From contig NZ_RQZG01000017.1 in assembly GCF_003859805.1 (NCBI RefSeq), positions 1 through 64,000 on the forward strand: a stretch of DNA of 64,000 nucleotides, written 5' to 3'. Below the pieces are notes generated by a model, which was given only the letters and a program-made list of their open reading frames with translations, ran no database searches and was not told where the DNA came from. Shown here piece by piece: positions 1-64,000 of this stretch. This DNA comes from Arachnia propionica. Its GTDB lineage: Bacteria; Actinomycetota; Actinomycetes; Propionibacteriales; Propionibacteriaceae. Each line of letters begins with the position of its first letter. The first letter of the stretch is position 1. Made by a program: the position numbers and the translations under genes.

Positions 1-21
1 ACCAGCCCCACCCTCGTCCAC

Positions 22-531
22 ATGTCCACCCGCCAACCCGACCCCTGGGACATCACCATCCTCGACGGCTGGGAGGTCGTCCACCGCAACGCACAGAAGC
101 TCGCCGTGACGCGCCTTCCCAAGAGCGAGGAGGGGACGGTCACGGACGCCGGCCTCTTCATCCGGCGGCGCGACGGGTACGCCGTCTACGAAAGAATGAA
201 CAAGGGACGCACACCCAGCTACCCCATCGAACCCCAGGACCTGCTCCACCACGAACACCAACGACTCCTCAGCCGCGAGACAGTGGACATCACCGTCCTC
301 CCCGAACGACTCATCGGAGGCGAAAAGGCCTTCGGCCTCTCCCACCTCGGCGTGACACGGGGGCGCCACTGGTTCCAGGAGATCTGGTACGTCGTCCGCC
401 ACGACGGGGTATGGCGCTTCACCCTGCAACCCGCCCACTGGGAGGAGACGATCCCACCCGAGATTTACCAGATGCTCGACTCCTTCCACTGGGAGACGAC
501 AGAACCCTCCCCCACCGCCACCGAGAGCTGA
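22..531 (+). CDS. Hypothetical protein, possible Mog1/PsbP-like fold
   Basis: I do not recognise this 169-residue protein. It has no signal peptide and no membrane segment, so it is probably cytoplasmic. The sequence is rich in short strands carrying Trp, Phe and Tyr, and closes with a short helix (MLDSFHWE) followed by a polar Ser/Thr/Pro tail. That layout recalls DcrB/LpqN-type proteins of the Mog1/PsbP-like fold, which in actinobacteria often accompany type VII secretion substrates; this is an impression of pattern, not a detected domain. The next gene, 18 bp downstream on the same strand, encodes a small helical WXG100-like protein, so the two are probably co-transcribed. Only 21 bp lie upstream, so promoter and earlier operon members are outside the window. 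Confidence 0.6.
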   Translation: MSTRQPDPWDITILDGWEVVHRNAQKLAVTRLPKSEEGTVTDAGLFIRRRDGYAVYERMNKGRTPSYPIEPQDLLHHEHQRLLSRETVDITVLPERLIGGEKAFGLSHLGVTRGRHWFQEIWYVVRHDGVWRFTLQPAHWEETIPPEIYQMLDSFHWETTEPSPTATES

Positions 532-549
532 CTGAGGACGAGAACAACC

Positions 550-897
550 ATGACCGACCATCTCCACTTCAATCGGGACGCCGTCGGCGTCTCCGCCAAG
601 AAAAATTGGGCTGATTCCGAGGACTTCGGCATCCTCGGGGCCGCAGCAGGACGCCTCAATCCCGAAGCGGCCGTCGAGAAACCCAGCTCCCTCCTGCTCG
701 CCTTCGGTTTCGACGCTCTCCAGGCGGCCCTGACCAACTTCTGCTCCGACCTCAGCCACACCCTCCACGAGTTCTCCGATGCCTGCGCCATCCTCGGCTC
801 CGGCACCGAGGAGGCGATCTCCGACTTCGACGAGACGGAGCAGAGGAATGAGAAGGCATACCTCGACATCCAGCAGAGGATGTCCGGGAAATCCTGA
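550..897 (+). CDS. Small helical WXG100/EspC-like protein
   Basis: The product is 115 residues, acidic and predicted to be almost entirely alpha-helical from about residue 40 to 110 (LLLAFGFDALQAAL, then FSDACAILGSGTEEAISDF). It has no signal peptide or membrane segment. Size, the two-helix character with a short central break and the absence of a Sec signal are those of WXG100/EspC-type partners of type VII secretion, but the diagnostic W-x-G turn is not present, so assignment is by general shape only. It follows the 169-residue gene by 18 bp on the same strand, which suggests a two-gene unit. No ESX secretion ATPase or membrane component is visible in this window. Confidence 0.55.
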   Translation: MTDHLHFNRDAVGVSAKKNWADSEDFGILGAAAGRLNPEAAVEKPSSLLLAFGFDALQAALTNFCSDLSHTLHEFSDACAILGSGTEEAISDFDETEQRNEKAYLDIQQRMSGKS

Positions 898-919
898 GCT
901 CTTCCCCGTACCCTGAACC

Positions 920-1354
920 ATGCGGATCTGGTCATTGCACCCCAGCCACCTCGACCGGCAGGCCCTCATCGCCTGCTGGCGCGAGACCCTCCTGGCCCAG
1001 AAGGTGCTGCTCGGTCAGACCAAGGGCTACACCCGGCACCCGCAGTTGATCCGGTTCCAGGAGCTCGACGACCCGGTGGCCGGGATCGGCACCTACCTCG
1101 AGGCCCTCGTCACGGAGGCCACCGCCCGCGGCTATCGCTTCGACGCCACGAAGATCATCCGCACCGAGCCGTCGCTGCGGATGACCGTCACCCGAGGTCA
1201 GCTGGACCTGGAGACCGAGCACCTGGCGGGCAAGCTGAAGCAGCGCTCCCCCGAGCTGGCCGCACACTTCCCACCCGCCGACGGAGTGCGCCCCCACCCG
1301 CTGTTCGACGTGATCGACGGCCCCGTCGCCAGCTGGGAGAAGGCCAACGCCTGA
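920..1354 (+). CDS. Pyrimidine dimer DNA glycosylase (T4 endonuclease V family)
   Basis: This is a 144-residue protein of the pyrimidine-dimer DNA glycosylase family. Such enzymes cut the N-glycosyl bond at UV-induced cyclobutane dimers and nick the resulting abasic site, starting base excision repair. The family signature is clear at the N-terminus: MRIWSLHPSHLDRQ, then RETLLAQKVLLGQTKGY and HPQLIRF within the first 50 residues. In this family an N-terminal amine acts as nucleophile after Met removal, and a glutamate stabilises the intermediate. Length matches single-domain members. It is followed after 26 bp by a strong hairpin at 1381-1428. The gap of 22 bp from the upstream gene does not show whether it is part of that operon. 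Confidence 0.88.
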   Translation: MRIWSLHPSHLDRQALIACWRETLLAQKVLLGQTKGYTRHPQLIRFQELDDPVAGIGTYLEALVTEATARGYRFDATKIIRTEPSLRMTVTRGQLDLETEHLAGKLKQRSPELAAHFPPADGVRPHPLFDVIDGPVASWEKANA

Positions 1355-1380
1355 GCCCAGCCACGACATCCGCTGCACAT

Positions 1381-1428
1381 GTGCGGAGCGTTGCGACTGG
1401 CAACGATAACAGTCACAACGCTCCGCAC
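1381..1428. terminator. Bidirectional terminator hairpin
   Basis: An 18-nt inverted repeat with one mismatch (arms 1381-1398 and 1411-1428, arm core GTGCGGAGCGTTG) and a 12-nt loop lies between two convergent genes, the glycosylase on plus and the ABC permease on minus. There is no T run, which is common for actinobacterial terminators. Confidence 0.7.
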
Positions 1429-1448
1429 GATTGCAGCGCTTCCGGGGT

Positions 1449-2552
1449 TCAGGAGGCCTTGGCCAGGGCTTCCTTCCACTTCATGGGCTTGCCCGTCTGC
1501 AGCAGACCGCGGTCGTAGACCCGGGCGGCGAAGAGGATCACCACGACGGTGGTTGCGACGAGCAGGGCAGCGGAGACCCCCACCTGCCACCACTCCATCC
1601 GCCCCAGGAACAGCTGGATCGGCACCGCCACCGGGGCACTGAACGGGATGTAGCTCATCGCGGTCATCAACGCCTGGTTGCTGTTCCCGGCGATCACCCC
1701 GAAGTACGGCAGCATCACGGTCCACACCATCGGCTGCACCACGCTGTTGAGGTCCTCGGTCCGCGACACCAGGGCGGCAGCAGCCGCGTACATCGAGGCG
1801 ATCATCACGAATCCGAGGAGGAACAGTGGTACGAAGACCAGGATCGGGGCGAGCAGGTCACCCACCGGCAAGGAGTCGCCGTTGATCGCCAGCCCCAGCA
1901 GCACGGTGGCGGCGATGAGGCTGATCTGCACCAGTGCGGCGATGCTGTTGCCGATGATCTTTCCGGTGAGCAGGGCCTTCGAGGAGACGCTGGCCAGCAG
2001 GATCTCGACGATGCGGGTCTGCTTCTCCTCCACCACCGACTGGGCGATGCTCATGCCGAACGTGATGCCGGCCATCATCCACACCGCGCCGAAAGCGACC
2101 GACAGGAAGTACTGGAACGCCGGGTCCTGGGCGTTCGGGTCCAGCAGTTCCACCTGTGGAGCGACCGACAGGCTCTGCAGCAGGCTGGTCGGCAGGTCAC
2201 GCAGGCTCAGCACCTTGATGCCGAGCGGGTTGGAGGGGTCGGAGACCACAGCTGCCTTCGCCGTCTCGTCGAGGACCGCCTGCCGGGCCGCCGCGTCGTC
2301 GGCCACCTCGACCAGCTCGGCGTCCGGGATCTGGGTGACGATCTGGGCGTGCTCCGCCGTCGCCGCGATGCTGGGAGCACCGCCGCTGAAGAAATCCCCC
2401 AGCCGGGGTCCCAACACGACAACGGCCAGCATCACTGCGAGCGTGACGAGCGTGCCGATGATGAACGCCTTGGACAGGAACCGTACCTTGATCTCGCGCT
2501 GGGCGACGATGCTGACGGTGGACCAGAAACTGGGACGGGTATGGGTGTTCAC
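1449..2552 (-). CDS. ABC-2 type transporter permease (NatB-like)
   Basis: This 367-residue integral membrane protein is the permease half of an ABC exporter. A first hydrophobic segment lies near residues 28-50, followed by a large extracytoplasmic region of about 130 residues. The C-terminal half carries about five membrane segments, including the conserved cytoplasmic VEEKQTRIVEILLASVSSKALLTGKIIGN stretch split around the helix start (the usual 'E-K-x-x-R-x-x-E-x-L-L' signature of ABC-2/NatB permeases). This topology is that of NatB/YhaP-type sodium or drug exporters. The start is GTG and overlaps the TGA of the upstream ATPase gene in a GTGA tetranucleotide, so the two are translationally coupled. 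Substrate cannot be told from sequence. Confidence 0.85.
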   Translation of the reverse strand: MNTHTRPSFWSTVSIVAQREIKVRFLSKAFIIGTLVTLAVMLAVVVLGPRLGDFFSGGAPSIAATAEHAQIVTQIPDAELVEVADDAAARQAVLDETAKAAVVSDPSNPLGIKVLSLRDLPTSLLQSLSVAPQVELLDPNAQDPAFQYFLSVAFGAVWMMAGITFGMSIAQSVVEEKQTRIVEILLASVSSKALLTGKIIGNSIAALVQISLIAATVLLGLAINGDSLPVGDLLAPILVFVPLFLLGFVMIASMYAAAAALVSRTEDLNSVVQPMVWTVMLPYFGVIAGNSNQALMTAMSYIPFSAPVAVPIQLFLGRMEWWQVGVSAALLVATTVVVILFAARVYDRGLLQTGKPMKWKEALAKAS

Positions 2553-3430
2553 TTCGACATCTCCTTGTAGATCTCGTGGAGGTTGCGCACCACGGGCTGG
2601 AATCGGGTGACGGTGCCGCGTTGCAGCGCCTGGGCCAGGATCTGGTTGGCCACGGCCTCGTCAGCGGTGCGGAAGCACACGTAGCGGCCGTCGACATCGA
2701 CGACCTCGACGCCGGTCTCCCGCACCCACGCGGTGTCGGTGCTGGCCTGCAGCTCCCACTCGTGGGTGGAGTTCGCGGCCTGCAGCTCAGCGCGGGTGCC
2801 GTCGGCGCGGATCTCGCCGTCGCGGATGATGACCAGGCGGTCACACAGCCGCTCGACCACGTCCAGCTGATGCGACGAGAACAGCACGGGTGCGCCGGTG
2901 GCCGCGAACTCGCGCAGCACCTGGACGGTGATCTCGACGGACTCGGGGTCGAGGCCGGAGAACGGCTCGTCGAGGATCAGCGCGGAGGGCCGGTGGATGA
3001 GCGCGGCCGCGATCTGCACCCGCTGCTGGTTGCCGAGTGACAGGGACTCCAGGGTGTCGGTCGGCTTGCCCTTGAGCTGCAGCCGCTCCAGCAGCTCCAG
3101 CCCATGACGCTTCGCCTCCGTGGCTCCCACACCGTGCAGCTGGGCCAGGTAGACCAGCTGGTCGATGATCTTCATCTTCGGGTACAGCCCCCGCTCCTCC
3201 GGCATGTAGCCGATGGCCGCGCGGTGCTCGGGGGTGATGGGCCCGCCGTCGGCCAGCACCTGCCCCTGCTGCGCGGCGAGCACCCCCAGGATGATCCGCA
3301 TCGTGGTGGTCTTGCCTGCACCGTTGCCGCCGACGAAGCCGGTCATGAGGCCGGGATGGATGTCGAAACTGACGTCCTTGAGCACATGCTTGTCACCGAA
3401 GAACCGGTGGATGTTCCGTACGCTGATCAT
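2549..3430 (-). CDS. ABC transporter ATP-binding protein (NatA-like)
   Basis: This 293-residue protein is the ATPase partner of the adjacent ABC-2 permease. It has a Walker A GGNGAGKTTT near residue 37, a signature SLGNQQRVQIAAAL, a Walker B ALILDEPFSGLDPE and the switch histidine in LFSSHQLD. A C-terminal regulatory extension of about 80 residues of the type found in NatA/CcmA exporter ATPases follows. The open frame continues further upstream, but I place the start at 3430 because the product then begins MISVRNIHRFFGDKHVL like its relatives, and because a -10 box TAGCGT (minus strand, 3438-3443) ends 7 nt before this ATG. This fits leaderless transcription. The signature motif reads LSLGNQQ rather than LSGGQ, a normal variant in this subfamily. 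Confidence 0.88.
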   Translation of the reverse strand: MISVRNIHRFFGDKHVLKDVSFDIHPGLMTGFVGGNGAGKTTTMRIILGVLAAQQGQVLADGGPITPEHRAAIGYMPEERGLYPKMKIIDQLVYLAQLHGVGATEAKRHGLELLERLQLKGKPTDTLESLSLGNQQRVQIAAALIHRPSALILDEPFSGLDPESVEITVQVLREFAATGAPVLFSSHQLDVVERLCDRLVIIRDGEIRADGTRAELQAANSTHEWELQASTDTAWVRETGVEVVDVDGRYVCFRTADEAVANQILAQALQRGTVTRFQPVVRNLHEIYKEMSK

Positions 3431-3548
3431 GACCTCAACGCTACGGTTCCCCCTCGTCACCGCACATCCCGCGTGCGGGTGAAATCCCGTATCCCCCGCA
3501 CGGGGGAGGCGACGGCGCCACGAGGGTGCGCGAACAGGAGCGTACCCG

Positions 3549-3619
3549 AACTGGCGGGTTGCTTGACCTTGGAACGTTTCACACGAGGTCTCGCGGAACC
3601 AAAACGGCGATTCATGCCC
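3549..3619. repeat. Dispersed repeat, copy A
   Basis: Two conserved blocks, AACTGGCGGGTTGC at 3549-3562 and CGGCGATTCATGCCC at 3605-3619, reappear at 9112-9125 and 9167-9181 with nearly the same spacing (56 versus 55 nt between block starts). The DNA between the blocks is poorly conserved. Both copies are intergenic, in front of an ABC exporter operon and in front of htrA. Confidence 0.5.
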
Positions 3620-3688
3620 AAGTGGTGGAGACGCGACAGGGACGCAGGCCACTGACTCAGCGGGGTCTGTTCACGACCACTGGCGCAG

Positions 3689-3730
3689 AGTGGTCGCGAA
3701 ACGTCGAGAAACCGACACTTCACGACCACC
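3689..3730 (-). terminator. Terminator-like palindrome of a repeated family (copy 1)
   Basis: This palindrome has arms AGTGGTCGCGAAACGTCG and CGACACTTCACGACCACC around a short A-rich loop. It begins 5 bp beyond the stop codon of the response regulator, so it is placed as that operon's terminator. A further TCACGACCACT arm occurs at 3670-3680. A near-identical palindrome is found at 51638-51679 after an unrelated gene. Confidence 0.55.
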
Positions 3731-3735
3731 CCGGC

Positions 3736-4380
3736 TCAGTGACGCGGCACCAGGCCGTGCTCGAAGGCCCAGATCACGGCGTTGATCCGGTCACGCAACC
3801 CCAGCTTGGTCAGGATGTTGGAGACATGGGTCTTGACCGTCTCCGCACTGATGTAGAGCTCTCCCGCGATCTCCGCGTTGCTCAGTCCCCGGGCAAGACA
3901 GCGCAGGGTGTCGAGTTCACGTTCGGTGAGCACGTCGACCCTCGCGTCGACGGGGACCGACGATGCGGCGAACCTGCCGATGACCCGCCTGGTCACCTCG
4001 GGGGCCAGCAGGGCGTCGCCTCGTCCCAGCACCTGCACGGCCTCGATCAGTTTCTCGGCCTCCGCGGTCTTCAGCAGGAACCCCGAGGCCCCGGCCTGGA
4101 GGGTCTCGAAGAGGAAGTCGTCCCGGTCGAAGGTGGTGAGGATCAGGATCGCGGCCCGACACCCCCGGTCCGTGAGCTGCCGGGTGGCGGCGATCCCATC
4201 GCACCTCGGCATCTGCACATCCATGCAGATCACGTCCGGGTCGAGGTCCTGGGCCATGACAACGCCCTCCTCACCGTTGGCGGCCTCCCCCACCACCTCG
4301 ATCCCCGGCTCGGACTCCAGGATGGTCCTGAAACCGACGCGGATCAGCGCCTGGTCGTCCACCAGCAGCACCCGGGTCAT
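3736..4380 (-). CDS. NarL/FixJ-family response regulator
   Basis: This 214-residue protein is a two-component response regulator. The receiver domain (1-120) shows the acidic pocket D8/D9, the phospho-acceptor Asp54 in VICMDVQMP, the Thr in LTTF and the Lys in LLKTAEAEK. The LuxR-type helix-turn-helix occupies about 148-210 (LTERELDTLRCLARGLSNAEIA, then SAETVKTHVSNILTKLGL). It overlaps the upstream histidine kinase gene by 4 bp (ATGA), so the pair is translationally coupled and is clearly cognate. Because the NatAB-like exporter operon follows on the same strand 300 bp downstream, that exporter is a possible target, as is common for such pairs. This is inference from context. Confidence 0.9.
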   Translation of the reverse strand: MTRVLLVDDQALIRVGFRTILESEPGIEVVGEAANGEEGVVMAQDLDPDVICMDVQMPRCDGIAATRQLTDRGCRAAILILTTFDRDDFLFETLQAGASGFLLKTAEAEKLIEAVQVLGRGDALLAPEVTRRVIGRFAASSVPVDARVDVLTERELDTLRCLARGLSNAEIAGELYISAETVKTHVSNILTKLGLRDRINAVIWAFEHGLVPRH

Positions 4381-5600
4381 GCTGTCACCCCCGTCGGGAT
4401 CTCGGCACGGACCCGAAACCCGCCACGCGGTTTGGTGCCTGCACTCAGCGCCCCGCCGATGGCCTCGACCCGCTCCCGCATCCCGATGAGTCCGGTACCG
4501 GTGCCCGTGAGGCCGACGCGTTCCCCGTACCCGTCGTCGGAGACCTCCAGCTCCACCCGGTCGGGATGACCCCGGAGCCTCACCTCGACGTGCACTCCCG
4601 GCCCGGCGTGCTTGGTGGCATTGGTCAGTCCCTCCTGGGTGACGCGGTAGAGGGTGAGCCCGACCGCCGGGCTGACCTCGGGTATCTCCCCGAACGCCTC
4701 GTAGCTGGCATCCAGTCCGCTCGCCCTGGCCGAGGCGACGAGTTCGGGCAGGTCGTCGACCGTCGGTGGGACGACATCGCTGCCGTCGCTGGCACGCAGT
4801 GTCAGCACCATGGTGCGCAACTCCTCGACGGCGTGGCGAGCACTGCCCTCGATGTGCTTCAGCGAGGCGGTGGCCGCCTCCGGGTCGCGCGCGATCACTC
4901 GCCTGGCAGCAGCCGCCTGGACCGACATCGTCGTGACGTGGTGGGCCACGATGTCGTGCAGTTCCCGGGCGATCCTCAGGCGTTCCTGCTCGATGGCCGC
5001 GCGCACCAGCTCGGACTCGAGGTGCTGGATGTCGGCGTGGGCCTGGCGGAGTTGCTCACGCTCGACGGCCTGGTCGAAGGAGCGGTCGCCGAAGACCCAG
5101 GCCCCGGCGAAGAAGGCGATGTTGACGGCGATCTGGATCGCGAACACTCCGAGCAGCGGCCGGATCGGGGCCATCACGGTGCCGTCGACCTCCTCGATGA
5201 TGCGCAGTGCGAAGGCCACCCCGAGCCACAGCGCCATCCCCGCGCAGATGAGGATACGGACGAGCAGTGCGCGTTCCCGCTGCATGGACCACGCGCCGAT
5301 GGAGTAGAAGGAGACGAACAGCGACACCTGCGAGATGTGCACCTCCATGCCCGTCAGGTAGGCCGACACCACGTAGAGGACGGCCACCACAACCCCGGAG
5401 ATCAGCGGGAAACGGCGACGCCACAGCAGCGGCACCGTCATGGCGATGCTGCCGACGGCCTGCAGCCAGGCCGGGGTCTCGAAGAAGCTACGCTCCGTCA
5501 GGTGGGTGAACCACGCCATGACGCAGCCCAGCGCCACCAGCGCGACGGTGATCGTCGCGTCGGTGCGCAACCAGTTGGCGGGCAGCTCGCGCGTGTCCAT
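4377..5600 (-). CDS. Membrane sensor histidine kinase (HisKA_3 type)
   Basis: This 407-residue sensor kinase carries about five membrane helices in residues 15-170, with no sizeable extracellular domain, as in the intramembrane-sensing DesK/LiaS-like kinases of Gram-positive bacteria. A coiled-coil follows (VEREQLRQAHADIQHLESEL). The dimerisation/phosphoacceptor helix contains His215 in ARELHDIVAHHV, and the HATPase domain has the N-box GLTNATKHAG and the glycine-rich GTGTGLIGMRERV. It phosphorylates the response regulator encoded by the overlapping downstream gene. Six base pairs separate its start from the stop of kptA on the same strand, so all three genes probably form one transcript, an unusual pairing. 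Signal unknown. Confidence 0.9.
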   Translation of the reverse strand: MDTRELPANWLRTDATITVALVALGCVMAWFTHLTERSFFETPAWLQAVGSIAMTVPLLWRRRFPLISGVVVAVLYVVSAYLTGMEVHISQVSLFVSFYSIGAWSMQRERALLVRILICAGMALWLGVAFALRIIEEVDGTVMAPIRPLLGVFAIQIAVNIAFFAGAWVFGDRSFDQAVEREQLRQAHADIQHLESELVRAAIEQERLRIARELHDIVAHHVTTMSVQAAAARRVIARDPEAATASLKHIEGSARHAVEELRTMVLTLRASDGSDVVPPTVDDLPELVASARASGLDASYEAFGEIPEVSPAVGLTLYRVTQEGLTNATKHAGPGVHVEVRLRGHPDRVELEVSDDGYGERVGLTGTGTGLIGMRERVEAIGGALSAGTKPRGGFRVRAEIPTGVTA

Positions 5601-5606
5601 GGTCCC

Positions 5607-6146
5607 TCACAGCTCCGAGAGGTGACGGGCGGGGATCGTCCCTGCCATCCAGACCCGGTCACTTCCTCGGTGGAACCGGATGCCCGCCTCGTGGGCGGCC
5701 GCGGCGTCGATGCGCAAGATGACGGGGCGGCTCGCGTGGCGGGACCCGACGGATCGTGCCATCTCCACGTCGGTGGCCATGTGGACCTGCTGCCGCTCCA
5801 TGGGCAGCAGACCCTTGGAGAGCACCGAAGTCAGGTTGCCCGGGGCGGTGCCGTGGTACAGGACCGGCGGGGGTGTGGCCGGGGTGTGCTCGATGCGGGT
5901 GGCGACGGAGTGCCCGTAGACGGCGCGGATCCGGCCGTCGCGGATCTCGTGCCGCTGCTTGCTCGCCGAGGAGACGGCCTGCTCGATGTCGGCGCGGCTC
6001 ACCCTGCGGCTCCTCCGGTGGAACGCCGCGACCATGTCGTCGAGGCTGACCCAGCCCTCCGCGTCGAGGGTGAGCCCGTAGCTGCCGGGGTCGTGCCTGA
6101 GAGCGTGGGACAGGGTCCTGCTGATGTCGGTCAGGCGTTTGTCCAT
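5607..6146 (-). CDS. kptA: RNA 2'-phosphotransferase KptA/Tpt1
   Basis: This 179-residue protein matches the KptA/Tpt1 family, which removes an internal RNA 2'-phosphate using NAD+, giving ADP-ribose 1''-2'' cyclic phosphate. The N-terminal winged-helix lobe reads LSHALRHDPGSYGLTLDAEGW. The RNA/NAD lobe shows LYHGT, then a GLLPMERQQVHMATD stretch and FHRGSDRVWMAGTIP near the end. In fungi the enzyme acts in tRNA splicing. Bacteria lack that pathway and the physiological role is unsettled. Here the gene is the first of a probable kptA-kinase-regulator operon. A -10 box TAGGCT (minus strand 6153-6158) ends 6 nt before the ATG, so the mRNA is probably leaderless. It is divergent from the propeller gene at 6178. 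Confidence 0.88.
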   Translation of the reverse strand: MDKRLTDISRTLSHALRHDPGSYGLTLDAEGWVSLDDMVAAFHRRSRRVSRADIEQAVSSASKQRHEIRDGRIRAVYGHSVATRIEHTPATPPPVLYHGTAPGNLTSVLSKGLLPMERQQVHMATDVEMARSVGSRHASRPVILRIDAAAAHEAGIRFHRGSDRVWMAGTIPARHLSEL

Positions 6147-6177
6147 GGCCCCAGCCTAGGCCCTCTATCCTGTCCCC
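6147..6177. promoter_or_regulatory. Back-to-back leaderless promoters
   Basis: Only 31 bp separate two divergent start codons. On minus, TAGGCT (6153-6158) lies 6 nt before the kptA ATG. On plus, TATCCT (6166-6171) lies 6 nt before the ATG at 6178. Each -10 box is at the distance expected when transcription starts on the start codon itself, and each promoter's upstream region lies within the other gene. Confidence 0.6.
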
Positions 6178-7704
6178 ATGACCACCCAGCCACGCGTCCT
6201 CGCCGGTCTCGGGGGCTGGGAGGATCTGTGGAGCACCGACGGGTGGTACCTGTGGTGGAGCGCCGACGGTGATCGGGTGCTGGTGGTGAACCGGGACCTC
6301 TTCCTCCACGACGCCTGCACCGGGGCGCTGCTCCGGGTCTTCCCGAAGGCCCGGTTCCACGTTCACGGCCGGCCCCTCAGCCACGACGACGAGCGGGTGC
6401 TGGCGGGCGACGGGGTGTGGGACACCGCGACGATGCGGGAGCTGTTCCGCCTCCACCATCCACGCGGGACCACCGCTGAGTGGAGCCTTGACGGAACCCT
6501 CATCGCCCTGGCCTCCCCCGGTCGCCCCATCGCCCTGGTCGACGGCCGAACCGGTGCGGTGCGGCACCGGCTCGAGACCTCGACCGATCGCCCCCACCCA
6601 CCGGCCTGGTCACCGGATGGCCGTCACCTCGCCGTCGGCGGGATCGCCCACGCCTCGGTGTGGGACACGGCCACGGGCGAGCAGGTGCTCCACATCCGTC
6701 GGGAACAGGGACCGCGCCGCCGCCACGCCGGGCCGGAGCACTGGCGGGTGTTCTGGGAGTCCGATCAGGTGCTGGTCGCCGACTCGGATGACGACCTCAC
6801 CCGTTGGGGGCTCGACGGCTCCCCGCTCGGCCTGGCGAGACGACCCGAGCCCGCCCCGCCCGATCTCACCAGCCCGGACGGGACGTGTCGTCTCGTGCCG
6901 GAGCAGCGGGAACTCCACGTGGTGACCGAGGCGACGGGGCACACCGTGCGACTGGCCAGGGCCGTCATCGAGGAGCGACCGCTGGCGGTGACCGGGCAGC
7001 ACCTCGTCATCGGATCTCCCCCGCTCCGGGTGGATCTCACCACCGGCGCTCCCAGCGCACCCGGAGACACGTCCTGTGTCCCGCATCCCACCACCTCGCC
7101 GGATGGTCGCCCCGTCGACGAGGTGATCCTCGGCCCGGATGGTCGGTGGCTCGCCTGCCTCGACCACGGTGGCTGCCTGGAGGGTGAGGGGCTGGTGAGC
7201 CTGTGGCGGGGCGGGCAACTCCTGCACCGCTTCGAGCCGCTCGGTGACATCCCGGACCTGATCTGGAGCCCCGACGGGACGCGGCTGCTCGCCGTCGGAG
7301 AATTCATGGGGCTTCGCATCCTCGATGCCCACTCCTTCGAGGTGGGTGACCTCGCACTCCCCCACCCGCACAGCGCCGCCTGGAGCCCCGACGGGGAGCG
7401 CATCGTGGCCGCCAGCGATCTCGGTCTGGTGGTCCTCGACCTCGACGGCCGGCGCCAGCACTGCTGGTCCGGGGAGGCATCGGTGCTCCACTGGGTGCAG
7501 CCGGAGCGGATCGTCGCCCTGACGGAGCGGGGAATGCTGCAGTGGGACCCCGCCGGGAACCCCGTCGGGGTCTGCGTCGATCTCCTCCCCGAGGGTGACC
7601 TGCTGGTCCGCGACTCCCTCACCGGGGCGCTGGTGAGTGCCACGGCAAGGGCGGATCGTTGGTTCCGTCCACTGCCCAGGATGCACGAACCCGCCCGGAC
7701 CTGA
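6178..7704 (+). CDS. WD40-like beta-propeller protein
   Basis: This is a 508-residue protein built of degenerate WD40/PQQ-like propeller blades. Repeated phrases such as WSPDGRHLAVGG, WSPDGTRLLAVGE and WSPDGERIVAAS, each about 40-60 residues apart, mark blade ends. There is no signal peptide, membrane segment or fused catalytic domain, so it is probably a soluble cytoplasmic scaffold or binding protein. Partner unknown. The start at 6178 is supported by a -10 box TATCCT 6 nt upstream. A hairpin overlapping its stop codon (7684-7722) is the likely terminator. It is divergent from kptA and not obviously in an operon. Confidence 0.75.
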   Translation: MTTQPRVLAGLGGWEDLWSTDGWYLWWSADGDRVLVVNRDLFLHDACTGALLRVFPKARFHVHGRPLSHDDERVLAGDGVWDTATMRELFRLHHPRGTTAEWSLDGTLIALASPGRPIALVDGRTGAVRHRLETSTDRPHPPAWSPDGRHLAVGGIAHASVWDTATGEQVLHIRREQGPRRRHAGPEHWRVFWESDQVLVADSDDDLTRWGLDGSPLGLARRPEPAPPDLTSPDGTCRLVPEQRELHVVTEATGHTVRLARAVIEERPLAVTGQHLVIGSPPLRVDLTTGAPSAPGDTSCVPHPTTSPDGRPVDEVILGPDGRWLACLDHGGCLEGEGLVSLWRGGQLLHRFEPLGDIPDLIWSPDGTRLLAVGEFMGLRILDAHSFEVGDLALPHPHSAAWSPDGERIVAASDLGLVVLDLDGRRQHCWSGEASVLHWVQPERIVALTERGMLQWDPAGNPVGVCVDLLPEGDLLVRDSLTGALVSATARADRWFRPLPRMHEPART

Positions 7705-7722
7705 GGCCTGGGCGGGTTCGTG
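7684..7722 (+). terminator. Terminator hairpin overlapping a stop codon
   Basis: A 13-bp perfect stem (CACGAACCCGCCC at 7684-7696 with GGGCGGGTTCGTG at 7710-7722) encloses the stop codon of the propeller gene. The left arm is coding. It also serves the convergent small membrane-protein gene. Confidence 0.65.
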
Positions 7723-7737
7723 GGGTCGGGGTTCAGC

Positions 7738-7974
7738 TCAGCACTGCGACCCCCGGTAACGGGCGTCCCCGAAGCCGAGGATCATCGTGACGATGGGGCT
7801 GAGCAGGGACAACCAACCATTTCCCCGGGCGATCTTGAGGGCCGTGCAGCCGTTGCGGAACGGGGTGGAACACTTCCACCCCGCCGCACCGGCCTTCTCG
7901 AACATCATCCAGTGCGCGACGGCCGGGAAGATCAGCGACACGACACCGAAGAGTGTTGTGTCGCCGGAGCTCAT
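7738..7974 (-). CDS. Small membrane protein, DUF5684-like
   Basis: This 78-residue protein begins MSSGDTTLFGVVSL and has two hydrophobic segments (about 7-25 and 52-70). The phrase MMFEKAGAAGWKC...PFRNGCTALKIARGNGW matches the DUF5684 pattern (FEKAG..GW..IIP.YN...L.KIAGR.GW) of small actinobacterial membrane proteins, but the usual aromatic IPxYN is altered to TPFRNG and two cysteines are present, so it is a divergent copy. The frame is open upstream, but the chosen ATG gives the family-like N-terminus. Function unknown. Confidence 0.6.
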   Translation of the reverse strand: MSSGDTTLFGVVSLIFPAVAHWMMFEKAGAAGWKCSTPFRNGCTALKIARGNGWLSLLSPIVTMILGFGDARYRGSQC

Positions 7975-8114
7975 GCCTGACCCGATGGTTTCTCTTCCCT
8001 GAGGGAACTGGGGCCTGCAGACCTCTGAACGACGACAGCACGATGTCAATCGTCCGACGTCTCCACCTCCCACGGTTCGTCCTCCTCTTCCCGTCACCAT
8101 GAGAGGATTTCCCC

Positions 8115-9092
8115 ATGTCTCACCCCGTCGATCCCCTCATCCTGGACGAGTCCCCGGAGCGCGCCGACGCCCTGGCCGTCATCGACGCCCCCGGGCTGGT
8201 GGCGGCCGCCCTGGAGCGCTCCGACGACGTGCGGGTCTTCTGCGACGACGTGCGGGAGGCCCAGGTCGTCGAGTCGATCCGCGCTGACCTGCTGGTGGAT
8301 CATCCCGCCGAGCTGAGCGGCGTCGATCTGGCCTGGGGGCACCTGCCGAAGTCACTGGCGGCGCTCGACGAGCACTGCTGCTGGCTCCAGGGCGCAGCGG
8401 ACGTGATGTTCCTCACCGGGGCCCGCGTCAAGCACATGAACCACTCCATGAACCAGGTGCTGGGTCGCCATTTCACCGCCGTCAACGCCTCCCTGGGACG
8501 GGCGAAGAGCCGCGTGCTGCGGGCGTGGGGCCCGAACCAGCTGGAGAACCCCTGGCCGAAGCTGCGCCGCCACGACGACCTCGGACTCACCCTGGCCGCC
8601 CACGGGGCCACCTTCAACGGCAACCGCATCGACGACGGCACCCGGCTGCTGCTGGATCACCTCGAGGTCGAGGGCGGGGATGCCCTGGACCTCGGCTCGG
8701 GCAACGGCGTCATCGCCGCGGTCCTTGCGCGACAGGGTCTCACCACCACCGCCGTCGACGTCTCCTGGGCCGCGACGGCCGCCACCCACGCCACCGCCGA
8801 GGCGAACGGCCTGGAGATCGACATCCACTGGGGCGACGGGCTGACCGAGTACCCGGACCACAGTTTCGACGTCATCGTCACCAACCCCCCGTTCCACCAG
8901 GGCGTCGCGAAGGACTCCGAGCCCACACTGCAGATGTTCGACGACGCGGCGCGGGTGCTCCGCCCGGGTGGCCGGTTCTGGTGCGTGTTCAACTCCCACC
9001 TGCCCTGGCGTCGCGAACTGAACTCCCGGCTGGGCCGCACCCGTGTCGTCGCCCAGAACCGCCACTACACACTCACCGTGACCGATCGCTGA
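8115..9092 (+). CDS. Class I SAM-dependent methyltransferase (RsmC/RlmG-like)
   Basis: This 325-residue protein has the two-part architecture of the guanine-N2 rRNA methyltransferases RsmC and RlmG. An N-terminal degenerate methyltransferase-like domain (1-150) is followed by a catalytic Rossmann domain with motif I ALDLGSGNGVIA at about 190-202 and the N2-guanine signature VTNPPFHQG near 256-264. It therefore probably methylates a guanosine in 16S or 23S rRNA; which one cannot be decided here. A good ribosome-binding site, AGAGGA, lies 8 nt before the ATG. It stands alone between the DUF5684-like gene and htrA. Confidence 0.82.
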   Translation: MSHPVDPLILDESPERADALAVIDAPGLVAAALERSDDVRVFCDDVREAQVVESIRADLLVDHPAELSGVDLAWGHLPKSLAALDEHCCWLQGAADVMFLTGARVKHMNHSMNQVLGRHFTAVNASLGRAKSRVLRAWGPNQLENPWPKLRRHDDLGLTLAAHGATFNGNRIDDGTRLLLDHLEVEGGDALDLGSGNGVIAAVLARQGLTTTAVDVSWAATAATHATAEANGLEIDIHWGDGLTEYPDHSFDVIVTNPPFHQGVAKDSEPTLQMFDDAARVLRPGGRFWCVFNSHLPWRRELNSRLGRTRVVAQNRHYTLTVTDR

Positions 9093-9111
9093 CCGATCAC
9101 CGACGAGCACC

Positions 9112-9181
9112 AACTGGCGGGTTGCCTGCACGAGACGCCGATGTCAACGCTGCCACACACGCAGCACGGCGATTCGTGCCC
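9112..9181. repeat. Dispersed repeat, copy B
   Basis: Blocks AACTGGCGGGTTGC (9112-9125) and CGGCGATTCGTGCCC (9167-9181) match copy A at 3549-3619. Within this copy GCACGAGACGCCG (9128-9140) and CGGCGATTCGTGC (9167-9179) form an inverted repeat with two mismatches, so the element can fold into a stem with a loop of about 26 nt. Confidence 0.5.
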
Positions 9182-9209
9182 GGCTCTGGTGGCGCTGACC
9201 GGAGGGTGG

Positions 9210-9251
9210 CCACGAGATGGCGGCCACGAGAGGGTCTCCACGAGATGGCGG
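9210..9251 (+). repeat. Three tandem 14-bp units upstream of htrA
   Basis: CCACGAGATGGCGG (9210-9223) is followed directly by CCACGAGAGGGTCT (9224-9237) and CCACGAGATGGCGG again (9238-9251). The first and third units are identical. They lie about 140-180 bp before the htrA start, in otherwise gene-free DNA, and could be binding sites of a regulator acting on htrA. No known box matches. Confidence 0.5.
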
Positions 9252-9387
9252 CGCCTGGGTGGTGACGCTGCCTGGATGGGGGTTGTCCGGGCATGATGAC
9301 CGAGACCCACAGCTGAGCCGGAGGCAACTCACAGGGAGCTCACAGGAATCAGGTCTTGAGTGGATGCAGCCGATCCAAGGAGCATCC

Positions 9388-10530
9388 ATGAACCAGCACC
9401 CACACCAGTTCCCCCAGCCACCCCTCTCCTTCCCCGGACCCCAGCAACCGGTCCCGACGATCCCCACGGCACCGCGTCGGGCTGGGATCGGGGCGACAGG
9501 GATCGTGGCACTGGCCCTGCTCTCCGCCGGGATCGGAGCCGGTGCCTCCCTGGCGGCCACGCAGTACCTCGCGCCCGCCAGCCCCGCCACACAGGCCGTG
9601 GCCACCTCCGTGGTCCAGGCCTCCGCCACCACCCCTGACTGGGCCGCCACGGCCGCTGCCGTGCAGGACGCGGTGGTCGCGATCCAGGTCAACGGCAGCT
9701 CTGGCTCCGGTCAGGGCTCCGGGGTCATCATCGACGCGAGCGGCCACATCGTCACCAACGACCACGTGGTCTCCGGAGCCGGTCAGGGGGCCCGCATCGC
9801 GGTGACCATCGGCGACCGGAGCCACCAGGCCAGCGTCGTCGGCACCGACCCGTCCACCGATCTCGCCGTGATCCGGCTCGACGACCCTCCGGCGACCTTC
9901 TCGGTGATCCAGTGGGGCGACTCCGCGTCCCTCACGGTGGGGCAGCCCGTGATGGCGGTCGGCAACCCGCTCGGGCTGTCCGACACCGTGACCACCGGCA
10001 TCATCTCGGCCCTGAACCGTCCGGTCACCACCGACTCCGTGGTCACCGCCGCCATCCAGACCAATGCCGCCATCAACCCGGGCAACTCCGGGGGCGCACT
10101 GGTGGATGCCTCCGGGGCTCTCATCGGCATCACCAGTTCCATCGCCTCACTGCCGTCCTCGCAGGGCCAGACCGGCAACATCGGGATCGGTTTCGCGATC
10201 CCGGCCGCCCAGGTGAGGTACGTGGCCGAGCAGCTCATCGCGAACGGCGTCGCCGAGCACGCCCATCTCGGGGTCACGGCCCGCGACGGTGCCGCGGGCA
10301 CCCAGCTGGGCGCGAGCATCGACCAGGTCTCCCCCGGATCGGCCGCCGCCGATGCCGGGCTCACCCCGGGCGACCTGGTCACCGCCGTCGACACCACCCC
10401 GGTCACCGGAACGGAGTCCCTCGTCGCCCTGATCCGCAACCACGAGGTGGGGCAGCAGGTCACATTGGCGGTGCTCCGCGGCGGCACCACCGAGGAGATC
10501 CGGGTCACCCTCGGCAAGGCCGCGACCTGA
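9388..10530 (+). CDS. HtrA/DegP-type serine protease with PDZ domain
   Basis: This 380-residue membrane-anchored protease has a short cytoplasmic Pro/Gln-rich N-terminus (1-30) and one transmembrane helix at about 32-58. The extracytoplasmic trypsin-like domain carries the full triad: His126 in TNDHVV, Asp158 in DPSTDLAVI and Ser234 in NPGNSGGAL. A C-terminal PDZ domain occupies about 285-375. Such HtrA-like proteins (PepD/HtrB in mycobacteria) degrade or refold misfolded envelope proteins and are usually controlled by cell-envelope stress systems. The frame is open further upstream, but AAGGAG 7 nt before the ATG at 9388 and the family-like N-terminus decide the start. Tandem 14-bp units and repeat B lie upstream. 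Confidence 0.9.
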   Translation: MNQHPHQFPQPPLSFPGPQQPVPTIPTAPRRAGIGATGIVALALLSAGIGAGASLAATQYLAPASPATQAVATSVVQASATTPDWAATAAAVQDAVVAIQVNGSSGSGQGSGVIIDASGHIVTNDHVVSGAGQGARIAVTIGDRSHQASVVGTDPSTDLAVIRLDDPPATFSVIQWGDSASLTVGQPVMAVGNPLGLSDTVTTGIISALNRPVTTDSVVTAAIQTNAAINPGNSGGALVDASGALIGITSSIASLPSSQGQTGNIGIGFAIPAAQVRYVAEQLIANGVAEHAHLGVTARDGAAGTQLGASIDQVSPGSAAADAGLTPGDLVTAVDTTPVTGTESLVALIRNHEVGQQVTLAVLRGGTTEEIRVTLGKAAT

Positions 10531-10644
10531 TCCGGTCGACACCCCGGGCGGGCCTCGGCACCGGTTCGTCTTCGTCAGCAGGTCCGGCGCACCGGACGGG
10601 CCGTTGCCTCTCCCGGAGCGCCCCGGAACACCGTCGTGGCGACC

Positions 10645-11910
10645 TCAGGCCCCCTTCGCATCCGGTTCCACGGTCGGAGCGATGTAGTCCAGCTCACCGG
10701 CCTTCCTGCCCCCGGTGTCGAAGACCAGCAGTCGCGCCAGACGCGGCTCATCGCCCTCCACCTCGACGACGAGCTCACCGGCCACGGCCGGGGTGAACGC
10801 GTGGAGCCGGTGCTCCCCCACCGTCAACCCGGCTGCCAGCTCCCGCCCGTCGAGCAGCACCCGGTGCCCGGTGATGCGCTGCCCCCGGGAGTAGTCCTCC
10901 TCCAGGGCGATGTGGTCGAACCGGGTCCCGGGCGGCAGCACCGCCCGCCAGCCTCCGTCGATCCTGGTGAGTTCCGCCTCGACCGGTGCACCGAACCGGG
11001 AGTCCAGTTCCTGCCGCCACTCGAGCAGCCGCGCGACGTCCTCCTCGGGGATCAGACCGCGACGGTCCGGCGGGAGGTTGAGCAGCAGCCCTGCCCCCAT
11101 CCCGACGGAGCGGTAGTGGATGCCGATCAGGTGCTCGAGCGATTTCGGTTCGTCCTCCTCCGCCCAGAACCAGCCCCTCCGGATGGAGACGTCACATTCA
11201 GGTGGCAGGTAGCGCTCGACCTCCTGGGAGATCGTCTCGTCCCCGTAGTTGTTGAGGTCCAGGACCGTGGTCGCGTACTCGACGGGATCGGCGGCCATCC
11301 CGTCCTCGTTGCCCACCCAACGGATCGTGGGGACACCCATGTTGAACACCATCGCATCGGGTTGGTGCTCGTGGATGACGGTCATGATCTTGTCCCAGTC
11401 GTACTGCCTGCCCTCCGACCCCGCTCCGTCGAACCAGATCTCCACGAGGTCGCCGTACCGGGTGCACAGCTCAGTCAACTGCCTGACGTAGAACTCGTCG
11501 TAGGCCGCCGCATCCGGGTAGCACCCGGCATTGCGGTCCCAGGGCGAGAGGTACAGGCCGACGGCGATGCCCCGACGCCGGAATGCGGTCACGAACTCCT
11601 CGACCACGTCCCCCTTCCCGTCGCGCCACGGTGAGGAGGCGACGGAGTAGGACGTGGTGTCGGTCTGCCACAGGCAGAAACCGTCGTGGTGCTTGGCGGT
11701 CAGCACCGCGTACCTCGCCCCGATGGCCTGAGCGGTCTCCGCCCACTGGTCCGCATCGAGCGCACTCGGGTCGAACGCCTCGGCGGGCAGGGTGCCGTCG
11801 CTCCATTCCGCTCCGAAGAAGGTGTTGATGCCGAAGTGGAGGAACACTCCAAGCCGCATCCGCTGCCAGGCGAGTTGCTGGGGGGTCGGCATCGGGTGGT
11901 TGTCAGTCAT
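10645..11910 (-). CDS. Alpha-L-fucosidase, GH29
   Basis: This 421-residue enzyme of glycoside hydrolase family 29 releases L-fucose from oligosaccharides or glycoproteins. Family marks are the N-terminal LGVFLHFGINTFFGAEW, the AKHHDGFCLW motif and the nucleophile Asp161 in VEIWFDGAGSEG. A small C-terminal beta domain follows. There is no signal peptide, so the enzyme is cytoplasmic and acts on imported fucosyl-oligosaccharides. It is the last gene of an ABC uptake operon (two permeases, binding lipoprotein, fucosidase), 66 bp after the binding-protein gene. The gap contains a 14-bp stem that may reduce its expression relative to the binding protein. Confidence 0.88.
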   Translation of the reverse strand: MTDNHPMPTPQQLAWQRMRLGVFLHFGINTFFGAEWSDGTLPAEAFDPSALDADQWAETAQAIGARYAVLTAKHHDGFCLWQTDTTSYSVASSPWRDGKGDVVEEFVTAFRRRGIAVGLYLSPWDRNAGCYPDAAAYDEFYVRQLTELCTRYGDLVEIWFDGAGSEGRQYDWDKIMTVIHEHQPDAMVFNMGVPTIRWVGNEDGMAADPVEYATTVLDLNNYGDETISQEVERYLPPECDVSIRRGWFWAEEDEPKSLEHLIGIHYRSVGMGAGLLLNLPPDRRGLIPEEDVARLLEWRQELDSRFGAPVEAELTRIDGGWRAVLPPGTRFDHIALEEDYSRGQRITGHRVLLDGRELAAGLTVGEHRLHAFTPAVAGELVVEVEGDEPRLARLLVFDTGGRKAGELDYIAPTVEPDAKGA

Positions 11911-11931
11911 GGTCTTCCTTGTCGGACAGGT

Positions 11932-11965
11932 TGGCTCCCCCTGCCGCGGTCACGGCAGGGGGAGC
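11932..11965 (-). terminator. Intra-operon stem-loop 3' of the binding-protein gene
   Basis: A perfect 14-bp stem (GGCTCCCCCTGCCG at 11932-11945 with its complement at 11952-11965, 6-nt loop) lies between the binding-protein gene and the fucosidase gene. It has no T run. It is likely to act as a partial terminator or as a block to 3' exonucleases, favouring the binding-protein mRNA. Confidence 0.6.
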
Positions 11966-11976
11966 CGGATCTCGGG

Positions 11977-13701
11977 TCAGGCCTTGTCGGCTGCTTCCAG
12001 GATCTCGAGGTAGCGGGGTACCCCGGCGGACTCGAGGGAGGACTTGTAGGACTCCCAGTCCGCGTCGGACTCCGGGTCGAGCCTGCCGAGGGCGAGGTTG
12101 GTCATCCCCTGCTTGTAGGCGTTGTCGATGTTGGTCAGCAGCTCACCGATCTCAGCCGCCTGGGTCTCGTCGAAGAAGGGCTCCATGAAGAACTCCTCCT
12201 CCTTCATCGCGAAGGGCTCGTACATCTTGCCCGCCCGGTAGAGCTCCGGCTCGATGGAGGTGGCGTCGTCGACCGCCTCGCCGTGGCGCACGTCGAGCAC
12301 CAGGTTGTAGGTGCACCACTCCCACCAGACACCGTTCTTCGGGGCCGGGGTCGTGACCTTGTAGATGGCCTGGCGCTCGTCGATCCCGGTCTCACCCTCA
12401 GCGGCCCAGGTCCAGTTGTCGTCGGGACCGAGGCGCATGTTGAGGGTGGACACCAGGCCGAGCTGGTAGTCGGCCCACTGCGCGATCTCCTCCGGCTTCT
12501 GCGCCTTGGTCGGGATGATGAGCCCGACGACGGCACCCGGGTCGTAGGACCAGCCGACGACGGCCGTTCCATCGGGTCCGGTGAACGGCTTGAACGGGAT
12601 GAACTGACGGTGCCGGGAGTTGGGATCGGTCAGCTCGACGGTGGCGAAGTCATTCTGGGACTGTCCGGCGACCACCGCGACCTTGCTGCCCGCCGGATCC
12701 ATGCCGAGCCGCACCAGCTGTTCCTTGGTCTGGGTGAAGGCGGCCTCATTGGTGAGCCCGTCCTTGACCAGCTTGTTCATGAAGGCCATCGCCTCACGGA
12801 ACTTCTCGTCCATCGGGGTGAAGAACGGCTTCCCGTCCACCCGGCGGAGCCTCTCGAAGCCCATGTTGAAGAAGGCGGCGCACACCAGTGCGATGGGCGG
12901 GAGTTCCTGGCAGCCACTGAGCGGCACGACATCCGGGTGTGCCGCCTTGATGTCACGCAGCAGCTTCTCGAAGTCGTCGATGGTCTCGACCCCGTTGCTC
13001 GTCGCCACCCCGAACTCCTCGGCGATGGGGGTGTGGATCCAGGTGCGGGAGGGCGCTGACTTGCAGTGGTAGCACTGGTTGACCGCAGGCAGCGCGTAGA
13101 GGGTGCCGTCCGGGGTGGTCATGACCTCGCGGAGCTTCGGGTTGGCCTTGAACATCTCCAGCATCTCCGGCATGTACTCGTCGACGAGCTGGTTGAGGTC
13201 CATGAACAGCCCCTGCTTGCCGTAGGCCCACAACTGGGAGCGGGAGAAACCACCCATCCACTTGGGGCCGGTCATGAAGGCATCCGGCAGGTCCCCGGAG
13301 GTGATCATCGCGTTGAGCTTGGGGGCACCGTCGTCACCCGGTGGAATGGTCTGGTACTCCACCTTCATCCCGGTGGCCTCCTCCAGGTGCTTGGAGAAGG
13401 CGTTGGTCTCGAGGTTGAAGTCGGGGAACTGGCGACCGACGACGCGGAAGGTGGTGGATCCGTCCGAGAAGGGCTTGAACTCCCGCGCCCGCGGACCGAT
13501 GTAGCCCTCGGGATAGAGGACCCCCTCGATCTCCTTGCCGAGCTGGACCTTCAACGACGCGCTGCCCGGGGTGTAGGAACTGGTGCCGGCCGCACCGTTC
13601 TTGCCACCGGAACCGCCACCACACCCGGCGACGGCCGCTGCGGCGACACCGCCGACCCCGGCCAGGAGGGTGCGCCTGGACATCTTCTGCAACATTGACA
13701 T
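11977..13701 (-). CDS. ABC oligosaccharide-binding lipoprotein (LipO/YtcQ type)
   Basis: This 574-residue extracellular solute-binding protein carries a Tat/lipoprotein-type signal: twin arginines in SRRTLLAGVGG followed by the lipobox AAVAGC, with the mature lipid-anchored Cys at about 27. The long mature domain (about 545 residues) is typical of binding proteins that serve LplB/YtcP-type permeases, which import complex oligosaccharides, rather than of small-sugar binding proteins (about 420). The start is set by GAAGAA ribosome-binding sequence and by the signal peptide; the frame stays open for about 290 more codons upstream across the permease gene, which I treat as chance. Its genes flank it as permease-permease-binding protein-fucosidase, so fucosylated glycans are the probable ligands. 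Confidence 0.88.
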   Translation of the reverse strand: MSMLQKMSRRTLLAGVGGVAAAAVAGCGGGSGGKNGAAGTSSYTPGSASLKVQLGKEIEGVLYPEGYIGPRAREFKPFSDGSTTFRVVGRQFPDFNLETNAFSKHLEEATGMKVEYQTIPPGDDGAPKLNAMITSGDLPDAFMTGPKWMGGFSRSQLWAYGKQGLFMDLNQLVDEYMPEMLEMFKANPKLREVMTTPDGTLYALPAVNQCYHCKSAPSRTWIHTPIAEEFGVATSNGVETIDDFEKLLRDIKAAHPDVVPLSGCQELPPIALVCAAFFNMGFERLRRVDGKPFFTPMDEKFREAMAFMNKLVKDGLTNEAAFTQTKEQLVRLGMDPAGSKVAVVAGQSQNDFATVELTDPNSRHRQFIPFKPFTGPDGTAVVGWSYDPGAVVGLIIPTKAQKPEEIAQWADYQLGLVSTLNMRLGPDDNWTWAAEGETGIDERQAIYKVTTPAPKNGVWWEWCTYNLVLDVRHGEAVDDATSIEPELYRAGKMYEPFAMKEEEFFMEPFFDETQAAEIGELLTNIDNAYKQGMTNLALGRLDPESDADWESYKSSLESAGVPRYLEILEAADKA

Positions 13702-13733
13702 TTCTTCTTCCCTTTCAGTTTCTGTGGGGAGTC

Positions 13734-14687
13734 TCAGAACAGACCGCTCCTGGTGGTGCGCCTCGCGAACCAGTTGACGGTGAGCAGCAGCACGAGCCCG
13801 ACGACGCTCTTGAACAGGCCGATCGCCGTCGAGTAGCTGTACTGGGGGATCGGGGACTTCAGACCCACCTCGTAGACATAGGTGTCGATCACCTGGGAGA
13901 CGCCCAGGTTGAGGGGGTTCTGCAGCAGCAACACCTTCTCGAAGCCGATGGAGAGGATGTTCCCGGTGGAGAGGATGAGCAGGATGACCGCGATCGGCAT
14001 GATCGCCGGCAGGTCGATGTGGATGATACGACGAAACAGCGACGCACCGTCGACCTTGGCCGCCTCGTGGTACTCGGGTGGCACGCTGGTCAGGGCCGCG
14101 AGATACATGATCGCGGAGAACCCGGCGGTCTGCCAGACCCCTGACCACACGTAGATGTGGCGGAACCAGTCGGGATCGGTGAGGAAGTTGGAGTGGGCGA
14201 TGCCCATCGAGTCGAGCAGTTTCGGCACCACGCCGGTGCTGGGGTCCAGCAACATCATCACGATGCCGACCACGACCACCACCGACAGGAAGTTGGGCGC
14301 GTAGGTGATGAGCTGCACCGAGCGGCTGAAGTACTTGTGTCGCAGCGCGTTGAGGGCCAGTGCCAGGATGATCGGGATGGGGAATCCGGCGATCAGTTCG
14401 TAGAGGGCGAGTGAAATCGTGTTCCACAGCAGCGGCCAGAAGTTGTTGCTCGCGAAGAAACGCTCGAAGTGCTTGAACCCGACGAACTCGCCACCCGAGA
14501 TGCCGGTCAACGGGCTGAAGTCGCGGAAGGCGATCTGGACCCCGTACATGGGGACGTAGAGGAACACGATGGCCCACACCACGGCGGGCAGCAGCAACAG
14601 GTAGAGCTGCCAGGCCCGCAGCACCCGACGCATGAGTGGCACCTTGCGTGTGGTCAGCTGTTCAAGGTTCTGGTCCATGGTCCTCAC
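13734..14687 (-). CDS. ABC sugar permease, LplB-like
   Basis: This 317-residue permease has six predicted membrane helices. The N-terminal helix (LYLLLLPAVVWAIVFLYVP) with MYGVQIAFRDFSP is characteristic of the LplB/YteP group. The cytoplasmic EAA loop reads EAAKVDGASLFRRIIHIDLPAI, the contact site for the ATPase. It forms a heterodimer with the YtcP-like permease encoded immediately upstream, with which it overlaps by 4 bp. The operon contains no ATPase gene. Confidence 0.9.
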   Translation of the reverse strand: MRTMDQNLEQLTTRKVPLMRRVLRAWQLYLLLLPAVVWAIVFLYVPMYGVQIAFRDFSPLTGISGGEFVGFKHFERFFASNNFWPLLWNTISLALYELIAGFPIPIILALALNALRHKYFSRSVQLITYAPNFLSVVVVVGIVMMLLDPSTGVVPKLLDSMGIAHSNFLTDPDWFRHIYVWSGVWQTAGFSAIMYLAALTSVPPEYHEAAKVDGASLFRRIIHIDLPAIMPIAVILLILSTGNILSIGFEKVLLLQNPLNLGVSQVIDTYVYEVGLKSPIPQYSYSTAIGLFKSVVGLVLLLTVNWFARRTTRSGLF

Positions 14688-15604
14688 CCCTTGACCGATC
14701 CGAGCATCATGCCCTTGACGAAGTGTTTCTGGACGAATGGGTAGGCGATGAGCGGCGGAATGCTCGAGACGACGATCAGCGCGAACTTCAGCTTCGCCGC
14801 GACCTCCTGCATCTGGGCGATCTTCTGTGGATCTGCCTCGGCCAGTTTGGCCGCGTCGAAGGTGTTCTGCACGAGGATGTTCCGCATCGCCAACTGCAAC
14901 GGGTAGAGCGTCTCATCCGTGAGATAGATGAGCCCGTTGAAATAGGCGTTCCAGGTCGACACACCGTAGAGCAGCATGTTGACGGCCAGGATCGGGATTG
15001 ACAGCGGCAGTGCGATCCGGAAGAAGAACGTCAGGTCGTTGGCACCGTCCATCCGGGAGCTCTCCAGCAGCTCGTGCGGGATCGTGGTCTCGAAGAACGC
15101 CTTGGTGATGATGAGCTGCCACACGCTGACGGCGGCCGGGAGGACCATGGCAAACGGTGTGTCGAGCAGGTTGAGGCTGCGCACCAGCAGGTAGGTGGGG
15201 ATCATGCCGCCGCTGAACAGCATGGTGAGCATGAAGAAGAAGGTCAGGATCCTGCGGAACGGCAGGTCCTGCCGGGACAGGGCGTAGCCGGCCATCATCG
15301 TCATGGCGGTTCCGAGCAGGATCACCGCGGCCGCGTAGGCCAGCGAGTTGAGGAAGCTGCGCAGCAGCAGTGGGGAGTCGAACAGCGCCTGGTAGGCCTC
15401 GAGGCCGAAACCGACGGGGAGGAAGACCACCTCACCGGAACGTACCGCCGTGGAGTCGGAGAACGACGCGCTGACGACGTAGACCAGCGGGTAGATGATC
15501 GAGATGGCGAAGATGACGAGGACCACGACGAGCCCCACCTGCAAACCCCTGTCGCCGAGGGGCTCCCGGAGGCTTCTCGTCCGGGTCGGTCCCGGCATCA
15601 TCAT
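14684..15604 (-). CDS. ABC sugar permease, YtcP-like
   Basis: This 306-residue permease of the MalG/YtcP type has six membrane helices, an EAA loop reading ESSRMDGANDLTFFFRIALPLS and the C-terminal FVQKHFVKGMMLGSVKG that closes this subfamily. It is the first gene of the fucoside uptake operon and overlaps the LplB-like gene by 4 bp. The promoter region upstream (15605-15866) is shared with divergent serB and contains a LacI-type operator, TGATGGCAACGTTATCA, which may make the operon substrate-inducible. No LacI regulator gene is adjacent. Confidence 0.9.
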   Translation of the reverse strand: MMMPGPTRTRSLREPLGDRGLQVGLVVVLVIFAISIIYPLVYVVSASFSDSTAVRSGEVVFLPVGFGLEAYQALFDSPLLLRSFLNSLAYAAAVILLGTAMTMMAGYALSRQDLPFRRILTFFFMLTMLFSGGMIPTYLLVRSLNLLDTPFAMVLPAAVSVWQLIITKAFFETTIPHELLESSRMDGANDLTFFFRIALPLSIPILAVNMLLYGVSTWNAYFNGLIYLTDETLYPLQLAMRNILVQNTFDAAKLAEADPQKIAQMQEVAAKLKFALIVVSSIPPLIAYPFVQKHFVKGMMLGSVKG

Positions 15605-15763
15605 GCTCCTCCCCGGTGAGGCTGGTCACAACGGTGGTGGTTCATGGCTGGCACCTCGCCTTCATCCGGGCCTGGGAGTTCGGGTCCGTGACACCCCGGT
15701 GTGCCGACGTCCGATGCGCCCGTGATGGACGCTGACGGGGTGATCCTCGCCCCGCGTTCTTGA

Positions 15764-15780
15764 TGATGGCAACGTTATCA
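15764..15780 (-). promoter_or_regulatory. LacI-family operator-like palindrome
   Basis: TGATGGCAACGTTATCA is an imperfect 17-bp palindrome centred on ACGT. It follows the TGATAACGTTATCA pattern recognised by many LacI/GalR-type sugar repressors. It lies about 160 bp upstream of the fucoside uptake operon and about 85 bp upstream of the divergent serB, so the operon is the more sensible target. Confidence 0.5.
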
Positions 15781-15866
15781 TCACCACGCCCTCCTGTGTC
15801 CACACCGGTGTCCAGACCTGCGCAGTCCGACTGACAGCACCCAGGGGCTCGCTACGCTGTTGCACC

Positions 15867-16685
15867 ATGCGAGCCCGAGTCGTCGCCCTCCATCCGCAGC
15901 CCGCTCCGCTCCCCTTCGACGCCGAGTGGCGCGAGGCCCCGTTCGGGGTGCTGGCCACCGCGACCCTGGACCTGGAGGACCCGGAGCAGCTCCGGCTGGA
16001 CCTCTTCAACGCAGGACTCTCCGGCGCCGTGATCACCGGCCCGTTGGCCGATCGACCCGCCCGACTGGTGCTGTGCGACGTCGACTCGACACTGACCACC
16101 ACCGAGGCGGTCGACCTCATCGCCGAGCACGCCGGCACCGGGGCCGAGGTCTCGGCCATCACCGAACGCGCCATGCGTGGTGAGCTGGACTTCGAGACCT
16201 CTCTCAGGCAGCGCGTCGCCACGCTGGAGGGGCTGCCCGTCTCGGTGCTGGCCGAGGTGCTGCCCCGCATGACCCTCGCCCCCGGGGCCAGGGAACTCAT
16301 CACCGCCCTCCACGACGCGGGGGTCGTCATCGGTGTCACCTCCGGCGGCTTCAGCCCCTTGGTGCAACCGTTGGCCGAGGACCTGGGGCTGGACTTCTGG
16401 AACGCCAACGGGCTGGGGGTCCGGGACGGGGTGCTGACCGGCCAGGTGACGGGAGTGGTCGTGGACCGCGCCCAGAAGGCCCGCGACCTCGCGCGTTTCG
16501 CCGACCGGCACGGTGTGCCACGCGAGCTCACCGTCGCGGTTGGCGACGGTGCCAATGACCTGGCCATGCTCGCGGCTGCCGGCCTCGGGGTGGCCTACTG
16601 CGCCAAACCACTGACCGCCGCCCAGGCCGACGCGGTGATCTCGTTCCCGCGTCTCGACGCGGTTGCCGCCCTCACCCTGCCCTGA
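15867..16685 (+). CDS. serB: Phosphoserine phosphatase SerB
   Basis: This 272-residue HAD-family phosphatase catalyses the last step of serine synthesis. The nucleophile and acid/base are Asp71 and Asp73 in LCDVDSTLTTTEAVD. Motif II is GVTSGGFS, the lysine of motif III lies in RAQKARDL, and the metal-binding motif is VGDGANDLAML. The N-terminal 60 residues hold a short regulatory segment instead of a full ACT pair, as in many actinobacterial SerB. A -10 box TACGCT ends 8 nt before the ATG, so the transcript is probably leaderless. It is divergent from the fucoside operon. Confidence 0.92.
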   Translation: MRARVVALHPQPAPLPFDAEWREAPFGVLATATLDLEDPEQLRLDLFNAGLSGAVITGPLADRPARLVLCDVDSTLTTTEAVDLIAEHAGTGAEVSAITERAMRGELDFETSLRQRVATLEGLPVSVLAEVLPRMTLAPGARELITALHDAGVVIGVTSGGFSPLVQPLAEDLGLDFWNANGLGVRDGVLTGQVTGVVVDRAQKARDLARFADRHGVPRELTVAVGDGANDLAMLAAAGLGVAYCAKPLTAAQADAVISFPRLDAVAALTLP

Positions 16686-16747
16686 CGTGCCTGGCGGATG
16701 TCGAACCACTAGTCTTGTGCCCACGTGAAACTTTCCAAGGAGGGAAC

Positions 16748-18262
16748 ATGTCAGGTCGGATTCGCAATGAGGGTTTCCGTTCCAAGGTCATGTCGGCAGC
16801 TGACGCCGCCGCCATCGTCGAGAACGGCTGGAACATCGGTTTCTCAGGTTTCACCGGTTCCGGTTACCCGAAGGCTTTCCCGGGTGCCCTGGCCGAACGC
16901 ATCACCGCCGCCCACGACCGGGGCGAGGAGTTCAAGGTCGGCGTGTGGACCGGGGCCTCGACCGCACCTGAGCTCGACGGCGCCCTCGCGGCCACCGGCG
17001 GGGTCGGCTACCGGCAGCCCTACCAGTCCGACCCGGACATGCGAGGCGCCATCAACAAGGGCGTCTCCTACTACACCGACATCCACCTGTCCCATGTCGG
17101 CCCACAGGTCAGCCAGGGCTTCCTCGGCAAGCTGCACCTGGCCGTGATCGAGGCCACCGCCATCACCGAGGACGGCGAGATCGTGCCGTCGTCGTCGGTG
17201 GGCATGAACCGCACCTACGTCGACCACGCCGACAAGGTCATCATCGAGGTCAACGAGTGGCAGTCCGAGGGCCTCCACGGCATGCACGACATCTACTACC
17301 CCATCGGTGAGCTGCCGCCGAAGCGGGTCCCGCTGCCCATCCAGCACGCCGGTGACCGCATCGGTGGACTCACCATGAAGGTGGACCCGGAGAAGGTCGT
17401 CGGCATCATCGTCACCGACGCGCCGGACCGCAACACCCCGTTCAAGCCACTCGACGACGACTCGCTGGCGATCGCCGGGTACCTGCTGGACTTCCTCGGC
17501 AACGAGGTCAAGCAGGGCAGGCTGCCGGAGAACCTGCTGCCGCTGCAGTCCGGGGTCGGCAACATCGCCAACGCGGTGCTCGCCGGCCTGCTTGAGGGCC
17601 CGTTCGAGAACCTGACCTCCTTCACCGAGGTGATCCAGGACGGCATGGTGGACCTGCTGGACTCCGGCAAGCTGCTGGTCGCCTCCGCCACCGCCTTCTC
17701 GTTGTCCCCCGAGGCCGCGGAGAAGATGAACCAGAACGCCTCGGAGTACGCCAAGAAGATCATCCTGCGCCCACAGGACGTCTCCAACCACCCCGAGGCC
17801 ATCCGCCGCATGGGGGTCATCGCCTGCAACGGCATGATCGAGGCCGACATCTACGGCAACGTGAACTCCACGCACATCATGGGCTCGAGGATGCAGAACG
17901 GCATCGGCGGTTCCGGTGACTTCACGCGCAACGGCTACTTCTCGGCCTTCGTGACCCCGTCGACGGCGAAGGGCGGGGCCATCTCGGCGATCGTCCCGAT
18001 GGTCAGCCACATCGACCACACCGAGCACGACGTCGACGTCATCATCACCGAGCAGGGGCTGGCGGACCTGCGCGGCCTGGCCCCGCGGCAGCGCGCCCAG
18101 GTCATCATCGAGAACTGCGCGCACCCGGACTTCAAGGAACCGCTGCGTGAGTACGTCAAGCTGGCCGCGACCAAGGCCAACGGGCAGCACACCCCGCACG
18201 ACCTGGCGACGGCACTCAGCTGGCATGTCCGTTTCCTGGAGACCGGCTCCATGAAGGCCTGA
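16748..18262 (+). CDS. Succinyl-CoA:acetate/propionate CoA-transferase
   Basis: This 504-residue protein belongs to the acetyl-CoA hydrolase/transferase family of Cat1, ScpC and AarC. It moves CoA between succinyl-CoA and acetate or propionate. In the Wood-Werkman cycle of propionic-acid bacteria the step joins propionyl-CoA use to succinate activation. The glutamate that forms the glutamyl-CoA intermediate in AarC (Glu294) is at the same number here, in LTSFTEVIQDGM. The oxyanion glycines are in LQSGVGNIANAV and IGGSGDF. A strong ribosome-binding site, AAGGAGGG, lies 5 nt before the ATG at 16748. The frame is open about 11 codons further up but has no site there. A strong hairpin follows at 18277. 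Confidence 0.9.
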   Translation: MSGRIRNEGFRSKVMSAADAAAIVENGWNIGFSGFTGSGYPKAFPGALAERITAAHDRGEEFKVGVWTGASTAPELDGALAATGGVGYRQPYQSDPDMRGAINKGVSYYTDIHLSHVGPQVSQGFLGKLHLAVIEATAITEDGEIVPSSSVGMNRTYVDHADKVIIEVNEWQSEGLHGMHDIYYPIGELPPKRVPLPIQHAGDRIGGLTMKVDPEKVVGIIVTDAPDRNTPFKPLDDDSLAIAGYLLDFLGNEVKQGRLPENLLPLQSGVGNIANAVLAGLLEGPFENLTSFTEVIQDGMVDLLDSGKLLVASATAFSLSPEAAEKMNQNASEYAKKIILRPQDVSNHPEAIRRMGVIACNGMIEADIYGNVNSTHIMGSRMQNGIGGSGDFTRNGYFSAFVTPSTAKGGAISAIVPMVSHIDHTEHDVDVIITEQGLADLRGLAPRQRAQVIIENCAHPDFKEPLREYVKLAATKANGQHTPHDLATALSWHVRFLETGSMKA

Positions 18263-18276
18263 TCCCCGATCACGAC

Positions 18277-18315
18277 GACGGCGGTGCCCCGGGAAGATCC
18301 CGGGGCACCGCCGTC
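18277..18315. terminator. Strong bidirectional terminator
   Basis: An 18-bp perfect stem (GACGGCGGTGCCCCGGGA at 18277-18294 with its complement at 18298-18315) and a 3-nt loop lie between the CoA-transferase gene (plus) and the convergent 2H phosphoesterase gene (minus), 14 bp and 6 bp from their stop codons. Confidence 0.8.
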
Positions 18316-18321
18316 CAGGTC

Positions 18322-18867
18322 TCAGGAGCCGAGGCTGTAGGTACGGTGACGTCGCCATGCCCCGGTGCCGGGCGGCGGCCCGGACCACAGCTCGACCGTC
18401 GTGCAGCGCTGGACGACGGGCAGGTGCTTCAGCACCTTCACCTCCGCGGCCTTGAGGGCCTCCAGCGGGGCACGCTTGCCGATGGTCACGTGTGGGGTGG
18501 CACGCTCCGGAACCGCCCCGAAGGCCGGGTGGTCCGGGAACACGTCACGGATGCGGGTCACGAGATTGTTCAGCACCACCGGGTCACGCGGTGGCAGGTA
18601 CACCGAGTCGGTGCCGAACCAGGCCGTGGTGGCGAATTCGAGCTGGAATCGCCCGAAGTCACGCAGCACCTGGTCCAGCCGGTCGTCCTGTTCCACCGAC
18701 AGGCGTGTGGTGAAGGGGTACAGCAGGTTGAGATGGGCAGGAACACCGTCGGCCGCCGAGGGGTCGAGCTGCATCCGGATGTCGCGCAGGACCGGCTCCA
18801 GGTCGGAGCACTTCAACATCAAGGCCGACTGCCGGAGCACGACGTAGGGCTCGGGGGCGGATTCCAT
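18322..18867 (-). CDS. 2H phosphoesterase / 2'-5' RNA ligase-like protein
   Basis: This is a 181-residue member of the 2H phosphoesterase superfamily (LigT, 2'-5' RNA ligase family). The two active-site repeats are PAHLNLLYPF (His45) and PHVTIGK (His126). The second fits the canonical H-x-T/S exactly, whereas the first has Asn in the Thr/Ser position, so activity may be altered. Proteins of this family act on 2',3'-cyclic or 2'-5' phosphodiester bonds of RNA or nucleotides; the substrate of this branch is unknown. A TAGGAT box lies 6 nt before the ATG. It is divergent from the M20 gene at 18939. Confidence 0.78.
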   Translation of the reverse strand: MESAPEPYVVLRQSALMLKCSDLEPVLRDIRMQLDPSAADGVPAHLNLLYPFTTRLSVEQDDRLDQVLRDFGRFQLEFATTAWFGTDSVYLPPRDPVVLNNLVTRIRDVFPDHPAFGAVPERATPHVTIGKRAPLEALKAAEVKVLKHLPVVQRCTTVELWSGPPPGTGAWRRHRTYSLGS

Positions 18868-18938
18868 GCCTCCATCCTAGAAGAAAGCCCCGGTGTTGAC
18901 GGGACGACATCCGGACCGGTCGATGAGAGAATTCGTCC

Positions 18939-20147
18939 GTGAGCATTCGTGACTACATCGCAGGCATCGAGGACGAGCTGGTCACCCTGCGCCGTGACCT
19001 CCACCGGATCCCGGAGGTGGGGCTCCACCTGCCCGACACCCAGGCCCGGGTCCTGGCGGCCCTGGCCGGGCTGCCGTTGGAGATCACCCTGGGACGTCAG
19101 GTGAGCAGCATCGTCGCGGTGCTGCGGGGAACCGCGCCCGGTGACGGGGAACGTCCCGTCGTGCTGCTGCGCGGCGACATGGACGCCCTGCCCGTGGCGG
19201 AACTCACCCAGGAGCCGTTCGCCTCGACCAATGGGAACATGCACGCCTGTGGGCACGACCTGCACATGGCGCTGCTCGTGGGAGCGGTACGCGCGCTGTG
19301 TGCCCACCGCGACCAGTTGGCCGGGGACGTGATCTTCCAGTTCCAGCCGGGTGAGGAGGGTGTCGACGGATGCCGCTACATGCTGGAGGAGGGCCTGCTG
19401 GATGCGGCGGGGCGCCGCCCCGATGCGGCCTGGGCCATCCACGTGTGGTCCGCGATGGATCCGTGCGGGGTGTTCTCCACCAAGCTCGGCACCGTGATGG
19501 CCTCCTCGGACGAGTTCCGGGTGAAGGTGCTGGGGCGTGGCGGGCACGGCTCGGCCCCGCACCGGGCCGCCGACCCGGTGGCCCCGATGGCCCAGATGAT
19601 CACCGCCACCCATGAGCTGGTCACCCGTCGCTTCGACATCTTCGATCCCGTGGTGGTCACGGTGGGGCACGTCCGGGCGGGCACCGCGCACAACGTCATC
19701 CCGGAGTACGCGGAGTTCCACGGCACCTTCCGGGCCTTCTCCGACGAGGCCCGCAACCGGGTGGCCGAGTTGCTGCCTGCCCTGTTCACCGGCATCGCGG
19801 AGGCGCACGGCGTCGACGTGACCTTCGAACGGGTGGAGCAGTACCCCGTCACCGTCAACGACGAGGCGGCGACCCGGGAGGTCGCTGCGGTGGTGGCCGA
19901 GCTCTTCGGTGAGCAGCGGCACGTGCGCTGGGAACATCCCCTGTCCGCGGCGGAGGACTTCTCCCGGATCCTGCAGGCGGCACCCGGCAGTTTCATCGGG
20001 TTGAGCGCCTGTCCGCCGGAACTGGACCCGGCCTCGGCCCCGATGAACCACTCGGCCCACGCCCGGTTCGACGACCGAGTGGTCGCCGACGGCGCGACGC
20101 TGCTGGCCGAACTGGCGGCCAGGCGTCTTGCCCCGGTCGCCGAGTAG
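18939..20147 (+). CDS. M20-family amidohydrolase
   Basis: This 402-residue metal-dependent amidohydrolase of peptidase family M20D (hippurate hydrolase, N-acyl-amino acid deacetylase type) shows the family order: RRDLHRIPEVGLHLPDTQ, then RGDMDALPVAE, ACGHDLHMALL with the catalytic His-Asp pair, the general base region GEEGVDGCRYML, and HGSAPHRAADPVAPMAQM in the dimerisation domain. The usual product is a free amino acid plus an acid. The exact substrate is unknown. The start is GTG. The downstream membrane-protein gene begins 11 bp after its stop, and that gene's -10 box TAGTCT includes this gene's TAG stop codon. Confidence 0.85.
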   Translation: MSIRDYIAGIEDELVTLRRDLHRIPEVGLHLPDTQARVLAALAGLPLEITLGRQVSSIVAVLRGTAPGDGERPVVLLRGDMDALPVAELTQEPFASTNGNMHACGHDLHMALLVGAVRALCAHRDQLAGDVIFQFQPGEEGVDGCRYMLEEGLLDAAGRRPDAAWAIHVWSAMDPCGVFSTKLGTVMASSDEFRVKVLGRGGHGSAPHRAADPVAPMAQMITATHELVTRRFDIFDPVVVTVGHVRAGTAHNVIPEYAEFHGTFRAFSDEARNRVAELLPALFTGIAEAHGVDVTFERVEQYPVTVNDEAATREVAAVVAELFGEQRHVRWEHPLSAAEDFSRILQAAPGSFIGLSACPPELDPASAPMNHSAHARFDDRVVADGATLLAELAARRLAPVAE

Positions 20148-20158
20148 TCTGGTCCGCG

Positions 20159-20752
20159 ATGACCACACCCACACCTGCGGTTCCCGTCAAGGAGATCGCC
20201 ACCCTGCCGCCACTGCCCCGGGCCAACGGGCACCTGAGGCTCTCCCAGCGCACCGGGGAGCCGACGCGACCGTGGACGGTCACCGTCGCGTTGGTGGTGA
20301 TGTGTCTGGCCGCGGCCGTCATCGCCGTGTTCTACGGCCGTCACTGGTGGCTGGCGGTCCACCCCCCGGAGTACCCCACCTCCGCCCTGCTGGTGGAGTG
20401 GATCGCCCCCGACCCGGGAAAGTGGTTGTCGTTGACCCTGGAGGGGGTGCTGGCACTCATCGCCTTCCTCGCCGCCGGCGCCTGCGGCTGGGCAGGGTTC
20501 CAGGGATGGAACGGCTGGGCCTTCTCCCGCTGGGCCGGACTCTCGGCCATCGTCGCCACCGGCGTGGCGGCGGCGACGTTCAGTCCGCTCGCCCTCGTGG
20601 CAGTCGGCCTGGCGACCCTCTCGACGGTGCTGCTCTTCCTGCCCGTCACCGCGCGGTTCTTCCGCGACTTCGCGGAGCACCGACATGTGCCCGTCACCGG
20701 GTGGCGACGCCCCGAACAGATCTTCTACGGCAGACTCCCCCGGTTCCGCTGA
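20159..20752 (+). CDS. Hypothetical membrane protein
   Basis: I do not recognise this 197-residue protein. It has four clear hydrophobic helices at about 42-62, 96-116, 124-143 and 146-165. A Pro-rich cytoplasmic N-terminus of about 40 residues precedes them, and a short basic C-terminal tail ends RRPEQIFYGRLPRFR. No catalytic motif is visible. A -10 box TAGTCT (20145-20150) ends 8 nt before the ATG, so it can be transcribed leaderless even though it follows the M20 gene by only 11 bp. A strong terminator follows at 20756. Confidence 0.7.
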   Translation: MTTPTPAVPVKEIATLPPLPRANGHLRLSQRTGEPTRPWTVTVALVVMCLAAAVIAVFYGRHWWLAVHPPEYPTSALLVEWIAPDPGKWLSLTLEGVLALIAFLAAGACGWAGFQGWNGWAFSRWAGLSAIVATGVAAATFSPLALVAVGLATLSTVLLFLPVTARFFRDFAEHRHVPVTGWRRPEQIFYGRLPRFR

Positions 20753-20755
20753 CAC

Positions 20756-20795
20756 ACGACGATCCCCGCACACCTCAGGGTGCGGGGATCGTCGT
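20756..20795. terminator. Bidirectional terminator
   Basis: A perfect 16-bp stem (ACGACGATCCCCGCAC at 20756-20771, complement at 20780-20795) with an 8-nt loop separates the convergent membrane-protein gene and metQ. Confidence 0.8.
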
Positions 20796-20806
20796 TCAGG
20801 AAGGGA

Positions 20807-21640
20807 TCAGGCGGGGGTGACGTCGCCGTTCGGCCACTGCGACCTGATGAACTCCTTCACCTCGTCGCTGTGGAGCAGCTCGTCGAGCTTCGCCACCGCG
20901 GGCTTGGCGTCATCGGTGCGCCAGGTCAGGAAGTTGGCGTAGGGATTGCCCGCCACCTCCTCGACCTCCAGGGCACCCTCGGTGCTGAGCCCGGCGGTGA
21001 GGATGAAGTTGCCGTTGATGATCGCCAGGTCGACGGCGGGGTCGTCCTTGACCTGGATGATGATCTCCGGCTGGTTCTCCTCGAACGTCAGACCACGCGG
21101 GTTCTGCTCCGGGGTGAGGGTCAGCACGGAGGTGCCCTCGGTGACATCGGTCAGCAGCCCGGCCTTCTCCAGCAGCTTCAGTGCGCGGTACTGGTTGGAG
21201 GCGTCGTTGGTGATGGCGACGGTCGCTCCGTCGGTGACCTCCGCGGCGCTGCCGAACTTCGACGAGAACAGCGCGTAGGGCTCGATGTGGATCCCCTCGC
21301 CGTGGGAGAACCTGTAGCCCTTGTCGGCGATCTCGGCCTCCAGGTAGGGCAGGTGCTGGAAGTAGTTGGCGTCCAGGGTGCCGTCGGCCAGGGTGGAGTT
21401 CGGCAGCACGTAGTCGTCGAACTCCCGGATCTCGACCTCGATCCCGGCCTTGGCCGCCAGGTTGTCGCGGACGTACTCCAGGATCCTCGCGTGCGGGACC
21501 GGGCTGGCCCCCACCACGATCCTGGTGTTCTCCTCGCCGTTGGACGAGGTGGTGTCGTCGGATTTCCCGGCCCCACCGCAGGCGGTCAGGGCGATGGCAG
21601 CGGCCAACGAGGCCGCCAGCAGGGACAGGTGCTTGCGCAT
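20807..21640 (-). CDS. metQ: Methionine-binding lipoprotein MetQ (NlpA family)
   Basis: This 277-residue lipoprotein has a signal peptide of about 20 residues ending in the lipobox IALTAC. The mature domain follows the NlpA/MetQ pattern: VGASPVPHARILEYV, the long DDYVLPNSTLADGTLDANYFQHLPYL stretch split by a helix, ATVAITNDASNQYRALKLLEKAGLL, and a C-terminal NPYANFLTWRTDD. It captures methionine for the MetNI transporter. It is the last gene of metN-metI-metQ, 58 bp after metI, and is followed by a strong terminator. Confidence 0.92.
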   Translation of the reverse strand: MRKHLSLLAASLAAAIALTACGGAGKSDDTTSSNGEENTRIVVGASPVPHARILEYVRDNLAAKAGIEVEIREFDDYVLPNSTLADGTLDANYFQHLPYLEAEIADKGYRFSHGEGIHIEPYALFSSKFGSAAEVTDGATVAITNDASNQYRALKLLEKAGLLTDVTEGTSVLTLTPEQNPRGLTFEENQPEIIIQVKDDPAVDLAIINGNFILTAGLSTEGALEVEEVAGNPYANFLTWRTDDAKPAVAKLDELLHSDEVKEFIRSQWPNGDVTPA

Positions 21641-21698
21641 GGGATGCCTTTCTCGGTCAACAACAAGTTGACCTCTGTCGGATGAGGCGACGAGCCAC

Positions 21699-22370
21699 TC
21701 AGCGGTGGTCGACGCGGCGGATCACTGTATCCCCCAACGCCTGGATGAGCTGAACCATTCCCATGAGCAGCAGCACGGTGACGAGCATCACCAGTGGTTC
21801 GAAGCGTTGGTAGCCGTAGTTGTAGCCGAGCCGACCCAGCCCGCCGCCCCCGATGAGCCCTGCCATCGCGGAGTACCCGATGAGCGTGACGACGGTGGTG
21901 GTGATCGCGGCGACCAGGGCCGGGGCGGCCTCCGGCAGCAGCACCTTGGTGATGGTCTGGAACCGGGTGGAGCCCATCGCGTGGGCGGCGTCGAGCTTGC
22001 CGGGGTGGACGTCCCGCAGGGCGGACTCCACCAGGCGGGCGAAGAACGGCACCGCGGCGATGGTCAGGGACACGCTGGCCGCATAGGGGCCGACGGCGGT
22101 CCCGACGATCCACTTCGTGAACGGGATGAGGCTGAGCATGAGGATGGCGTAGGGCACGGAACGGGTGATGTTGACCAGCGCGCTGAGCGTCAGGGAGACG
22201 ACGCGGTTGTCCGCCATCGCACCGCGTTGCGTGGTGAACAGCACCACACCGAGTGGAAGGCCGAGCAGCACCGTCGCGACACCGGAGATGCCCACCATGA
22301 CGAGGGTCTCGGTGACGGCCGGGCCGAGGGCCTTGAGGAGGGCATCGGTGGTGATCTCCAGGGCGGTCAT
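21699..22370 (-). CDS. metI: Methionine ABC transporter permease MetI
   Basis: This 223-residue permease has five membrane helices. The MetI-type loop reads AHAMGSTRFQTITKVLLPEAAP and is the contact site for MetN, and IGYSAMAGLIGGGGLGRLGYNYGYQRF is a nearly invariant MetI stretch near residues 150-180. It overlaps metN by 4 bp and is followed by metQ, so all three are one operon. Confidence 0.92.
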   Translation of the reverse strand: MTALEITTDALLKALGPAVTETLVMVGISGVATVLLGLPLGVVLFTTQRGAMADNRVVSLTLSALVNITRSVPYAILMLSLIPFTKWIVGTAVGPYAASVSLTIAAVPFFARLVESALRDVHPGKLDAAHAMGSTRFQTITKVLLPEAAPALVAAITTTVVTLIGYSAMAGLIGGGGLGRLGYNYGYQRFEPLVMLVTVLLLMGMVQLIQALGDTVIRRVDHR

Positions 22371-23380
22371 GCCGCACCTCCTGCCAGGTCGCTGTCGGGG
22401 GTGATGCGCGCATCGGCACCGAGGCCACGCAGGAAGGAGACGACCGCCTCCGGATCGGTCCCCGCGGGCACCAGGAGCCGCAGGTGGCTGAACGTGACCC
22501 CGGCGAGGTGTTCGACGCTGCCGGCGACGATGGCCAGCGTGGCTCCGACGTGCTGCGAGGTGAGGGCCACCACCGGCTGGTCGGCGTTGCTGCCGGAGGC
22601 CAGCACGTCGACCAGGACACCTCCTGCCTCGTCGGCCGGGTCGTGGGGTGGGATGCCGAGCAGGGCCTGCGACAGACGTCCGTCGAGCGTGCGGATCACC
22701 TCGGTGAGGGGGCCGGACTCGACGATCCGTCCGGCCTCCAGGAGGGAGACCGAGTCGCAGATGCGTTTGACCACGTGCATCTCGTGGGTGATGACCAGGA
22801 CCGCCAGGTCGAGGCTGCGGCGGAGCTCGTCGATGAGGTCGAGGATCTCATTGGTGGTCCTCGGGTCCAGGGCGGAGGTGGGTTCGTCGCACAGCAGCAC
22901 GTCGGGTTCGGTGGCGAGTGCCCGGGCGATGCCGACGCGTTGCCGCTGCCCACCGGACAGCTGGGCCGGGTGGGCCCGTCCGGCGTCCTCCAGCCCGACC
23001 AGGGACAGCAGCTCCACGGCGCGCGCGGCGGCGATGCGCCTGCTCACTCCCTGGATCTCCAGCGGGTAGGTGATGTTGTCGATGATGGTGCGGGAGTCGA
23101 ACAGGTTGGCGTGCTGGAACACCAGGCCGAGTCGACGCCGCATCGAGCGCAGCTCGGTGTTGCTGGCACTGGTCAGGTCGCGGTCCTGGATGCTGATGGT
23201 TCCGCCGGAGGGGCGGTCCAGCATCGCCAGGCATCGCACCAGCGTCGACTTCCCGGCCCCGGAGTGGCCGATGATGCCGTGGATGCTCCCGGCCGGGACG
23301 CTGAGACTCACGCCGTCGAGGGCGTGGACCACCCTCCCGGGCTGCTGGTAGACCTTCTTCAGGTCGGTGACTGTGATCAT
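22367..23380 (-). CDS. metN: Methionine ABC transporter ATPase MetN
   Basis: This 337-residue ATPase shows Walker A GHSGAGKSTL, signature LSGGQRQRVGIARAL, Walker B VLLCDEPTSALDP and switch His in ITHEMHV. The C-terminal region (about 255-335) is the NIL domain, which binds methionine and gives trans-inhibition of the transporter. It leads the metNIQ operon and overlaps metI by 4 bp. I looked for a SAM or methionine-responsive riboswitch in the 69 bp before its start and saw none; the leader is too short for one. Confidence 0.93.
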   Translation of the reverse strand: MITVTDLKKVYQQPGRVVHALDGVSLSVPAGSIHGIIGHSGAGKSTLVRCLAMLDRPSGGTISIQDRDLTSASNTELRSMRRRLGLVFQHANLFDSRTIIDNITYPLEIQGVSRRIAAARAVELLSLVGLEDAGRAHPAQLSGGQRQRVGIARALATEPDVLLCDEPTSALDPRTTNEILDLIDELRRSLDLAVLVITHEMHVVKRICDSVSLLEAGRIVESGPLTEVIRTLDGRLSQALLGIPPHDPADEAGGVLVDVLASGSNADQPVVALTSQHVGATLAIVAGSVEHLAGVTFSHLRLLVPAGTDPEAVVSFLRGLGADARITPDSDLAGGAA

Positions 23381-23449
23381 TGTGCTCCGGGGTCGCTGGG
23401 ACAGGACTCTTCGGTGTCAACGCCGAAGGGGCCCCCGGGATTCCCGAGG

Positions 23450-23995
23450 TCAGGACGTCCGGACGGCTGCGGCCACCCTGGTGAAACGTTCCTTGTCCAG
23501 GACCGCCCCGATCCGGCGCACCCGGTCGGGATCGACGCGGAGGATGCGGTTGACCCTCACCTCGCTGGGCCGGTTCTGCTCGTCCCAGGGTCCGGTCCCG
23601 ATGTCCATCCAGCGGCGCCCCTGTCGGGCCTCCTGGCGGGTGTCACGGTCGTGGTCCTTGGAGGTGAGCTGCAACCCGAGCAGCCATTTCCCGTCACGTC
23701 CGATGATGAGCACGGGACGATCCTTGCCCTTCGTGTGGTCCTCCTCGTAGGGCACCCAGGTCCACACGATCTCGCCGGGGTCGGCATTGCCGTCATCAGC
23801 CGGTCGGTAGCTGATCCTCGGGGTGCCCCGGAAGTCCCCGGGGTAGGGATGGCTGGTGGTCCTGCCACTGCTGCCGGTCGTGGACCGGCGACGGCGGGTC
23901 CTCGGGTTGGCGACCCCGGCGTCGGCCCCCTTGAGGAAGGAGTGCAGGAGGTCGCGACCGATACGTCGCAGGGTCTCGGGGAGCCACTTCATCAT
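23450..23995 (-). CDS. PemK/MazF-like toxin-family protein, solitary
   Basis: This 181-residue protein has a C-terminal PemK/MazF-like barrel: GEIVWTWVPYEEDHTKGKDRPVLIIGRDG, split around residues 75-105, fits the family pattern 'G-x-I-v...K-x-R-P-V-L-v-I', and KDHDRDTRQ follows. The basic N-terminal extension of about 65 residues (with TRRRRSTTG) is not part of MazF toxins. PemK/MazF enzymes are mRNA interferases held inactive by an antitoxin, but no antitoxin gene is adjacent here, and such solitary actinobacterial proteins may not be toxins. The start was chosen at the first ATG of MMKWLPETLRR. A 6C-type RNA locus lies directly upstream on the same strand. Confidence 0.65.
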   Translation of the reverse strand: MMKWLPETLRRIGRDLLHSFLKGADAGVANPRTRRRRSTTGSSGRTTSHPYPGDFRGTPRISYRPADDGNADPGEIVWTWVPYEEDHTKGKDRPVLIIGRDGKWLLGLQLTSKDHDRDTRQEARQGRRWMDIGTGPWDEQNRPSEVRVNRILRVDPDRVRRIGAVLDKERFTRVAAAVRTS

Positions 23996-24019
23996 GACAT
24001 CAAGATACCGCCGTACATC

Positions 24020-24153
24020 AGAAAGCCCGTCTTCGTCCGATGGGGGGGGTGCGGACGAAGACGGGCTTCCTGGTTCCCCGGTCACCCGGGGGAGTCCTTC
24101 CGCGGCGCAACTCCAGCTTGGGGGGGATTTGGGTTGCCTCCTGCGTTGTGGAC
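24020..24153 (-). ncRNA. 6C-type small RNA
   Basis: On the minus strand the transcript predicted from -10 TACATT (24160-24165) and -35-like TTTGCA (24183-24188, 17-bp spacer) runs about 135 nt to a strong 17-bp hairpin (24023-24039 with 24052-24068) followed by CTTTCT. It contains three C runs that would lie in loops: CCCCCCC near 24120-24127, ACTCCCCCGGG near 24085-24096, and a run of eight C in the terminator loop (24041-24048). C-rich loops on a short actinobacterial RNA with GGACTCCCCC are the mark of the 6C RNA class (B11 in Mycobacterium), as I recall it. The transcript could also be the leader of the PemK-like gene 24 bp beyond, but the terminator argues for a separate RNA. Confidence 0.7.
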
Positions 24154-24328
24154 ATTCCCAATGTAGCCCAGTTTTCCGCGGATGCAAAATGAAACTGCCC
24201 AAGAGTTAACCTTGTTAAACGTCTTGCCGCCATGACGGCCCTGACTGAAAGTTATCCACACCACTCCGAGTGGCCATTGGACGGCCTCGCCGACCCCCGG
24301 AGCTGTCCCGGCCGCACCTGCGGCTGGC

Positions 24329-24922
24329 ATGATTGGGACCATGTCTGACGCCCCGTTGACCGGACTCGTGGTCCTACTGGATTCCGCCCCTCTCGACTCC
24401 CTCGTCGGGGTGTTGGAGGTCCTGGTGCAGGAGGGCACCACCTCGATCAGCCTGCCCGCCACCTGCGATGACTTCGGGACGATCACCGCGATGTACGCGG
24501 CACGCACCCGGATCGGTTGCCACGGACCCCTGCCGGAGGTGCTGCGACGACTGGACCACGGGGCACAGTTCCTGCTGCCGGACGAGTTGGACCCGGCCGC
24601 CGCCGTCGCCGCCCGGGAGCGAGGGGTGGCCTGCTACGCGATGGCGATGACCCCGACCGAGGTGCGAAGCGCCCTGCACCTGCCGGTCGACGGGGTCCAG
24701 CTGTATCCCGCCGATGTCACCGGGCCGCTCATGGCCGAGCGGCTCCGTGAGGTCGGGTTGATCCAGCACGTCATCCCCCGCGGCGGGATCGCCGCCTACG
24801 CCGCGAAACAGTGGCTGCAGGCGGGGGCACCTGCGGTGTGCCTGGACTCACCCCTGCTGGGGGACGCCCTGACGGGCGGGGACCTCGGAGCGCTCCGCGA
24901 GCGCTACCGGAACTTCCGCTGA
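24329..24922 (+). CDS. KDPG-aldolase-like protein lacking catalytic residues
   Basis: This 197-residue protein follows the Eda/KDPG aldolase TIM-barrel layout along its whole length: GAQFLLPDELDPAAAVAARERGV, AMTPTEVRSAL, then VQLYPADVTGP and IPRGGIAAYAAKQWLQAGAPAV. In true KDPG aldolases the Schiff-base lysine stands in VKLFPA. Here that position is Gln120 (VQLYPA). The catalytic glutamate of the IEVT motif is also replaced, by Ser37 (ISLP). The protein therefore cannot work by the known class I mechanism and is either a binding or regulatory relative or a different enzyme. No Entner-Doudoroff dehydratase or other sugar-acid gene is nearby. It is convergent with the gene at 24930, 7 bp away. 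Confidence 0.7.
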   Translation: MIGTMSDAPLTGLVVLLDSAPLDSLVGVLEVLVQEGTTSISLPATCDDFGTITAMYAARTRIGCHGPLPEVLRRLDHGAQFLLPDELDPAAAVAARERGVACYAMAMTPTEVRSALHLPVDGVQLYPADVTGPLMAERLREVGLIQHVIPRGGIAAYAAKQWLQAGAPAVCLDSPLLGDALTGGDLGALRERYRNFR

Positions 24923-24929
24923 GGCCGTC

Positions 24930-26249
24930 TCACGGAGCGGCGCGACGCGGGACGGCCGGGCCACGGGCATCAACGGTCTCACCGTCGTCATCCGTCGGCC
25001 TCACGGTCACGGTCTCCTCGACCAGGCCGCGGGCCGCGACGGGCTCCCGGTTGCCGTGTCTGGGCATGGCGCGAACCGTGACGGGTGGCGCGAAGGCGGA
25101 GGCGGACTCGTCGAGGGGGATCACCTCGGTGGTCACGGCCCGGCCGTGGCCGACTCCCGCGTCCTGCGTCTCCCAGTCGCCACCGTCACCCAGGAACTCG
25201 CCCTCGCGCTCCTCCGGGTCGCCGATGAGACCCATGTCGCCCTCGGGATCGGGGCGGCGACGGGGCCGCAGGGCGACCACGATCAACGCCAGACCCGTCC
25301 CACTGGCCAGGACGATGCCCCCGATGATGGTCCAGGTGATCACCGCCGGGGTCTCGACGTCAGGCTTCGTGGCCTGCGCGGCGGGCGCTCCGGAGGCCTG
25401 GCCGCTGGAGGCCGCGGCTCCCGGGCTGGAGGGGGCAAGGGTCTCGACGGACTCCTTGGGCCCGGCGGACTCCGCCTCGGTCTCCCCTGCGGCCGGGGCC
25501 GGTTCCTCGACGGTGAGGGCGGTCTCACTGGATGCCGCCTGGAGCTGCTGACTACCGGAGAAGGAAGCGGTGACACCGTGGCCTCCGGGAGCGAGATCCC
25601 GCGGCACCTCGATGAAGGACTCGAAGGTTCCCGTCTCGTTGGTCACGGTGGTGCTGTCGGGCTGCTGCTGGCCGTCCAGGGTGAACATGATGGTGCCGTT
25701 GGCGATGGCGTTGCCGTCGGCGGTGGAGAGGGTCCCACTCAGGTGGACGGTGTCCCCCGGATGGGCGGTCGCCTGGGACAGGTTCACGGTGAGGACCGAC
25801 TGCAGGCCCTCCCCCACCTTCGCGACCTCGGTCCCGGGATTCCCGGTGAGTCCGAGCTGCTGACCCCCGTACTCGACCTTCCGGGCGTCGGTGGTCGCGG
25901 CGAAGGTGCCGTCACCGGCATAGGTGACGTCCACCTGCGGGGAACCGTTGCGGAACTGGGCGGGCATGGTGAAGGAGACCTGGAAGGAACCACTGCCGTC
26001 GGTGGTGCCGGTACCGACCCGTTCTCCCCCCACCGAGACGACGACAGGTGCGCCGGGCACAGCGGTCCCGCCGACGTCGACCAGTTGCCCGGACACCTCG
26101 ACGGTGCCGTCCACCCAGGCCGAGACCTGGGTCTCCAGATTCGTCGGTCTGTCGTCGGCCCGAGCCACTACGGGGAACATGAGGGCAACGAGAAAGGTCA
26201 GCAGCAGGCCGACCACGGAGCGGCCGACTCGCACGATCTTTTCGCTCAT
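24930..26249 (-). CDS. Cell-surface protein with Ig-like repeats and C-terminal anchor
   Basis: This 439-residue secreted membrane-anchored protein begins with a Sec signal peptide (about 1-31, LLLTFLVALMFPVVARA). Two to three bacterial Ig-like (beta-sandwich) modules span about 35-245, each carrying phrases such as VPGAPVVVSVGGERVGTGTTDGSGSFQVSF and TVHLSGTLSTADGNAIANGTIMFTLDG in pieces. An Ala/Ser/Pro/Glu-rich stalk (about 250-300) leads to one transmembrane helix (WTIIGGIVLASGTGLALIVVA) and an unusual cytoplasmic tail of about 110 charged residues. No LPxTG motif. Probably a structural or adhesive envelope protein; the long inner tail suggests a link to a cytoplasmic partner. Confidence 0.75.
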   Translation of the reverse strand: MSEKIVRVGRSVVGLLLTFLVALMFPVVARADDRPTNLETQVSAWVDGTVEVSGQLVDVGGTAVPGAPVVVSVGGERVGTGTTDGSGSFQVSFTMPAQFRNGSPQVDVTYAGDGTFAATTDARKVEYGGQQLGLTGNPGTEVAKVGEGLQSVLTVNLSQATAHPGDTVHLSGTLSTADGNAIANGTIMFTLDGQQQPDSTTVTNETGTFESFIEVPRDLAPGGHGVTASFSGSQQLQAASSETALTVEEPAPAAGETEAESAGPKESVETLAPSSPGAAASSGQASGAPAAQATKPDVETPAVITWTIIGGIVLASGTGLALIVVALRPRRRPDPEGDMGLIGDPEEREGEFLGDGGDWETQDAGVGHGRAVTTEVIPLDESASAFAPPVTVRAMPRHGNREPVAARGLVEETVTVRPTDDDGETVDARGPAVPRRAAP

Positions 26250-26472
26250 CCGGTTTCCTTAAGAGAAGAGGACCCACATAGACTACCGACCACACGCCAA
26301 CGTGTCACCCGAAAGGCCAGATCTCCTGAGCGTCGCACGCACGACCTGCACGCGAGGGTCGAACAAAAGCCCTTGTGGGACAGATGTTGGCCGATCGGAT
26401 GACGATGCTGGTTTGAGTTTGGCCACCAGCACACCTATCCTGAGAGAAGTTCAGCTAATTCTCAAGTTGCGA

Positions 26473-27579
26473 ATGAGGGACATGGTCAAGGCAAGAAGGG
26501 CAGCCCTGGAGGAGGATCTCCTCGAGGCGGCAACCGTTGAAGCGACCCCCCGGCGTGGAGCTGTGCAGACCGATGAGGCAGTCGCCGGCGGAGGACGCGG
26601 GCGCATCATCACCCGCTTCATCGCCCCGCTGGCGCTGACGGGGATCGTGGCAGCCGGTGCCATCACGCTCAACCGTGACGACAACTCCTCCGCCGTCGCC
26701 GACCCGGTGCAGCACAGCGTCGATCTCGGGGTGAGCCGGAATCTTCCCCGTGAGGAAATCCCCGAGCCCGCAGCATCGTCCTCGCCCGAGGAGAGCGCCC
26801 CGGAGGCCGTCGACCCGCTCCCCACCGGCGAGGCCACCACCCCGGCTCCTGAGCCGAGCCCCAGCGAGACGGCCGAGGCGACCCCGGAACCGACGGCGAG
26901 CCCCAGCGAGACCGAGAAGGCGAGCCCGAAAGCCGATGCCCCGGAGCCCGCGAAGAGCTCCGCACCCAAGCCGACGGTGCCTGAGCTGGGCAAGGAGTCC
27001 GGCACCATGTACACCACGAAGTCCGTCAATGTCCGCACCGGCCCGGGCAAGGACTTCGACGTCCGAGTCACGCTGAAGGGCGCGGCCGAGGTGACCGTCA
27101 CCGATGTGACCCAGGACGGCTGGCAGCAGATCATCCACAAGAAGTCCGCCGGTTGGGTCAGGGCGGACTTCCTGGCCGCCGAGAAGCCCGCCGAGAGCAG
27201 CGCGCCCGATCCCGGCTCGAGTGCCAGCTGTGAGTCCTCCTCGGCCAAGAGCATCGAGTCGGGCCTGACCTCGAGGACCGTGAGTGTGCTGCGTGCGGTG
27301 TGCGCGGCCTTCCCCGACGTGAAGTCCTACGGCGGTTACCGTCGGGACAGCGGCTACCACGGCCAGGGTCGTGCCATCGACGTGATGGTCTCCGGCGAGC
27401 GCGGCTGGGTGATCGCCAAGTGGTTGCGTGAGAACGCCAAGGAGCTCGGGGTGATCGAGGTCATCTACCAGCAGAAGATCTGGACCACGCAGCGCGGCTC
27501 GGAGGGCTGGCGCTCGATGTCGGACCGTGGCTCGGTGAGCGCCAACCACTACGACCACGTGCACATCAGTGTTGGGTGA
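26473..27579 (+). CDS. Membrane-anchored SH3b/peptidoglycan-binding-type protein
   Basis: The 368-residue product has one N-terminal transmembrane helix (about 55-75), a long Pro/Glu/Ser/Ala-rich spacer (about 95-175), a bacterial SH3 domain (KSVNVRTGPGKDFDVRVTL to SAGWVRADFL, about 180-235) and a C-terminal domain of about 110 residues. That domain has an ordered His/Asp set, HGQGRAIDVMV and HYDHVHISVG, resembling the ARB-07466/VanY-like domain that is related to LAS-type D,D- or L,D-carboxypeptidases. It is therefore probably a cell-wall-associated protein that binds or trims peptidoglycan. The start is uncertain: ATG at 26473 or 26482, with the frame open to 26302. It is divergent from the Ig-like gene. 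Confidence 0.75.
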   Translation: MRDMVKARRAALEEDLLEAATVEATPRRGAVQTDEAVAGGGRGRIITRFIAPLALTGIVAAGAITLNRDDNSSAVADPVQHSVDLGVSRNLPREEIPEPAASSSPEESAPEAVDPLPTGEATTPAPEPSPSETAEATPEPTASPSETEKASPKADAPEPAKSSAPKPTVPELGKESGTMYTTKSVNVRTGPGKDFDVRVTLKGAAEVTVTDVTQDGWQQIIHKKSAGWVRADFLAAEKPAESSAPDPGSSASCESSSAKSIESGLTSRTVSVLRAVCAAFPDVKSYGGYRRDSGYHGQGRAIDVMVSGERGWVIAKWLRENAKELGVIEVIYQQKIWTTQRGSEGWRSMSDRGSVSANHYDHVHISVG

Positions 27580-27654
27580 CCGCTGACCCCGGCTCGTCGG
27601 GGGTTCTGTCGCCCCTCGAGGATTTTGTCCGTGGCAGGTCATAGGCTTGGGGTC

Positions 27655-29328
27655 ATGATCAAGCCGGTTGATGCCATCACCACTCCTGCCTGGGAACAGC
27701 TCGACGAACTCGCCGACCATGCGGAGCTCGACCTCCGGGAATCCTTCGCGGCGGACCCTGAGCGTGCCACCAGGTACACCCGCCGGGTCGGGGACCTGTA
27801 CGTGGATCTGTCGAAGAACCTCATCAACGACGAGGTGCTGGCGGCGCTGCTGCGTCTGGCGGAACAGACCGATGTCGCCGGTCGTCGCGATGCGATGTTC
27901 GCCGGCGAGCACATCAACGTCACCGAGGACCGTGCCGTGCTCCACACCGCCCTGCGACTGCCCCGTGACGCCGAGCTGGTGGTTGACGGACAGGACGTGG
28001 TGGCCGATGTCCACGAGGTCCTGGACGCCATGTACGCCTTCGCGGAGAAGGTGCGTTCCGGCGAGTGGGTCGGGGTGACGGGCAAACGCATCGAGACGGT
28101 GGTCAACATCGGCATCGGCGGCTCGGATCTCGGACCGGTGATGGTCTACGAGGCGCTGCTGCCGTACAGGCAGCCGGGCCTGGAGTGCCGCTTCATCTCC
28201 AACATCGATCCGACGGATGTCGCGGTCTCCACGGCCGACCTGGACCCGGAGACCACGCTGTTCATCGTCGCGTCGAAGACGTTCACCACCCTGGAGACCC
28301 TGACCAACGCCCGGATGGCCCGTACCTGGCTGCTGGACGCCCTGGTGGCGAAGGGAGCCATCGCCGACACCGAGGAGGCCCGTGCCGAGGCCGTCGCCCG
28401 GCACTTCGTCGCGGTCTCCACGGCGCTGGACAAGGTGGCGGAGTTCGGCATCGACCCGGTGAACGCCTTCGGGTTCTGGAACTGGGTGGGGGGACGGTAC
28501 TCCGTCGACTCCGCGGTGGGGCTGCCCATCGTCATCGCGATCGGCCCGGACGGGTTCCGTGACTTCCTGGCCGGCTTCCACGCGGTGGACCAGCACTTCC
28601 TGACCGCCGAGCCGTCGCAGAACGTGCCGCTGCTGATGGGGCTGCTCAACATCTGGTACGTCAACTTCCTCGGGGCCACCTCACACGCGGTGCTGCCCTA
28701 CGCCCAGTACCTGCACCGGTTCGCCGCGTACCTGCAGCAGCTCACCATGGAGTCCAACGGCAAGTCCGTGCGATGGGACGGCTCGCCCGTGACCTGCGAG
28801 ACCGGTGAGGTGTTCTGGGGGGAGCCCGGGACCAACGGTCAGCACGCGTTCTACCAGCTCATCCACCAGGGCACTCAGCTGATCCCGGCGGACTTCATCG
28901 CGGTGGCGAACCCGGCCCATCCCATCCAGGACGGCGACGTGGACGTCCACGGCATGTTCCTGGCCAACTTCTTCGCGCAGACCGCCGCCCTGGCGTTCGG
29001 CAAGACCGAGGACGAGGTGCGTGCCGACGGCACGCCTGAGGAGATCGTCCCGGCTCGGGTGTTCTCCGGGAACCGCCCGACCACCTCGATCATGGCCCCC
29101 GCGCTGACACCGTCGGTGGTGGGGCAGCTCATCGCCCTCTACGAGCACATCACGTTCGTCCAGGGGATCGTGTGGGGCATCGACAGCTTCGACCAGTGGG
29201 GTGTGGAGCTCGGGAAGAAGCTGGCCCTGGAGATCGCCCCGGCCGTTTTCGGGGACGACGCGGCCCTGGAGCGTCAGGACTCGTCCACCCGCGCCCTGGT
29301 CACCTGGTACCGGGAACAGCGTCGCTGA
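27655..29328 (+). CDS. pgi: Glucose-6-phosphate isomerase
   Basis: This 557-residue protein is phosphoglucose isomerase, converting glucose 6-phosphate to fructose 6-phosphate in glycolysis. The first signature is [14 protein letters not shown] (about 145-158), followed by [14 protein letters not shown], the substrate-binding [10 protein letters not shown], and the C-terminal [17 protein letters not shown]. Length is the usual one for the long bacterial form. A -10 box TAGGCT (27642-27647) ends 7 nt before the ATG at 27655, supporting this start and leaderless transcription; there is no good ribosome-binding site. The DUF218 gene follows 34 bp later. Confidence 0.95.
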
Positions 29329-29362
29329 CCCCGGTCTCCCGACCAGGCGGTACCGTTGAGGC

Positions 29363-30037
29363 ATGTCCGAGAAACCGTCGCGACCACGTCGCCGTCGTCT
29401 GGAGGCCGTGATCGCGACGGCTCTCACCGTGCTGCTCGGTCCCGTCGTCGTCGGGATGACACACGCCGCCCTGGCCTCCGAGGGCAGGATCTACGGCGCG
29501 GACGACGACGTGCCTGCCCGGGACGTCCTGCTGGTGCTGGGTGCCCATGCGCATCCGGGGCAGCCGTCGCGGTTCCTCCAGGCCCGGTTGGACCTGGCGG
29601 TGGAGCTGTTCGAGGCCGGGAAGGGCCGCGCCATCATCGTCAGTGGGGCCAACACCCCGGCCAGCAACCACGAGACCCAGGTGATGGAGGACTACCTCAT
29701 CTCCCGAGGAGTCCCGAGGAAGCGGATCGTGCAGGATCCTGCGGGTTTCGACACCTACGACTCCTGCATCCGGGCCCGTGACGTCTACGGGGTGCGGGAG
29801 GTGACGCTCGTGTCACAGATGTACCACGTGCAGCGTGCGGTCGCGACGTGTCAGGCGCTCGGGGTGGACGCCATCGCCGTCGGGGACGTCACGGCCAGGC
29901 AGTGGCGGGACGTCCATCTCAAGGGCGAGCTGCGTGAGTACCTGGCGGTGGTCAAGATGGAACTCGACCTGCTGCGCGGCGCCAAGGCCACCCATTCGGA
30001 CCCGACGGATGCCGTCCAGGTGGCACTGAACTCCTGA
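29363..30037 (+). CDS. SanA/YdcF-type DUF218 membrane protein
   Basis: This 224-residue protein belongs to the DUF218 (SanA/YdcF) family. A basic N-terminus (RPRRRRLEA) is followed by one signal-anchor helix (about 15-38, AVIATALTVLLGPVVVGMTHAAL). The Rossmann-like domain has VLLVLGAHAHPGQPSRFLQARLDLAVELF split across strands, then IIVSGANTP, DYLISRGVPRKRI, DTYDSCIRARDV and VSQMYHVQRAV. SanA is linked to envelope barrier function and vancomycin resistance at high temperature in enterobacteria. The biochemical activity is unknown. A TACCGT box lies 7 nt before the ATG. Confidence 0.82.
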   Translation: MSEKPSRPRRRRLEAVIATALTVLLGPVVVGMTHAALASEGRIYGADDDVPARDVLLVLGAHAHPGQPSRFLQARLDLAVELFEAGKGRAIIVSGANTPASNHETQVMEDYLISRGVPRKRIVQDPAGFDTYDSCIRARDVYGVREVTLVSQMYHVQRAVATCQALGVDAIAVGDVTARQWRDVHLKGELREYLAVVKMELDLLRGAKATHSDPTDAVQVALNS

Positions 30038-30210
30038 CCCGACCCCGGCTCGCAGCGACCTGACCGGACACGACTCGCCCGGGGCGCCGCTGGGATGTCA
30101 CCCGTCGACGTCCCAGCGTTCTGCATCGACGATTCCTGTTCACGACGGGGGCCACGCCGTTGCGGATCTGCGGCCTCCACGGCGCTGAGGATCTGGTGGA
30201 CGAACAGACA

Positions 30211-30230
30211 ACCCCCGCCTCGGCGGGGGT
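30211..30230 (-). terminator. Terminator of the tRNA cluster
   Basis: An 8-bp GC-only stem (ACCCCCGC/GCGGGGGT, loop CTCG) lies 5 bp beyond the 3' end of tRNA-Phe. On the minus strand it is followed by a T-rich TTGTCTGTTC tail, as in a classical intrinsic terminator. Confidence 0.8.
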
Positions 30231-30234
30231 GATG

Positions 30235-30308
30235 TGGCCAGGGCCGGGGTCGAACCGGCGACCTTTCACTTTTCAGGCGAACGCTGCTACCAGCTGAGCT
30301 ACCTGGCC
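30235..30308 (-). tRNA. tRNA-Phe (GAA)
   Basis: The minus strand folds into a cloverleaf: acceptor GGCCAGG/CCTGGCC, D arm beginning GCTCAGCTGGTAGC with one mismatched pair, anticodon stem TTCGC/GTGAA with loop CTGAAAA (anticodon GAA), T arm GCCGG-TTCGACC-CCGGC. CCA is not encoded beyond the discriminator A. It is last in a Glu-Asp-Phe cluster. Confidence 0.95.
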
Positions 30309-30327
30309 AGTAGGGCTGGACACCCAG

Positions 30328-30401
30328 CGACCCCGACGGGACTCGAACCCGCGACCTCCGCCGTGACAGGGCGGCGCGCTAACCAACTGCGCCACGGGGC
30401 C
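30328..30401 (-). tRNA. tRNA-Asp (GTC)
   Basis: On the minus strand the acceptor GGCCCCG pairs with CGGGGTC, the anticodon loop is CTGTCAC (anticodon GTC) and the T loop is TTCGAGT. The discriminator is G, as expected for tRNA-Asp. It lies 19 bp upstream of tRNA-Phe in the same cluster. Confidence 0.95.
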
Positions 30402-30503
30402 AATTTCTTGGCCTGCTGGCTTTCGCCAACTCGGGTAACTCTAGCGGTGTTCTCCCGATTTGTGAAATCGGGGGTTCCTCGCCGGAAACCCGGACGACCA
30501 GAG

Positions 30504-30576
30504 CATCCCCAACGGGATTCGAACCCGTGCTGCCGCCGTGAAAGGGCGGAGTCCTAGGCCGCTAGACGATGGGGAC
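30504..30576 (-). tRNA. tRNA-Glu (TTC)
   Basis: On the minus strand the acceptor starts GTCCCCA and ends TGGGGAT with discriminator G, the anticodon loop is CTTTCAC (anticodon TTC) and the T loop is TTCGAAT. It is the first gene of the Glu-Asp-Phe cluster. A TATCCT -10-like box lies about 10 bp upstream on the minus strand. Confidence 0.95.
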
Positions 30577-30637
30577 CGGCCGCGACAAGGATAGCAGGGG
30601 CATGCGGCCTCACCGCAAACCGACGGCGCTCTCCTCC

Positions 30638-31741
30638 TCAGAGGGTGCCCTGGTACTGCTCGACGTGGTAGGCGATGCTCCTTCCCTGCTGGTCACGAGC
30701 CCAGCGGGAGACGATCAGGTGCAGCCCACCGGGTCGTGTCGTCGACCACGGGTGGACGAACCCACCGTAGAGGTTCCAGTTCATCACGTGCTCGATCTGC
30801 ACCTTGGGCTCACTCCAGATCCCGTCGGGGCGTGATGCGGTGCGGGTCACCAACTGGTTGCGGGCGTAGTCCATGTAGGCCATCGCCCAGGTGCCGTCAC
30901 CGAGTCGTCGCACCGACGGCTCCCCGAATCGTTCGTGGAGGATGCCGGTGCAGGGACGACCCCAGCCCCAGTCGGTTCCGTTCCACCCCCAGCCCTCGTA
31001 CTCGTCGGGCCAGAACATGCGATCCCACCTCACGCGTCGCAGCATCATCGGACCGTGTTGTCGCCCCGCACGCACCGAGAAGACGTAGACGTGGTCGCCG
31101 TCGCGCTGCATCGTCCACATCTGGAAGGGGTCCGTGTTGTCCCCGTTGTTGTCCCAGCGCAGCTCGGTGCGGTGGAAGTCGTTGCCGTTGTCGGACCAGG
31201 CGAGCCCGGCGAAGCCGGATCGGAAGAACGGGCCGTCCCAGCTCTCCATGCTCATGAACGACACCACCTGGCGTCCGGTCTCCGGGAATGAGATGCCGTC
31301 GTTGGGGATGACCGTCAGCTCCCGACGTCCACCGACCCACCCGCCGTGGGCGTTGTGCATCAGCTCGGGAGCCCGACCATGTCCCGCCACCTTGGCCGCG
31401 CTGTCGAAGACGATGCCATCAGGAGCACCGGGATCGACGGCGGAACGCAGCATCACAGGAGACCGGTGGTCCCCGCCGCTCTCCGGCCACGGCCCCGCGA
31501 AGGTGTCCCCCATCAGATAGCCGATCGAACCGTTCTCCAGCACGTACGGGATGCCCAGATCGGTCCCGCCGACCCGCCAGTTGTGGGCCGGGTACATGTC
31601 GGCCCCGGTCAGACGTCGCCTGAAGACGGCCGCACCCTGCGCCGTCGCCCGAGGGTGGGCACCGGGAAACACTGCCCACACCCCGGCCAGGGCGGCACCA
31701 CCGACCACGGCCCGCCCGAGATTCCTACGACTCACCGACAT
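30638..31741 (-). CDS. Secreted DUF4185 protein
   Basis: This 367-residue exported protein starts MSVSRRNLGRAVVGGAALAGV, a twin-arginine signal peptide with cleavage near residue 36 (ATAQG). The mature part is a DUF4185-type five-bladed-propeller-like domain: GIPYVLENGSIGYLMGDTFAG, then GAPDGIVFDSAAKV, WDGPFFRSGFAG and FGEPSVRRLGDGTWAMAYMD. DUF4185 proteins resemble glycosidase/lipase-associated propellers and are often secreted, but no activity is established. The frame is open 46 codons further upstream; GGAGAG before the ATG at 31741 and the signal peptide fix the start. It follows the tRNA cluster on the same strand. Confidence 0.78.
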   Translation of the reverse strand: MSVSRRNLGRAVVGGAALAGVWAVFPGAHPRATAQGAAVFRRRLTGADMYPAHNWRVGGTDLGIPYVLENGSIGYLMGDTFAGPWPESGGDHRSPVMLRSAVDPGAPDGIVFDSAAKVAGHGRAPELMHNAHGGWVGGRRELTVIPNDGISFPETGRQVVSFMSMESWDGPFFRSGFAGLAWSDNGNDFHRTELRWDNNGDNTDPFQMWTMQRDGDHVYVFSVRAGRQHGPMMLRRVRWDRMFWPDEYEGWGWNGTDWGWGRPCTGILHERFGEPSVRRLGDGTWAMAYMDYARNQLVTRTASRPDGIWSEPKVQIEHVMNWNLYGGFVHPWSTTRPGGLHLIVSRWARDQQGRSIAYHVEQYQGTL

Positions 31742-31884
31742 GGGACTCTCCGATCCGCTGTTGCTCCTGTGGAACAGCACAAGGCCCCAACACCTCGCGT
31801 GTGGGTCCACACTACATGCCACGACGACGCACGGTGGGATCCGCGCTGGACCGGGCACCCGGTGAGGTGTTTGGATCATGGGTC

Positions 31885-32469
31885 ATGACCCTCACCCCTG
31901 TGACCCTGACGGGAAACCACGTCGAGCTCGTCCCCCTCCACCGTGACCATCACGACGAGCTGTGCGACGTCGTGCGTGACGGTGAGCTGTGGCACCTGTG
32001 GTTCGCCCGGGTGCCCAGCCCCGAGACGATGGCGGACGAGATCACCCGACGCCTCGAACTGCAGGACCGTGGTGTGATGCTGCCCTTCACCGTGAGGTCC
32101 GGGGACCGGATCGCCGGCATGACCACCTACTGCAACATCGACGTGACGAACAAGGTGCTGGAGGTGGGCCACACCTTCCTGGGCCGCAGTCACCAGGGAG
32201 GCCACGTCAACCCCGAGATGAAACTGCTGCTGCTCCGGCATGCCTTCGAGACCCTCGGGTACCGGCGGGTCGAGCTGCGCACCCACTCGATGAACCACCA
32301 CTCGCGCGCAGCCATCGAGAAGCTCGGCGCGACGCTGGACGGGATCCTCCGCCGTCACACCATCCTCCCGAACGGCACCGTCCGCGACACCTGCGTCTAC
32401 TCCATCCTCGACCACGAGTGGGAGAACGTACGGACCGGTCTCGAGTTCCGGCTCCGGCATCGGGGATGA
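31885..32469 (+). CDS. GNAT-family N-acetyltransferase (RimJ/RimL-like)
   Basis: This 194-residue protein is a GCN5-type acetyltransferase of the RimJ/RimL branch, which moves acetyl from acetyl-CoA to an amino group, in many cases an N-terminal amine or a small molecule. It opens with TLTGNHVELVPLHRDHHDEL. The acetyl-CoA-binding strand and helix are VGHTFLGRSHQGGHVNPEMKLLLLRHAF read across the P-loop-like Q-G-G-H-V-N turn, and RVELRTHSMNHHSRAAIEKLGATLDG is the closing motif of this branch. Substrate unknown. The eight-unit inverted repeat begins 98 bp after its stop. Confidence 0.82.
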   Translation: MTLTPVTLTGNHVELVPLHRDHHDELCDVVRDGELWHLWFARVPSPETMADEITRRLELQDRGVMLPFTVRSGDRIAGMTTYCNIDVTNKVLEVGHTFLGRSHQGGHVNPEMKLLLLRHAFETLGYRRVELRTHSMNHHSRAAIEKLGATLDGILRRHTILPNGTVRDTCVYSILDHEWENVRTGLEFRLRHRG

Positions 32470-32566
32470 GCACCACGCACGGGACCTGACCCCGAAGAAG
32501 CGACGTCGCTCGGGCGGTTCAGGAGGAGATCGATGGCCCTGCCCTCCTGCCATGCCTCCAGCCACA

Positions 32567-32718
32567 CCGGTTCGCCTGCCTTGCAACAGGTTCGCCTGTC
32601 CTGAGCCACAAATGCCTGCCTTGTTCCGAATTGCCTGCCTTATTGGACAGGCAATTCGATTTTGGACAGGTAAACCGGCCACAGGGCAGGCGAACCGGAC
32701 TCAAGGCAGGCGAACCGG
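32567..32718. repeat. Dyad-symmetric array of eight 20-nt units
   Basis: Four direct units of the type CCGGTTCGCCTGCCTT (cores starting 32572, 32592, 32612, 32631) are followed by four inverted units of the type AAGGCAGGCGAACCGG (cores starting 32648, 32667, 32687, 32707). Core positions are symmetric about 32642.5 to the base. Outer units are nearly identical; inner ones diverge (AATTGCCTGCC). The arms of about 75 nt could pair into one long hairpin in RNA or a cruciform in DNA. It occupies the gap between the GNAT gene and ribokinase. There is no gene in the 315-bp gap 32470-32784. Confidence 0.85.
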
Positions 32719-32784
32719 CCACTGCGGTGTCTGGCTCGGTCGTCCAGTAGTGTCGGGAGGGACCAGACATCTCGAGGAGGACCG

Positions 32785-33681
32785 ATGACCGTCGTCGTGG
32801 CCGGATCGATCAACGTGGACCTGCACCTGCATCTCGAGCGCCACCCCCGCCCCGGGGAAACCCTGCTGGCCTCAGGCGGTGGCCTCTCCCCCGGCGGGAA
32901 GGGGGCCAACCAGGCCTGTGCGACCGCCCTGGCCGGGGCCGAGGTCGCCCTGCTCGGTGCCGTCGGCGACGACGACGCCGCGCAGACCGCACTCCTCCTG
33001 CTGCGCTCCGCGGGGGTCGATCTCAGCCACCTCACCCGGGTGGCGGGTCCGACCGGGCTGGCCGTGGTCTCCGTCGACGCGGCCGGGGAGAACACCGTCG
33101 TCGTGGTGCCCGGCGCGAATGCCGAGATCACCCCGGAGACGGTCGACGGCTGGGAGACGATCCTCGCGGCCGCCCCCATCGTCGTCTCCCAGGGGGAGCT
33201 CTCCTCGTCCGCGACCGAACGCATCGCCCGGCACACCCGTGGCCGCTGGCTGCTGAACCTGGCCCCCGTCGTCCGGCTGGCCCCGGAGGTCATCCGCCGC
33301 GCCGACCCCCTGGTGGTCAACGAGCACGAGGCCGAGGCCACCCTGACCCAGCTGGGTGGAGCGGCCACCCGGGACCCGGAGGCACTCGTGGCCGGGCTGC
33401 GCGCAGCAGGACTCTCCTCCGTCGTGCTCACCCTCGGTGCCGCCGGAGCGATCGTCGCTGACGAGCACGGCACCCACCACGTCCCGAGCCCCCGGGTGAC
33501 CGCGGTGGACACCGTCGGCGCCGGGGACGCCTTCACCGGAGCACTCGCAGCACGGCTCGCCGAGGGCCACCCCCTGCTGGAGGCCGCCCGGTACGCCGTC
33601 CGGTTCGCCGCACACACCGTCCAGTTCGAGGGGGCCCAGTCGTCGTACCCGGCCCCGGGCACCGAGCTCCCGCAGGGATGA
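32785..33681 (+). CDS. rbsK: Ribokinase
   Basis: This 298-residue PfkB-family sugar kinase is most like ribokinase, which makes ribose 5-phosphate. It begins VVVAGSINVDLHLHLERHPRPGETL. Near residues 33-45 it has GGLSPGGKGANQAC, the sugar-binding motif of ribokinases. The C-terminal ATP/catalytic signature is DTVGAGDAFTGALAARLAEG with catalytic Asp in GAGDAF. No ribose ABC transporter is present in the window. A GAGGAGG ribosome-binding site precedes the ATG. The gene lies 66 bp beyond the eight-unit dyad repeat, which may regulate it. The DUF6767-like gene starts 3 bp after its stop. Confidence 0.88.
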   Translation: MTVVVAGSINVDLHLHLERHPRPGETLLASGGGLSPGGKGANQACATALAGAEVALLGAVGDDDAAQTALLLLRSAGVDLSHLTRVAGPTGLAVVSVDAAGENTVVVVPGANAEITPETVDGWETILAAAPIVVSQGELSSSATERIARHTRGRWLLNLAPVVRLAPEVIRRADPLVVNEHEAEATLTQLGGAATRDPEALVAGLRAAGLSSVVLTLGAAGAIVADEHGTHHVPSPRVTAVDTVGAGDAFTGALAARLAEGHPLLEAARYAVRFAAHTVQFEGAQSSYPAPGTELPQG

Positions 33682-33684
33682 GCC

Positions 33685-33903
33685 GTGGCCACCCCCATGT
33701 GCCCGCTCCGCCCCGGGACGCCCTGCAGCCTGTGCGTCCCGGGTGCCGACGGCCCACACAACTGTCAAACGGTCCGGCTCGTCATGGACGACCCCGAGCT
33801 GAGGCAGCTGTGGCAGGAACAACGCGTCAACGCGCGTAAGCAGCGAGCCAGCGTTCCATCTCGGCCAGATAACGGGCACGAGGTCCGGCGGCCGAGAGCA
33901 TGA
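33685..33903 (+). CDS. Small Cys-rich DUF6767-like protein
   Basis: This 72-residue protein begins at GTG, 3 bp after the ribokinase stop. Its first half reads CPLRPGTPCSLCVPGADGPHNC and then LVMDDPELRQLW, matching my memory of the DUF6767 family, a short actinobacterial protein with four conserved cysteines that could bind zinc. The second half is basic and unlike a folded domain. Its last 77 bp overlap the 3' end of the convergent hydrolase gene. The conserved Cys pattern is the main reason to believe it. Function unknown. Confidence 0.55.
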   Translation: MATPMCPLRPGTPCSLCVPGADGPHNCQTVRLVMDDPELRQLWQEQRVNARKQRASVPSRPDNGHEVRRPRA

Positions 33904-34828
33904 GGTCGTGCTTGCCGCCCTCGATGCGGATCAGGGTGACATGCCGACCCAGCATCGGCGCCCGGGCCGCCAACGACTCGACGTCCAGCACCAGGTCCGC
34001 CCCCATCATGTCGTCATTCCAGGTGCGGCTGAAGTCGGACCGGGCGCTGATGCACATGAGGATCGGGACGTCGATGTCGAGCCCGGCGGCCACCCTCGCC
34101 TGCCCCCGCATGATGGCCCTGCCCCACCCGACGCGTGGCAGGAAGGCCGGATCGCCCTTGAGGTTGAGGTTGTAGTCCCACTCACCGTCCTCGGTGGCGG
34201 AGATGGAGCGACGGTAGAACCCCGGCTCGGGAACGGCCACGGTCCGGGTCGGGGAGACCGCACCCACCGCACCCAGGGCCGCCGACAGGGCAGGCCGCCA
34301 CAGGCCGTTCGATCCCAGCTCCAGCCACGGTGAGTTCAGCACCACGGCCTTCGCCACCCCCGGCCGCTCGGCCAGGTACAAGGAGATGATCAGCCCGCCC
34401 GTGGAATGGGCCATGAACACGATCTCACGGGCGGTCTCCTGGACGATCCCGACCGCGCGGTCCACCTCCTCGAAGTACTCCGTCAGGTCAGGCGTGTAGC
34501 CAGCCAGCTGGCCCGACCGCAGTGAGCGACCGTATCGACGCAGATCCAGCGCGAAGAAGTCATAACCGAACGCCTCGAGTCGCTCCGCCAACGGCGCCTG
34601 GAAGAAGTAGTCGTTCCACCCGTGGAGATACAACACGGCCCGCTCACGCGACGGAACCGTGCGTCTGACGAGCGTGGCGACCACCTCGTGCTCCGGTTCG
34701 CCCGGATACCGGGCAGCCCCGTCGAGCACGAGGGTGAGTTGCTGGAACCCGTCGAGTTCGGTGTCCGGGACCCAGCGCGGGTCAGGGCCGGTCGTCGTCG
34801 GCTGAGCCGTCGTCCTCGAACTCGACAT
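33827..34828 (-). CDS. Alpha/beta hydrolase (monoacylglycerol lipase-like)
   Basis: This 333-residue protein is a serine hydrolase of the alpha/beta fold, related to lysophospholipases and monoglyceride lipases. After VLYLHGWNDYFFQAPLAERL (oxyanion region) comes FFALDLRRYGRS, the nucleophile elbow FMAHSTGGLI with Ser in G/A-H-S-T-G-G, and a C-terminal IRIEGGKHDLMLSA with the catalytic His. It has no signal peptide. The start is uncertain: ATG at 34828 overlaps the DUF3073 gene upstream by 47 bp and gives a Thr/Ser-rich N-terminus that may not be real. A shorter start near the WVPDTELDG segment would need a non-standard codon. Confidence 0.8.
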   Translation of the reverse strand: MSSSRTTAQPTTTGPDPRWVPDTELDGFQQLTLVLDGAARYPGEPEHEVVATLVRRTVPSRERAVLYLHGWNDYFFQAPLAERLEAFGYDFFALDLRRYGRSLRSGQLAGYTPDLTEYFEEVDRAVGIVQETAREIVFMAHSTGGLIISLYLAERPGVAKAVVLNSPWLELGSNGLWRPALSAALGAVGAVSPTRTVAVPEPGFYRRSISATEDGEWDYNLNLKGDPAFLPRVGWGRAIMRGQARVAAGLDIDVPILMCISARSDFSRTWNDDMMGADLVLDVESLAARAPMLGRHVTLIRIEGGKHDLMLSAAGPRARYLAEMERWLAAYAR

Positions 34829-35015
34829 CCGCGTCGTCGTTGTACTGCTCCGCGAGGTCGGCATATGCATCCGGGATCTCGGAGGTCAAGCGTCCGTCGT
34901 CGTGGCTCTCTCCTCGAAGTTCTCGTTCCAGTGACGCAAAATCGGTGTCCACGGAGCGATACTTCAGATCGCGGGCCACCTTCGTCTGCTTCGCCTTTGC
35001 ACGGCCGCGCCCCAT
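34782..35015 (-). CDS. DUF3073 protein
   Basis: This 77-residue protein is a typical DUF3073 member, found almost only in actinobacteria: MGRGRAKAKQTKVARDLKY at the basic N-terminus, then LERELRG and a very acidic tail (NDDADVEFEDDG). The charge split suggests an RNA- or ribosome-associated protein, but no function is known. It overlaps the following hydrolase gene by 47 bp on the same strand in another frame. Confidence 0.88.
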   Translation of the reverse strand: MGRGRAKAKQTKVARDLKYRSVDTDFASLERELRGESHDDGRLTSEIPDAYADLAEQYNDDADVEFEDDGSADDDRP

Positions 35016-35142
35016 ATGGGTCGACCCCCTCGCTCAATCATCGCGGTTCACCGCGGGAATCTGTCAGTTGTCTCGTGACGACGAGGATACCGGAGCAAGC
35101 CGGGTAGCTCAAAGCACGCCCTCCTCACCCCCGGTAGGCTGA

Positions 35143-37386
<2,244 letters not shown>

Positions 37387-37416
37387 GCCCTCACCTCCCG
37401 ACTGATCGGGAGACCC

Positions 37417-37462
37417 CCAACGGTCGAGGCCCCTGGGACGTCCCAGGGGCCTCGACCGTTGG
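37417..37462 (+). terminator. Strong terminator after icd
   Basis: A 22-bp perfect inverted repeat with almost no loop (37417-37438 and 37441-37462, core GGTCGAGGCCCCTGGGA) begins 30 bp after the icd stop codon. The remaining DNA to 37665 contains no visible gene and must hold the promoter of the glycosyltransferase operon. Confidence 0.8.
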
Positions 37463-37665
37463 CATCTGGTGCGGGCCACCCGGTGCACGACGGCCCCTCG
37501 CCATCTGGATGACACGCTTTCCATCGACGCGACAAGGGCATACGTCTTGAAACGCCCGCAACGTCCAAATGGATGACCCCGAGGCGGCAACAAGCCCTTG
37601 CCAAGCTGTCTAGATTCACCTCGTCGAAATCGGTTCGGCAGTGGATTCCCGGAGGGGGTGACCAG

Positions 37666-37968
37666 ATGCACCACGTTGTGTGCACGGTGATGTTCGTGGC
37701 CTCGGCGTTCGCCCTCACCCGGACCGAGCTCCACCTCCGCCACCGCCTGCGCAGCTTCCGGAAGGTGCAGCTGTTCTGCTACGCCAGCTCACACCTCGGT
37801 GCGGTGGCCAACATCTCCTGCCTGCTCCCGGCGGCACCGGAGCTACTGCTCCGGTGGGCCCCGGTCCTCAGCGCCATCTGCATCGTGGCGCAACTGGTGC
37901 TGCTGACCCTGGGATGGACCCGCCCCCGCCTGCCGATGCGGGCCCTCCCGATGGATGCACTCCGATGA
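37666..37968 (+). CDS. Small three-helix membrane protein, first gene of GT2/PIG-L/ATP-grasp operon
   Basis: This 100-residue protein has three predicted membrane helices (about 3-19, 35-53 and 65-84) with a basic cytoplasmic loop, LRHRLRSFRKVQ, between the first two. No known domain. Its layout and several residues match the N-terminal membrane domain of the PIG-L protein two genes downstream: a basic RxxxxxxRxxxxF loop, then AxxAN(I/L)(S/A)CL and a third helix ending in LT followed by a short charged tail. I infer that the two arose from one module. GGAGGGGG lies 6-8 nt before the ATG. The stop overlaps the next start as ATGA. Confidence 0.7.
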   Translation: MHHVVCTVMFVASAFALTRTELHLRHRLRSFRKVQLFCYASSHLGAVANISCLLPAAPELLLRWAPVLSAICIVAQLVLLTLGWTRPRLPMRALPMDALR

Positions 37969-39266
37969 GCCCGCTCATGACGGCACTCGCCGTCGTGGCA
38001 CTGCCCGGGCTGCTGCTCGGCCTCATCCACTGGGTGTGGTACCCGTTCGCCGTCCTCTTCGAGTTCCGACAGCACTCCCCCGGCGTGCTGTACCGAGGGG
38101 TCAGGGTCAGCGTCATCATCCCCGCCTACAACGAAGGCGTGGTGCTCCACGCCTCCGTGGCCTCCGTGCTCGATTCCGGATACCCGAACCTCCAGGTGGT
38201 CGTCGTCAACGACGGCTCCACCGACAACACCTGGGAGGTCATGCAGTCCTTCGCCCAGGACCCCCGGGTCGTGCTCATCGACAAACCCAACGGCGGCAAG
38301 GGATCCGCCCTCAACGCCGGCATCGAGGTCGCCGACGGCGAGGTGTTCCTGTTCGTCGACGCCGACGGCCTGTTCACCCGCACCACCATTCCCCGCCTGC
38401 TGGCCGGTTTCCGGCACCGGGGCGTCGGGGCGGTCTGCGGCAACGACCAACCGATCAACGTCACCGGTCCCCTGACCCGTCTGCTCGCCCTGATGACCCA
38501 CGTCGGCACCGGGCTGACCCGACGTGCCCTCGCCCTGCTCGGGATCCTGCCCATCGTCTCCGGCAACTCGGGGGCCTTCCTCGCCCACGTGGTGCGTGAG
38601 GTGGGCGGTTTCCGCACCGACACCCTCGGGGAGGACCTCGAACTGACGTGGCGCGTCCAGTTCGCCGGGTACGACGTCGAGTTCGCCCCACGTGCCCTCG
38701 TCCTGGCCGAGGTGCCCTCCACCCTGAAAGGCCTGTGGAAGCAACGGGTCCGGTGGCAGCGCGGCCTCATCCAGACCGCACGGTTCCACGCGCACCGGGC
38801 CCTGCGGCTGCCCCGCAGCCGTTTCGACTGGTACCTGCCGCTCAACCTGGCCTCCATGCTGGTGGCCCCGGTGCTGCAGCTCATCGCCGTCGTGCTGCTC
38901 GTCGCGGTCATCGCCACCGGCGAGCTCCAGATCACGTCCTGGTGGGCGGTGGTCCTCCTGCTCGGCCTCGAGGTCTCCCTCGCCGCAGCGGTGATCGCTC
39001 TGGTGCTGGACCGTGCCTGGCACAACATCCCCCTGCTCATCGTGCTCCCGCTGTGGCTCCCCCTCGGCCTGTTCCTCTCGGCCGCCACCGCACGCGCCAT
39101 CTGGGCGGAGTTCAGGGGCACGACGTCGAGCTGGAACAAGCTCGAACGCACCGGGGTCCGCAACCGCACCGCCAAGGAGGACCCCCTCGACTTCGAGGTC
39201 GGCGTCGAACCCCCACCACGGTCCGAAGTCCTCGCTGCCCCAACCACTCTCCCGCTCGCCCCCTGA
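37965..39266 (+). CDS. Processive family-2 glycosyltransferase
   Basis: This 433-residue membrane glycosyltransferase has the full set of motifs of processive beta-synthases (IcaA/PgaC, NodC, hyaluronan synthase). One N-terminal membrane helix (6-32) precedes the GT-A domain, with VNDGSTD (Asp83), the metal/UDP site FVDADG (Asp132, Asp134), the general base pair LGEDLELTW (Glu223-Asp224) and the acceptor-site Q-x-x-R-W as QRVRW (260-264). Three C-terminal helices follow, then a charged tail. It most likely polymerises or transfers a sugar, perhaps GlcNAc, across the membrane from a UDP donor. It is translationally coupled to the small membrane gene and precedes a PIG-L deacetylase gene, which favours an N-acetylated product. 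Confidence 0.88.
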   Translation: MSPLMTALAVVALPGLLLGLIHWVWYPFAVLFEFRQHSPGVLYRGVRVSVIIPAYNEGVVLHASVASVLDSGYPNLQVVVVNDGSTDNTWEVMQSFAQDPRVVLIDKPNGGKGSALNAGIEVADGEVFLFVDADGLFTRTTIPRLLAGFRHRGVGAVCGNDQPINVTGPLTRLLALMTHVGTGLTRRALALLGILPIVSGNSGAFLAHVVREVGGFRTDTLGEDLELTWRVQFAGYDVEFAPRALVLAEVPSTLKGLWKQRVRWQRGLIQTARFHAHRALRLPRSRFDWYLPLNLASMLVAPVLQLIAVVLLVAVIATGELQITSWWAVVLLLGLEVSLAAAVIALVLDRAWHNIPLLIVLPLWLPLGLFLSAATARAIWAEFRGTTSSWNKLERTGVRNRTAKEDPLDFEVGVEPPPRSEVLAAPTTLPLAP

Positions 39267-39278
39267 AAGGAGCACACC

Positions 39279-40184
39279 GTGCCGGACTCCTTCGTCCCCC
39301 TCGTGCTGATCTCCCTGCACACCCTGGCCGTGTTCCTCTACGCCCTGGCGAAGGTCAGCCTGAGCCGTCGCATCAGCCAGTACCGCCTGCTGTACCGGTT
39401 CGTCATCGTCTCGGCCGGTGTCATGATCCCCGCCAACCTGGCCTGCCTGTCCACCCCGCCGGGTGCCGTCCACACACTGATCCAGTCCTTCTCCATCGCC
39501 TCCCTGGCGGCCATCGCCGCCCTGACCTGGCACTTCCGGCACCCCTCCTGCCGCCAGGATCCGTCCCGGATCGTGCTGGCCATCGGTGCCCATCCGGACG
39601 ATCTCGAACTGGCCTGCTCCGGAACCCTGGCCCGGCTCGTCGACAACGGTCACCGGGTCCACGCCCTGGTCATGACCCACGGTGCCGTCGGCGGCGACGC
39701 GAGCATCCGCCCCGGTGAGGCGAGGAACGGCGCCCGGTTCCTGGGGCTGACCTCCTGCGAGCTCCACGACCTGCCCGACACCCACCTGGCGGAGAGCAGC
39801 AACGTGATGATCGGTCTCATCGAGACGGCCATCGCCCGACACCACCCGGACCTCATCCTCACGCACTCCGCCAACGACCAGCACCAGGACCACGTCGCGG
39901 TCCACTGGGCGACACGACGGGCCGCCCGCAACCATCCGGCGATCATCTGCTACGAGTCACCCTCGGCCACCCCGGCGTTCTGCCCCCAGGCCTACGTCGA
40001 CGTCTCCGGCTACCTGGACACCAAGCAGATGGCCGTCGAGCTGCACCGGGACCAGTCCGAGAAGCCCTACATGACCACCTCGGTGCTGCAGGGAGTCGCG
40101 ACGTTCCGTGGCCGCCAGGCCCGGATGGACGACGCCGAGGGCTTCGAGGTGATCCGGCTGCCACTGTTCGGGGGGATCCTGTGA
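39279..40184 (+). CDS. Membrane-anchored PIG-L family deacetylase
   Basis: This 301-residue protein has two parts. Residues 1-88 form three membrane helices, like the stand-alone protein at 37666. Residues 95-300 are a PIG-L/LmbE deacetylase: the zinc motif AHPDD at 104-108, THGAVGGDASIRPGEA, GARFLGL and the third zinc ligand in QDHVAVH (His205 or His209). Family members remove the acetyl group from GlcNAc in GPI anchors (PIG-L), mycothiol (MshB) or teicoplanin. A membrane-bound form fits deacetylation of a lipid-linked or membrane-extruded N-acetyl sugar made by the preceding glycosyltransferase. It is separated from that gene by 12 bp and overlaps the ATP-grasp gene by 4 bp. Confidence 0.88.
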   Translation: MPDSFVPLVLISLHTLAVFLYALAKVSLSRRISQYRLLYRFVIVSAGVMIPANLACLSTPPGAVHTLIQSFSIASLAAIAALTWHFRHPSCRQDPSRIVLAIGAHPDDLELACSGTLARLVDNGHRVHALVMTHGAVGGDASIRPGEARNGARFLGLTSCELHDLPDTHLAESSNVMIGLIETAIARHHPDLILTHSANDQHQDHVAVHWATRRAARNHPAIICYESPSATPAFCPQAYVDVSGYLDTKQMAVELHRDQSEKPYMTTSVLQGVATFRGRQARMDDAEGFEVIRLPLFGGIL

Positions 40185-41026
40185 GCCGCATCCTCGTCAC
40201 CGGTGCCTGCGGTCCGGCCGGCCGTTCCCTGCTCGACCAGTTGTCCACGCGGGGCCTCCCGGCTCTCGGCTGTGACATGGACCCGTCCCCCAGGACCGAT
40301 GGGATCACCGTCCTCAGGGCCCTGCCCGCCCGTGATCCCGATCACCTGACCGAGCTCGTGGAGCTCATGGCGACCCACCACGTCACCCTGCTGATCCCCA
40401 CCGTCCAGGAGGAACTTCCACTCGTCGCCGCGAGTCCCCCACCCGGCACACTGATCTCGCCCCTGGAAGGGATCGAGATCGCTCACGACAAGTGGCTGAC
40501 GGGGCAGCACCTCGCCGCCGCGGGGGTCCCGGTGCCGGCCACCGTCCGTGCCGAACAGGCCCTGGACTCCGACATCGCACCGCTCGGGCTCCCGGTGCTG
40601 AGCAAGCCGCGGGTCTCCCGGGGTGGCCGCGGTGTGGTGCTCCACGACGCGATCACCGACGTCCCCCGTCAGGAGGGGATACTGCTGAGCGAGTTCGCGC
40701 CCGGCACCGAGTACTGCGTCCAGGTGGTTCAAGGCATCGGCAACGACGTGTGCGTCGTGCTGGAGAAGACACAGCTCCGTTCAGGTCTGGTGGGCAACGC
40801 GGACGCGGTCCGTCGCGTCGAGGCACCCGATGTCGCCGAGGTGGCGACGGCGGCCGTCCGGGCGCTCGGGCTGGTGGGGCCGGCCGACCTGGACATCCGC
40901 CGTCGTGACGACGGCACGCCCCTGGTGATCGAGGTCAACGCCCGGTTCGGGGCGCAGAGCGCCCATGCCCCCGAGCTGCTGGAGACGGTGCTGGCCTGGC
41001 ACGCCGCCTCAGACCAGGACGGCTGA
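40181..41026 (+). CDS. ATP-grasp ligase (PylC/CarB-like)
   Basis: This 281-residue protein is an ATP-grasp enzyme. An N-terminal Rossmann-like pre-ATP-grasp part (ILVTGACGPAGRSLLDQL, 1-85) is followed by the two ATP-grasp subdomains: KPRVSRGGRGVVL as the nucleotide loop, LLSEFAPGTEYCVQVV, ADLDIRRRD and the metal site VIEVNARFG (Glu and Asn). Such enzymes activate a carboxylate as acyl-phosphate and join it to an amine, thiol or other nucleophile. Here the obvious acceptor is the free amine left by the PIG-L deacetylase. Which carboxylate is used cannot be told. Its last 18 bp overlap the convergent purM. Confidence 0.82.
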   Translation: MSRILVTGACGPAGRSLLDQLSTRGLPALGCDMDPSPRTDGITVLRALPARDPDHLTELVELMATHHVTLLIPTVQEELPLVAASPPPGTLISPLEGIEIAHDKWLTGQHLAAAGVPVPATVRAEQALDSDIAPLGLPVLSKPRVSRGGRGVVLHDAITDVPRQEGILLSEFAPGTEYCVQVVQGIGNDVCVVLEKTQLRSGLVGNADAVRRVEAPDVAEVATAAVRALGLVGPADLDIRRRDDGTPLVIEVNARFGAQSAHAPELLETVLAWHAASDQDG

Positions 41027-42049
41027 GCCCTCACCGTCGTGGTCCTCGACGTGCCCGAGCACCCAGGACGTCACGCCCCGGTTCTCGAGCAGGGAACGGG
41101 CCGCATCGACACCGTGCTCCGGCAGCACCGCCACCATGCCGACCCCCATGTTCAAGGTGGCCTCGATGTCGCGCTGGGAGACCTCCCCGACCCGTTGCAC
41201 CAGCTGGAAGATCGCCGGTGGGCTCCAGGAGTCACGGCGCAGCACGGCACGCCTCCCGGCCGGGATGACCCGGGCCAGGTTGTTCGCCAACCCCCCGCCG
41301 GTGATGTGGCTGAAGGCGTGGCACTCCACCTCACGGATCAGTGCCAGCACGTCGAGCGCGTAGATCCTGGTCGGGGTCAGCAGTTCCTCACCGAGGGTAC
41401 GGCCGAGTTCGTCGACGTGACGCTCCAGTGCCCAACCCGCCCGGGTGAGCAGCACGTGCCGCACCAGCGAGTAGCCGTTGGAGTGCAGCCCGGAGGAGGC
41501 CATCGCCAGCACGACGTCGCCGGTGCGGATCCGCTCGGGGCCGAGGATGGCCTCGCGTTCCACGACACCCGTCGTCGCGCCTGCGACGTCGTACTCGTGC
41601 GGTTGGAGCAGCCCCGGGTGCTCGGCGGTCTCACCCCCGACCAGGGAGCAGCCCGCCGCGATGCAGGCCTCGGCGATGCCGGAGACGATGGCGGCGATCC
41701 TCTCGGGGACCACCTTTCCGCAGGCGATGTAGTCGGTGACGAACAGTGGTTCGGCACCGCAGACCACGAGGTCGTCGACCAGCATCCCGACCAGGTCGAA
41801 ACCGATGGTGTCGTGGATGTCGAGGGCCTGGGCGATCGCCACCTTGGTGCCCACACCGTCGGTGGAGGTCGCGAGCACGGGGTGCCGGTAGTCCTTGAGC
41901 GTGGTGGCGTCGAAGAATCCGGCGAAACCACCGAGCCCACCCAGCACCTCGGGGCGGCGGGTACGGGCGACGGAGGCCTTCATGAGTTCCACCGCGCGGT
42001 CGCCCGCCTCGATGTCGACTCCGGCGGCGGCGTAGGCGGACTGGCTCAT
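41009..42049 (-). CDS. purM: Phosphoribosylformylglycinamidine cyclo-ligase PurM
   Basis: This 346-residue enzyme closes FGAM to AIR, the fifth step of purine synthesis. It shows SYAAAGVDIEAGDRAVELMK at the N-terminus, TSTDGVGTKVAIA, the nucleotide loop LVGGETAEHPG and ITGGGLANNLARVIP near 256-270. It overlaps purF by 4 bp (ATGA) in the usual purF-purM order. Its 3' end overlaps the convergent ATP-grasp gene by 18 bp, so no terminator can lie between the two operons. Confidence 0.95.
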   Translation of the reverse strand: MSQSAYAAAGVDIEAGDRAVELMKASVARTRRPEVLGGLGGFAGFFDATTLKDYRHPVLATSTDGVGTKVAIAQALDIHDTIGFDLVGMLVDDLVVCGAEPLFVTDYIACGKVVPERIAAIVSGIAEACIAAGCSLVGGETAEHPGLLQPHEYDVAGATTGVVEREAILGPERIRTGDVVLAMASSGLHSNGYSLVRHVLLTRAGWALERHVDELGRTLGEELLTPTRIYALDVLALIREVECHAFSHITGGGLANNLARVIPAGRRAVLRRDSWSPPAIFQLVQRVGEVSQRDIEATLNMGVGMVAVLPEHGVDAARSLLENRGVTSWVLGHVEDHDGEGSAVLV

Positions 42050-43563
42050 CTCTCCTCCTGGTGGGATGTGGTGGCGAGGGCGTCGAGGTCGTCGACCCCT
42101 TCACACGCGGCCTCACGGAGCAGCTGCTCCTGACCGCGCGGCACGTCGATCGGGTACCGACCGTCGAAACAGGCACGGCACAACTGGTCGGCTGGTTGAC
42201 GGGTGGCCTCGGTGAGGGCCTCCAAGGAGATGAAGCCCAGCGAATCGGCCCCGATGGAGCGGCAGATCGCATCGACGGTGAGGCCGGGCGCGATGAGTTC
42301 GGCCCGGGTGGCGAAGTCGATGCCGTAGAAGCACGGCCACTCCACGGGTGGGGAGGAGATCCGGACGTGGACCTCCTTGGCACCGGCCTCGCGGAGCATC
42401 CGCACCAGGGCGCGCTGGGTGTTGCCGCGCACGATGGAGTCGTCGACGACCACGAGCCGTTGGCCCGCGATGACCTCCTTGAGCGGGTTCAGCTTCAACC
42501 GGATACCGAGCTGGCGGATGGTCTGACTGGGTTGGATGAAGGTGCGCCCCACGTAGGCGTTCTTGACCAGGCCGAGCCCGAACGGGATGCCGGAGGCCTC
42601 GGCGTAGCCGACCGCCGACGGGGTTCCCGAGTCAGGGGTGGGGATGACCAGATCGGCCCGGGCGGGGTGCTCACGGGCCAGCATCCTCCCGATCTCGACG
42701 CGGGTGGCGTGGACGGAACGACCCGAGATCGTGGTGTCGGGGCGGGCGAGGTAGACGTACTCGAACAGGCAGCCCTTGCGCTGGGCGTCGGCGAAACGTC
42801 GGCTGCGCAGCCCGGCCTCGTCGATGGCGATGAACTCGCCGGGCTCGACCTCTCGGACGACACTGGCCCCGACGATGTCGAGGGCGGCGGTCTCGGAGGC
42901 CACCACCCAGCCGCTGGCGAGCCTGCCGAGCACGAGCGGGCGCACCCCCTGCGGGTCGCGGGCGGCGAACAGTGTGGTCTCGTTCATGAAGGTGAGGCAG
43001 AACGCGCCCTTGAGGCGGGGCAGCACCTTGAGCGCCACCTGCTCGACCGGTTCCTCACCGAAGGCGGACATCAGGGCGGTCACCAGCGAGGTGTCATTGG
43101 TGGAGTCCATCGTCCTCTTCTCCGGCACCCGCAGTGCCGGGTCGAGCTGGTGGAGCCACTCCTGGAGCTCGTGGGTGTTGGTGAGGTTGCCGTTGTGGGC
43201 CAGCGCGAACCCGCCGTGGTGGGTGGCGCGGAAGGTGGGTTGGGCGTTGTGCCACACCGAGGCCCCGGTCGTGGAGTAGCGGGTGTGTCCGATGCCGAGA
43301 CGACCCTTGAGGGAGCTCAGTGTCGCCTCGTCGAAGACCTGGCTGACCAGCCCCATGTCCTTGAACACGGTGATCCGCTTCCCCGTCGAGACGGCGATCC
43401 CGGCGGACTCCTGCCCACGGTGCTGGAGCGCGAAGAGCCCGTAGTAGGTGAGCTGGGCCACGTCCTCGGCGGGCGCGAACACCCCGAAGACCCCGCAGGC
43501 GTCCTTGGGGCCGTGATCGACGGGGTCCAGGTCCAGCGAGAGTCGTCCATCCGGTCTCAGCAC
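42046..43563 (-). CDS. purF: Amidophosphoribosyltransferase PurF
   Basis: This 505-residue enzyme makes phosphoribosylamine from PRPP and glutamine, the first step of purine synthesis. After a propeptide of about 22 residues comes the catalytic Cys in DACGVFGVFAP, which becomes N-terminal after cleavage. The class II glutaminase shows HRGQESAGIA and GIGHTRYSTTG, and the phosphoribosyltransferase domain has the PRPP loop VVVDDSIVRGNTQ. The start is GTG at 43563: a -10 box TAGGCT (minus strand 43570-43575) ends 6 nt before it, so this is probably a leaderless message. Confidence 0.95.
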   Translation of the reverse strand: MLRPDGRLSLDLDPVDHGPKDACGVFGVFAPAEDVAQLTYYGLFALQHRGQESAGIAVSTGKRITVFKDMGLVSQVFDEATLSSLKGRLGIGHTRYSTTGASVWHNAQPTFRATHHGGFALAHNGNLTNTHELQEWLHQLDPALRVPEKRTMDSTNDTSLVTALMSAFGEEPVEQVALKVLPRLKGAFCLTFMNETTLFAARDPQGVRPLVLGRLASGWVVASETAALDIVGASVVREVEPGEFIAIDEAGLRSRRFADAQRKGCLFEYVYLARPDTTISGRSVHATRVEIGRMLAREHPARADLVIPTPDSGTPSAVGYAEASGIPFGLGLVKNAYVGRTFIQPSQTIRQLGIRLKLNPLKEVIAGQRLVVVDDSIVRGNTQRALVRMLREAGAKEVHVRISSPPVEWPCFYGIDFATRAELIAPGLTVDAICRSIGADSLGFISLEALTEATRQPADQLCRACFDGRYPIDVPRGQEQLLREAACEGVDDLDALATTSHQEER

Positions 43564-43735
43564 TGGCTCAGCCTATCGCCTGTTCCGAACAGTCGTCCCC
43601 ATGTACGCTGAGGAGACGATGATCCTCGTGCAGGGGGTCGCCGGGGAACAGGCCGGAACCGCCGACAGGTGTTCACCCACGAGGGAAGCCCTCCCGGGCC
43701 CCTGCACCGGGATCATCGCCGTTCACACGGCTCGG

Positions 43736-45064
43736 TCAACTGCCGAGCCTGCTCAGCAGCAGGGCCTCCGCCAGGGCCGCCTTGGCGAAGTCGCCGAGGT
43801 CCAACGACTCGTCGATGCCGTGCATCCTCGAGGTCGGGTCCGTGACGGCGGTGACCAGCACCAGGGCGTCCGGGTTGCGCTCGGCGAACTCCGCGACGAT
43901 GGGGATCGACCCACCACAGCCCATCTCGACGACCTCGGTGCCGAAGGCCTCCGCGTAGGCCGCCCTCGCCGCGGCGGCGCGGGCATCCTCCAGGGCGACG
44001 GTGCCGGGAGCTCCCGACTGCCCACCGGTGACCTCCACCCGCGCCCCCCACGGGGCGTTGTCGAGCAGGTGCTGTTCCAGTGCGGCCGCGGCGGCCTGGG
44101 GGTCCTGGCCCGGCGGGATGCGCACGCTCACCTTCGCCCTGGCCGAGGGCACCAGGGTGTTGGAGGCCTCCGCGACCGGCGTTGCGTCGATGGCCAGGAC
44201 GGAGGCCGACGGCCTGAACCACATCCGCTCGACCACGGAACCGTCGCCGATCTGCTGCACCCCCGGCAGCAGCCCCGTCTCCTCCTGCAACCGGTCCTCC
44301 GGGTACTCCAGCTCCGGGCCGGGCGAGGAGACCAGTCCCTCGATCGCGACATTGCCCGCCTCGTCGTGGAGGCTCGCCAGCAGGCGGCACAGCGCGGTGA
44401 GCGCATCCGGCACCACCCCGCCGAACTGGCCGGAGTGAAGCCCCTGCGTCAGCGTGGAGACGGTGACCTCGCAGTCCACCACACCCCTGAGCGTCGTGGT
44501 GAACGACGGCACCCCGACCTCCCAGTTCACCGAGTCCGCGATGACGAACACGTCCGCGGACAGCTCGTCCGGGTACTTCTCCAGCAGCGCGGGCATCGAC
44601 GGCGAACCGATCTCCTCCTCGCCCTCGATGAACACCTTGACATGCACCGGGGGTTTGCCACCGAAGGCCCGCAGTGCGGCGAGGTGCACCGCCGCCCCGC
44701 CCTTGTCATCGGCCGATCCCCGGGCGAACAGCCGCCCGTCGCGCTCCGTCGGGTCGAAGGCGGGCGAGGTCCACGCCGTCGGCTCCCCGATGGGTTGCAC
44801 GTCGTAGTGGGCGTAGAGCAGCACCGTCGGGGTCCCCTCCGGGCCGGGGAAGTCCGCCCACACCGCCGGTTTGCCCCCGGCCTCCAGGGTCTTCACCTCG
44901 GCCGCACCCAGCCCACGCATCCACTCCACCACGAGATCCCTCGCGGCCAGCACGTCCTCGTCGTGCTCCCACATCGAGGAGACCGAGGGAATGGCGATGA
45001 GCTGGTGGAGGTCGGCGATGACGGAGGGAAGCACACGTTCCACGTGCCAGGCGAGGTTGGTCAT
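43736..45064 (-). CDS. M20-family dipeptidase
   Basis: This 442-residue dizinc peptidase belongs to the M20A/F dipeptidase group (carnosinase-like). It shows LLYAHYDVQP with the first metal His and the catalytic Asp, RGSADDKGGAAVHLAALR, the general base in FIEGEEEIGSPSMPALL, the lid-domain TLTQGLHSGQFGG, and the C-terminal metal His in SRMHGIDESLDLGDF. It probably hydrolyses dipeptides in the cytoplasm. It lies between purF, from which 172 bp separate it, and the mal operon terminator. Nothing links it in function to either. Confidence 0.87.
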   Translation of the reverse strand: MTNLAWHVERVLPSVIADLHQLIAIPSVSSMWEHDEDVLAARDLVVEWMRGLGAAEVKTLEAGGKPAVWADFPGPEGTPTVLLYAHYDVQPIGEPTAWTSPAFDPTERDGRLFARGSADDKGGAAVHLAALRAFGGKPPVHVKVFIEGEEEIGSPSMPALLEKYPDELSADVFVIADSVNWEVGVPSFTTTLRGVVDCEVTVSTLTQGLHSGQFGGVVPDALTALCRLLASLHDEAGNVAIEGLVSSPGPELEYPEDRLQEETGLLPGVQQIGDGSVVERMWFRPSASVLAIDATPVAEASNTLVPSARAKVSVRIPPGQDPQAAAAALEQHLLDNAPWGARVEVTGGQSGAPGTVALEDARAAAARAAYAEAFGTEVVEMGCGGSIPIVAEFAERNPDALVLVTAVTDPTSRMHGIDESLDLGDFAKAALAEALLLSRLGS

Positions 45065-45085
45065 GAGGGCAACTCTATTTCAACG

Positions 45086-45122
45086 ACGATGGAGGCCACC
45101 CGCCTGGGGTGACCTCCATCGT
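45086..45122 (-). terminator. Terminator of the mal operon
   Basis: A 15-nt inverted repeat with one mismatch (ACGATGGAGGCCACC at 45086-45100 and GGTGACCTCCATCGT at 45108-45122) lies 12 bp beyond the malG stop codon on the minus strand. Confidence 0.75.
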
Positions 45123-45134
45123 GAGGGGTCCGGA

Positions 45135-46000
45135 TCAGCCCTTGACGGCCCCGGCGGTCAGGCCGGAGACGATGTACTTCTGCAGGTACATGAACAGCAG
45201 GATGATCGGGATGGCCGCGACCACCGCGCCCGCCGCGAACAGCGACCACAAGGCGTTGCGCTCATCGGAGGCCCACACGTAGAGGCCGACGGCGAGCGTG
45301 TAGTCCTCGGGGCGCTGCAGCACGATCTTGGCGAGGATGAAGTCGCCGTAGGTGCCGACGAAGGACAGCAGACCCACCACCGCGAGGATCGGGGTGACCA
45401 GCCTCATGATCACGCCCCAGAAGATCTGGGCGTGCGTGGCCCCGTCGATGCGGGCGGCCTCGTCCAGCTCCTTCGGGATGGTGTTGAAGAAGCCGTACAT
45501 GAGGAAGGTGTTGGCCCCGAGCGCCCCACCGAGGTACACCGCGATGAGCCCCAGCGGTGAGCCCAACCCGAGGGCGGGGAAGATGTCCTGCAGGGTCAGC
45601 AGCAGCAGGTAGATGGCGATGAAGGCCAGCATCTGCGGGAACATCTGGATGATGAGCAGCGCGGTCAGGCCGGATCGACGTCCCGTGAACCGGAACCGGC
45701 TGAACGCGTAGGCCGCGGCGGCGGCCATCAGCACGGTCCCGATGGCCGAGACGCTGGAGACGTAGAAGGAGCGCATCATCCACTTCGGGAAGTCCTTGCC
45801 GAACAGCTCCACGTAGTTCTGGAAGGACACGTTGTTGAACAGCTGGTTGGAGCCGGTCAGGGTGCCGCCCGGGTTGAGGGAGGCCGACAGCACGTACAGC
45901 AGCGGGAAGATGCAGAAGATCATCATCACCACGGCGAACAGGTGTTTCCAGCCCACCTCCAGGCACCATCGCAATCCTCTGAGCCGAGTGTTCTCGTTCA

Positions 46001-46004
<4 letters not shown>
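45135..46004 (-). CDS. malG: Maltose-type ABC permease MalG
   Basis: This 289-residue permease has six membrane helices. The cytoplasmic EAA loop is DEAARIDGATHAQIFWGVIMRLVTP and the C-terminus is QKYIVSGLTAGAVKG, as in MalG from E. coli to streptomycetes. It forms the channel with MalF, with which its gene overlaps by 4 bp. The operon is malE-malF-malG and lacks malK, as is usual in actinobacteria, where a shared ATPase (MsiK) energises several sugar importers. Confidence 0.92.
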
Positions 46005-47566
<1,562 letters not shown>

Positions 47567-47590
47567 GATGCTTCCCTGGAATGAGCCAGT

Positions 47591-47623
47591 CCTCCGTGGG
47601 GGCGTTGTCCGCCCCCACGGAGG
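47591..47623 (-). terminator. Stem-loop between malE and malF
   Basis: A 14-bp perfect stem (CCTCCGTGGGGGCG at 47591-47604, complement 47610-47623, 5-nt loop), extendable by CAGT/ACTG pairs beyond a small bulge, lies 9 bp after the malE stop. It probably stabilises malE mRNA or attenuates malFG, giving excess binding protein. Confidence 0.65.
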
Positions 47624-47632
47624 AGGACTGGG

Positions 47633-48877
47633 TCACTTGGTGATCTGTTCCTCGATGTTGCCGATCATCTGCTGCCACCCGGCGACGGGCTCGGCGGAGC
47701 CATCGATGATGGCGAGCTCGCCGCCGCCCCACTGCGGCCAGATGCCTTCCAACTCGGGGAAGGAGGGCAGCGGGTGTCCCTTGGTGGCGGCCTCGCCGAA
47801 GCCCTTGAGGACCGGGTCGTCGATGTTGTTGGCGACGGAGGCGACGGCGGGCACGCGACCGCCTGCCTCGTAGAGCATCTTCTGGGCGTCCTCACCGGCG
47901 AGGTAGGTCAGGAACTGGTTGGCCAGCAGGGCATTGTTGCTCTTGGCGGACAGGTAGACGCCCTGGACACCGACGAACGGGGCTGCATCCTGGCCACCGG
48001 CCGAGGGGATCGGCAGCACGGTGATGTCCATGCCACCCTTGGCGAACTCGCTACCCCACCACGGGCCGGTCACGATGTAGGCGGACCGGCCGTCGAGGAA
48101 GGCCTGCTTGGCCTGGTCGCCACCGACGGAGGCGGAGAGCACCTTGGCGTCGGCCAGCTTCTTGACGTAAGACGCGAAGGCCTCACCCTCGGCACCCTTC
48201 ATACCCAGCTCGAGAAGGTAGTCGCCCTTGTCATCGGTCTTGAACAGCGGGGCGCCGAAGGAGGTCTGGATCGGGTACAGGTGGTAGGCATCTCCCTTGT
48301 CCCCCTGCTGGATCAGGACCGGGAAGTCGGGGGTGAGCTCGGTGCCCTGGGTGACCAGCTCGTCGAAGGTGGCGGGGGTCTCCTGGGCCAGCTTGTTGTT
48401 GCGCACCAGGGCGATGTTCTCCACCGCGTAGGGCACACCCATCAGCTGGCCACCGTGCGTGAAGGCCTTGGCGGCAGGCTCAGAGAAGGCACCGGCCTTG
48501 TCGCCCAGCTCGACCGGGGCGATGATGCCGTTGCTGGCAAGAGTACCGATCCAGTCGTTCGCACCGACGATGAGGTCAGGACCCTGGCCGGAGGGGGCCT
48601 GGGCGATGAAGTCGGTCTTGATGTCCTGGGAGGGCTTCTGGACGATGTCCAGGCTCACCCCACTCTCGGCCTTGTAGGCCTCGCCGACCTCCTTGAAGGC
48701 CTCGATGCGGGTCTCGTCGACCCAGACGGTGAGCGTGCCGGCATCGGCGGGCGCGCTGTTCTCCATGGCCGCCGAGCTGGCGGGGCCGGACGAGGTGGTG
48801 GATGGGGTGCCCGAGCCGCAGGCGGCCAGGGCCAGGCTGAGACCTGCACCCACCAGGGCGAGGAGGCTCCTACGCAT
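47633..48877 (-). CDS. malE: Maltose/maltodextrin-binding lipoprotein MalE
   Basis: This 414-residue solute-binding lipoprotein has a signal peptide with lipobox LSLALAAC (lipidated Cys near 20) and a Ser/Ala/Thr linker. The mature part follows the MalE pattern: TLTVWVDETRIEAFKEVGEAY, GPDLIVGANDWIGTLASNGIIAPVEL, LMGVPYAVENIALVRNNKL and FLDGRSAYIVTGPWWGSEF. It delivers ligand to MalFG. It is the first gene of the operon. The promoter region 48878-49016 is shared with the divergent malR and contains CTTGCAG repeats. Confidence 0.9.
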   Translation of the reverse strand: MRRSLLALVGAGLSLALAACGSGTPSTTSSGPASSAAMENSAPADAGTLTVWVDETRIEAFKEVGEAYKAESGVSLDIVQKPSQDIKTDFIAQAPSGQGPDLIVGANDWIGTLASNGIIAPVELGDKAGAFSEPAAKAFTHGGQLMGVPYAVENIALVRNNKLAQETPATFDELVTQGTELTPDFPVLIQQGDKGDAYHLYPIQTSFGAPLFKTDDKGDYLLELGMKGAEGEAFASYVKKLADAKVLSASVGGDQAKQAFLDGRSAYIVTGPWWGSEFAKGGMDITVLPIPSAGGQDAAPFVGVQGVYLSAKSNNALLANQFLTYLAGEDAQKMLYEAGGRVPAVASVANNIDDPVLKGFGEAATKGHPLPSFPELEGIWPQWGGGELAIIDGSAEPVAGWQQMIGNIEEQITK

Positions 48878-48919
48878 ATCTACTCCTGTTCGGATCGGCG
48901 ACGACGCCGACGTCTTCGG

Positions 48920-48972
48920 TTGCGAAAAAATTGTATCAACCCTTGCAGCAACTTGCAGAAAAAATTTTGCAA
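48920..48972. promoter_or_regulatory. MalR operator cluster
   Basis: The malE-malR gap carries two direct CTTGCAG heptamers (48942-48948, 48952-48958) and a 20-bp palindrome TTGCAGAAAAAATTTTGCAA (48953-48972) that uses the second heptamer. A related TTGCGAAAAAATTGTATCAA is at 48920-48939. As I recall, CTTGCAG repeats are the MalR sites of the Streptomyces malE promoter. Position between the repressor and its transport operon supports the same role here. Confidence 0.7.
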
Positions 48973-49016
48973 CTCTTTGATAACATCACTTTCTCAGGAA
49001 CACCGGACCAACGGAG

Positions 49017-50006
49017 GTGGCGATGAGCGGACGACCACGGATGTCGGACCTGGCCAGCCACGCCGGCGTGTCCGTCGCGACGGTCTCCAGGGTGCTCAGC
49101 GGGAAGTCGGGCATCAGCGCCGACACCCGCGAGGCGGTGCTCAGGGCGGTCGCCGAGCTGGACTACGTGCCCACCCGCACCCCGCAGCGTTCCGGACTGA
49201 TCGGGATCTTCGTCCCGGACCTGACCAATCCGGCCTTCGCGCTCTTCGCCGAGCAGCTCGGCGCCCTGCTGCTCCAGCACGGCCGACGATGCGTCGTCGC
49301 CCATGCCGGTTCGGCCGGCACCAGTGAGGCGACCGCCCTCGACACACTCCGTGACCTGGAGGTCGACGGCGTGCTCTCGGTCTCCGGTGCGGCCGACACC
49401 GAGGCCAGCACCGAGCCCCATGAACGGTTCCTCGCCACCGGGGCACCGATGGTGGTCATCAACGGTCACGCCCCCATCCGGTGCACCCGGTTCATCAACT
49501 GCTCCGACGAGGAGGCCATCAGGTCCCAGGTGGCCCATCTGCAGACCCTGGGACACGAACGCATCGGCCTGGCCATCGGCCCGAGGCGCTTCGTGCCGTC
49601 GCAGCGCAAGATCGCAGCATTCCTGGCTCTCGGCTTCCCCGAGGACTCGGTGGCTCGCACCATCTTCACCGCCGAGGGTGGACAGCTGGCGGCCCGTCGA
49701 CTCATCGACAGTGGTCACACCGCCATCGTGTGCGGCTCCGACATCATGGCGCTCGGTGTGATCCGCGAGGCCCGCTCCCAGGGGCTCACCGTGCCCGGCG
49801 ATCTCTCGGTCATCGGCTTCGACGACTCCTCGCTGATGGCCTTCACCGACCCTGCACTGACCACGGTGCGACAACCCGTCCAGGCGATGTGCGACGCTGC
49901 GGTCTCGGGACTGCTGCGGGCCATCGACGGTGAACCCCTCGACGGGACTGAGCTACTGTTCCACCCCGACCTCATCATCCGACAATCGACAGGACCCCAG
50001 GCATGA
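49017..50006 (+). CDS. malR: LacI-family repressor MalR
   Basis: This 329-residue regulator has an N-terminal LacI helix-turn-helix (MSDLASHAGVSVATVSRVLSGKSGISADTREAVLRAV in pieces, with the hinge YVPTRTPQRSG) and a periplasmic-binding-protein-like sensor domain from about 60 to 325 (IGIFVPDLTNPAFALFAEQ, VSVIGFDDSSLMAFTDPALTTV). Placement between malEFG (divergent) and an alpha-glucosidase gene (overlapping by 4 bp) marks it as the maltodextrin repressor. The start is GTG 49017 or ATG 49023; GGAGGTGG lies just before, favouring the ATG by spacing. CTTGCAG operators lie 60-75 bp upstream. Confidence 0.9.
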   Translation: MAMSGRPRMSDLASHAGVSVATVSRVLSGKSGISADTREAVLRAVAELDYVPTRTPQRSGLIGIFVPDLTNPAFALFAEQLGALLLQHGRRCVVAHAGSAGTSEATALDTLRDLEVDGVLSVSGAADTEASTEPHERFLATGAPMVVINGHAPIRCTRFINCSDEEAIRSQVAHLQTLGHERIGLAIGPRRFVPSQRKIAAFLALGFPEDSVARTIFTAEGGQLAARRLIDSGHTAIVCGSDIMALGVIREARSQGLTVPGDLSVIGFDDSSLMAFTDPALTTVRQPVQAMCDAAVSGLLRAIDGEPLDGTELLFHPDLIIRQSTGPQA

Positions 50007-51622
50007 CCCAGACCCAGTGGTGGCGCGACGCCGTCATCTACCAGATCTACCCCCGCTCCTTCGCCGACAGCAACGGCGACGGCTACGGCGACCTGCCCGG
50101 GGCGATCTCGAAACTGCCGTACCTCAAGGAGTTGGGGGTGGATGCGGTGTGGCTGAGCCCGTTCTACCTCTCCCCCATGGCGGATGCCGGCTACGACGTC
50201 GCCGACTACCGCGAGGTGGATCCGCTGTTCGGTCAGACCGCCGATGCCAAGCGGCTCATCGACGAGGCCCACGCGCTGGGCATCCGCGTGCTCATCGACC
50301 TGGTGCCGAACCACACATCGGATGCCCACGAGTGGTTCCAGGCCGCCGTCGCCGCCGAGCCGGGCGCACCGGAGCGGGGACGCTACCTGATCCGCGACGG
50401 CAAGGGGGAGGATGGCGAACTGCCGCCCAACAACTGGAAATCGTTGTTCGGCGGTCCTGGATGGTCCAGGCTGCAGCGGCCCGACGGCACCTGGGAGCAG
50501 TGGTACCTGCACATGTTCGACGTGCACCAGCCGGATCTCGACTGGGACTCCGAGCTGGTGCGCGAGGGATTCGACGACATCCTGCGGCACTGGCTGGACC
50601 TCGGCGTCGACGGCTTCCGCGTCGACGTGGCCCACTCGTTGGTCAAGGAGGCGGGACTGCCGGACGAGGTGGAACAGTCCCAGTTCATGGAGGGCGACAT
50701 GGGCCCGATGTGGGACCAGGAGGGCGTCCACGACATCTACCGGCGCTGGCGGAAGGTGCTCGACAGCTACGACGGGGACCGTGCGATGGTCGCGGAGGCG
50801 TGGGTGCCGAAGCCGGAGCGACTGGCCCGCTACGTGCGTCCCGACGAGATGCACCAGGCCTTCAACTTTGACTTCCTGTCCTCGGCGTGGGATGCCTCCA
50901 GCTACCGGAGGGTGATCACCACGACGATGGCCGCGAACGAGGCCGTCGGGGCACCCACCACGTGGGTGATGAGCAATCACGACGTGGTGCGGCACGCCTC
51001 CCGGCTGGGTCGGGCCGAGACCTCGAACACCGAGGGCATCTCGGAGCGCGACCCGCAGCCTGACAACGAACTGGGGCTCAGGCGCGCCAAGGCGGCGACG
51101 TTGATGATGCTGGCGCTGCCCGGCTCGGCCTACCTGTACCAGGGTGAGGAGCTGGGGTTGCCGGAGCACACCACGGTTCCCGACGGGGTGCGTCAGGACC
51201 CGATCTGGGAGGGCACGAAGCACCAGAAGGTGGGTCGTGACGGCTGCCGCATCCCGATGCCGTGGGTGGCCGACGCCCCGGGGCTGGGCTTCGGGCCGTC
51301 GGAGCGCACCTGGCTGCCACAGCCGGAGAGCTACCGCGCCCTGGCCGCCGACCAGCAGGTCGGGGTGCCGGGGTCGACCTGGACGATGTACCGCGACGCG
51401 CTGCGGCTGCGTCGTCAGTACGGGCTGGGGCTGGGTCGGCTCACCTGGGAGGACGCGCCGGAGCACGTCGTCTGCTTCGACAACGGTGAGATCCGCGTGA
51501 TGGTCAACATCGGCGGTGACCCGGTGCCGCTCCCGGAGGGTGAGGTGCTGCTGGCCAGTACGGAGCTCGACGGTGAGCTGCCCACCGATGCCGCCGTCTG
51601 GGTCCACAAGCCCGTCGACTGA
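50003..51622 (+). CDS. Alpha-glucosidase, GH13
   Basis: This 539-residue cytoplasmic glycosidase of family GH13 (oligo-1,6-/alpha-1,4-glucosidase group) splits maltodextrins or isomaltose imported by MalEFG. Conserved regions in order: DAVIYQIYPRSFADSNGDGYGDL at the start, DLVPNHTSD (region I), DGFRVDVAH with the nucleophile Asp (region II), MVAEAWV with the acid/base Glu (region III) and VMSNHDVVRH with the transition-state-stabilising Asp (region IV). Its ATG overlaps the malR stop (ATGA), so repressor and enzyme are one transcript under autoregulation. A terminator palindrome of the AGTGGTCGTGA family follows. Confidence 0.92.
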   Translation: MTQTQWWRDAVIYQIYPRSFADSNGDGYGDLPGAISKLPYLKELGVDAVWLSPFYLSPMADAGYDVADYREVDPLFGQTADAKRLIDEAHALGIRVLIDLVPNHTSDAHEWFQAAVAAEPGAPERGRYLIRDGKGEDGELPPNNWKSLFGGPGWSRLQRPDGTWEQWYLHMFDVHQPDLDWDSELVREGFDDILRHWLDLGVDGFRVDVAHSLVKEAGLPDEVEQSQFMEGDMGPMWDQEGVHDIYRRWRKVLDSYDGDRAMVAEAWVPKPERLARYVRPDEMHQAFNFDFLSSAWDASSYRRVITTTMAANEAVGAPTTWVMSNHDVVRHASRLGRAETSNTEGISERDPQPDNELGLRRAKAATLMMLALPGSAYLYQGEELGLPEHTTVPDGVRQDPIWEGTKHQKVGRDGCRIPMPWVADAPGLGFGPSERTWLPQPESYRALAADQQVGVPGSTWTMYRDALRLRRQYGLGLGRLTWEDAPEHVVCFDNGEIRVMVNIGGDPVPLPEGEVLLASTELDGELPTDAAVWVHKPVD

Positions 51623-51637
51623 GCTCCTCCTCGTCAG

Positions 51638-51679
51638 AGTGGTCGTGAGGCGTCGGTTTTCCGACGTCTCACGACCACT
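51638..51679 (+). terminator. Terminator-like palindrome of a repeated family (copy 2)
   Basis: AGTGGTCGTGAGGCGTCGG and CCGACGTCTCACGACCACT pair nearly perfectly around a TTTT loop, 15 bp after the alpha-glucosidase stop. The arms match those of the palindrome at 3689-3730. Confidence 0.65.
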
Positions 51680-51718
51680 CACCTCACTCAGAGACACTGC
51701 GAACCTACGAAAATCTCG

Positions 51719-52381
51719 TTGCGAACCTACGAGCTCAGTCATCCTGCAGTGGTGACGGAGCTGGTTGAACGCCACCTCTTGGGGGTGGGACTCGAATACT
51801 TGGACACCTTTCCCGTCGTGGTCATCGAGGGGGCCAGACAGGTGGGCAGGAGCACCCTTGCCCAGCAGTTGCTGCAAGTACGCCCCGGCATCCAGGTGAC
51901 CCTCGACGTTCCCGCGCAGCTGGCCGCTGCCCTGGAAGACCCAGAGGCCTTCCTCCGCCAAGGCGGTGAGGGCACCTTGGCCATCGATGAGGCCCAGCTG
52001 GCTCCCGGGCAGCTCGAGCCGATCACCGCCGATGTCCTGGGAGGCCACTTCAAGGCCTTTCTCGCCACCGAGCTGCTGAAACAGCAGTCCTGGAGCACAG
52101 AGCAGTTCCAGCTGTTCCACTACCGGGATCGCACCGGGATCGAGGTCGACCTCGTCGCCGAGCTCGCCGACGGGTCCGCGGTCGGCATCGAGGTCAAGAC
52201 ATCCAGCTCCCACCGACCGGAGCACTTCAAGGGACTGCGCTTCCTGCGCGACAGACTGGGGAGTCGATTCCGCTGCGGCGTGGTGCTCGGCATGTTCCAA
52301 CAGGGATTCCAGATCTCCGACCGCCTGATCGGACTCCCGGCCTCGGCCCTGTGGGAGCTGCCTGCTCCCGATCAGCGGTAG
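51719..52381 (+). pseudogene. Internally deleted AAA/DUF4143 ATPase remnant
   Basis: The frame encodes 220 residues with both ends of a prokaryotic AAA_14/DUF4143 ATPase. The N-terminal P-loop is VVVIEGARQVGRSTLAQQL and a Walker-B-like GTLAIDEAQL follows. Then the sequence jumps directly to the DUF4143 C-terminus, FKAFLATELLKQQSW, FHYRDRTGIEVDLVAEL and GIEVKTSSS. Intact relatives are about 400 residues, so roughly 180 are missing from the middle, without loss of frame. The P-loop lysine is also replaced by Arg (GARQVGRST instead of GKST). The product is probably inactive. TTG at 51719 begins MRTYE, and a 13-nt copy of that start region lies 22 bp upstream. Its 3' end overlaps hspR by 10 bp. 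Confidence 0.7.
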
Positions 52382-52785
52382 GGCAGGGCCAGCAGCGTGC
52401 TCCGTCTGGCACGGCCACGCTGCACCGCGCCGCTGGAGTCGGCGGTGAACAGCCGGGTGTCGCCCTGCGCCTGGAGGCGACGCACCGCCTCACCCAGCCG
52501 CTCGATCTGGGCGTTCAGCCCCTCGATCTCGGCTTCCAGGTCAAGGATGCGGCGGATGCCCTCCAGGTTGATCCCCTCGTTCTGGCTGAGGTGCTGGATG
52601 TGGCGGAGCTTCGCGATGTCCCGCAGTGAGTAACGACGACCCCGACCGCGGGTGCGCTGCGGCACGACCAGCCCCAGCCGGTCGTAGCCGCGCAGCGTCT
52701 GCGGGTGCATGTCCGCGAGATGTGCCGCCACGGACACCGGGAACACCGGTGCCGTGGGGTCGAAGTTCTGGGGAAGATTCGACAT
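52372..52785 (-). CDS. hspR: Heat-shock repressor HspR (MerR family)
   Basis: This 137-residue MerR-family protein represses the dnaK operon and is released when DnaK is titrated by unfolded proteins. The winged helix (FPVSVAAHLADMHPQTLRGYDRLGLVVPQRTRGRGRRYSLRDIAKLRHI read through 14-62) is typical of HspR, including the R-G-R-G-R-R-Y wing. A coiled-coil dimerisation helix with EAEIEGLNAQIERL follows. It lies 1 bp after dnaJ in the order dnaK-grpE-dnaJ-hspR, so it represses its own operon through HAIR sites, two of which occur before dnaK. Confidence 0.95.
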   Translation of the reverse strand: MSNLPQNFDPTAPVFPVSVAAHLADMHPQTLRGYDRLGLVVPQRTRGRGRRYSLRDIAKLRHIQHLSQNEGINLEGIRRILDLEAEIEGLNAQIERLGEAVRRLQAQGDTRLFTADSSGAVQRGRARRSTLLALPYR

Positions 52786-52786
52786 C

Positions 52787-53923
52787 TCAGGCTCCGAACA
52801 GGGCGGCGCGCGGGTCCTCCTGACCGGACTTCTCCGCGTACTCCTTGAGGGCTTCCTTCGCCGCGTCGCTCAGCTGCTCCGGTACCTGCACCTGCACCGT
52901 CACCAGCAGATCACCCATCGTGCCGTCCTTGCGGCGCACCCCCTTGCCGCGCACCCTGAGCGTGCGGCCGTTCGGGGTGTTGGCGGGGATCTTCAGCTTG
53001 ACGCTGGGACCCGCCAGGGTGGGGATCTTGATCTCCGCGCCCAGCGAGGCCTCGGCGAAGGTGACCGGGACGTTCAACGTGAGGTTGGTGCCCTGCTGTC
53101 CGAACAGCTTGTGGGGAGCCACGTGGACGTCCACGTACAGGTCCCCGGCGGCCCCGCCGTTCTGGCCGGGTGCGCCCTTGCCCTTGATGCGGATCCGCTG
53201 CCCGTCGGTGACCCCGGCGGGGATGCGGACGTTGACCGTCTTGCTCGACTTCCCGCGCCCCGACCCGTCGCAGACCGGGCACGGGTCCTCGACGATGAGC
53301 CCTCGGCCCCGGCAGTCCGGGCAGGGCTCGCTCATCGCGAACACCCCACCGGCAGCCGAGGAGGTCATGCCGGTGCCCTCACAGGTGACGCACACCTTCG
53401 GCAGGGTTCCGGCCTTGGCCCCCGTCCCCCGGCACGCGGTGCAGGCCTGGTCGGAGACGGTGCGCATCGCGACGGTGGTGCCCTCGACGGCCTGCTCGAA
53501 GGTCAGGTTGACCCCACCCTCGATGTCGGAACCGCGTCGCGGGCCACGCGTGGAGGAGCGACGCTGACCGCCGCTGAACAGGTTCCCGAACAGGTCACCC
53601 AGTCCGCCCTGGTCGCCACCCGCGTTGCGGAACAGGTCCTCGAAACCGCCACCGGACTGCCCGGGACGCCCGAACCTGGCACCGGCCCCGAAGAGGCTGC
53701 GCGCCTCGTCGTACTCCTTGCGCTTGTCGGGATCCGACAGCACGCTGTTGGCCTCCGAGGCCTCCTTGAACCTGGCCTCGGCCTTCTTGTCGCCCGGGTT
53801 CTGGTCGGGATGGTTGTCCCGCGCGATCTTGCGGAAGGCCTTCTTGATCTCGTCGGCGGTGGCCTTCTTGTCCACGCCGAGAACCTTGTAGTAGTCCTTC
53901 TCGATCCAGTCCTTGGTGCTCAC
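52787..53923 (-). CDS. dnaJ: Chaperone DnaJ (type I, DnaJ1)
   Basis: This 378-residue Hsp40 stimulates DnaK ATPase and delivers unfolded clients. It has the J domain with HPD in NHPDQNPGDKK (residues 36-38 region), a Gly/Phe-rich linker (FGAGARFGRPGQSGGGFEDL), four zinc-finger repeats CxxCxGxG (CTACRGTG, CVTCEGTG, CPDCRGRG, CPVCDGSG) and the C-terminal client-binding barrels ending near residue 360. It lies 72 bp after grpE and 1 bp before hspR in the heat-shock operon. Confidence 0.96.
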   Translation of the reverse strand: MSTKDWIEKDYYKVLGVDKKATADEIKKAFRKIARDNHPDQNPGDKKAEARFKEASEANSVLSDPDKRKEYDEARSLFGAGARFGRPGQSGGGFEDLFRNAGGDQGGLGDLFGNLFSGGQRRSSTRGPRRGSDIEGGVNLTFEQAVEGTTVAMRTVSDQACTACRGTGAKAGTLPKVCVTCEGTGMTSSAAGGVFAMSEPCPDCRGRGLIVEDPCPVCDGSGRGKSSKTVNVRIPAGVTDGQRIRIKGKGAPGQNGGAAGDLYVDVHVAPHKLFGQQGTNLTLNVPVTFAEASLGAEIKIPTLAGPSVKLKIPANTPNGRTLRVRGKGVRRKDGTMGDLLVTVQVQVPEQLSDAAKEALKEYAEKSGQEDPRAALFGA

Positions 53924-53995
53924 TCATGCCCTTTCTTCGTGTCTTCATCCGAGGGGCCGACGTCTCGCGGTTGTCGGCCCCTCGAATGCGACAAC

Positions 53996-56455
<2,460 letters not shown>

Positions 56456-56488
56456 TATGCCAGCCGGACAGGCCGGACGCAAGGCGAA

Positions 56489-56509
56489 GTTGAGTCCTCA
56501 GGGCTCAAC
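56489..56509 (-). promoter_or_regulatory. HAIR operator 2 (HspR site) upstream of the dnaK -35
   Basis: GTTGAGT-N7-GCTCAAC is a perfect palindrome in its half-sites and differs from the HAIR consensus only at the outermost bases of the left arm and both ends of the right arm. It lies 6 bp upstream of the -35 box, 34 bp from the centre-equivalent of HAIR 1 plus 20 bp, i.e. half-site starts 54 bp apart (about five helical turns). Confidence 0.8.
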
Positions 56510-56572
56510 CCGGGTCGGATCAGGGTCATTCCCTGTTTTGCCATTGCGGCCGAGAGGAAGCACACTCTCCTC

Positions 56573-56887
56573 CTGAGCACTCCTTACCCGCCCCATGGCA
56601 CCTCCCCGTACGGCGCAGTCCCCCCGCACGGCACACCTGGCCCCACCATGCCCTACGGCTTCGATCCGACAGGCCGCCCATACTCGGACAAGACCAGGCT
56701 GGTGGCCGGCCTGCTCCAGCTGTTCGCCGGCGGGTTCGGGGCTGGTCGCTTCTACACCGGTCACACCGGAATCGCGATTGCACAGCTGCTCACCTGCGGC
56801 GGGTTGGGCATCTGGGCCCTCATCGACGCGATCCTGATGTTCTCGGGCAGTGTGGACGACGTGAATGGTCGGCCGCTTCGCCCCTGA
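56573..56887 (+). CDS. TM2-domain membrane protein with apparent CTG start
   Basis: This protein of about 104 residues has a Pro/Gly/Tyr-rich N-terminus (STPYPPHGTSPYGAVPPHG) and a TM2 domain: KTRLVAGLLQLFAGGFGAGRFYTGH, then AIAQLLTCGGLGIWALIDAILMF, two membrane helices joined by a short D/N-containing turn. There is no ATG, GTG or TTG in frame before the Pro-rich part. CTG at 56573 gives the family-like start (M)STPYPP and has GAGAGGAAG about 12 nt before it. Otherwise translation would begin at ATG 56649, losing the tail. Function of TM2 proteins is unknown. It is divergent from dnaK and overlaps the DUF2752 gene by 23 bp. Confidence 0.75.
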   Translation: MSTPYPPHGTSPYGAVPPHGTPGPTMPYGFDPTGRPYSDKTRLVAGLLQLFAGGFGAGRFYTGHTGIAIAQLLTCGGLGIWALIDAILMFSGSVDDVNGRPLRP

Positions 56888-57368
56888 ACGACGACGCATC
56901 CTCTGGCTGCTGGGTGGCCTCGGTGCCTGCGTCCTGACCGGGATCGGCTACCTGCTGGTGGCCGATCCCCACGACCGGCGGGCACCCATGCCGACCTGCC
57001 CCACGAAACTGGTCACCGATCTCGACTGCCCTGCCTGCGGCGGGCTGCGAATGGTCCATGCGGCCCTCCACGGGAACTGGGGTCGGGCACTGCACGACAA
57101 CGCCTATCTGGTCGTCGCCCTGCCCTGCGCCATGGCGGCGCTCCTGGTGTGGACACGTCATCGCTGGCAGGACCCCACGTGGCGCACCCCACGATGGATC
57201 GGTCGGGCCTTCCTCGCCACCGCGGCGCCCTGGGCCGTGCTCCGCAACCTACCGGGATGGCCATGGCGCCCGACCCGACCGACCCCAGAACCCGCTCCCC
57301 TGGGGACGGGTCACCGGTCTGCTCGCCGGGGTGCGGCACCCGCCCGACACCTCACGCGAGCGCCCTGA
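56865..57368 (+). CDS. DUF2752 membrane protein
   Basis: This 167-residue protein belongs to DUF2752. It has a first membrane helix (about 12-33), then the family hallmark CPTKLVTDLDCPACGGLR with C-P-x-C-G-G, followed by VHAALHGNWGRALHDNAYLV and a second helix. A third hydrophobic segment is near 107-120. The C-terminal 40 residues are Pro/Arg-rich and poorly conserved. TM2 and DUF2752 genes are frequent neighbours in actinobacteria, but no function is known. It overlaps the TM2 gene by 23 bp in another frame. Confidence 0.82.
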   Translation: MVGRFAPERRRILWLLGGLGACVLTGIGYLLVADPHDRRAPMPTCPTKLVTDLDCPACGGLRMVHAALHGNWGRALHDNAYLVVALPCAMAALLVWTRHRWQDPTWRTPRWIGRAFLATAAPWAVLRNLPGWPWRPTRPTPEPAPLGTGHRSARRGAAPARHLTRAP

Positions 57369-57397
57369 CGCCGGCGCCCACGCTGCGACACCGCTGC

Positions 57398-58840
57398 TCA
57401 GTCCTGATTCCGGTCGAGCTTGACCGTCGTGCCGCCCATCAGGTTGAAACCGCGGATGATGAGGGTGCCGTTGGAACCGTCGCCACGGGCACGCTTCTTG
57501 ATCTCGACCCCGCCCATGATGTTGACCGACTGGTCGATCACCCTGACCCCTTTCGGCACGAACACGTCGTGCCCTCCCCACATCGCGGACAGGGAGATCT
57601 CGATGGTGACGCCGGGACCCATGACACCCGCCGTGTGGATCGCGTTGCCACCCATGAACGCGAAACTCGTCACGGTGGGGGTGTGGGCGTCGAGGTGGAT
57701 GTCCTTGCCGCTCATGAACGCGATCTCCTGGGCCGACCGGGCGTCGGCGGCGATGAGCGGGGCCGCTGCGGGCTGCACGGCGGGCATCACGGCACGCGCG
57801 GCCGGCAGGTCGGCGGTGAGGGTGGCCAGTTCGTCGTCGAACTTGGCGTTCAGGCAGACCTCCTGACGCTGCGTGAACTCCTCGTGGTCGAGCTGACCGT
57901 CGGCGTAGGCCAGGCTCAGCACCTCCAGGACGGCATCCCGCTCAGCGGTCCCGACACGCATCCGAGGCTGCAGACTGTCATTCATGTCCACGAGTCTAGG
58001 GCCTGTGGGCTGCAGCACCGGAGGGTGGACTCCCGCCACCTGCGGCGAATCCGGCAGGTGGCGTCGCAACCAGTCGTCGCCCAGGTCCTTGACCCTGGCG
58101 ACGGCGAGCGTGACCTCGGCCCGCAACCGGTTGCCCCTGACCGTGGCCCTGCCGCACACCGCCACCCCTCGATCGGCACAGGCCTCCAGCAGCGGCATCA
58201 GCTGGGCACTGGAGACGGCGGACAACCTCCCCACGTCCCGTTCGTGGACCCTCACCCCGACGACGGTGCGGGAGCGCGTCGCACCGAGGCGGTACAGCTC
58301 GGCCACCACGTCGCACTCGGGCTGCCCGGCCAGCAGCTCGGCCAGCCATTCCTGGTGCTCCTCCTCCCCGGTGACCTGGATCACGGCCCCCCGGGGCAGC
58401 ACGAGTCGGGGAGGTGGCGGCAGTGGACCGGGCGGGAAGATGCCCCCCGGTTGCGGCAGCCCCACCCGGATTCGTGCCCTACCACGCAACCCCCAGAGCC
58501 GGGCGGGCACCTCGAGGGCGGCCCCGTGCTCGAGCAGGTCCACCATCGCGGACCGGAGCCCGAGCACCCGCTCATCGACGACGTTGCCGACCCAGAGGTC
58601 ATCGATGACGACGGCCGGGAACGGGCCGGAGCGGGTCGGCACCAGCAACGCAGGCACGTCTCGAAGCGGCACGTCCTCAGTCAGGGAGCCTCCCCGATCG
58701 GAGAAGATCTCCCGCACGGCCCTGCGGTGGCGGTGCACGAAGTCGAGCATGACCTTCTGTGAGGGTGTGCCCCACACCTCGTAGGGCTGCAGCCCGAAGG
58801 ACAGCGGTGGCTGATGGTGGTCGCCTCGCGAGTTCACCAC
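57398..58840 (-). CDS. Two-part protein: HIRAN-like N-terminus fused to DUF1707/LiaF-like domain
   Basis: One uninterrupted frame of 480 codons joins two units that look like separate proteins. Residues 1-285 are soluble. Around 205-270 TRSRTVVGVRVHERDVGRLS and AVCGRATVRGNRLRAEVTLAV recall HIRAN-type modules seen in actinobacterial helper proteins. From Met286 (MNDSLQPRMRVGTAERD) a DUF1707 domain (ERDAVLEVLSLAYADGQLDHEEF) is followed by a LiaF/DUF2154-like beta-helix with glycine-rich turns (FMGGNAIHTAG, IMGGVEIKKR). A -10 box TAGACT (minus strand 57993-57998) ends 7 nt before that Met at 57985, so the second part can also be made alone from a leaderless mRNA. The function is unknown. LiaF relatives modulate envelope-stress kinases. 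Confidence 0.7.
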   Translation of the reverse strand: MVNSRGDHHQPPLSFGLQPYEVWGTPSQKVMLDFVHRHRRAVREIFSDRGGSLTEDVPLRDVPALLVPTRSGPFPAVVIDDLWVGNVVDERVLGLRSAMVDLLEHGAALEVPARLWGLRGRARIRVGLPQPGGIFPPGPLPPPPRLVLPRGAVIQVTGEEEHQEWLAELLAGQPECDVVAELYRLGATRSRTVVGVRVHERDVGRLSAVSSAQLMPLLEACADRGVAVCGRATVRGNRLRAEVTLAVARVKDLGDDWLRRHLPDSPQVAGVHPPVLQPTGPRLVDMNDSLQPRMRVGTAERDAVLEVLSLAYADGQLDHEEFTQRQEVCLNAKFDDELATLTADLPAARAVMPAVQPAAAPLIAADARSAQEIAFMSGKDIHLDAHTPTVTSFAFMGGNAIHTAGVMGPGVTIEISLSAMWGGHDVFVPKGVRVIDQSVNIMGGVEIKKRARGDGSNGTLIIRGFNLMGGTTVKLDRNQD

Positions 58841-59024
58841 GAGTCACCCCGGCAGCGTCGAGGGGACGACATCCACGCCCGGGAGCACGGTGATCAGCAG
58901 GTCAGTCACACCGCCAACCTTTCCAGCACACTGCTCCGCACTCAACCGATCAACCACCTCGATGCGTCGCCCTTGTCGGTTCGCACACACCCCTGCCACC
59001 AACCCGTTCGTACCGCGAACTCAC

Positions 59025-59069
59025 GAACCAGCCCCCAACACGGCGAAACACCTTGTCGGGGGCTGGTTC
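59025..59069 (-). terminator. Terminator of tRNA-Thr
   Basis: A 12-bp stem (GAACCAGCCCCC at 59025-59036 with GGGGGCTGGTTC at 59058-59069) with a 21-nt loop lies 8 bp beyond the 3' end of tRNA-Thr on the minus strand. Confidence 0.7.
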
Positions 59070-59077
59070 TTCAATGG

Positions 59078-59150
59078 AGCCGCCCACGGGAATCGAACCC
59101 GTGACCTACGCTTTACGAGAGCGTCGCTCTGCCTACTGAGCTAGGGCGGC
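59078..59150 (-). tRNA. tRNA-Thr (CGT)
   Basis: The minus strand folds into a full cloverleaf: acceptor GCCGCCC/GGGCGGC, D arm GCTCAGTAGGCAGAGC, anticodon stem ACGCT/AGCGT with loop CTCGTAA (anticodon CGT), T arm ACGGG-TTCGATT-CCCGT and discriminator T. CCA is not encoded. Confidence 0.95.
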
Positions 59151-59273
59151 AGCAGCCACACACTATAGCCGCCACGCCGATTTGACGTCCAACCCACCCC
59201 CCGGAGCACCCTGGACCTCACCGAATGGAAAGATCAACCTTCAATTGTTTGAGGGATCGCCTACCATTGCTTC

Positions 59274-60071
59274 ATGAGCAGTCCTGATCTTGGTCCCATC
59301 CTGGACGACCTGGCCGCCGGACGTATCGACGCCGCGGAGGCCAACCGTCGCATCAACGCCCTCAAGGGCGAGCCCTCCCCCACCGCCGAGGAGGAGCAGT
59401 CCCCCGACAACGGCGGCAAGGCCCGCCCCGGGGGACTGTCGAAGGTCTCCATCACCGCGGTGGGGCGTCGTGTCCGCATCGAGGGCGACCCGAAGGTGAC
59501 CACCCTGAGCGTCGAGGGTCCCCACGTGCTGCGCCGCAACGGCGACGTGATGGAGGTCAGCTCCACCGGCGAACTCGGACCCAACCTGAGCGGGTTCTCC
59601 CTCATCCGCCCCCAACGCATCCTCGACGACATGGGGATCATCGGCCTGGGCAAGGAACTGATCGTCAAGGTCAACCCGAGGCTCGTCGTCGACGTGGAGT
59701 CGACCACCGGGGGGCTGCGCAGCCAGGGAGTGCCGAGGCTCGGCCGGGTCCGCGTCACGATGGGTGGTTGTCACCTCAGCGACGTCACCGAGGTCACCGA
59801 CCTCCTCAGCCAGGCCGGAGGCGTCACCGTCGAGGGTCCCATCAGCCGTGGCCGTTCCCGACTGAAGATCGAATCCGGCTCCCTCACCCTGGCCCTGACC
59901 CCCGGGGCCAACGTGATGGTCCACGCCGAGTCCAAGTTCGGGCACGTCCGTTGGCCCGAGGACAACACCGGGGTCGACGAGGTGGTCTTCGGGAACGGCT
60001 CGGCACGTTGCGACATCAACGTCGTGATGGGACTCGCCACCATCAAGGACAACACCGATGAGGAGAACTGA
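59274..60071 (+). CDS. DUF4097-like beta-helix protein
   Basis: This 265-residue protein starts with a helical hairpin of about 30 residues (ILDDLAAGRIDAAEANRRINAL), of the SHOCT/YvlB N-terminal type, and a polar linker. A long repetitive beta region follows (about 55-260) with turns such as VEGPHVLRRNGDVMEV, VDVESTTGGLRSQ and VHAESKFGHVRW, as in DUF4097 proteins. No signal peptide. It lies 1 bp before a DUF2089 gene, the same pairing seen for yvlB-type genes, whose products are thought to act in envelope-stress regulation. Start ATG 59274 has TACCAT 6 nt upstream. Confidence 0.7.
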   Translation: MSSPDLGPILDDLAAGRIDAAEANRRINALKGEPSPTAEEEQSPDNGGKARPGGLSKVSITAVGRRVRIEGDPKVTTLSVEGPHVLRRNGDVMEVSSTGELGPNLSGFSLIRPQRILDDMGIIGLGKELIVKVNPRLVVDVESTTGGLRSQGVPRLGRVRVTMGGCHLSDVTEVTDLLSQAGGVTVEGPISRGRSRLKIESGSLTLALTPGANVMVHAESKFGHVRWPEDNTGVDEVVFGNGSARCDINVVMGLATIKDNTDEEN

Positions 60072-60072
60072 C

Positions 60073-60498
60073 ATGGAGGAGACGCTGTACCAGGCCCCGG
60101 CCGACTGCCCGGTCTGTGACGCCCAGCTCATCACCATCCGCAAGGGATGCCGACGCTGCGGCTCAGAGCTCGCGGGGGAGTTCGCCTCCTCGGTCTACGA
60201 CCGACTGGACGCCGCCGAGCACGAACTGCTGCGGGTCTTCCTCTCCTCCCGCGGCAACCTGCGGGAGGTCGAGAAGCACCTCGGCGTCTCCTACCCGACG
60301 GCTCGGGCCCGCTTCGACGCGGTGCTGGCGAGGCTCGGGATGCTGCCGGAGACCCCCCGGCCGACCTCCCCCCCGGAGTCAGCCGACGCACCCGGGACCT
60401 CCGGGGAGGCGACCGCCCAGGAACAGATCCTGGCCCGCGTGGCCTCCGGGGAGATCAGCGCCGAGGTGGCGGCAGAACTCATCGCCAATCTCGGGTAG
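60073..60498 (+). CDS. DUF2089 zinc-ribbon regulator-like protein
   Basis: This 141-residue protein begins with a zinc-ribbon, CPVCDAQLITIRKGCRRCGSEL divided as CPVC and CRRC, and continues with a helix-turn-helix-like stretch, LDAAEHELLRVFLSSRGNLREVEKHLGVSYPTARARFDAVL, cut at its turn GNLREVEKHLGVSYPTARAR. This is the DUF2089 family. The C-terminal helix (QEQILARVASGEISAEVAAELI) resembles the N-terminal hairpin of the preceding gene product, suggesting that the two interact. ATG 60073 has GAGGAGA 7 nt upstream; an earlier in-frame ATG at 60058 overlaps the previous gene. Probably a DNA-binding regulator. Confidence 0.8.
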   Translation: MEETLYQAPADCPVCDAQLITIRKGCRRCGSELAGEFASSVYDRLDAAEHELLRVFLSSRGNLREVEKHLGVSYPTARARFDAVLARLGMLPETPRPTSPPESADAPGTSGEATAQEQILARVASGEISAEVAAELIANLG

Positions 60499-60526
60499 TT
60501 TGCCACTGCACCCTGGATGAACCACC

Positions 60527-62026
60527 ATGGTTGCCATGACGATGCCCCCCGTGAACGTGCCACAGGTGCCCGGTGTGCGGTTGACGGGAATCCTCGGGCA
60601 GGGCGGGTTCGCCACCGTCTACGCCGGGGAACAGCTCTCCCTGGAGCGCCCCGTCGCCGTGAAGGTGGACTCCCGCCCCCTCCACGAGGAGCGCAACCGT
60701 CGTCGATTCCTTCGGGAGATGCGGGCCGCCAGCCAGATCAGCAGCCACCCGCACGTCGTGACCCTCATCGACACCGGGGTCCTGCCCGACGGGCGCCCCT
60801 ACCTGGTGATGGAGCGCTGCGACGGTGGGAGCCTGTCCGATGTCGTGGCACGCGGCCCGCAACCCGCCGCCGATGCGGTGCGCATCATCCAGTCCACCGC
60901 CTCGGCACTGGGCGCGGCCCATGCCGCAGGGGTGCTGCACCGCGACATCAAACCCGGCAACATCCTCCTGGACTCCTACGGCACCCCACGGCTCAGCGAC
61001 TTCGGGATCGCGGCGATCCAGCAGGCCGAGGCCTCCGCCACCGTCACCCTGGAGGCCCTCACCCCCGCCTATGCTCCCCCGGAGGCCTTCAGCCAGGTCG
61101 AACCGACCTCGGCCGGGGACGTGTGGTCCATGGGGGCGGTGCTGTTCGCCCTGCTGACGGGACGCGGCCCCCGCTCCACCTGGGACGGCCGCGCCCAGAA
61201 CCTGACCCAGATCTTCCAAGAACTCAGCCTTCCCGTCACCACCAACGACCCCCGCATCCCGGGAGTGCTGCGCCCTCTGCTGGACCGCGCGATGCACCTG
61301 GATCCGAACCAGCGTTTCCGCGACGGCAACGAGCTGGCCCAGGCGCTCTCCGGCATCCTCTCCCGGCTGGACTCGTTCCCCCAGGATGCGGAGGCCACCT
61401 GGCACCGGCCACCGCCACCGACGGAGCAGCCGACGTCCTACGCACCGGCCATCGTCCACCCCCGGACCGCGACGACGACACTGCCCACGGTCAGGCAACG
61501 GCGCACCTCGACGCTCGTCGCCGGGGTGGTGGCGGCGACCCTGCTGGTGGGGGGCGCGATCTGGGGCACCGTCGCCGTGCTGAACGGCCCCGGTCTCCGG
61601 GTGCCACCACGGCAGAGCACCGCACCGAGCATCAGCCCCACCGCCCAGACCCCGGCCGACCCGAACTTCGCGCGCGAACTGGACGACAGTGCGGTGCCCA
61701 CCGCCCCGGACATGCCCTGGCAGGTGGGCGACTGTCTGCTCGGCGCGGTGGACGGCAACGGCGGACACAGCGCCACCGAGGTGGAATGCGACCGGGCGAA
61801 CTGGCGGGTCTTCGCGGGCGGCACCATCGATGCCAGCATCAAGACCCGGAGCAGCGGTGAGGCGCTGCAGCAGGACGCCCAGGTCACGGAGACCTGCACC
61901 GACGCGAATGCTGAACTCGCTGGCCTCGACATCTCGGTCCCCCACACGTTGCGTGCCCTGGGATCCCCCAAGGAGAGATGGGATGCCGGTGAGCGCGGAT
62001 TCTCCTGCGTCTTCGAGAAGAACTGA
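60527..62026 (+). CDS. Membrane Ser/Thr protein kinase (PknB type)
   Basis: This 499-residue protein is a Hanks-type receptor kinase. The kinase domain (about 15-285) has GQGGFATVYAGEQ (P-loop), VAVKVDSRP (catalytic Lys), VLHRDIKPGNILL, SDFGIAA (DFG), and APPEAFSQVEPTSAGDVWSMGAVLF. A linker of about 55 residues leads to one membrane helix (about 330-350, STLVAGVVAATLLVGGAIWGTVAV in part). The external domain (about 395-499) has four Cys (VGDCLLGAVDG, TEVECDRANW, TETCTDAN, FSCVFEK), as in septum-formation-like domains, rather than PASTA repeats. It may sense an envelope cue. The start is ATG 60527 or 60536; neither has a clear ribosome-binding site. Confidence 0.88.
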   Translation: MVAMTMPPVNVPQVPGVRLTGILGQGGFATVYAGEQLSLERPVAVKVDSRPLHEERNRRRFLREMRAASQISSHPHVVTLIDTGVLPDGRPYLVMERCDGGSLSDVVARGPQPAADAVRIIQSTASALGAAHAAGVLHRDIKPGNILLDSYGTPRLSDFGIAAIQQAEASATVTLEALTPAYAPPEAFSQVEPTSAGDVWSMGAVLFALLTGRGPRSTWDGRAQNLTQIFQELSLPVTTNDPRIPGVLRPLLDRAMHLDPNQRFRDGNELAQALSGILSRLDSFPQDAEATWHRPPPPTEQPTSYAPAIVHPRTATTTLPTVRQRRTSTLVAGVVAATLLVGGAIWGTVAVLNGPGLRVPPRQSTAPSISPTAQTPADPNFARELDDSAVPTAPDMPWQVGDCLLGAVDGNGGHSATEVECDRANWRVFAGGTIDASIKTRSSGEALQQDAQVTETCTDANAELAGLDISVPHTLRALGSPKERWDAGERGFSCVFEKN

Positions 62027-62046
62027 CCCGCTCAGCCTCGTGGGCC

Positions 62047-62970
62047 TCAGCCGTCGAGGAGGAACGCCACGGCCCCGACGACCACACCGACCAGGGCTCT
62101 GCCACCGACCTCGACGGCGACGTCGGCCAGGCCCCCGGCGACGACCTCGCCGACCTCGAGTGCCCCACCTCGACCCCTGACCCAGTCGAACTGGGCAGTG
62201 GCCTGCGTGAGGTCGATTCCCCGGGTCAGCTCCGGCAGACGTGAGGTCAGCCCGAGGGCGACCACCCATGGCAGTTCCCGTGACACGTCCTCGGTCGTGT
62301 GCAGCCCGGTCCCACCCGTGAGTGCCTCGCGACGGGCGAGCACCTGTTCGCGGGCGGCCGAGCCACACGCGGTGCGGCGGGCCCGAAGCTGGGGCTGGTA
62401 CAAGGTGATGGTCCCGGCGGCCAGGAACAGCAGCGCTGGCAGCCATCCGAGTCCGGCGACGAGAACCGCCACCGCAGTGGATCCGGCGAGGACGAATGGC
62501 CACCACCCGATGCGGCGGGGCCTTGTCACCGGGTGGAACCAACCGTCCTGTTCCGCCGCCGCCAGCAACCGGGTGGCCAGTTTGTTCACCGCTCCACGGC
62601 GCTCGGCGGCGAGCTCACGGAACGACACCTTCTGGTGCCGCGCGAAGGCCCGGTCCAGGAAGGAGTGTTCCGTCGGGCTCAGCCCGTTCGGCCGGGCCGA
62701 GCCGCGGTGCAGCACCCAGTCACGCCTCTTGCCCTCCCCAGTCACATGGATCACGAGATGACCGCGGACGGCGAGATCGACCAGGAGCGCCAGGATGTCC
62801 CGGGGCATCACCCGCCCCTTGGTGGCGAGTCCCGCCATCGCCGGGGCGAGATCGTCGAGGGCAACCGCCCCGGCAGGATCGTCGCGGGAGATCCACCACC
62901 GGTGACGGGCCAGGGCCAGTGCGGCCACCACCGCCGCGGCCCCGGCAGCCAGCGCGAGCCACGGGCTCAC
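62047..62970 (-). CDS. DUF2207-like C-terminal membrane protein
   Basis: This 307-residue protein resembles the C-terminal half of DUF2207 proteins. One N-terminal helix (4-22) is followed by a winged-helix-like cytoplasmic part (LAPAMAGLATKGRVMPRDILALLVDLAVRGHLVI, and LSPTEHSFLDRAF) and two adjacent helices around 155-195. A conserved ELPWVVALGLTSRLPEL segment and a short C-terminal hydrophobic stretch follow. The large extracellular N-terminal domain of full DUF2207 proteins is absent, and the start fits a membrane anchor, so it is a natural short form rather than a truncation. Function unknown. It overlaps greA by 1-4 bp on the same strand and is probably co-transcribed with it. Confidence 0.68.
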   Translation of the reverse strand: MSPWLALAAGAAAVVAALALARHRWWISRDDPAGAVALDDLAPAMAGLATKGRVMPRDILALLVDLAVRGHLVIHVTGEGKRRDWVLHRGSARPNGLSPTEHSFLDRAFARHQKVSFRELAAERRGAVNKLATRLLAAAEQDGWFHPVTRPRRIGWWPFVLAGSTAVAVLVAGLGWLPALLFLAAGTITLYQPQLRARRTACGSAAREQVLARREALTGGTGLHTTEDVSRELPWVVALGLTSRLPELTRGIDLTQATAQFDWVRGRGGALEVGEVVAGGLADVAVEVGGRALVGVVVGAVAFLLDG

Positions 62971-63464
62971 GAGGACACCTTGATGATCCTCACGGTGAGG
63001 GTGCGCCCGTTCGGGGCCTCGTAGGACACGTCGTCGCCGACCCGGCGACCGAGCACCGCTGCGCCGAGGGGGGATTGCGGGGAGACCGCATGATCCACCG
63101 AGGAATCGGTGCCGAGGATCTCACGGGACCCCAGCAGGAAGGTGTCGGTGTCATCGGCGTCCCCGTCGAAGGCGACGGTGACGATGCGGCCGGGCGTCAC
63201 CTCATCGGGGGCTCCGGTGGCCTCACCGACCTGCGCAGTGCGCAACAGGTGCTCCAGTTGACGGATGCGTCCCTCCATCTGGCCCTGCTCCTCCCGTGCG
63301 GCGTGGTAGCCGCCGTTCTCGGAGAGGTCCCCCTCCTCCCGGGCGGAGGCGATGCGGGCGCTGACCTCGGGACGGCCGACGGTCTTGAGGTGGTTCAGCT
63401 CGGCCTCAAGAGCATCGTGGGCCTCCTGGGTGAGCCAGACGGTCTCGGAATGGGTTTCGGACAT
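62967..63464 (-). CDS. greA: Transcription elongation factor GreA
   Basis: This 165-residue protein is GreA, which rescues backtracked RNA polymerase by stimulating transcript cleavage. The N-terminal coiled coil holds [17 protein letters not shown] and the tip [18 protein letters not shown] with the acidic D-x-x-E-N. The FKBP-like C-terminus has [21 protein letters not shown] -10 box TAGGCT (minus strand 63470-63475) ends 5 nt before the ATG at 63464, so I prefer it to the adjacent GTG at 63467. The DUF2207-like gene follows and overlaps slightly. Confidence 0.94.
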
Positions 63465-63538
63465 CACTCAAGCCTAGCAGCGCCCACGGACACGTCCCGG
63501 AGTGCACTCAGGTGCAGCGACACGTCACAATGTCTGCC

Positions 63539-64000
63539 ATGTCACGCCATCCCAAGGGACCGCTCAGGCTGCTCCACGTCCATGCGCATCCCGACGACGA
63601 GTCCAGCAAAGGAGCCGCGACGACGGCGAAGTACGTGGCCGAGGGCGTCGAGGTGATGGTGGCGACCTGCACGGGTGGGGAACGCGGCGACGTGCTCAAC
63701 CCGGCTCTCGCCGACGACCCCCGGGTGCTGGCGGACCTGCCCGCGGTTCGTCGCGAGGAGATGGCCCGGGCTGCGGAGGTGCTCGGCATCCGGCACGTCT
63801 GGCTGGGCTTCGTCGACTCGGGCCTGCCCGAGGGAGACCCGCTGCCGCCCCTGCCGGAGGGCTGCTTCGCCGTCCAGGACGTGGCGACGGCGGCGGGACG
63901 GCTGGTGAAGGTGATGCGTGACTTCCGCCCACACGTCGTGACCACCTACGACGAGCGTGGCGGCTACCCGCACCCGGACCACGTGCAGTGCCATCGCATC
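63539..64000 (+). CDS. mca: Mycothiol S-conjugate amidase Mca (5' part)
   Basis: The first 154 codons of a PIG-L-family enzyme run off the right edge of the window. [20 protein letters not shown] holds the zinc motif AHPDDE, followed by [15 protein letters not shown] and [14 protein letters not shown], and [18 protein letters not shown] with the third zinc ligand. The ESSKGAAT and YPHPDH phrases separate Mca from its paralogue MshB. Mca cleaves mycothiol S-conjugates to mercapturic acids and glucosaminyl-inositol in detoxification, which shows that the organism makes mycothiol. CACAAT at 63526-63531 ends 7 nt before ATG 63539; an in-frame ATG at 63530 is less likely. It is divergent from greA, the usual neighbour. 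Confidence 0.92.

Follow-up and report, generated by a model that had tools for sequence, protein, structure and literature searches.

The operon analyzed here carries a conserved three-enzyme module, namely a PIG-L deacetylase, an ATP-grasp enzyme and a GT2 membrane glycosyltransferase, which we found in at least two phyla. We give a probability of roughly one half to the reading that it is an N-acyl-exchange and glycan-synthesis module, for which we infer the substrates, the acid, the order of the steps, the polymer, the regulation and a past duplication. The gene linkage, the motifs, the homology-based folds and the kinship of the fourth protein, P0001, with the deacetylase membrane module are shown directly. 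As relatives of these enzymes sit together in many bacteria, the three probably make a sugar polymer of the cell surface that carries an unusual decoration.

Table 1. Features of the operon and its upstream region in the window, i.e. the whole stretch of 64,000 nucleotides of Arachnia propionica DNA that was analyzed.
Feature	Position	Strand	Basis or remark
P0001, 100-aa membrane protein	37666-37968	+	copy of PIG-L membrane module, free-standing (by alignment)
P0002, GT2 membrane glycosyltransferase, 433 aa	37965-39266	+	Pfam, PgaC-like catalytic domain, QRVRW
P0003, PIG-L deacetylase, 301 aa	39279-40184	+	Pfam PIG-L
P0003 N-terminal membrane module	39279-39575	+	hydropathy, alignment of 7 orthologues
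P0003 PIG-L (LmbE-like) de-N-acetylase domain	39576-40184	+	PF02585, AHPDD and QDH motifs
P0004, ATP-grasp enzyme, probable carboxylate-amine ligase, 281 aa	40181-41026	+	ATP-grasp_3
23-bp perfect inverted repeat, idh/operon intergenic	37417-37462	.	possible terminator

The four open reading frames were recovered where the first-pass annotation had placed them, and a motif search found all the catalytic motifs it had listed in the three enzymes. Two of its junctions also stand, i.e. the 4-bp overlap between P0001 and the GT2 gene (ATGA) and the 12-bp gap between the GT2 and PIG-L genes, but the last one, given as ATGA, is a 4-bp GTGA overlap between the PIG-L and ATP-grasp genes, the latter starting with GTG. 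The operon is flanked by idh upstream and by purM and purF downstream. L031 and L032, two further genomes, share both the gene order and these flanks, so the arrangement is not due to chance. Comparing the window with these two, dN/dS was below 1 for all four genes, i.e. 0.13-0.14 for GT2, 0.12-0.17 for PIG-L, 0.20-0.29 for ATP-grasp and 0.28-0.56 for P0001, taken as point estimates. The inverted repeat upstream of the operon is possibly a terminator, and is not followed by a T run. Two candidates for a shared upstream operator, CCATCTGGATGAC (37501) and CCAAATGGATGAC (37565), sit in islands conserved across the three genomes. In the seven stretches inspected, the palindromic ones among their other genome matches lay within coding regions or in gaps between convergent genes, and the motif, with one mismatch allowed, was no more frequent in the window than expected by chance (20 out of 100 shuffles reached the same count), so that no regulon is claimed.

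The genes encoding PIG-L, ATP-grasp and GT2 adjoin, in that order, in 11 other loci (L034-L036, L047 and L072-L078, L079 being excluded due to broken frames), distributed over Propionibacteriaceae, Actinotignum, Arthrobacter, Isoptericola, Gulosibacter, Collimonas and others. Overlaps of 4 bp occur at six of the 11 PIG-L/ATP-grasp junctions and at seven of the 11 ATP-grasp/GT2 junctions. In a set of 80 named PIG-L loci, which were not independent and had been ranked by their similarity to the query, a same-strand ATP-grasp gene no more than 1.5 kb away was found for 36 out of 42 whose PIG-L is extended N-terminally by at least 60 aa, versus one out of 38 without such an extension (Fisher p 2.4e-15). 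In the narrower stretches read first, 14 order-level loci showed no ATP-grasp gene within 1.5 kb. The idea from these 1.5-kb flanks that receiver-type deacetylases in this order lack ATP-grasp partners was revised with wider ones: 10 of the 14 have, on the opposite strand, an ATP-grasp gene 1.3-4.3 kb from PIG-L, together with genes for a GT2 and a lipoprotein-like protein. The grouping of the enzymes proposed in the first-pass annotation is hence borne out by gene linkage across loci. The four-gene order, whose conservation it suggested checking, is kept in L031 and L032; the usual order is PIG-L, ATP-grasp, GT2, and the order in the window looks derived.

While the first-pass annotation counted four genes as one set, the alignments leave three enzymes and a copy of a part of one of them. 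P0001 has no Pfam or NCBIfam match, but its alignment scores mark it as a free-standing copy of the deacetylase's membrane module, which in P0003 comprises three hydrophobic segments by hydropathy (residues 5-23, 41-59 and 64-82). Using 500 shuffles preserving the hydrophobic pattern, P0001 aligned with the PIG-L membrane module of L072 at a local score of 130 over residues 3 to 84 (z 14.9), and with those of L034 and L035 at z 8.5 and 8.0, respectively. The z values were lower against the PIG-L of the window itself (z 4.0, equaled by 2 of 500 shuffles) and against L036 (z 1.8, equaled by 27 of 500). Among the loci searched for it, all outside the named set, only the window, L031 and L032 carry P0001 as a gene of its own, and the permuted gene order, with GT2 before PIG-L and ATP-grasp, was seen in a single supported clade. 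Taken with the permuted gene order, this copy of the membrane module looks like what a tandem duplication would leave behind: the operon would have been duplicated and then trimmed, leaving P0001 beside GT2, where it may serve to dock the synthase to its partners.

The deacetylase P0003 matches Pfam PIG-L (PF02585) at 6.5e-26 and has the motifs AHPDD (residue 104) and QDHVAVH (203). By profile, the nearest solved relatives of its PIG-L domain are diacetylchitobiose deacetylases and LmbE/BshB-type proteins, with BshB1 as the best NCBIfam match (80.9 bits, below the cut-off of 182.5). In a second branch of the deacetylase, a response-regulator domain takes the place of the membrane module, and a domain scan identified Response_reg in 37 out of 42 extended non-membrane members. 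A haem-NO sensor adjoins the module in two Pseudomonadota loci. These receiver-domain fusions, together with the positive-inside rule as applied by eye, suggest that the catalytic side of P0003 faces the cytosol. P0004 has an ATP-grasp fold with conserved metal-site residues, as indicated by Pfam (ATP-grasp_3, 1.7e-15), the motif EVNARFG (251) and its nearest folds, i.e. 2pn1, PylC and Ddl; KPR (142) is also present. It is a probable carboxylate-amine ligase. Against NF009402, the PRK12767 'carbamoyl phosphate synthase-like' group, it scores 77.6 bits (cut-off 218). Sequence identity to PylC/2pn1-type proteins is 18-23%, and PylC joins lysine and an ornithine, unlike the role proposed for P0004. 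No relatives of P0004 were found in viral contigs.

The GT2 protein matches Pfam Glycos_transf_2 (1.5e-33) and contains NDGST (82), DAD (132), GED (222) and QRVRW (260). Hydrophobic segments lie near residues 3-34 and 298-373, and the catalytic domain itself contains a single peak (188-206). PgaC (TIGR03937) is its best NCBIfam model, at 181.2 bits versus a cut-off of 422.3, and it is 34% identical to E. coli PgaC over 230 columns. A GT21 model also matches, above its cut-off (48.4 versus 21.7 bits), while HpnI falls far below (28.6 versus 310). A motif similar to QxxRW is also present in ceramide-type GT21 enzymes. The processive GT2 of the first-pass annotation thus does have QRVRW, but this motif is no proof of processivity by itself.

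Deacetylation followed by amide ligation, as first proposed, is the likeliest chemistry, and the ligase folds matched by P0004 support it. Cj1438 of Campylobacter (PMC11800379) is a precedent for an ATP-grasp enzyme that amidates a capsule sugar. The membrane-anchored PIG-L would strip the N-acetyl group from a GlcNAc-type sugar at the cytosolic face of the membrane, after which the ATP-grasp enzyme would form the acyl phosphate of a carboxylic acid, which may be an amino acid, and join the acid to the bared amine. GT2 would then polymerize the remodeled sugar, or carrier-bound sugar, and pass the polymer across the membrane, so that a glycan of amide-substituted amino sugars would end up at the surface or be exported. 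The receiver domain fused to the deacetylase in many relatives would probably provide two-component control. Given the usual gene order and that deacetylase and ligase should both be cytosolic, a swap on the precursor before polymerization is no less likely than the editing of an already completed chain, which was the order first suggested. More tentatively, and with the odds against it, the module may make an undescribed, widespread class of surface polysaccharide, on whose amino sugars the N-acetyl groups are replaced by another acid or an amino acid in the cytosol before or during polymerization, two-component signaling through the receiver domain on the deacetylase switching the exchange.

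The neighbors in related loci point to an exported glycan, as they include a TPR outer-membrane-like protein, near nine of the 11 Pseudomonadota loci having PIG-L and ATP-grasp, and an extracytoplasmic lipoprotein-like protein following GT2 in six membrane-type loci (L036, L075, L076, L077, L167 and L078, where it is fused to GT2). The lipoprotein-like protein had no PDB match by sequence and none in Pfam or NCBIfam, and profile alignment gave no support for it as a PgaB relative. Searching the window genome revealed no such partner. The earlier remark that export partners are missing accordingly applies to the operon in the window, but not to its relatives, which have candidate surface or outer-membrane partners.

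Instead of a polymer, the product could be a charged aminoacyl-glucosaminyl lipid, GT2 placing GlcNAc on a lipid, PIG-L deacetylating it and the ATP-grasp enzyme adding an acid or amino acid. This would suit the membrane anchor of the deacetylase, the GT21-type match and the missing lipoprotein-like partner in the window genome, and the PIG-L of GPI synthesis does work on a membrane lipid. We nevertheless consider it unlikely, as the top NCBIfam model for GT2 is PgaC, the relatives pair the module with TPR outer-membrane-like or lipoprotein-like proteins, and the deacetylase of the other branch has a receiver domain, not a membrane module. The order of the first-pass annotation, in which GT2 acts first and its product, an N-acetylated chain or a lipid-linked sugar, is then edited at the membrane by deacetylase and ligase, agrees with the position of the GT2 gene 5' of the other two in the window, and the anchor would put the deacetylase beside the synthase. 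This gene arrangement looks derived, though, and HAS- and BcsA-type GT2 synthases extrude the chain while making it, so that little would be left for cytosolic enzymes to edit, which makes this order quite improbable.

The ATP-grasp enzyme might also amidate the carboxylate of a second sugar, the deacetylase only yielding a cationic, partly deacetylated polymer. Such amidation has a precedent in the Campylobacter capsule (Cj1438; PMC11800379), but none of the four open reading frames resembles a uronic-acid enzyme, there is a single GT2, and the pairing of ATP-grasp and deacetylase is present in both branches; this version seems very unlikely. Least credible is a small-thiol pathway of mycothiol or bacillithiol type, to which we give next to no weight despite the deacetylase-then-ligase chemistry and the BshB1 match. 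P0003 stays below the BshB1 cut-off and reaches only 20 bits against the MshB model (cut-off 224.35), and a soluble small thiol needs no membrane GT2. Moreover, genes above cut-off for MshB (G000:C16) and MshC (G000:C2, 624.4 bits) are found elsewhere in the genome; since these are separate, the operon is not mycothiol synthesis.

Returning to the N-acyl-exchange and glycan-synthesis reading, deacetylation followed by acylation is familiar from small thiols and antibiotics, and here appears within a glycan-synthase operon in at least two phyla. If true, N-substituted amino-sugar polymers are to be expected, which routine composition analysis would display as plain glucosamine. In agreement with the first-pass annotation, no described pathway with the PIG-L, ATP-grasp and GT2 set was found in a literature search, most subscription papers lying outside its scope.

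Several known systems share parts of the module. In mycothiol (MshA-MshB-MshC) and bacillithiol (BshA-BshB-BshC) synthesis, a PIG-L protein deacetylates GlcNAc and an acid is then coupled to the amine, by MshC or BshC, whereas the module has an ATP-grasp enzyme and a membrane GT2. The Pga/Ica systems likewise combine a PgaC-like GT2 with deacetylation, and the Pseudomonadota relatives share with Pga a TPR outer-membrane-like protein (cf. PgaA). Their deacetylase is the exported PgaB/IcaB, however, while the only one among the four proteins is of PIG-L type, and the ATP-grasp ligase is absent from poly-GlcNAc systems as known. The P0003 membrane module gave an hhalign probability of just 0.4% with E. 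coli PgaD.

Judged by sequence similarity, the E. coli operon yaiS-yaiP-acetyltransferase-yaiO is a cousin of the module, with a PIG-L and a PgaC-like GT2 gene close together: yaiS is 38.6% identical to P0003 (166 aa) and yaiP 34% to P0002 (250 aa). YaiS is a bare PIG-L of 185 aa, unlike the extended P0003. The acetyltransferase gene (yaiX), which could re-acylate the amine, occupies the slot of ATP-grasp, and is followed by that of the outer-membrane protein YaiO; the window operon has neither of these among its four proteins, but ATP-grasp instead. YaiO did not match the TPR outer-membrane-like proteins. The GT2 gene yaiP was matched in 4812 out of 5426 complete E. coli genomes. A literature search found no functional study of yaiS-yaiP, for which the reading proposed here, if true, offers a functional hypothesis. 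Lastly, PMC11800379 describes Campylobacter jejuni Cj1438 as a GT2 fused to a TupA-like ATP-grasp domain, an amide ligase of the capsule that couples serinol-P or ethanolamine-P to glucuronic acid. The passages on it mention no deacetylase. Like the module, it thereby combines a GT2 and an ATP-grasp ligase for an amide-decorated surface glycan.

The four ORFs of the operon lie where the first-pass annotation had placed them, with overlaps of 4 bp at the first and third junctions and a gap of 12 bp at the second. By means of Pfam, the enzymes were identified as GT2, PIG-L and ATP-grasp, and the catalytic motifs named earlier were found in all three. The window shares the flanks of the operon with L031 and L032 (loci in other genomes): idh upstream and, downstream on the opposite strand, purM and purF. 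In L033, purM adjoins too. No regulon was found for CCANNTGGATGAC, of which two copies precede P0001. As a whole the observation holds, as does the chemistry class originally proposed. PIG-L, ATP-grasp and GT2 constitute a conserved variant system for the synthesis of a predicted amino-sugar glycan. No described pathway with this set was found in the literature as searched, in agreement with the first-pass annotation, and the variant itself is without description there. What did not stand is P0001 as an independent member, and the proposed order of steps is doubtful.

Coordinates of the operon genes and of further features in the window and other loci
Feature	Location	Remark
P0001	window 37666-37968, +	
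P0002	window 37965-39266, +	GT2
P0003	window 39279-40184, +	PIG-L
P0004	window 40181-41026, +	ATP-grasp
Perfect 46-bp palindrome	window 37417-37462	23-bp arms without spacer; between idh and operon
CCANNTGGATGAC	window 37501-37513, 37565-37577	in conserved islands
Further MshB/Mca-like PIG-L gene	window 63572-64000	continues beyond the window to contig position 64405; 193.7 bits against TIGR03445, under the cut-off of 224.35
Histidine-kinase-like gene	L034:64-2219	directly after GT2, response-regulator-like gene alongside (by reading)
Histidine-kinase-like gene	L035:4247-5701	directly after GT2 (by reading)
Histidine-kinase-like gene	L072:11086-13204	directly after GT2, response-regulator-like gene alongside (by reading)
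GT2 fused to lipoprotein-type extracytoplasmic domain	L078:9698-13451	Collimonas antrihumi; TPR protein next
Haem-NO-binding (H-NOX) and sensor-kinase genes	L080:9-3394, L098:5173-8600	divergent, beside receiver-PIG-L gene

The three enzymes do occur together in relatives, with adjoining genes both in the same genus (Propionibacteriaceae bacterium P6A17, G017; L035 within JHVD01000003.1) and elsewhere. Eleven loci beyond the window's clade show the order PIG-L > ATP-grasp > GT2 (Asanoa L079, with broken frames, was excluded). Overlaps of 4 bp occur at the two junctions in 6/11 and 7/11 of these, respectively. The order P0001 > GT2 > PIG-L > ATP-grasp was found in the window, L031 and L032, and probably also applies to L033, since this locus ends in a GT2-like tail immediately upstream of its PIG-L gene. 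All four form one clade in the ATP-grasp tree (97/98), next to which stand L034 and L035 (85/86) and then L072 from Actinotignum (85/89). As these neighbors all have the common order, that of the window looks derived.

P0001 has no known family. It can be aligned over most of its length, up to residue 84 of 100, with the PIG-L membrane module, i.e. the N-terminal hydrophobic part of the deacetylase, and was wrongly counted as independent. Judged against shuffles keeping the hydrophobic pattern, the best match is the L072 module (score 130, z 14.9); those of L034 and L035 also match, the window's own does so weakly (z 4.0) and that of L036 not significantly (z 1.8). With a dN/dS of 0.28-0.56, P0001 is evolving faster than the neighboring genes. 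We infer a tandem-duplication origin for P0001 and the window's gene order: an ancestral PIG-L > ATP-grasp > GT2 unit would have been duplicated, and if the first copy then lost its PIG-L catalytic domain and its ATP-grasp, and the second copy its GT2, exactly the present arrangement would remain. No intermediate was seen.

A similarity search with the membrane-type deacetylase gave 80 named loci, which are non-independent and ranked by their similarity to the query. Here a same-strand ATP-grasp gene within 1.5 kb accompanies 36 of the 42 extended PIG-L genes (at least 60 additional N-terminal residues) and 1 of the 38 without extension. An order search placed such a partner inside the narrow stretch for one (L061) of 15 further extended loci. 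When the other 14 (13 of family f3, one of the window's family) were re-read with wider flanks, ATP-grasp, GT2 and lipoprotein-like genes appeared on the opposite strand in ten, where 1.3-4.3 kb separate PIG-L from the ATP-grasp gene; the wider flanks of four showed no such partners. In L162, GT2 and a lipoprotein-like gene sit on either side of PIG-L.

Two branches make up the ATP-grasp tree (27 rows). The window's branch has membrane modules, apart from three order-level loci whose deacetylases are of the receiver type; the second includes Microbacterium, Cellulomonas, Blastococcus, Legionella and Marinicella, among others. The scan for a Response_reg domain covered 42 PIG-L proteins that are extended but not of the membrane type: 27 of the 32 such proteins from the 80 named loci, that of L037 and those of the 14 order-level loci. 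It found the domain, and hence a receiver-deacetylase fusion, in 37 of them; the fusion was noted for L080-L145 and L153-L166. The adjoining H-NOX and sensor-kinase genes suggest nitric oxide control of the deacetylase in L080 and L098, kinase domains having been scanned in L080 only. A PHP hydrolase gene lies alongside 19 loci (two being seeds of the profile; one duplicate removed). In 9 of 11 Pseudomonadota loci with PIG-L and ATP-grasp, a TPR protein is encoded nearby, whose long C-terminal part is presumably an outer-membrane barrel.

As for known systems, the mycothiol genes mshB and mshC sit elsewhere in the window's genome. In passages of PMC11800379, a Campylobacter capsule sugar is described as amidated by an ATP-grasp domain fused to GT2. 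In Escherichia coli, yaiS (PIG-L) and yaiP (GT2) are followed in a row by an acetyltransferase gene and yaiO; of 5426 complete genomes, 4812 gave a match to yaiP. Two strains were viewed (L151, L175): in K-12 an IS2 element interrupts yaiX, while the other has an intact acetyltransferase gene annotated, its PIG-L gene being annotated as incomplete. The plan is the same, yaiS and yaiP being clearly similar to P0003 and P0002, but the putative acylating enzyme is an acetyltransferase in E. coli and an ATP-grasp in the window.
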